NCBI GenBank assembly: GCA_001275005.1 | Contig: JWZX01001392.1 | Location: forward strand, 1-24,820 | DNA: 24,820 nucleotides | Direction: 5' to 3' | DNA from: Chrysochromulina tobinii | Taxonomy: Eukaryota; Haptophyta; Prymnesiales; Chrysochromulinaceae | Shown: positions 1 through 24,820 of the stretch, piece by piece | How the letters are laid out: each line of letters opens with the position of its first letter | Position numbering within the stretch: the first letter of the stretch is position 1 | Translations under genes and position numbers: made by a program | The notes under the pieces: model-generated | What the model saw: the letters and a program-made list of their open reading frames with translations, nothing else | Database searches by the model: none | What the model was told of the DNA's origin: nothing

Positions 1-3000
1 GGCCGGGGCGGCGGGGGCGGCGGCGGCGGCGGCGGCGTTGGCGTGGAAAGCTGGATGAGCTATGCGGTGCGCGGCGCGCGTGCACTCCTCGCCGCGATGA
101 ACGCCCTGCATGCAAGTGCTCACGACGGCGCCCTCTCCCCTCTCCCCACAGGTGCGCGCACTCCTCGCGGAGATGGAGCAGCAGGTGAGCCCAGTGCATG
201 CATGTGCTCACCACGGCGCCGCGCGCATGCCCGTGCTCACCACGACGCAACCACCCTCTTCCCCACAGGTGACCCATGCGGAGGAGGACGAGCTGCAGCG
301 GCGCCGGCTGCAGGCGATCTCGGCGTCCGAGACCGAGCGTAACCGTCGGCTCGAGGAGATGCACCAAACGGCCGCCGAGGAAGAGGCGCGCTGATGACCG
401 CTGATGACCTCTGATGAGCGCTGATGGGCCTCTGATGGGCCTCTGATGTCCGCTGATGACCGCTGATGACCGCTGATGACCTCTGATGAGCGCTAATGGG
501 CCTCTGATGGGCCTCTGATGTCCGCTGATGACCGCTGATGACCGCTGATGACCTCTGATGACCGCTAATTGCCTCCCTCATCAGGCGCGCCGAGCGGTTT
601 CGCGCGCCGCGGCGGCCGCAGCAGCCGAGGGTGAGCGGCGGAGGCGGCTCCAGATCCTCGACCCTGATTGCATGCTGATTGCATGCTGATTGCCTCCCTC
701 ATCAGGTGAGCGGCGGAGGCGGCTCCAGATCCTCAAGTTGGAGGAGGAGGAGGAGAGGCGCGTGCGTCAGCGGCACCAGCGGTGGGCGATGTCGCCTCTG
801 CCTTCACACCAGTGCCTTCACACCAGTGCCTTCACACCAGTGCCTTCACACCAGTGCCTTCACACCAGTTGGAGCCTCTGCCTTGCAGTGAGTGCACTCC
901 TCGTGTGAGTGCCTCTGAGTGCATGCGATTGCTTCCCTCATCAGGTGGGCGATCGAGGCGATGGAAGCGGAGCGGGAGCGCCGTATCTCGCTGCAGCTCG
1001 CGTGTGACAAGGCCCTAGTCGAGGAGCGTCAGGCTCGCCAACGCCAGGCAAGCGCGGCGCTTGATGCGGAGCGCGTACGGCGCATCACCGTGCTGCGCGA
1101 GGTCGAAGAGCTCACAGGCTCAGCGAGAGCCGCGCAGGTGCGATCTCCATTGATCTCCCTTGATCTCCCTTGATCTCGCAGGTGAGAGCGAGCTCTCGTT
1201 CCGCCCTGCATGCAAGTGCTCGTGACGCCGCCCTCTCCCCTCTCCCCACAGGTGCGGCGTGCGATCGCCGAGATGGAGCAGGAACGCGAGCGCCGCTTGT
1301 ACCAGACGGCGGTCCGCCAGTACGAGATGGCGGTCGGCGTCGCAAAGCCAGGTGCCATCTCCCTTGAGCTCCCTTGAGCTCCCTTGAGCTCCCTTGATCT
1401 CCCTTGATCTCCCTTGATCTCCCTTGGTCGGCGTCGCAAAGCCAGGTGCCGTCTCGACGCCCCAACGAGCCCGCTGATGACCGCTGATGATGACCTCTGA
1501 TGATGACCTCTGATGACCGCTGATGACCTCTGATGACCTCTGATGACCTCTGATGATGACCTCTGATGACCGCTGATGACCGCTGATGGCCGCTGATGAC
1601 CTCTGATTGCCTCTCTCATCAGGTACCATCTCGACGCCCCCGGCGCTCCAACGAGCCCTGTGGGGAAGTTGCCCGCCTTCCACAGCGAGCCCGGCGCTCC
1701 AACGCGCCCTCTCGCCCGCCTTCCACAGCGTCGTCGCCCAGGACGGCGCCCTCGATGACGAAGCGCGCGTCGTGATGGGCGGGTCCGACGACGACGGTGC
1801 CCCCCCCATCCCGTGCAGCATCGCTCAGGACGGCGCCTTCTCGCGCCAGCTGCAATGGGCGGCGTTTGCGAGCGGCGTGGCGGCGCGCCTGGGCGAGGAG
1901 GAGCAAGCCGAGCGCTCCAGGCGGCGCCGATGGGCGGCGGCGGCGGCGCAGTCCGAGGCGGACCGTTCTCGCATGCTCAGCGCCCTCTCGGTCGACGTTG
2001 AGCGCTGGGCGGCGCGCGAGCATCGGCGGCTGCAGCCGTTGCAGGCACACGTCTGGCGCGCGCTGCAGGGGGTCAAGGCGGCGGCGCAGGAGCTCTGGGC
2101 TGGTGCACGCGTAGAGCTGTTCGGGTCTTGGGCGAGTGGTCTTCACCTCGCCTTCTCAGACGTCGACCTGCTCGTGTGTGGGACGCCGCCTGGCTTGAGT
2201 GCGGTCGCCGCGCTGCGGTCCCTCGCTGACCGGCTTGCGGAGCGTCCGTGGATTGCGTCCATTAAGCTCATCGAGACCGCCAAGGTGCGCTGATGACCGC
2301 TGATGACCGCTGATGACCTCCCTGATGACCGCTGATGACCGCTGATGATCCCCCTGATGACCTCCCTGATGACCGCTGATGACCTCCCTGATGACCGCTG
2401 ATGACCTCTCTGATGACCGCTGATGACCTCCCTGACGACCGATGATGACCTCTGATTGCCTCCTTCATCAGGTGCCCGTCATCAAGGCGACCATGACGAT
2501 CAGCGGCGACGCGCGCGCACTCTGCCCCGACTCCTTTGTGCATCTGGACGTGTCCGTTGAGTCGCATGACCACACGGGCGGCATGACGACCACGTACACG
2601 CGCGACGTCGTGTGCGCGAAGCTCCCTTGCCTCGCTCCCCTCGTGCTCGTCCTCAAGCAACTTCTCTCGTCACGCCGCCTCAACAATGCCGCGAGTGGCG
2701 GGCTGAGCAGTTACGCCCTGGTGCGCATCGCCGCGCCCCTCCGCTGCGCCGCGATGAACGCCCTGCTGGCAAGTGCCCACGACGGCGCCCGTACCCTCGC
2801 TCTCCCCACAGGTGCTCATGGCCGCGGCGCTCCTCGGCGCCGAGGCCTCGACAGCGCCGTCGTGGGCGTCCGCCCAGTCCTGGGGCGGTGTGGGCGCTCT
2901 GCTGCTTCGCTTCCTCGAGTACTTTAGCGGCACGAGCCCGGACGCGCTGCACGCCGTCGTGGTCGACTCGGAGTCACGGCTGCAAGCCAAGCAACTCTCT

Positions 3001-3743
3001 CGGCTCAAGCTGCTCGCGGAGCACCACGCGCCACCCGCGTCCCCGAGCGCCGTGCCGAGCACGTCCCCGGCCGTTCCCGACGACGAGCCGTCGCAAGGGC
3101 GCGCTCACCACGGCGCGTCGCACGGGCGCGGCGGCGGCGCTTCCAACGGGCGTGGCGCTCACCACGGCGCGACGAGCCGCGGCCCTTACGAAGAGGCAGT
3201 GTACGCCGCCGCGAGCCTGCTCGTACAGGAGCCGAGATGAACGCCCTGCATGCCAGCGCTCACGACGGCGCCCGTGTCTTTCTCCCCCCTTCTCCCCACA
3301 GGTACGCGGCGAGCCTGCTCGTACAGGACCCGATGAGTGGGCAGTTTGCCAACGTGTCCGACTCGGCCTTTCGTTGGGGTCACGTCCAAGCCGTCTTTCG
3401 CGACGCTCTGGAGAGGCTGCAGCGCGCGGTCCGCCTCGACCCGCCGAGCAGCACCGCCACGAGCAGCAGCAGCAGCATCAACACCACCAGCAACACCAGC
3501 AGCAGCAGCAACAGCGGCTGCAGCAGCGGCAGCAGCGGCGGCGGCAGCGGCGGCAGCAGCGGCGGCGGCAGCGGCAGCAGCGGCGGCAGCGGCAGCAGCG
3601 GCGGCAGCGGCAGCAGCGGCAGCGGCAGCGGCAGCGGCAGCGGCGGCGGCCAGCAAAGCTCCGAGCGGCTCGAGCTCCTCGCCGCGCTCCTCGATGCGCC
3701 TCCGTCGGCGCTCTGGGGCGAACTCGAGATAACGTCGAGATAA
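1..3743 (+). CDS. Non-canonical poly(A) polymerase (Trf4/Cid1-type nucleotidyltransferase), 5'-partial, 11 exons
   Basis: Predicted to add nucleotides to RNA 3' ends. Exons that give one continuous frame: 1-66, 152-184, 269-385, 585-630, 706-781, 945-1137, 1252-1351, 1623-2284, 2472-2720, 2812-3200, 3302-3743 (TAA), about 790 residues visible. The N-terminus starts in a Gly run, then about residues 25-210 are an E/R/Q-rich probable coiled coil. The catalytic core begins near residue 370: FGSWASGL, then SDVDLL carrying the two catalytic Asp (about residue 390), and a third Asp in HLDVSV after VPVIK (about 456). The PAP-associated part follows, with LVLVLKQLL and, across an intron, GGLSSYAL/VLMAAALL. 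Exon 11 restores LLVQDPMSG and AFRWGHVQAVFRDAL, the usual end of this family, then a Ser/Gly low-complexity tail. The start lies outside the window. Family assignment is firm; adenylyl versus uridylyl transfer is not decided. Joining the N-terminal coil to the catalytic core rests on frame continuity only. Confidence 0.85.
67..151 (+). other. Intron 1 of poly(A) polymerase gene, introner-like family A
   Basis: GT donor at 67, acceptor CTCCCCACAG ending at 151. The intron starts GTGCGC and carries GCACTCCTCGC at 82-92; the next exon starts GTGCGC and carries the same 11-mer at 158-168. The core TGCATGCAAGTGCTCACGAC is shared with introns 6, 9 and 10. The donor at 67 rather than 80 was chosen because it keeps exon 2 in the frame reading VRALLAEMEQQ. 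Confidence 0.75.
185..268 (+). other. Intron 2 of poly(A) polymerase gene, family A (degenerate)
   Basis: Donor GTGAGC at 185, acceptor TTCCCCACAG ending at 268. It contains two copies of a GTGCTCACCACG-like core. The repeat between the intron start (GTGAGCCCA) and exon start (GTGACCCAT) is weak. The exons join in frame as EMEQQ/VTHAEED. Confidence 0.75.
386..584 (+). other. Intron 3 of poly(A) polymerase gene, GC-AG type with minisatellite (family B)
   Basis: The only in-frame solution starts with GC: GAG/GCGCGCTGATG, with acceptor CTCATCAG ending at 584 and exon GCGCGCCGAG. The six bases GCGCGC occur at the start of both intron and exon. The body (391-575) is an array of 10-11 bp units of type CTGATGACCG, CTGATGAGCG and CTGATGGGCCT. 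The spliced frame reads EEE/ARRAVSRAA. Confidence 0.7.
631..705 (+). other. Intron 4 of poly(A) polymerase gene with 29-bp perfect flanking duplication
   Basis: Positions 631-659 (the first 29 bases of the intron) are identical to 706-734 (the first 29 bases of the next exon). The remainder is CTGATTGCATG repeats and the conserved 3' end CTGATTGCCTCCCTCATCAG at 686-705. The exons join in frame as AAE-G-ERRRRLQILKLEEE. Confidence 0.85.
782..944 (+). other. Intron 5 of poly(A) polymerase gene with 14-bp tandem repeat
   Basis: Intron start GTGGGCGAT (782-790) equals exon start GTGGGCGAT (945-953). Five copies of the 14-mer CCTTCACACCAGTG fill about 801-869. The 3' end GATTGCTTCCCTCATCAG matches family B. 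The spliced frame reads RQRHQR/WAIEAMEAE. Confidence 0.8.
1138..1251 (+). other. Intron 6 of poly(A) polymerase gene, composite of two elements
   Basis: The first part, 1138-1181, is a TTGATCTCCC decamer array ending TTGATCTCGCAG. It is directly followed at 1182 by a donor-like GTGAGAG and a family A element ending CTCCCCACAG at 1251. Either one intron or two sequential excisions gives the same mRNA, SARAAQ/VRRAIAEM. The intron start GTGCGATCTCC resembles GTGCGATCGCC in the exon (from 1260). Confidence 0.75.
1352..1622 (+). other. Intron 7 of poly(A) polymerase gene, composite with duplicated exon end
   Basis: Two stacked units: 1352-1445 (CCCTTGAGCT/CCCTTGATCT decamers) and 1446-1622 (CTGATGACC array, 3' end CTGATTGCCTCTCTCATCAG). 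The last 20 bases of exon 7 plus the first bases of the intron (1332-1356) recur exactly at 1426-1450. The second unit begins GTGCCGTCTCGACGCCCC; exon 8 begins GTACCATCTCGACGCCCC. Splicing 1351 to 1623 keeps the frame. Confidence 0.75.
2285..2471 (+). other. Intron 8 of poly(A) polymerase gene, family B minisatellite
   Basis: Donor GTGCGC at 2285, acceptor CTTCATCAG ending at 2471. The body is CTGATGACCGCTGATGACCT-type units of 10-14 bp. Only GTGC is shared between intron and exon starts, so target duplication is not evident here. It joins IETAK/VPVIK inside the catalytic domain. Confidence 0.85.
2721..2811 (+). other. Intron 9 of poly(A) polymerase gene, family A
   Basis: Donor after GGLSSYAL; acceptor CTCCCCACAG ending at 2811. 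The first 34 bases align with the first 34 of exon 10 (2812-2845) at roughly three quarters identity. The core GATGAACGCCCTG...AAGTGCCCACGACGGCGCC is shared with introns 1 and 10. Splicing restores SYALVLMAAALL, which supports both sites. Confidence 0.9.
3201..3301 (+). other. Intron 10 of poly(A) polymerase gene, family A with about 35-bp duplication
   Basis: The intron begins GTACGCCGCCGCGAGCC and exon 11 begins GTACGCGGCGAGCC. The two then share GCGAGCCTGCTCGTACAGGA exactly. The 3' half holds the family A core and CTCCCCACAG. Splicing gives EEAVYAASLLVQDP; reading through instead hits a stop shortly after the duplicated peptide. Confidence 0.9.
3440..3650 (+). repeat. AGC/GGC trinucleotide tract in coding sequence
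   Basis: Imperfect AGC and GGC triplet runs encode the Ser/Gly/Asn/Thr tail of the poly(A) polymerase. They produce open frames on both strands (poly-Ala and others) that are artefacts of composition. Confidence 0.85.
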
Positions 3744-4039
3744 CGTCGAGATAACGTCGGCGCTCTGGGGCGAGCTCGAGGTAACGTCGAGCGTGGAGCC
3801 AGAGGATGAAAACTATGGCTGATCTTCGCTGCACCTCTAGCGAAATGGTTGGGATGAACGGCTCGGGTGCTCGGGATCTGGTGCTCGGCACCTGATTGCC
3901 CACGCAGCTTTATAACCACCCCAGGCGGAGGCCCTGGCACTGGCCCAGGGACGGTCACTCCACGATGCACGAACGTCCAAGGAAGCTCCCCACCAAGACA
4001 CTCATAGATGTGAAGCAGATTTTTGAGTGGTGCTGTTGT

Positions 4040-4182
4040 CTTTTTGGTTTTCAAGACACGGAGAGGTTGTGGAGATCGAAGATAGGGGGGTAATTAACGA
4101 TAAAACCCCTGATAAAACGTCGTTGCGACAGAGCGTCATTTCTGTGAAAAAAATCTTTCTCCTCTTCTTGAAAACCAAAAAG
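4040..4182. repeat. Inverted repeat, 16-bp perfect arms
   Basis: CTTTTTGGTTTTCAAG at 4040-4055 is the exact reverse complement of CTTGAAAACCAAAAAG at 4167-4182, with about 111 bases between. The element lies in a GC-poor stretch. It may be a small non-autonomous element or a hairpin; no target duplication was found. Confidence 0.7.
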
Positions 4183-4240
4183 GCACCGGTTGCTCTAACT
4201 CTGACCGCTTTAGCTCCTGAGTTTCCGAGATTTGGTTGCA

Positions 4241-4326
4241 GTTCTTCTCTGTGTCTCGTTTCACTGTTAACAAGAAAGCCCCAAAGTTCTCCTCTGTGTC
4301 TCGTTTCACTTGTAAGAAGAAAGCCC
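4241..4326 (+). repeat. Imperfect 45-bp tandem duplication
   Basis: About 41 bases starting GTTCTTCTCTGTGTCTCG (4241) recur starting GTTCTCCTCTGTGTCTCG (4286). Both copies end in AAGAAAGCCC. It lies just upstream of the FMN reductase coding region. Confidence 0.75.
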
Positions 4327-4371
4327 AACGAAGACAGCAGCACACGCGCGGAGGTCTTCGGATTACCCTCG

Positions 4372-5064
4372 ATGCTTTGGGCTGCGAGTATCATTGGTGC
4401 TGCAGGCGACCGGCTTGGCCAAACGCGCCAAAATCCCCCTTGCACCACTGTGTCGCTGATGAACGTCGTGGCACTGCACGGTTCCTTGCGCAACGCCTCG
4501 TGCAATGGTGGACTGCTTCGGTACGCGATGCAGGCAGCCTCGACTGCTGCGCCGAGCTTGAATATCACGCACCTAGACATTTCCAAGTGGCCCCTCTTCA
4601 ACTCAGACCTCATTGATGCCAAGTTGGTGCCAAGCGAGATCCTTGATGGCATTCAACGGGTGCTCGACTGCGACGCGGTGCTCATCGTCACTCCCGAGTA
4701 CAACTTTGCATGCTCACCAGTGACAACCAATGCAGTTGCATGGCTGTCGAAGGCTGCCATTTTGCCTGGTACGAACACGGCGCCTCTCGCCGGCAAGCCA
4801 TGCGGCCTGCTCTCTGCCGGCGGAGGCCAGGGCGGTATGCGCGCGCAGGTGGCGGCCAGGGCAAGCTTCATTCAATTCCTCAAGATGCCGTCGATGGCCG
4901 AGCCCTCTGTTGCGATCAAGATATTTGCAGGAGACCCGAAGCCATTCGACATGGGCACCGGCGAGTTGACCGGCGAGGCTGAGCAGCGCGACGTCGCGAG
5001 TTTCCTCGCATCGTTCCAGGCTTGGTTGAGCGCCTCGCCGCAATTCACGCCGCTCGCTGGCTAG
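4372..5064 (+). CDS. NADPH-dependent FMN reductase family protein (flavodoxin-like)
   Basis: Likely a soluble flavoprotein that reduces FMN or quinones with NAD(P)H. The phosphate-binding loop GSLRNASCNGG follows the first strand (NVVALH). TPEYNFACSP followed by NAVAWLS is the family's second flavin-contacting motif, and SAGGGQGG forms the next loop. From the ATG at 4459 the protein is 201 residues, the usual size for the family. The ATG at 4372 adds 29 residues (MLWAASIIGAAGDRLGQ...) that could be a targeting leader. The frame stays open upstream to about 4027 but without an ATG. No intron is needed. Substrate and compartment cannot be read from sequence. Confidence 0.85.
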   Translation: MLWAASIIGAAGDRLGQTRQNPPCTTVSLMNVVALHGSLRNASCNGGLLRYAMQAASTAAPSLNITHLDISKWPLFNSDLIDAKLVPSEILDGIQRVLDCDAVLIVTPEYNFACSPVTTNAVAWLSKAAILPGTNTAPLAGKPCGLLSAGGGQGGMRAQVAARASFIQFLKMPSMAEPSVAIKIFAGDPKPFDMGTGELTGEAEQRDVASFLASFQAWLSASPQFTPLAG

Positions 5065-5472
5065 CTCAACCACGGCGTGTCTTGGTATCCACAGCGGCAG
5101 ACGACATCTTCACAGCGACAGACGGCGTCTTCAAAGCGACAGATGACGTCTTTCGTTGGGGACACGTCCAAGCAGTCTTTCGCGACGCTCTCTTGGGCAG
5201 GTGAGTCAGCGCAGCAACCGCTTGTCGCCGCTTTTTCGCGCCATCTTGGCCAGTTTGATCGGGTTGGCGGGATGGGAAGCGCAGGCTGTGCGCCGGCACT
5301 CGCGGGCGGCGGTCGTGCCGTGGCTTAGGGCGCCCGCCGTCACAGCTCGATTGCGTGTGCGAGCCCGGGCGTTGGTGGTATCGTCGTTGAGAGTGTTTTG
5401 GCATGAGCTGTGGAGAGTCTGACAGACCCTCGATGTGAGCTTTGGAAGCTCGTCGCCACACGACAACTAGAA
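5065..5472. other. Tail-to-tail spacer between FMN reductase and the BRCT/LRR gene
   Basis: It begins with three imperfect copies of an AGCGACAGACGGCGTCTTC-like unit (about 5090-5155), then the copied polymerase exon fragment. After 5205 nothing is recognised: no start, no domain, no RNA gene. Confidence 0.5.
5077..5204 (+). pseudogene. Duplicated fragment of the poly(A) polymerase last exon
   Basis: Bases 5150-5191 match 3368-3409 of polymerase exon 11 at 40 of 42 positions. Both differences are synonymous (GGT/GGA for Gly, GCC/GCA for Ala), so the peptide FRWGHVQAVFRDAL is unchanged. The open frame before it reads DDIFTATDGVFKATDDV and ends shortly after at a stop. CAG/GTGAGTCAG at 5198-5209 looks like a good splice donor. 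It could be a decayed partial copy or an exon of an unrecognised transcript. Confidence 0.6.
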
Positions 5473-8034
5473 CTACCGAAGAAGCTTCCACCTTCCTGAA
5501 CGGCCGGGGTGGCGAGGCACGGGCGGCATTTTGGGAAAGCGCCCCATCGCGTAAATTTCCACAACGTTCTCGCACAATTTACGCAGATACAACTTAAATC
5601 CACTCCGGCCCTTGACCGCGTCTTGAAACGCTCGTTTCCCTGCATCTCCCAATATACAGTTCCTCTCCTCCCAAAGGACCAGCTTGGTCAAGACCACGTT
5701 GACCTTCAGCGCCTCCGCGATCGCCTTGGCACCGTCGTTGCCAATGTTGTTGTTTCCGAGGGCGAGGGTGGTCACCACCGCGTTGACCTTCAGCGCCTCC
5801 GCGATTGCCATGGCACCCTCATCCCCGATGCTGTTGCTCCAGAGGTTGAGCGTGGTCAGGACCGCCATGAACTTCAGGTCAGACGCGATCAGGATGGCGT
5901 CGGCGGGTTGGAAGCCCTCGTTGAAGAAGCTGACCTCCGTCTGGTCGCGCTTCATGCCTGAGAGCATGATGCCCTTCTCCGCGCCAATCTTGGCGAGCAT
6001 CATGGCCGGCTGAATGCCGAGATTGTTCTTGAGCAAGTTGCAGTTCTTGAGCACCGCCATGGACTGCAGGTCCGACCCGATCAGGATGGCGTCGGCGGGT
6101 TGGAGGCCCTCCTTGAAGAAGCTGACCTCCCTCTGGTCGCGTTTCATGCCCGAGAGCATGATGCCCCTCTCCCTACCGATCTTGGCGAGCATCGTGGCCG
6201 ACTCAACGTCCAGGCGGTTCTTAAGCAAGTTGCAGTTCTTGAGCACCGCGTTGACCTTCAGCGCCTCCGCGATCGCCTTGGCACCATCGTCACCGATGGA
6301 GTTGGCCCGGAGGTCCACCGAGGTCAACACCACCATGAACTTCAGGTCAGACGCGATCAGGATGGCGTCGGCGGGTTGGAGGTCCTGGCACGAGAGGTCG
6401 GCCTCCTTCTGGTCGGTGAGCATGATGCCCGAAAGCATGATGCCCCTTTCCGCGCCGATCTTGGCGAGCATCATGGCCGGCTGAATGCCGAGATTGTATC
6501 TGTACTTGAGCAACTTGCAGTTCTTGAGCACAGATGTAGCAGGAAGGAGATAGGCGACGAGCATGGCCACATGCACGTGGAGCCCCCTACCGGACAAGTC
6601 GAGCGTCGTGACGCTGTCCTCGCGCATTTGCTGCACCGGAATGCCGCAAATGACTCCTGAGCCCGCACAGGCAATGGCTGCGATCGTCAGCCTCAACGGT
6701 GGCTCTCCCTCGCCTGAGATGCAGCTGTTGAGAACAGCCTTAGCAGTACCACCTAGAATCCCCGTTCTGTCGCCAAGGCTGTTTCGCAGATTCGCAGCCC
6801 GGACGGCGGCCACGTCCACCACATAGCCGTAGCCATGGAGGCGTGCCAGTCCAGGCAGGATTCGCCCCGCTGCGGCCGCGTCCCCGGGCCGGCCGGCCTC
6901 GATGAGCTGCTCGACGTCGAGGTCGGTGATCTCGCCCAGTTGTGTGGGTACTGGCTGCCTGTCGCGGCGGCACAGGCGCGTGCAGAGGACACGTCGCGCC
7001 AGCGCCCGCCAAAATCGAGTCACGCCCTTGAGCTCAACCAATGTGGCCACGTCCACCAGGCCCAGAGCAGCCTCCATGGCGTCCCCCGAGAACGAGGGCT
7101 GCTGCAGCAGTGCGGGCGATGGCGTGGAGCTGGCCGGCTGCTGCGGCGCCTCAAAGTTTTCTGGTGCGAATGCCGGCTCGGCGATTGACGCCGTGTGCTC
7201 ATCCGCGCTGCCAAAGTCACCAACCGCGCCGAGCAGCGCGCAGAGTTCGGGTGTGCACTTGCCGTTGAGCCGGGAGGCGATCGCACGCTGAATGTGCTTG
7301 AGCGCCACCTTGGAGGCGTCGAGATAGAGGGCGTCCTCGATGAGCTGGATTAGCTGCGAGAGCGACTGCTCATCCGAGCTCGGCCACGTGTAGTCTGGGT
7401 CGTTCAGCTTGCACACCATCTGAAACGTCGAGGCCATGATCGTGGGCGTGGGATAGATGCCATCCTCGGATGTGGCGAGGTCCATCAGATCCTTCAAGGT
7501 GCCCATGAGTCGGGCTGCATCGCGCGACAACATGACCTCCTCTCCATCTCGCGCTCGCACACGTAATTGCTCATCGGGTTTGGCCTCCTTCGCCGTGGGC
7601 GCCTCCTCCTGCTCCTCGGCCGACGATGCATCCTTCTGCTTGCCGCCGCTGGCCGCCGCTACGAACTGGTCCTCGGTCCAGATCTCGACGCCCTTGGCCT
7701 TGGCGTCGTCGTCCTCCTCGGTTCCCGCGCCCCAGCCTGCAACGCGGATGCTGGTATTCTCGGTGACGGAAGGGTCAACTTTTGCTCCTGCCGACTCGGC
7801 CGCGTTCGTCGCATCAACGCGTGTCATCGTGAAGGTGCCGGTGAACACGATCGTCTTTCCCGATAGGCTGAAGGCGGCGTGCGTGCGTGCGCAGCTTTGG
7901 CCTTTGCGAGCGGGCGGCGCGAAAGCGAGCGCGAGCGGAGAAGACGCAAGAAACCGTGAACGAAGTGTGAACAGGCGGGACCTACGCGCCCGAACACTAG
8001 TCACCTCACTCGAGGCACTTTCAGACCACTCCAC
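5473..8034 (-). CDS. BRCT / Skp1-like / F-box-like / leucine-rich-repeat protein
   Basis: An apparent single-chain SCF-type ubiquitin ligase adaptor. Order along the 853-codon frame: BRCT at about 56-128 (LSGKTIVFTGTF, AGAKVDPSVTENT, GVEIWTEDQF); Skp1/POZ-like at about 155-270 (RARDGEEVMLSRDAA, PTPTI, ALYLDASK, and NGKCTPEL, compare Skp1 YLDIK and GKTPEE); F-box-like at about 318-358 (LVDVATLVELKGVTRFWRALARR); LRRs of the ribonuclease-inhibitor kind at about 478-810 (NSIGDDGAKAIAEALKVN). Three near-identical MLAKIG...RGIMLSG cassettes lie within the LRRs. The start is unresolved: the frame is open back to the AFG3 stop at 8077, its upstream end at 8034 is GTG, and the first in-frame ATG lies inside the BRCT domain. 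Domain calls for BRCT and LRR are firm; the Skp1 and F-box calls are motif-based. Confidence 0.75.
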   Translation of the reverse strand: MEWSESASSEVTSVRARRSRLFTLRSRFLASSPLALAFAPPARKGQSCARTHAAFSLSGKTIVFTGTFTMTRVDATNAAESAGAKVDPSVTENTSIRVAGWGAGTEEDDDAKAKGVEIWTEDQFVAAASGGKQKDASSAEEQEEAPTAKEAKPDEQLRVRARDGEEVMLSRDAARLMGTLKDLMDLATSEDGIYPTPTIMASTFQMVCKLNDPDYTWPSSDEQSLSQLIQLIEDALYLDASKVALKHIQRAIASRLNGKCTPELCALLGAVGDFGSADEHTASIAEPAFAPENFEAPQQPASSTPSPALLQQPSFSGDAMEAALGLVDVATLVELKGVTRFWRALARRVLCTRLCRRDRQPVPTQLGEITDLDVEQLIEAGRPGDAAAAGRILPGLARLHGYGYVVDVAAVRAANLRNSLGDRTGILGGTAKAVLNSCISGEGEPPLRLTIAAIACAGSGVICGIPVQQMREDSVTTLDLSGRGLHVHVAMLVAYLLPATSVLKNCKLLKYRYNLGIQPAMMLAKIGAERGIMLSGIMLTDQKEADLSCQDLQPADAILIASDLKFMVVLTSVDLRANSIGDDGAKAIAEALKVNAVLKNCNLLKNRLDVESATMLAKIGRERGIMLSGMKRDQREVSFFKEGLQPADAILIGSDLQSMAVLKNCNLLKNNLGIQPAMMLAKIGAEKGIMLSGMKRDQTEVSFFNEGFQPADAILIASDLKFMAVLTTLNLWSNSIGDEGAMAIAEALKVNAVVTTLALGNNNIGNDGAKAIAEALKVNVVLTKLVLWEERNCILGDAGKRAFQDAVKGRSGFKLYLRKLCENVVEIYAMGRFPKMPPVPRHPGRSGRWKLLR
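5690..6490 (-). repeat. Coding tandem LRR cassettes
   Basis: DNA encoding MLAKIG...RGIMLSG and QPADAILI-SDL recurs three times with few changes, and IGD(D/E)GA-AIAEALKVN also recurs three times. The near-identity at DNA level suggests recent duplication or conversion of repeat units. Confidence 0.8.
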
Positions 8035-8076
8035 TCCGCCGTGCCTCAGGCCGTCGCAGCTAGGAAGCTGTCGAGT

Positions 8077-10347
8077 TCACAGACGCAGCTTCTTGTCGAG
8101 CTCGCCTGCCACCATCGCCGCCGCCGAGCTCGAGGTGGGCTCGACATCGGCTTCCTCGGGGTTGGAGTTGCCGGTGCCGGCGGCGAGCTCAGCGAAGGTG
8201 GTCGCCTCCTTCCACAGGCGCTTCCCGAGCACGCCCTCGACGTCGTCGCGGTGGATGACCTCCTTCTGGAGCAGCAGCTGCGCGAGCTGCGCTGCGAGCT
8301 CCTTCTTACTCGTGAGCAGCTCGGTCGTGCGCTCGTACGCCGCGTTGACGAGGTTGCGCACCTCCTCGTCCACCTGCTCCGCCTTCTCTTCCGAGTAGGG
8401 GCGCTGCGAGTCGAACTGCCCATCGCCGCGGGGCGGGAAGGAGAGGTTGCCCACCTTGGCGTTCATGCCGTAGAGCGTCACGATCGAGTACGCAATGCGC
8501 GTCACCTTGCGTAGATCGTCCTGAGCGCCCGTCGAGATCTTGCCGAAGAAGAGTGCCTCGGCAATGCGCCCACCGAGCATCATGCACATCGTATCGACCA
8601 TCATCTCCTTGGTGTGCAGCTTGCGCTCCTTGGGCACGTATTGCGCGTAGCCGAGCGCCGCCGCTCCGCGCGGCACGATCGACACCTTGAGTAGGGGGTT
8701 CGCGTACTTGAGGAACCAGCCGACCGTCGCGTGCCCGGCCTCGTGGTGCGCGACCCTCGTCTTCTCCTCGAGCGAAAGGACCTTGGAGCTACGCTCGAGC
8801 CCTCCGATGACGCGATCCATCGCGGCGTGGAAGTCGGAGAGCTCGACCTGCTCCTTCTTATAGCGCGCCGCGTGCAGCGCCGCCTCGTTGACTACGTTGG
8901 CGATCTCAGCGCCCGAGAAGCCCGGGGTGAGCGACGCGAGGGTCTCGGAGAGCTCCTTGACGTCGCCCCCGAGCCGCAGCTTGGGCAGGTGCACGCGGAA
9001 GATCTCCGCGCGGCCGGTAATGTCCGGCGAGCCCACCTCAATGGTGCGATCGAAGCGCCCTGGGCGCAGCAGCGCCGGGTCGAGCGTGTCGGGTCGATTG
9101 GTGCCGGCAAGCACGACGACCTGCCCCGTGGTGCCGAAACCATCCATCTCGACCAGCAGCTGGTTGAGCGTATTCTCACGCTCGTCGTTGCCGCCCATCA
9201 TGTTGCCACGCCCGCGTGCCTTGCCGATGGCATCGATCTCGTCGATGAACACCTGACGAGACGAAGGCAAACAGGGACCATCAGGGGCCATCAGGGGCCA
9301 CCAATGGCGATCACTCGTGTTTCGATCTCGTATATCGAGCTCGTGTTCGGGTTTCGTCGATCCGCACAATGCACGGCTGCATCGCCTTGGCCTGCGCGAA
9401 GAGATCGCGCACGCGGCTCGGGCCGACGCCCACAAACATCTCAATGAAGTCCGAGCCCGAGACCGACAGGAACGGCACGTTCGCCTCGCCCGCCGTCGCT
9501 TTCGCAAGGAGCGTCTTGCCAGTGCCAGGCGGGCCGACGAGTAGCGCGCCACGCGGGATTTTGGCACCGAGGTCCTCGTAGCGCTTCGGGTTCTTGAGAA
9601 AGTCGACGACCTCCATCACCTCGACCTTGGCCTCGGCCAGCCCCGCCACGTCCTTGAACGTGACGCCCGTCTTCTGCTCCTTGGAGACGATCGTCGGCTT
9701 CGACTTGCCCATCTGGAAGATGTTGCGCCCGCCGCCGCCGCCGCCGCCGCCGCCCATCATGCCGCCGAGGCCGCCGCTCGAGCGCATCATGAAGATCCAG
9801 AAGCCGATGAGCAGCAGCGTCGGCGCAATCTTGAGCAGCTCCTGCGACATGGACGTCTCCGTGTCGTACGTGACCGGTAGGTAGTCGCGAGGCGCGACGC
9901 CAAGGTCGGCCTGCGCCTGCTCCAGCTTCTTCTCGAATCCGTTGACCGACGAGAGCGAGAACCAGTATTGCGCCTGCGCCTGCGGGACGCGCGCGCCCGG
10001 CGGGCCCGTGCTCGTGCGCACGTACACGCGCGCCTTGTTCTTGTTCACGATGACGATGCGCTCCACGCTGCCCGCCTCGAGCAGCTCGCGCCGGAAGTCA
10101 GCAAACGTAATCTCCTGCGGCTCCTGCCGCGTGGGGAGCATCTGGTAGGCGAGCGCCGAGCCGGCGACCAGGCCGATGACGAGCGAGATGGCAGACTGGT
10201 TCGGCCCGCCGTCTTGGCCGAAGAAGCCGCCCAGGCCCGAGCCGGGCGAGGAGCTGCCGCCGCCGCTTGAGGAGGAGCCTCCCGAGCTGCTGGAGCTGCC
10301 ACCGCTGCTGCTGCTGCTGCTGCCGTTGCTGCTGCTGCTGCTGCTAC

Positions 10348-10383
<36 letters not shown>

Positions 10384-10636
10384 CGGACGCGCTGCCCGAG
10401 CTCTCGGCGGCCGAACCAGACGGCTTGCTCGAGCCCTCGGCACTCGTGCTGGCACCCTGCGCCTTGGGCTTGTGCCGGAAGAAGGAGCCAAAGCCCTTGG
10501 GAACCTTCTCGGGTGGCTTGGGCGCCTCCGCCTGACAGAGCAGCCGCCGCGGCGGCGCCAGACGCATAGTCGTCGACGGCGAGCAGACCATTGGCCGCGC
10601 CAGGCGGCAGCTCATCATCCGTCGAGCACCAAGCAT
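8077..10636 (-). CDS. AFG3L2: AFG3-like mitochondrial m-AAA protease (FtsH family)
   Basis: ATP-dependent zinc metalloprotease of the mitochondrial inner membrane that degrades misfolded membrane proteins and processes others. Exons 10636-9368 and 9252-8077 give 814 residues, close to the roughly 800 of AFG3L2. Residues 1-35 are Arg-rich without acids ([15 protein letters not shown]), a good mitochondrial presequence, so the ATG at 10636 was chosen. A long Ser/Gly run follows (about 80-130), then TM1 (about 149-166), the FtsH extracellular domain, TM2 (about 272-284), Walker A GPPGTGKT (368-375), Walker B IVFIDE (423-428) rebuilt across the intron, the second region of homology [18 protein letters not shown], and the zinc site HEAGH (593-597). 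[12 protein letters not shown] follows. The Ser tract is unusually long for the family. Only a TGA and 14 codons separate it from the next frame downstream. Confidence 0.93.
9253..9367 (-). other. Intron of AFG3-like gene, splitting Walker B
   Basis: On the minus strand, exon ...CCGTGCATT / GTGCGGATCGACGA ... CGTCTCGTCAG / GTGTTCATCGACGAG. Intron start and exon start agree at 11 of 14 bases. The interior has GGCCCCTGATG repeats, the sense orientation of the CTGATG family. Removal restores [13 protein letters not shown], so the boundaries are secure. Confidence 0.92.
9728..9757 (-). repeat. GCC triplet run coding for poly-Gly
   Basis: A pure GCC run on the plus strand encodes the Gly-rich linker after TM2 of the AFG3-like protein ([14 protein letters not shown]). 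Confidence 0.85.
10290..10386 (-). repeat. CTG/AGC triplet microsatellite coding for poly-Ser
   Basis: A long run of CTG triplets with GCTGTT/GCTACT interruptions on the plus strand encodes the Ser tract of the AFG3-like protein on the minus strand. It is likely length-variable between alleles. Confidence 0.85.
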
Positions 10637-10988
10637 TTCTTGGACGAGAATGCAGAGCACTTTCCAGGCCTCCAGAGCACTTCGGAAGCACCTGTGAACG
10701 ACCGCATGAATTCCTCGCCGGGCGGACTCATCTCGCCAATCCGGAGCGTCGTCATGAGCACGCGAGAGCACCTCGCTCTCGCACGTCTCCGAGGAGAAGC
10801 AGCGTGTGCCGCTATGCCGCCTCGACCGCGGCCTCGTGGAGCGGTGCGCGCCGCTCGGCCAACGCCCCGGGGCCAGGACGCATCCGCTCGAGTCGCCGCG
10901 CGCGCCGCTTCCGAATCGATCGCTCTCACACTCCTTTGTGTGCTCCGCCGTGTGTTTACAGTCGCCTCACGATGACGCTGGTCGGCCA
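10637..10988. promoter_or_regulatory. Divergent promoter region between AFG3-like and MBD/SANT genes
   Basis: 352 bp separate the two outward-pointing start codons, so both promoters must lie here or overlap the 5' ends. No TATA box stands out. TTTACAG at about 10955-10961 resembles a splice acceptor just before the plus-strand start region, so a 5'-UTR intron is possible. Confidence 0.45.
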
Positions 10989-13900
10989 ATGATTTGGGAC
11001 ACGCAACACGGCCGGTGGATGGCGCAGGAGCCCAAGGAGCCCACCGCCGGCCCGCCCTCTCCCAAGCGCCGTGCCACCTCGCCCGCGCGGCCCTCCGTTG
11101 GCCCAGCGCCGCTGCCCATGAACGCGGGTGGCGCGGCGGCTTCTTCCTCATCTTCGGCGCGCCGCGGCATCAAGGGTCACGTGGAGGAGCCGATGAACGC
11201 GGGCGACCCGGAGCTCCCCGGCTGGCTGGTCCTGCAGCGCACCACCAACACCGGCCGCTCATACAAGGTCTTCCACGGCCCGAATGGCGAGTACGCCGAG
11301 TCGAAGCGCCAAGCCATGCTGCTCGCGTCGGGCCAGCCGCTCACCGCCGCGCAACTCGCGTTCAAGAGCAAGCCGGCCCCGCGCGGTGGCGGCTGCGGAA
11401 GCGCGGCCTCGCACGCGTCCGCCCATTCACATTCACATTCACATTCACAGGCGAGCGTGGCCGGCGCGGCGTGGGCCGCGGCGGGTGGTGCGAGGGCAGC
11501 GCTGGCCGCCCATTACGGCGCCGGCCACGCGGCCGCCCTGGACGGCGCGTCACTGAACGGCGCCCATTATGGCGCCAGCTACGGCCCGACCAACGCCTTG
11601 CAGCGCGCGCACGCGCGTGCGGCGATGCTCGACGGCCACCGGAAGGGCGCCGTAATGGGCGGTGGCGGCAGCATACGTGGCAGCATGCGTCTCGGTGGCA
11701 TCAACGGCGCGGGGTACGGCCAGCCGTCGCATGCATCCGACGAGTTTCGTCGTGCGCATGCATCCGACGCGTCCTCCTCGCACGCGTATGACGAAACTCG
11801 TCAGCCTCCCGACCATTCGAACGGCGCGCCCAATGCACGTGCGAGCCTCGGTACGGCGCTGCACCCAAGGCACGAAGCGAGCATCGCATGCTATGCAACG
11901 GCCGGTCGCGTAGCGCCGTATCGGGCGGCGCCGGAGCAGGCGGCGGCGCCGTACCGGGCGGCGCCCGAGGACGACGAGGTCGTGACCGTCGTGTGCATCC
12001 GCGCGGACGACCTGCTTGAGGTGGACGGCGCCCAGTACGGCGCGCCCGCCGCGCCGGTCGCTTCTGCCGCCCAGTACGGCGCGACGGCTGCCGTCAAGAG
12101 CGACGACGCCGCGGCACGTCCGGTGCCGAGGGAGATTGTCAAGCAGGAGGTGCCCGAGACGGCGCCTGCAGCCGCCACGCTGCCAGGCGCTGTGGTGAGC
12201 ATGGAAGAGGTCTCTGCTGCTGCGCCGCCTGCAGCCGTTGACGTGGGCGCTGTGCCGGGCGCTGAGGAGGAGAACGGGCCTCGCTGCTCCTCCACGCTCG
12301 CCTTGCATGCAAATGCTCACCACAGCGCCTCCTCCACGCTCCTCTCGGCGACACGAGGGCCGAGCCGCAAGCAGCGACGGCCGAACGGGATGGCGGGCGG
12401 AGGTGTGAATGGAGGTGTGAATGGACGGATCGACATCAAGCGCTCACGGGTGGGGCCGCGCTTCCAGGCCGTCATGCCGGAGTACGCGGGCCAGCCGCCG
12501 CCGCCGCCGCCGCGTCCTGCCACTCCAGACGGCTGCGTATCTGACGGCGAGCTCGCGCCGGAGGGGGCCGAGGAGGCCGCGGCGGCGGCGAGGGCCGCGG
12601 CGGCGGCGAGGGCCGCGGCGGCGGTCGCCAAGCTGGAGGCCGAGGCGGCCGAGGGGCGCGGCGACCGTGCGGTGTTCATACCGGCGGGTGTGAATGCCGA
12701 AGGGTTGCGAGAGTTTCTCAAGTTGGCCTCCGAGGCATGGAGCTTCCTGCCGTCCTCTTCGCCCCGTGGTAAGGCCAAGGCCAAGGGCGGCAAGCTCGTG
12801 CAGCGCTTTGGGTCGGGCGGGGCCTACGGCCTCGATGCGGCCGCACAGGAGGCTGCCCTCGAGTCGCTGCATGTGAGCGGCTACCAGCCCGAAGTGGCGC
12901 TGGCGCAGCTGCGCGCGACGGCGCCGCCCGCCCCGTGCTGTGAGAGCTGGAGCTATCACGAGCGCCTCCTCTTCGACGGCGGCCTGAACACGAGCGGCAA
13001 GGACTTTGCCGACATGCGGCACACGATCACATCGCGATCGTGCCGCGAGCTCGTCCAATACTTCTACGAGCGCAAGTGCCGCGCGACGCTGGCCGTCGGG
13101 CAGCCTGCATTCATCGAGGCACGCCATCTCGTCCTCAGCTCCCAACGCCGCGGCGTCTCGGGCGCCCCCGCCCGCGGCGTAGAGACGGCATTGCGAGACG
13201 AGGCCGCACATGGCGCCCACCATGGCGCGGTTGCACCCGCCGGCAACGGCCACGGCCACGGCGAGGGCGAGGGCGAGGGCGAGGGTGGCAAGGCCCCCGT
13301 AGGGGGTGAGTCGGAGCCGATAGATGACCTCGACATTGAGGAGAGTGAAGTGCCCTTTGGCGCGCTTGGAGTGGCAGGGGCTCATGCGACGAGTGTCCGG
13401 GGCGATGGCGGCAGGGAGGCGATGGAGGCGGCGCTCAAGGCAGCGCGTCGCGAGAGGATGTCGATGGTGACGCCCGAGGCGACCGTCGAGCCTGTGGTGG
13501 AAGAGGAGGGGGAGGAGGAGGACGAGGAGGCCGAGCGCGACCGAGGCGGCGACGAGGCGGCCGAAATGATCGACGCACAAGAGGCGGAGGAGGCGGAGGA
13601 GGCGGCGGGCGAGGACGAGGAGGCCGAAGAGATGGAGGAGGAAGATGCGGCGGAAGATGCGGCGGAGCTCGCGCCGGAGGACGAGGGCGCCTACGAGGAC
13701 GAAGGGGAGGCGGAGGAGGAAGAGGAGGAGGAGGCTGAGGAGGGTGCCGAGGGCGAGATGGCTGACGGCGAGGAGGAGGTCGTTGATGACGATGACGATG
13801 GCGAGCCCGAGGCTGAGTTGGGGGACGAGGAGGAGGGCGAGGAGGAGGACATGGATCTTCCTAATACGGAGCGCATCAAGGACGACGAGGATGGTGTTCA

Positions 13901-14114
13901 GGTCGGGCCGGCAGAGGATGAGGATGCTCCGCCTGATGGTGCAGATGATGACGATGAGGACGGCGCCGCGGAGGAGGAGGAGGAGGAGGAGGAGGAGGAG
14001 GAGGAGGAGGAAGCCCCAGACGACGCCGAGGCCGATGACCCCGCTGATGATGACATGGCTGGGGGCGACGACGCCGACGAGGATGCTGCCGACGAGGAGG
14101 ACGACGACGCTTAG
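10989..14114 (+). CDS. MBD-like and SANT domain chromatin protein with acidic tail
   Basis: Probable nuclear chromatin regulator. From the ATG at 10989 (MIWDTQHGRWMAQEP) it is 1041 residues; the frame is open further upstream but has no ATG. Residues about 75-115 (ELPGWLVLQRTTNTGRSYKV followed by FHGPNGEYAESKRQA) match the PGW...G..Y..F..P.G...S pattern of methyl-CpG-binding (MBD/TAM) domains. At about 630-705, a helix GYQPEVALAQL is followed by WSYHERLLFDGGLNTSGKDF and TSRSCRELVQYFYERK. This is the layout of ELM2-tail plus SANT in MTA/MIER corepressors. The middle is Ala/Gly-rich with repeated AHYGA/AQYGA peptides and a HSHSHS run. The last 200 residues are almost all Glu/Asp. SANT is the firmer call; MBD is probable, and methyl-DNA binding is not shown. 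The long open frame on the opposite strand is a composition artefact. Confidence 0.8.
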   Translation: MIWDTQHGRWMAQEPKEPTAGPPSPKRRATSPARPSVGPAPLPMNAGGAAASSSSSARRGIKGHVEEPMNAGDPELPGWLVLQRTTNTGRSYKVFHGPNGEYAESKRQAMLLASGQPLTAAQLAFKSKPAPRGGGCGSAASHASAHSHSHSHSQASVAGAAWAAAGGARAALAAHYGAGHAAALDGASLNGAHYGASYGPTNALQRAHARAAMLDGHRKGAVMGGGGSIRGSMRLGGINGAGYGQPSHASDEFRRAHASDASSSHAYDETRQPPDHSNGAPNARASLGTALHPRHEASIACYATAGRVAPYRAAPEQAAAPYRAAPEDDEVVTVVCIRADDLLEVDGAQYGAPAAPVASAAQYGATAAVKSDDAAARPVPREIVKQEVPETAPAAATLPGAVVSMEEVSAAAPPAAVDVGAVPGAEEENGPRCSSTLALHANAHHSASSTLLSATRGPSRKQRRPNGMAGGGVNGGVNGRIDIKRSRVGPRFQAVMPEYAGQPPPPPPRPATPDGCVSDGELAPEGAEEAAAAARAAAAARAAAAVAKLEAEAAEGRGDRAVFIPAGVNAEGLREFLKLASEAWSFLPSSSPRGKAKAKGGKLVQRFGSGGAYGLDAAAQEAALESLHVSGYQPEVALAQLRATAPPAPCCESWSYHERLLFDGGLNTSGKDFADMRHTITSRSCRELVQYFYERKCRATLAVGQPAFIEARHLVLSSQRRGVSGAPARGVETALRDEAAHGAHHGAVAPAGNGHGHGEGEGEGEGGKAPVGGESEPIDDLDIEESEVPFGALGVAGAHATSVRGDGGREAMEAALKAARRERMSMVTPEATVEPVVEEEGEEEDEEAERDRGGDEAAEMIDAQEAEEAEEAAGEDEEAEEMEEEDAAEDAAELAPEDEGAYEDEGEAEEEEEEEAEEGAEGEMADGEEEVVDDDDDGEPEAELGDEEEGEEEDMDLPNTERIKDDEDGVQVGPAEDEDAPPDGADDDDEDGAAEEEEEEEEEEEEEEAPDDAEADDPADDDMAGGDDADEDAADEEDDDA
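11425..11451 (+). repeat. ATTCAC hexamer repeat coding HSHSHS
   Basis: Four and a half copies of the hexamer CATTCA/CATTCACATTCA encode a His-Ser run in the MBD/SANT protein. Confidence 0.85.
11739..11803. repeat. Inverted repeat inside MBD/SANT coding region
   Basis: GACGAGTTTCGTC near 11739 and GACGAAACTCGTC near 11791 are exact reverse complements. CGCATGCATCCGACG also occurs twice between or beside them. A hairpin in mRNA is possible; function unknown. Confidence 0.65.
12286..12341 (+). repeat. In-frame insertion flanked by 13-bp direct repeat, introner-like core
   Basis: CTCCTCCACGCTC occurs at 12287-12299 and 12329-12341, a 42-base offset. Between them lies TGCATGCAAATGCTCACCAC followed by AG, which resembles the family A intron core. 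42 is a multiple of three and the frame stays open (SSTLALHANAHHSASSTLL). There is no GT at the repeat start. Confidence 0.7.
13495..14114 (+). repeat. GAG/GAC-rich coding tract (acidic tail)
   Basis: Long runs of GAG and GAC/GAT codons, with a nearly pure GAG run at about 13972-14010, encode the Glu/Asp tail of the MBD/SANT protein. Confidence 0.85.
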
Positions 14115-14136
14115 CCTGAGGACGACGACGCTTAGC
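14092..14136 (+). repeat. Duplicated stop-codon segment
   Basis: GAGGACGACGACGCTTAGCC is present twice in tandem (20 of 21 bases shared, one inserted base), so the TAG stop context of the MBD/SANT gene is repeated. The second copy lies in the 3' UTR. Confidence 0.75.
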
Positions 14137-14566
14137 CGAGGAGGTGGCCACAGAGTAAGCGCGCGTCGGCGGACCCGGAGCCTGAGAGCCCGCCTCGGTA
14201 TGCCTATTGATGGTTGGTGAAGTTGTATCGTAAGTTTGGTATTATAACCGATGGAGACGCTCGATATGCCCTGGGCTGGGCCATGGTGGCGGACAGTCAC
14301 CGCGCAGGTGACCGGACGTTACTTTGCTCTTTGGCGAGGCGCAATGCCGGCGGGCGCGCACGCGGCCGGCGGGCGCGCGGCCCGCGTAAGTAAGTAAGTA
14401 AGTACGTAAACGCCAAGTGGCAGCGTACACGTGGCGAGGGGGGTACCCAGGCATACAGAGCGTGTACGGTAACCGAGTGCTGGGGCTGATGAAAGCCATC
14501 AGTCAACGCTCAGTGGAGGGCCATGACCCCGTCCTAAGAGGGCAGCCAGTCTCTCATCCGATCTCT
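14115..14566. other. Tail-to-tail spacer between MBD/SANT and coiled-coil genes
   Basis: No gene seen. It holds two copies of GCCGGCGGGCGCGC (about 14347 and 14365) and a run of GTAA tetramers (about 14385-14403). Polyadenylation sites are expected here, but no AATAAA-like signal stands out. Confidence 0.5.
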
Positions 14567-14637
14567 CTAGTGAGATATCGAATCGGTCCCCGCGAGAATG
14601 CCGGCCACGGTTCCGATCTCTCTAGTGAGATATCGAA
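14557..14637. repeat. 26-bp direct repeat at the 3' end of the coiled-coil gene
   Basis: The 26 bases at 14557-14582 are identical to 14612-14637 (they begin TCCGATCTCTCTAGTGAGAT), with a period of 55. Each copy contains an imperfect palindrome (ATCTC...GAGAT). The downstream copy supplies the TAG stop. The period is not a multiple of three, so the two copies are read in different frames. Confidence 0.8.
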
Positions 14638-15631
14638 GCGCAGCTCTCTCGTTCCCTGAGGCCTTGGGCTCTTGATTTCGCAGCTGTTCGACCCACTGCT
14701 GTGCCTCCCGTTCCCTTTCCTGCCGCTGTAGAGCCGCTAGTCGTCGGTCTGCGCGCGCACTGAGCCACTTGGCGTCTATCTGCACTCGGTGCTCCTGCTG
14801 ATCCCGCTGCTCCTGCTCTGCTATGGCCTGCTGTTGCTGCTGCCTGCTGGTGCTGCTGCCTGCTAGAGCTGTTGCTGCTGCCTGCTGCTGCTGCTGCTCC
14901 TCCTGCTGCTCCTCCCCCTCCTCCTGCTGCTCTTGCTGCTCCTTCTCTTTGTTCTCCTCCTGCTGCTGCCTCTGCTGCTCCCGTTCCTCCTGCTCCTTCT
15001 CCTGCTCCTGCTCTTCCTTGAACCTCTGCTGCAGCCTCCTGCAGACAAGATCGTTCACACTGGCCACCTGCTCGAGGATCGTCTGCAGCTGCTCGAGGGT
15101 CGTCTGCTGCTGCTCGAGGATCGTCTGCTGCTGCCCGATGATCGCCTTCATCCACTCCGCCTTCTGCGTCATCTGCATCGTCCGCATCTTCATCTCCTCA
15201 ATCTGCCTCATATGCTTCTCCGCCAAGTCCGCCATCTGCCTCCTCACCTCCATCTCCATCCTCTTCATCTCAATCATCCGCCTTTGCAGCATGTCCTTCC
15301 TCGCATTCGCGCTCGCGCGTGGCTCCTCGTTGAAGCGCAGCTGCTTGCGCACATCGCCCATCTGCTCGTTGTCGTCGAGCTGCATGTTCAGGTTGTCCAT
15401 CAGGTTCTTGTTCTCGCGCGGGACGCGTTTGTCGCCAGTCGATGGCGTGCAGTTCTTGTCGGTAGTAGAATCCGTCGTACCACTCTGCAGCGGCGACGAC
15501 TTGTACAACGAACGTTTGAATTTGGGTTGATCATGGTCAGGAGCGGTCGCCCCAGCAGGCGAGACGGCCTTATCTTCGCTAGTTCTCGTGCGCGTGATGT
15601 CGGGAGAGGACACGTTATCCGGAAAAGCCAT
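14567..15631 (-). CDS. Gln/Glu-rich coiled-coil protein, function unknown
   Basis: A 354-residue frame from a clear ATG at 15631 to TAG at 14567. Residues 1-95 are polar and probably disordered. Residues 110-190 show heptad-like M/R/E-rich helices (RRMIEMKRMEMEVRRQMADL, then EEMKMRTMQM). Residues 155-190 repeat QQTILEQQQTTLEQLQTILEQ. The stretch 200-260 is almost pure Q/E, followed by a QQQQQ/AAATA segment and more charged helix to the C-terminus. No catalytic domain, signal peptide or membrane segment. Codons are less GC-extreme than in neighbours. No relatives can be named; low-complexity composition makes homology calls unsafe, but the intact ATG-to-stop frame supports a real gene. Confidence 0.6.
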   Translation of the reverse strand: MAFPDNVSSPDITRTRTSEDKAVSPAGATAPDHDQPKFKRSLYKSSPLQSGTTDSTTDKNCTPSTGDKRVPRENKNLMDNLNMQLDDNEQMGDVRKQLRFNEEPRASANARKDMLQRRMIEMKRMEMEVRRQMADLAEKHMRQIEEMKMRTMQMTQKAEWMKAIIGQQQTILEQQQTTLEQLQTILEQVASVNDLVCRRLQQRFKEEQEQEKEQEEREQQRQQQEENKEKEQQEQQEEGEEQQEEQQQQQAAATALAGSSTSRQQQQQAIAEQEQRDQQEHRVQIDAKWLSARADRRLAALQRQEREREAQQWVEQLRNQEPKASGNERAALRYLTREIGTVAGILAGTDSISH

Positions 15632-15925
15632 TACAAAAGGGGACGAGGGTTCGTCCCCTGATAGTCAGAACCTTATACGTGAGTGTGAGTTTTGTTACGT
15701 ACCGTACCGGTTAGATTGTATCGTTGTACGCTAGCGTTACGCTAGCATCGAAAATGGCGCGCTGTACTTACGTCTGTTCCAGCTCCGTCGTTTTCGGATT
15801 TCGCGCGCTGCGGCTACGCGGCTTCGCTCTTAATAAGGAGCGCCCACGTGGTCGGCGTCCTCGCACTGCGCTGTGTACGACAGATCGACAGTGTGTGTCA
15901 CACCTCTAGGTACCGACGACATACA
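15632..15925. promoter_or_regulatory. Upstream region of coiled-coil gene / 3' flank of glycosidase
   Basis: 294 bp between the glycosidase stop and the coiled-coil start, both on the minus strand. It is noticeably more AT-rich than the coding DNA. It contains GTACGCTAGCGTTACGCTAGC, a short repeat of GCTAGC with ACGCTAGC copies. A promoter is inferred from position only. Confidence 0.35.
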
Positions 15926-18484
15926 TCAGTAGAAGCCCTCCTCCACGAGCGTGATCATCCCAGCAAGAGCGCCCCAGTGATAAAACTTGGTTCCCGAGCA
16001 ATCGCCGCCGTGGTCGTCGGCCGTCTTGTGAGGCGAAAAGTTCTCGCAAATGTGCCGGTGCAGCCGCCACTGGCTGAGCATGAGCGCCGTCATCTGCTTG
16101 CACAGCGCCTGACGACCGGCGCGCACCTCGGGCACGTGGTCGTACGCCTGCAGGCTCCAGTACACGAGCTGGGCCATCGGTCCCCACACGTAGCCGCGCC
16201 AGTAGCCGAGCGGCGGGAACGCCGGGTCCGCGCGCTGGATGGACGGCAGCCCCCAGTAGCAATCGTCGTGGTTGCCCGCAAAGTCGCCCTGCGGCGCGAT
16301 GCAAAAGTGCTCCGGGCTGAGCAGCCATTTGGAGATCATCGTCTTCGCCTGCTCGTCGGTGGCGGCGCCCGCCATCATCGCGTAGAAGCTCGTGGGGGAG
16401 ATCCGCCGGTAGAAGGTGCCGTTCCAGAACTGGTTGGTAAAGATTTGGCCGTCGTCATCCCACAAGTAGTTCGCGATGAGTGCGCGCTGCGCCGCCGCGC
16501 GCTCCCTGAGTTCCGCCGCGAGCTCCGGCTTGCCCGCAATGGGTGCGAGAGTCGCAAGCGCCTCGGCCTCCTGCACGAACATCGAGGCCATGCCCACGTC
16601 GTACAGCGCCATCTGCCCGAGGAGCTTCGCGCCCTCGTGCGAGACGTTCTTGACAAAATAGTCTTCGCCATCGTACATCGGGCTATTGTCCAGCCCGCTC
16701 TCGTAGCGCGCGCCCTGCATCGCGCCCGAAGACCAGTCGACGTAGCCATCGTACGTGTCCGAGCCGAGAGAGATGAGGCCCAACGGCCCGAGGGCGCGCG
16801 CGGTCAAGAACCAAGTATTCCACTCGAGCAGGTCTTCGAAAAGCAGCTGTACGAGCCACGCGTCCTTGTACTTGTTGTACATCTCAAGCAGCACCTTGGC
16901 GCCCACGGGTGGCTCCGTCCGGTCGACCGACTTGCTCCCGCCCGCGGAGTAATTGGGCACGAAGCCCGCGGCCGTCTTCGAGCGGATCACCTGGATGAAG
17001 TTGGAGTAGGCGATGGCCTTGCTGCGCGGGTCGAGGCTCGTCATCAGGCTCGCGAAGATGTTGTCCCAGTCAAAGATGACATACGACCAGTCGCTGTTGG
17101 CCGCGCCGCCCACAAAGTCCCACGAGCGCGACACGGGCAGCATTGGCCCGTACTCGGCGGGGTGGTAGATGTAATTCCAGAGCGTCGCGGCCTGCAACGC
17201 CTCCTTGACATCGGCAAAGTCGCCATAGGCCTTGTACCGGTCGAGCTCCGCGTCCCGCATGGCCTGCACGTGCTGGCGCACCTCCTGCAGCGAGGGCGGC
17301 GCACCGTCACCCTCGCGCAGCCCGACGGCGCCGGCGCCAAAGCTAAAGGCGACGTGCGCCGGCCACGTCGCGATGTGGTCAGGTAACTTGAGCTCGGTCG
17401 ACGGGTCGGTCGTGGGCTGGATCACCGTTATACCAGGCACTCCGAGCGGCGCTATCTGGAGAGAGCCCGCGCGAGACGGCCACGCGGACACGGTGCCCAG
17501 CCGGAACCACAAGTACCGAGGTAGCACGACCAGCGCGAAGTCTGAGCAGTTTGCGCCAGCGGCGGAGGATGGCGTGCTCGAGGCGGCGTCGGCGGATGGC
17601 GAGGTCGCGGCGCAGTTGATGGGCTCGGCAATCACGTGGAGGTCAGCTTTACCACCGCTGACTGAGATGCTCACGTTGATCCCCTGGTACCCCAGGTAGA
17701 ACTGCCAGTAGCTCTGGTCCGTCGCGAACACGCCCACGCGCACGCTTGCCTTATCATCCTCTATGTGTGTCTCTTCGAGGCAGCTCTGGGTCGAGAGCTT
17801 GCAGAGCGCCGTGGTGAGCGAGATCGAGTGCGGCAGGCGCACGATGCCAAGCATGTTGTACGACCAAGTGTTCCAGCCTTGCTTGAGCTCATCTTGCAAC
17901 GCGCGCCGCTGCTTCTCGCCCGCCGACGACTCTGCCGAGAGATTCTCCGCCGGGATGGGCATGTGCACCGTCGTGTTCGTTGCGCTCAGCGGGAGCGGCG
18001 CCGACTGTGCTGCCCAGCGCACTGCAAGCGAGGCATCGGGCAGGCTCGTTGCCTTGCCGGTGCTATCCAGCGACGCGCTGTAGATGTGGATGAGGATTGG
18101 CCACGTCTGGCCGGCCTTAACAGGCAATGGGTTGACGACAGTACCGTCCGTGCTTGACACCGACCGCTCACCGAATGGCGGGTTGGTGTGGCATATCAAA
18201 TGGTCGGAGATCCACACCATGACAATCTGGCCACCGGAAAAGTCGCAATCCCATGAATAGTAGCCAGTTCCCTTCTGCGGCCAAGGGGGACTGAGTGTGC
18301 CCGAGAGAGCAGTGGAGCCGCCAGCGGGAATCGAGATGAGCGCGCCGCCTGGCCCTCCCAAGCCCGTGTCGAGGACACTGCTCGAGGTGGGCTTGCCGGA
18401 GAGCGCATTGTTGGCGTACGTCTCGCGAAGCAGCGCGCCCGTCGCGCCGGCCACGCCGAGCACGAGCAGGGTGGGGTACTTCAT
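15926..18484 (-). CDS. Secreted GH63-like glycoside hydrolase (six-hairpin fold)
   Basis: Likely cleaves alpha-glucosidic or mannosyl-glycerate/glycan bonds outside the cell or in the secretory pathway. 852 residues from the ATG at 18484. MKYPTLLVLGVAGATGALL is a probable signal peptide. The N-terminal half is beta-rich (WDCDFSGGQIVMVWISDH), a possible carbohydrate- or PA14-like module, and contains NXS/T sites. The catalytic half has FDWDNIFAS (about 470), GFVPNYSAGG, ESGLDNSPMYD (about 594-604, candidate acid Asp), GYWRGYVWGPMAQLVYWS and CENFSPHKT (about 813, candidate base Glu), ending FYHWGALAGM. These are the landmarks of GH63 and related (alpha/alpha)6 glycosidases. Exact substrate is unknown. 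No introns needed. It shares a divergent upstream region with the proteasome gene. Confidence 0.8.
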   Translation of the reverse strand: MKYPTLLVLGVAGATGALLRETYANNALSGKPTSSSVLDTGLGGPGGALISIPAGGSTALSGTLSPPWPQKGTGYYSWDCDFSGGQIVMVWISDHLICHTNPPFGERSVSSTDGTVVNPLPVKAGQTWPILIHIYSASLDSTGKATSLPDASLAVRWAAQSAPLPLSATNTTVHMPIPAENLSAESSAGEKQRRALQDELKQGWNTWSYNMLGIVRLPHSISLTTALCKLSTQSCLEETHIEDDKASVRVGVFATDQSYWQFYLGYQGINVSISVSGGKADLHVIAEPINCAATSPSADAASSTPSSAAGANCSDFALVVLPRYLWFRLGTVSAWPSRAGSLQIAPLGVPGITVIQPTTDPSTELKLPDHIATWPAHVAFSFGAGAVGLREGDGAPPSLQEVRQHVQAMRDAELDRYKAYGDFADVKEALQAATLWNYIYHPAEYGPMLPVSRSWDFVGGAANSDWSYVIFDWDNIFASLMTSLDPRSKAIAYSNFIQVIRSKTAAGFVPNYSAGGSKSVDRTEPPVGAKVLLEMYNKYKDAWLVQLLFEDLLEWNTWFLTARALGPLGLISLGSDTYDGYVDWSSGAMQGARYESGLDNSPMYDGEDYFVKNVSHEGAKLLGQMALYDVGMASMFVQEAEALATLAPIAGKPELAAELRERAAAQRALIANYLWDDDGQIFTNQFWNGTFYRRISPTSFYAMMAGAATDEQAKTMISKWLLSPEHFCIAPQGDFAGNHDDCYWGLPSIQRADPAFPPLGYWRGYVWGPMAQLVYWSLQAYDHVPEVRAGRQALCKQMTALMLSQWRLHRHICENFSPHKTADDHGGDCSGTKFYHWGALAGMITLVEEGFY

Positions 18485-18688
18485 AAAGGTGACGAAACAC
18501 CCAAGTGGGCAAGCTAACCAGGCCGATTAGAACACTCATACCCAATTTGTGCAAGAAATCAGAAGCTTTCTCAACCCATCTCTTCGCTGTGAAGAACTTT
18601 AAACCTTTTCCTGTGAAGACGAAAGATTTGTGACGCAAGACGAAAGGCCGAGAAGCGCCACACCCGCGCCGCTCGCGCGCACTTTGCC
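18485..18688. promoter_or_regulatory. Divergent promoter region between glycosidase and proteasome beta-2 genes
   Basis: 204 bp between opposite start codons. It includes a GC-poorer core (about 18545-18632) with two CTGTGAAGA copies spaced about 23 bp apart and CTTTAAACC between them. Position makes a bidirectional promoter likely; the repeated motif could be a factor site. Confidence 0.5.
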
Positions 18689-19721
18689 ATGCTCGCGATG
18701 CCTGCAACCTGTGCGGCGGTGGCAAACGTGCGGGAGAATCTCGAGCTCGGCGGCTTCAGCTTTGAGAATACGCGCCGGTAAACAGGCCAGAACCCATGCC
18801 TCTGGCGGAGGCGATGCGCTGTCGGAATCATACGCTGCTGGCCTGTGCTGCCTGCGCTGTGGCACGGCCCGGAGCGGCCTGCGCTCCCTCGCGTCACACT
18901 CTGTGCGCACGCTCACGCGCCCTGCCTGTCGGCGCCCCGTGCTCGCTCGCAGTAACCAGGTGCTTGGTAGCCGCGGCATCGCTATCCCGCGGGCCAAGAA
19001 GACTGGCACGACCATTGTCGGTGTCATCTACGACGGCGGCGTGGTGCTCGGAGCGGACACGCGCGCGACAGAGGGCGACACCGTCGCCGATAAGTATTGC
19101 GAGAAGATCCACTACATTGCCGACAACATTTGGTGCTGCGGCGCGGGCACCTCTGCCGACACCGAGAACACCACGATGCTCATCTCGTCGCAGCTTGAGA
19201 TGCACCGCATGGCGACGGGCAAGCAGCCGCGCGTGGTGACCGCGTGCACGATGCTGAAGCGCATGCTCTTCCGGTACCAAGGCAACGTGAGCGCGGCGCT
19301 CGTGCTCGGCGGCATGGACTGCAACGGCCCGTCACTGTACACTGTGTATCCTCACGGCTCGACAGACAGCCTCCCGTACGTGACCATGGGCTCGGGCTCA
19401 CTGGCGGCGATGGCGGTCTTCGAGTCGGAGTTCAAGTCTAAGATGACACTCGAGGAGGCCAAGAAGCTCGTGCACGACGGCATCATGGCGGGCATCAACA
19501 ACGACCTCGGCTCCGGAGGCTCCGTCGACCTAATGGTCATCAACAAGGAGGGCTACACGCAGATGCGCGGCTACGCCCGGCCCAACGAGCGCAAGTCGAA
19601 GCGCGAGTACAACTTTCCGCGCGGCACGGCGACGGTGCTCGACAAGACGTTCACGCCCTCCATCGCGTCCCTACTCAAGTCCGGCGCGCTCACGGAGGTG
19701 ACGGCCATGGAGACCGCCTAA
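18689..19721 (+). CDS. PSMB7: 20S proteasome subunit beta type-7 (beta-2, trypsin-like)
   Basis: Catalytic beta-2 subunit of the 20S core; cleaves after basic residues. Exons 18689-18777 and 18953-19721 give 285 residues (human about 277). Exon 1 supplies GGFSFENTR, the conserved beta-2 propeptide motif, and the splice restores the following R-N (CG/T AAC). Self-cleavage in KKTG/TTIVG leaves Thr49 as Thr1. Counting from it, Asp17 is in GADTRA and Lys33 in EKIHY, both at the expected spacing, so the active site is complete. The C-terminus [17 protein letters not shown] fits the beta-2 arm that wraps beta-3. The ATG at 18689 is followed by another at 18698. The uninterrupted frame running through the intron has no ATG and lacks the propeptide motif, so it was not used. 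Confidence 0.95.
18778..18952 (+). other. Intron of proteasome beta-2 gene
   Basis: CGCCG/GTAAACAGG ... CTCGCAG/TAACCAGG. GTAAACAGG at the donor and GTAACCAGG across the acceptor differ at one base of nine. The boundaries are fixed by the conserved [11 protein letters not shown] sequence. Confidence 0.92.
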
Positions 19722-19928
19722 GCGCCCCTGTGCACAAAGCGAGAGTGTTGTCTGGTGTGGTTCTCTCAGGCGCGGGAGAGTCTGGGGCGCGCTGCGGCCC
19801 CAGGTTACGTTCGGCGCGCTGTGTTGGTAAAGTTTGATCTCGGACGACGACATCCCTTCCTCCTCGCAAGGCCCAAGCGCGTGTGAAGTCCTTCTCGCGG
19901 GTGCCGGGGGAGGCCGCCCTTTGGTTGC
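19722..19928. other. Spacer between proteasome beta-2 and DGAT2 genes
   Basis: 207 bp that must hold the 3' end of one gene and the promoter of the next. No distinct element recognised. Confidence 0.4.
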
Positions 19929-21029
19929 ATGCCGATCGTAGACCGGCTTGATCCTGCCAATTCGGCGTCGCCGCTCAGCCCAACGCTGGCCGCAAGACGT
20001 ATGTCCCGAGAAGAGCACGTCCCTGACGTCCTCCCGCCCAAGTCGATTGCAGCCGAACTCTTTCTGATCTTCTTCTGCATCTTCTACCTCGGTACCAACT
20101 TTGTGATCTTCTACATCCCGTTCTGGCTCTACTTTGCATACCAAGGTTCACTCGTATGCCGCGCGCTCATCGCTCTGACGCTAGTCGATTACTGCGTGCC
20201 GCTGCGCACGGGAGATAAGGGGTTGTGGGTGTGGTGGTGCAAGCTGACGAGCTTTGCCAAGGGCTTCCGCTCATACTTTGACGCCGATCTGGTTGTCGAG
20301 GGCAAGTGGCGTCAGGACCGCAACTACCTGCTGATGTATCACCCGCACTCGCTCTTTGGCATCGCCTACACGCTGATCACGCGCTACATCTATGAGGTGC
20401 AGCTGCCCGGCTGCATGTTCCTCTTCACGGGCGCGGACGTGATTCAGTACCTGCCGCTGCTGCGGCGCATCATGGCCTGGTGGGGCTGCACGAGCGTCTC
20501 GGCGAAGGCGATGAAGAAGCACCTCGGGCTCAAGTTTCCGTTCAACGCGCTCATGCTGCAAGTGGGCGGCATCGCCGAGATGTTTTACGGCCTCGATCAG
20601 GAACAGATCATCCTCAAGAAACGATTGGGCTTCTGCAAGCTCGCCCTGCAGACGGGATGCTGCCTCGTGCCCTGCTACGTCTTCGGCGCGAATGAGATGT
20701 ACACGCGCCTCTTTGGGCCCGACTCGCTCCTCGCGGGCATCTCGAGCCGCATTCAAATGTCCCTCGTCGTATGGTACGGCCGTTGGGGCATCCCATTCGG
20801 CGTCGTGCCGCATCAAGTCAAGATGGTGATCGTGCTCGGGGAGCCCATCGAGGTGACGAAGGTCGACGAGCCCACGCCAGAGCAAGTACAGGAGCTGCAT
20901 GCCAAGTATGTCGTTGCCATCTGCGCACTCTTCGATCGGCATAAGCATCGGATGGGGGAAGAGTGGGTACAGAGGCGTGGCCGTAGGCTCTATCTCGAAG
21001 ATGAGATGTACAAGGATCATTTGGACTAG
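19929..21029 (+). CDS. DGAT2: Diacylglycerol acyltransferase type 2
   Basis: Makes triacylglycerol from diacylglycerol and acyl-CoA at the ER or lipid droplet. 366 residues from the ATG at 19929 (a second ATG at 20001). A hydrophobic hairpin lies at about 43-70 (ELFLIFFCIFYLGTNFVIFY onward), as usual for DGAT2. Motifs: YHPHSLFG at about 137-144, the active-site box where most members have HPHG; PLLRRIMAWWGCTSVSA; LQVGGIAEM; RLGFCKLALQTGCCLVPCYV with FGANEMYTRLFG; IVLGEPIEV; and PTPEQVQELHAKYV with FDRHK at the C-terminus. All are in the family order and spacing. The Gly-to-Ser change in HPHG is unusual. No intron required. Confidence 0.92.
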   Translation: MPIVDRLDPANSASPLSPTLAARRMSREEHVPDVLPPKSIAAELFLIFFCIFYLGTNFVIFYIPFWLYFAYQGSLVCRALIALTLVDYCVPLRTGDKGLWVWWCKLTSFAKGFRSYFDADLVVEGKWRQDRNYLLMYHPHSLFGIAYTLITRYIYEVQLPGCMFLFTGADVIQYLPLLRRIMAWWGCTSVSAKAMKKHLGLKFPFNALMLQVGGIAEMFYGLDQEQIILKKRLGFCKLALQTGCCLVPCYVFGANEMYTRLFGPDSLLAGISSRIQMSLVVWYGRWGIPFGVVPHQVKMVIVLGEPIEVTKVDEPTPEQVQELHAKYVVAICALFDRHKHRMGEEWVQRRGRRLYLEDEMYKDHLD

Positions 21030-21161
21030 CCCTACGAAGGCTCACACGGCGACTGTGAGGCTCACTTGGGCCATTCAGGTTTATCTCGAGGACAACAAGG
21101 ATGAGAAAAAGTCCAAACGATCGCGACTGCTCGGGCTCTCCTCAGACTCTCTTACTCTCCG
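21030..21161. other. Short spacer between DGAT2 and GT8-like genes
   Basis: 132 bp; it contains GAAGGCTCACACGGCGACTG/TGAGGCTCACTTGGGC repeats near 21036-21073. No gene. Confidence 0.4.
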
Positions 21162-22808
21162 ATGGTGGCTTACTTTGTAGCGCAAAGCGGGCCGCCCCCC
21201 GCCCCGTCCGTGCCGTACCCAGCCGATCATTGCAACACGGGTCAACACAAACCCTTTCACACAGTCTTTTCTGACCTGGCAATTCACAGGCACACTACCG
21301 GTACGATACTTCACACGAACAGGGAATGTGGAGAACGCAGGGCCGTGGGCATGAAGGTGCGCACCGACGTGGCCGTCGTCTACGTCGCGCGCGGCAACGC
21401 ATCGGTCGTACCAACGCTGAACGCCATCCAACAGGTGCGGGCATGGATGCGCGATCCTGGAGCGCTCCGATTCTTTTTGCTCGCCGGCGAGCGCTGCATT
21501 TCGGAGCTCGCCGGTCTGAAGTTGGCAACCGACGACGTCTCTGTGGTCGACGTCACAGACCGTACCTTGCGCCAGCAGTTTCAGATTCGGTCGCCGTTGG
21601 CATTTTCTTGGCTGCAGCGCACGGCGGCCCTGGGCGGCAAGCAGCACACATACACCGTACCGAAACTCTTCCTGCACGAGCTGCTACCGGCCGAGGTGTC
21701 GATTGCCATTATCCTCGATGCCGATATTGTCGCTCTCACGGATTTGATGCAGCTCGTCGACGAAGTCGAGGCCGTGGCCGAACGCGAGCCCGATGCAGCG
21801 CTCTTCTACGCGCCCGAGCAGCAGAACCTGTACCGGTGGCTGCTACGATGGAACTCGGAGCATCTAGTCAGCCAACGGAACGGCGTGAATGGAGGAGTCG
21901 GCGTGCTGCTCCTCCAACGGCTGCGCAGGTCGGTCCAGTATCGCACAGCGATGCAGCGGCTGCTTGTGGAGCTTGATGGCGTCCTCGTCGGAGGGAATCT
22001 AGAGCGCATGGGGTCCCTCCAACTCGGAGATCAGACGGTGCTCAGTGCCATGGCTATAGTTGCACCAGGAGCATGGTCACAGCTCATGCGCCAGCTGCCC
22101 AGTTGCGCGTGGAACTGGCAGACATGCGTCCATTTCTACAGAAGGCTGGACGAGTGCCCTCTGTTTGAAGGGAAGCACAACATGACGGCACTGGCCCAGA
22201 TCCGAGACAAGAACCTCAACTGCAGCCACCAGCCGCAGACGCTGCACGATGGCTCTTGCCACGAGCCGCCAAGGCTGTTACACTTCAATTGCCCCGCGGA
22301 CCTCAAGGCACTCACCTCCGGCCTTGATAGATTCAAGACCACCTTCGCCACGCTCGTCGCGAGCCCAGCCGGCCTGGATGCCTTCCGCGCACATCGGGCC
22401 GTGCAATTGCTCGATAGAGCTTTGAAGGCGCCCGAGGCGGCCGCCATGTGCCTTCATGCCGACCGTCGGCCCATAGGAAGCTGGGTCCGTGGTGGAATGG
22501 CCTCCTCAACGTTTTGCAATGCCAGCTTCCTGCTGACGCGGCTGCGCGAGACCGCCGCGAGGGCGCCGTCATGGGCGCCGTTTGAGCGGTGGGGCGACAC
22601 GACGGGCGCGGCGAATTCGTCTCGGACTGACGCGGGGATGCCCGACGATATGAAATACCGCCGTGCCCGAGGGAGGAGCGAAACACCCTCCCGATCCCCA
22701 GTGCACTGTCCACGGTCAAGTCTCCCGTGTACGCCGTCGGGGGCGACTGACATCTGGGAATGTGATATCGTAGGACATCGTGGGGTGATATCGTGGGCAT
22801 GTGTGTGA
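21162..22808 (+). CDS. GT8-like glycosyltransferase (xyloside xylosyltransferase type)
   Basis: Probably a Golgi sugar transferase using a nucleotide sugar. 548 residues from the ATG at 21162; an internal ATG at 21351 (MKVRTDVAVVYVARGN) lies just before the first strand of the GT-A fold and is an alternative start. KLFLHELLPAEVSIAIILDADIVAL (about 165-190) carries the metal-binding DxD (LDADIV). NGVNGGVGVLLLQRLR and LGDQTVLSAMA match the conserved GT8 acceptor-side and D-Q motifs. CAWNWQTC and PRLLHFNC follow, as in GXYLT-like members. No N-terminal membrane anchor is visible, so an upstream exon may be missing. The last 70 residues are compositionally unlike the rest and may be partly intron or 3' UTR. 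Confidence 0.75.
   Translation: MVAYFVAQSGPPPAPSVPYPADHCNTGQHKPFHTVFSDLAIHRHTTGTILHTNRECGERRAVGMKVRTDVAVVYVARGNASVVPTLNAIQQVRAWMRDPGALRFFLLAGERCISELAGLKLATDDVSVVDVTDRTLRQQFQIRSPLAFSWLQRTAALGGKQHTYTVPKLFLHELLPAEVSIAIILDADIVALTDLMQLVDEVEAVAEREPDAALFYAPEQQNLYRWLLRWNSEHLVSQRNGVNGGVGVLLLQRLRRSVQYRTAMQRLLVELDGVLVGGNLERMGSLQLGDQTVLSAMAIVAPGAWSQLMRQLPSCAWNWQTCVHFYRRLDECPLFEGKHNMTALAQIRDKNLNCSHQPQTLHDGSCHEPPRLLHFNCPADLKALTSGLDRFKTTFATLVASPAGLDAFRAHRAVQLLDRALKAPEAAAMCLHADRRPIGSWVRGGMASSTFCNASFLLTRLRETAARAPSWAPFERWGDTTGAANSSRTDAGMPDDMKYRRARGRSETPSRSPVHCPRSSLPCTPSGATDIWECDIVGHRGVISWACV
22740..22802 (+). repeat. Short GATATCGTGGG repeats at the GT8-like gene end
   Basis: TGATATCGTAGGACAT, ACATCGTGGGGTG and TGATATCGTGGGCAT follow each other just before the predicted stop. 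They suggest this stretch is non-coding or recently duplicated. Confidence 0.6.
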
Positions 22809-23270
22809 CGCTCTGATTCGTCATTGCCTTCCGAGATATGAGGAACGACTCGAGTGAAAGATCTCTCCTGGCGTGATTCTTACATGTAGTGTCTCAGCGA
22901 CAGAGTCGTTCGGTACGTTCCGCACAGCGGGTCATGTTGTGAGCTCACGTTTCGAGTCATTTTTCAAACGCCTGAGCACCGATAACCGGCTAATGCGGTC
23001 CTCCGTCCTGTTGACCTGTTGTCGACGCGGCCGGACGGGGACCGTCGGTCACAACACCGTCCATAGCGATAGAGGCCCTCGTGCTTCTTGCGCGTTGTGT
23101 TGAACAGCAACGCAGAAATGTTTCACAGCAGCGACGGTCCCAGAGTTATTTCGGAGTTCAGTTCTTTCGGAAACTCAAACTGCGTCGAAAAAAGTCAAAA
23201 CTTGCGAGTGCGGACGCGCCGCCCGGGGCCGGCCGCACGGCCACGACCGACACACTAGACTTGGCCGTCC
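22809..23270. other. Intergenic region, nothing recognised
   Basis: 462 bp, less GC-rich than coding DNA, with only short open frames and no domain, tRNA or repeat array. It is presumed to contain the promoter of the following gene. Confidence 0.45.
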
Positions 23271-24820
23271 ATGGTCTCCTGCGGCTGGCAGCATCGTCTG
23301 CACGGGCTGGCAAGTGTTCTCGCTTCCGCAGCAGCCGCCACAAGTCGAGATGAGCGGCTCAATAAGCATCATCGCGTCTGGGTCGTCACCTCGCTTGCAT
23401 GCCGACTCGCGGCTCGGCGCAGCTCGGCGGGCCGCCTTGGGTCCGCGCCTCGACTCGCCCGCATAATCTTCCTCGCCATGATGGTGGGCTTCACCAGCGC
23501 ACAGACCTGCACGGAGATGTGTAACTTTGCCTCCGATGGTGAATGCGACGATGGTGGACCCGGATCGGAGTGGAGCGACTGCACCCTCGGCACCGACTGC
23601 ACCGACTGCAGTCTTCGAGTGTCGCCGGTAAGGGCGGTGAGCAGCAGCACCGGATTGACCAGTGCACTCGCCAACACAGCCGTCGGCCGCATCGTCCTTG
23701 CCCCCGGCACCTACTCCCTGAGCGCCGAGCTCAGCATCACCAGGAGCGTCGTCCTCGAGGCGGCGGTGGGAGCCACGGTCGTGCTGAATGGACGAGTTGA
23801 GATCGATCCGGGCTCGTTCAGGGTCGTGCAACTGATCGGGCTCGGCTTCACGGGAGGCTGGCTCTCTGGAAGAGGCGGTGGTGTCCATGTCGCGTCCGGC
23901 ACAGTGACATTCGAGTCGTGCCTCATCTTTGGGAACGAAGCTGCCAATTATTTTGCGCTTCCCAATCCCTTTGGTTGGGGATGGGGAGGAGGAGATGGCG
24001 GTGGTGTCGCTGTCGTCGGTGGTGTAGTTGCATTCCGCAGCTGCTGGATCTACGGCAACACAGCTGGCTCGTGGGGCGGTGGCGTGTTTGTCGATGGTGG
24101 TACAGTCTCATTCTTGAGCTGTGTGATATCCTCCAACTCGGCTCCCACTGGGCCCAATCTCTATGTTGCCAGTGGCACCGTCTGCACCTGGGCAACGAAC
24201 CTCTCCGGCGTCTTCTCTTGCAATGATTGCGTCTCGGATTGCCCGGCGTCGATGCCCTCTCCCTTTCCGCCGCCACCATCGCCGCCACCCTCGCCCCCGC
24301 CGCCCTCGACTCCGTCATCGCCGCCGCCATCCTCGCCCCCGCCGCCCTCGCCACCCGACCTCACCATCGTCCCAAAAACCATCCTTGCCAACATCGCCGC
24401 CGCCATCACCTTTTTCGGCAACGCGGTGACTGATGGTGCCACCTGCGCCTTCTTTCCCTCGGGCAACGCCACGTGCGCGGGCGCCGCGGCCCGCCGGCTC
24501 CTCTCGACCGGCGGCGTTTTGCTCTCGGGTGGCCCTCCTCTTTCGCCGCCACCATCGCGACCTCCACCGCCTTCACCTTGTCCGCCCGAACCATCGCCAC
24601 CGCCACCAGCGCCACCAGCGCCACCATCGTCACCGCCACCGCCAGCTTCACCTCCGCCGCCTCCGGTTCCTCCACCTTCGCCGCCACCGTCGCCACAACC
24701 TTTACCGCCGCCACCCTTGCCACCACCCTTACCGCCGCCGCCCTCGTTGCCTCCCTCGCTTCCGCCGCCCTCGCCGCCGCCCTCGCCGCCGCCGCCCTCG
24801 CCGCCACCTCCCTCCCCGCC
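23271..24820 (+). CDS. Secreted beta-helix protein with Cys cluster and Pro-rich (SPPP) region, 3'-partial
   Basis: One uninterrupted frame from the ATG at 23271 to the window end (516 codons); a second ATG at 23478. Around the second ATG, RIIFLAMMVGFTSA/QTC looks like a signal peptide, so 23478 or a short leader before it may be the true start. Next comes CTEMCNFASDGECDDGGPGS followed by EWSDC and GTDCTDC, a cysteine cluster resembling LNR-type modules in algal surface proteins. Then a right-handed parallel beta-helix region: ITRSVVLEAAVGATVVLNG, GLGFTGGWLSGRGGGVHVAS, CLIFGNEA, GGGVAVVGG, CWIYGNTAGSWGGGVFV. From about 24255 the chain is SPPPP-rich, as in extensins or hydroxyproline-rich cell-wall proteins, broken by a short globular piece (TILANIAAAITFFGNAV). 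Probably a cell-surface or matrix protein; no enzyme motif is seen. Confidence 0.75.
   Translation, partial: MVSCGWQHRLHGLASVLASAAAATSRDERLNKHHRVWVVTSLACRLAARRSSAGRLGSAPRLARIIFLAMMVGFTSAQTCTEMCNFASDGECDDGGPGSEWSDCTLGTDCTDCSLRVSPVRAVSSSTGLTSALANTAVGRIVLAPGTYSLSAELSITRSVVLEAAVGATVVLNGRVEIDPGSFRVVQLIGLGFTGGWLSGRGGGVHVASGTVTFESCLIFGNEAANYFALPNPFGWGWGGGDGGGVAVVGGVVAFRSCWIYGNTAGSWGGGVFVDGGTVSFLSCVISSNSAPTGPNLYVASGTVCTWATNLSGVFSCNDCVSDCPASMPSPFPPPPSPPPSPPPPSTPSSPPPSSPPPPSPPDLTIVPKTILANIAAAITFFGNAVTDGATCAFFPSGNATCAGAAARRLLSTGGVLLSGGPPLSPPPSRPPPPSPCPPEPSPPPPAPPAPPSSPPPPASPPPPPVPPPSPPPSPQPLPPPPLPPPLPPPPSLPPSLPPPSPPPSPPPPSPPPPSP
24250..24820 (+). repeat. CCG/CCA/TCG codon tract coding SPPP repeats
   Basis: Dense CCG, CCA, CCC and TCG codons encode Ser-Pro-Pro-Pro motifs, interrupted at about 24361-24535, and continue past the window end. 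Opposite-strand open frames here are composition artefacts. Confidence 0.85.

Follow-up and report, generated by a model that had tools for sequence, protein, structure and literature searches.

The question of how a genome comes by large numbers of new introns is an old one, and most introners have been interpreted as DNA transposons with short target duplications; Huff et al. (2016) reportedly found introners with DNA-transposon signatures. The large family described here points instead to one-ended copying, possibly from intron RNA. In the available text of Gozashti et al. (2022), earlier introner families of the DNA-transposon type have duplications of 3–9 bp, from which donors can be recruited (PMC9860276). 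The present introns share with these, on that partial account, the occurrence of similar introns in many genes, a donor from the duplicated target, an element-borne acceptor, and some GC or GA donors; they differ in having duplications of 13–45 bp, no defined 5′ end and tandem-repeat bodies, where the published families often have inverted repeats (PMC9860276). The same available text describes a pipeline that filtered out low-complexity families (PMC9860276), so elements like the present ones could have been dropped, and automated surveys that discard low-complexity introns could miss families of this kind.

Introners of Amoebophrya, in the accessible part of their description, are likewise repeated introns bordered by direct repeats, and differ in the size of the direct repeats (3–5 nt), in inverted repeats of 8–20 nt and in non-canonical splice sites (PMC7789003). 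The staggered-break intron gains of Daphnia resemble ours in that the gained intron carries, at its opposite end, a direct repeat of the adjacent exon whose length varies; the excerpted account gives repeats of 4–12 bp (PMC4202315), whereas the insertions here are of a recurrent element whose 3′ end is fixed. Stwintrons of the Xylariales are also spreading, sequence-similar spliceosomal introns, and the available portion of that report mentions neither target duplication nor co-option of splice sites (PMC12403724). Rogers and Bendich (2025), as far as the available text extends, treat 213 introns of several classes with border direct repeats of 4–30 bp (mean 11.4 bp), placed at or near intron borders as here but without a single mobile family (PMC11782384), and the available sections of a paper on intron-rich mirusviruses define introners by similarity only (PMC12768974). 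Among the titles and opening abstract lines listed in a literature search there was no introner with duplications as long as those reported below. Introners with target-derived splice sites are already known; the long footprint and the one-ended architecture look new, and a footprint longer and more variable than that given for other intron-making elements in the accounts cited here suggests a different route to new introns.

The window is a 24,820-nucleotide stretch of Chrysochromulina tobinii DNA (contig C546). A forward-strand gene at approximately 1–3820 encodes a nucleotidyltransferase of the mitochondrial poly(A) polymerase (PAP) type (PF22600), and a single open frame is obtained once its ten introns, numbered 1 to 10 and described below, are removed; five of them contain family A by alignment. 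A sequence-only reading had claimed that introns of this gene, and of two others in the window, begin with a copy of the beginning of the next exon. Intron 4 (631–705, family B) consists of a left target copy at 631–659 and an element at 660–705, and the claimed 29-bp match is exact, with 29/29 positions identical to the right, exonic copy at 706–734. Intron 10 (3201–3301, family A) has a left copy core at 3207–3235 that matches the exon at 3305–3333 over 29 nt with 2 mismatches, and intron 9 (2721–2811, family A) has a left copy at 2721–2751 that matches 2812–2842 over 31 nt with 6 mismatches; both scores were reached by 0/1000 shuffles, and the two matches, previously put at about 35 and about 34 bp, are upheld at these lengths. 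Intron 1 (67–151) carries a family A element (...GATGAACGCCCTGCATGCAAGTGCTCACGACGGCGCCC...CTCTCCCCACAG), and where 11 bp within a longer match had been noted earlier, alignment and permutation show a strong duplication with a 22-bp core and 3 mismatches (target copy core 78–99, exon copy 154–175).

Intron 7 (1352–1622) is made of two abutting parts. In the second (1446–1622, family B), a left copy of 27 nt at 1446–1472 pairs with an exon copy of 36 nt at 1623–1658, with one 9-nt gap and 2 mismatches (score 31, reached by 1/1000 shuffles), which bears out the gapped match of about 27 nt claimed for this intron. In the first part (1352–1445), as read from the sequence, 20 bp lying 5′ of the splice site and about 10 bp 3′ of it recur across a (CTCCCTTGAG)n filler; because the repeat spans both sides of the splice site, the duplication straddles AG|GT.

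The remaining introns, also on the forward strand, have weaker matches or none. The 9-bp match claimed for intron 5 (782–944, with an internal 14-bp tandem repeat and a family B end) is present at 782–790 and 945–953, but is only borderline (5/1000 shuffles). Intron 6 (1138–1251) has an 11-nt match at 1138–1148 and 1259–1269, also borderline (1/1000), and is apparently composed of two serial elements, the first (GATCTCCCTT)n and the second a 5′-truncated family A copy. The 6-bp match claimed for intron 3 (386–584; GC donor, family B, a (CGCTGATGAC)n array), at 386–391 and 585–590, is indistinguishable from chance (102/1000), and no significant duplication was found in intron 2 (185–268, family A-like body; 67/1000 shuffles reach the observed score) or in intron 8 (2285–2471, family B, containing an array with a period of 22 bp; 565/1000), for which no match had been claimed.

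Over the gene as a whole the likeness of intron starts to the next exon starts is real. With ten introns scored, and intron 7 entered by its part 1446–1622, the matched scores sum to 272, a value as high being found in 1/500,000 random re-pairings; introns 1, 4, 7 (part 1446–1622), 9 and 10 outscore all mismatched intron/exon pairs. An alternative run with intron 7 counted as two introns gave 280/200,000 re-pairings; in that run the beginning of the second part doubled as the first part's exon, where it matched itself as well as repeat arrays in other introns. The claim for two other genes fared less well. The intron at 9253–9367 on the reverse strand lies in an FtsH gene whose AAA domain is split over two frames; it contains (CCCTGATGG)n and an end of ...CGTCTCGTCAG, and its junction (11 residues) was read by eye. 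Intron and exon do have GTG and ATCGACGA in common, but this match was judged weak, is unscored and is probably no evidence. For the proteasome intron (18778–18952) the score of 11 is below the mean of the mismatched PAP pairs (12.1) and is at chance level.

The predicted splice sites are supported by gapless homologs, including those of the Lon protease discussed below. Relatives were compared as protein records (source 'ena'). The spliced PAP protein was aligned to P0011, whose 633-residue frame runs without interruption on a contig of 6.7 kb. There are no gaps at junctions 1–6, 8 and 9 and none beside junction 7, and the stretch at junction 10 is missing from P0011; P0001, P0002 and P0003 align across junctions 8–10. 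In homolog alignments both the PAP and the Lon introns interrupt conserved sequence.

We searched the assembly (53.15 Mb, 2,253 contigs) for the 16-base family B intron end, TTGCCTCCCTCATCAG, and found 1,074 exact copies, with none for the reversed control in each search; in having similar sequence in so many introns, the family would qualify as introners in the broad sense. The exact copies are followed by GT in 726 cases, by GA, GC or GG in 221, and by A, C or T in 127. An 18-base form that includes the GT has 3,239 genome matches at up to 2 mismatches, compared with 1 for the control. Searches for a possible vector source found no exact 18-base end in IMG/VR, no relative of a polymerase fragment in IMG/VR, and no copy of a 21-base form of the intron end in prokaryote genomes. 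Copies no more than 1.5 kb apart lie on the same strand in 142/147 cases, as selection for splicing predicts. For family A, intron 9 as query gives seven genome DNA matches, of which three are in the PAP gene (the query included), two lie within 2 kb on contig C1641 and two are elsewhere, and all four copies outside the window are duplicated (36, 35, 26 and 18 bp) from the base after CAG.

The stretches fetched for closer study were mostly chosen for exact copies with GT, so the sample is non-random; it holds 222 copies at up to 3 mismatches, 212 of them usable once edge and duplicate cases were dropped. The sequence-only reading had proposed a genome-wide comparison with shuffled pairs, and on this non-random sample a duplication from the first base after CAG, with a score of at least 12, was found at 105/212 copies, compared with 20/636 pairings with the exon starts of other loci; the other 107 copies have no duplication above the threshold. 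A looser local alignment (score of at least 28) recovered duplications at 100/161 sites versus 106/755 in the control, and 58 of the 100 begin right after CAG. Sixteen of the 105 duplications, mostly tandem units, are at least 46 bp long and were excluded from the length statistics; the other 89 range from 13 to 45 bp (median 25), the lower limit of 13 bp being a product of the score threshold. Thirty-seven duplications are identical, and presumably young, with lengths of 13–44 bp (median 25; filter 13–49 bp, spacing 55 or more). At loci L058–L077, which were fetched only after the pattern had been noticed and are included in the 212 copies, 16 of 21 exact GT copies are duplicated. The spacing between duplication copies clusters at about 70–90 bases, which we read as a reflection of minimum intron length and not as a property of insertion.

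The model put forward with the earlier claims, in which insertion of an element ending in CAG duplicates the target, whose GT or GC then serves as donor to an acceptor carried by the element, fits the genome-wide sample. One refinement is that GT is not needed for insertion. Strong non-array duplications have offset 0 in 83/119 cases overall (GT 65/84, GC 3/9, others 15/26), the last class being drawn from 60 copies with neither GT nor GC next, 26 of which have a non-array duplication with a score of at least 30; 20 of the 60 sites were fetched for having a base other than G after CAG. These exact starts after CAG at non-GT/GC sites argue that the 3′ boundary is not set by splicing selection alone, and since duplications occur at non-GT sites we read the GT bias (726/1,074) as mainly survivorship. 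Six of the 20 loci chosen for a non-G base have duplications of 17–33 bp at offset 0–2 (L081, L083, L084, L085, L094 and L096), with TT separating CAG from the duplication at L085 and L094; two of the remaining loci are array-like and the others have little or nothing.

Some of the 15 non-GT/GC duplications that begin exactly after CAG are tandem units, and the remaining 11 of the 26 begin at scattered offsets. At some of the non-G loci an AG|G within the duplication could act as both splice sites; others appear unspliceable.

The two ends of the elements are very different. In 60 clean elements no more than 0.11 bits is found at any of the 16 positions that follow the left copy, in contrast to 0.9–2.0 bits at each of the last 20 bases before the right copy; since copies were picked by their last 16 bases, the independent findings here are only the missing 5′ signal with its contrast to the 3′ end, and the CTGA that precedes the 16. 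Only the 3′ boundary shows family similarity, the 5′ part of the intron being locus-specific target sequence, and with this one-sided similarity the introns fall outside a strict, two-ended definition of an introner. At the 5′ boundary the target end matches the upstream bases predicted from the repeat by a mean of 2.0 nt (14 elements, 12 of which match by at least 1), compared with 0.405 nt for re-paired ends and 0.70 (sd 0.27) with chance extension simulated; 0/5000 were as high. Element bodies are mostly 10–11-nt repeats with CTGAT, which we take to be a branch-point-like string, and each element tends toward its own repeat type, which suggests local slippage. The first 16 bases of the 60 elements gave no sign of a defined 5′ end with terminal inverted repeats, and the 37 identical duplications none of a fixed short target length; the variable length and the missing 5′ end argue, as the sequence-only reading had it, against a transposase of fixed stagger, and the family is not a fixed-stagger transposon with terminal inverted repeats. 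A precise 3′ end with a ragged 5′ end, and a target duplication of variable length, are features of retroposed elements.

Elements tend to resemble others on their own contig. The mean similarity of element bodies within a contig is 0.417 (53 pairs), against 0.327 (sd 0.022) for permuted labels (0/5000); the medians are nearly equal (0.306 and 0.295, rank test p 0.026), so the signal comes from a small share of closely similar pairs. A Lon protease (TIGR00763, E 4.9e-78) is encoded on the reverse strand of locus L050. A piece joined by hand at four splice sites has 182 residues, 172 of which align to the Lon of 3m6a (E 2.2e-58) with no gap across the four junctions. Three of the four sites are duplicated (28, 36 and 40 bp), and at two of these three the new copy directly abuts the acceptor of an older intron; the fourth has a 20-bp piece of target in three tandem copies. 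The Lon intron ending at L050 position 2689 has CCGATTAC upstream of TCTGATGATGACC, and the one at 2547 has at least TTAC upstream of TCTGATGATGACC, the preceding CGA being found also in its own target. The target duplication of the intron ending at 2958 finishes with those same bases, and the exon copy agrees. On the simplest reading, the 2958 intron is the source, and the daughters at 2689 and 2547 took its 3′ part at two different 5′ limits.

A wider search for daughters that carry the target of their mother matched 25/406 within-contig and 544/15,771 between-contig pairs, mostly by repeats, and only the Lon set and one at locus L049 were kept, by eye, among the pairs listed. In the L049 set the copy at 5602 could be mother to that at 4402, a second and weaker case. 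Locus L003 was considered as mother of the family A copies in the window and set aside; the end of its duplication, GCCGCGATG, occurs also in introns 1 and 9, but is ambiguous because GATG occurs in several targets. A family-free scan for direct repeats gave 807 repeats, with AG before the right copy in 69 and before the left copy in 57; it was too noisy, owing to the tandem-repeat bodies, and is not used as evidence.

LINEs and SINEs that insert by target-primed reverse transcription have one precise end, one truncated end with microhomology, and a target duplication of variable length. The present elements have the same triad of a precise end, a ragged microhomologous end and a variable duplication; unlike LINEs and SINEs, their constant end is the CAG of an intron, and no A-rich tail was seen among the copies read. 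On this analogy the family would act as an introner with a co-opted donor that fails two tested features of the DNA-transposon type and carries the triad of retroposed sequences.

The sequences make it very nearly certain that these introns arose by insertion with long, variable target duplication, and they strongly suggest, as probable, one-ended copying that leaves the 3′ end precise and the 5′ end ragged and joined through microhomology. More tentatively, and as a little less than evenly likely, we infer that an excised intron RNA, ending exactly in ...CAG, supplies its 3′ part as the template. In the explanation that we prefer as a whole, and to which we give an even chance, the introns are mobile modules and the 3′ part of an excised intron is copied at a staggered nick. 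Such a module would consist of one or more branch-point-like CTGAT boxes, a pyrimidine stretch and CAG, and would insert into exons with duplication of about 13–45 bp of target. The left target copy would become the 5′ part of the intron and its donor, the element would supply branch region and acceptor, and splicing would leave one target copy; where the module lands away from GT, an AG|GY within a long duplication could substitute. As in target-primed reverse transcription, copying would start from the CAG end of the intron RNA at the staggered nick; it would end at differing points on the 5′ side, where a few nucleotides of homology would make the join, and the variable duplication would result from nicks that are offset between the two strands. 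The sources would often be introns in the same or a nearby gene. A domain search, covering the matches themselves, counted 26 for RVT_1, so reverse-transcriptase domains exist in the genome, which counts for this mechanism; it gave a single match to an endonuclease of the PF14529 type and linked no reverse-transcriptase element to the family, which counts against it. The broadest form of the proposal is the more doubtful one that introns multiply by retroposing their own excised RNA, preferentially near the source, with the duplication supplying the donor and sometimes both splice sites. If this is true, new introns would be seamless in one step, and pieces of the mother's duplicated exon in her daughters would be a mark of pedigree. 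Because these long duplications, some of them still identical, keep target, donor and sometimes a trace of the source, insertion mechanism, pedigree and age become readable from sequence.

A close rival, which we regard as a serious possibility though short of an even chance, is DNA template switching or staggered-break repair, in which microhomology lets a polymerase jump to an intron nearby, copy the 3′ part of that intron and rejoin the target upstream of its departure point, so that the target is partly copied twice. The variable length of the duplication and the 5′ microhomology both favor this, as do the likeness of elements within a contig and, in the available text, the staggered-break gains of Daphnia with their repeats of 4–12 bp (PMC4202315). 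The Lon introns ending at 2689, 2547 and 2958, moreover, all have GTGCTC directly after CAG, so their 3′ junctions could involve DNA homology. In 13/77 cases, against a background of 0.4% per position, the acceptor of an older copy is the exact site of the new one, for which homology between similar intron ends is a better explanation than an RNA end. It counts against switching that the return point is the base after CAG even at non-GT/GC sites (15/26), at which selection to keep acceptor and donor adjacent is no obvious reason, and that the Lon and L049 copies, two sets only, stop before the downstream exon of their source. Between RNA-templated and DNA template-switch copying, the copying of excised introns at a staggered nick is kept here as the preferred account.

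The other explanations are much less probable. A cut-and-paste DNA transposon, that is a MITE-like introner with terminal inverted repeats and a fixed target duplication, could draw on the 3′-end CATCAG, which is the reverse complement of a CTGATG frequent in the repeat units, and on known introners with target-derived donors in the available text of PMC9860276; the elements have no 5′-end sequence signal, and their identical pairs of 13–44 bp compare with 3–9 bp in the earlier DNA-transposon-type families of that partial account (PMC9860276), so that it is disfavored as very unlikely. We judge tandem duplication of AGGT-containing exon segments, with no mobile element, at least as improbable: several loci do hold target and element in tandem, and the 1352–1445 part and a repeat at 3703–3791 in the window do straddle exon sequence, but 1,074 exact copies of one end are impossible from exon duplication, and each intron is a target copy plus foreign sequence. 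Tandem exon duplication is insufficient for the main set and could explain some arrays. Chance similarity in GC-rich, repetitive sequence accounts for some short matches, such as those at PAP intron 3 and the proteasome intron, and is otherwise a negligible prospect, being ruled out for the main set by the permutations in the PAP gene (1/500,000) and by the genome-wide control (105/212 versus 20/636).

Presence and absence of introns in relatives were judged from protein. P0006 is 84% identical over 45% of the query and reads GPYEEAVYAASLLVQDPMSGQ through the site of PAP intron 10, with one copy and no intron; at the site of intron 9 it has MQVLMTAPLPLSPQ|VLMAAALL, taken here as the end of an unspliced intron. 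P0016 (86% over 17%) has VGCRPARVLLAPLIASDCFSQ twice in tandem with a partial third copy, at a place where the window has no intron; the string would fit SDVDLLVC in another frame plus a CAG-ended element.

At 13 of the 77 sites the insertion point of a new element copy coincides exactly with an older copy's acceptor, against a background of 0.4% per position; these include sites at four of the sampled genome loci: L039, L043, L048, and L050, the last of which holds a Lon protease gene.

The Lon gene (L050, about 3090–3360 in reverse strand coordinates) contains three tandem copies of the target piece GTGCGCCAGAGTGGACTGCC, and the element associated with it ends in GATGGAGCAG rather than CATCAG. 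At loci L085 and L094, two of the sites where the base following CAG is not G, the dinucleotide TT separates the CAG end from the start of the duplication. Locus L018 (about 440–550) has an element with the end CTTTCGAG inside a perfect 28-bp duplication; the donor would come from the element itself and the acceptor from the target. Within the window, the polymerase gene segment at 1352–1445 is composed of a (CTCCCTTGAG)n filler flanked by a duplication that spans the splice junction, taking in 20 bp before it and about 10 after it, such that both splice sites would be target-derived.

Close to where the polymerase gene ends lies a 37-nt repeat (3703–3739 and 3755–3791; CGTCGGCGCTCTGGGGCG[A/G]...ACGTCGAG), with short 11-nt repeats between its two copies. 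Because the GT of the right copy is replaced by AT in the left one, this may be an insertion whose donor was lost or never made.

Two other features of the window were recorded. A short stretch at about 5143–5190 is similar to polymerase coding sequence at about 3369–3410 (TTTCGTTGGGG.CACGTCCAAGC), and is possibly a fragment of that gene. An open frame with long Ser-Pro-rich tracts (23259–24818) extends past the contig end, and resembles an algal cell-wall protein.
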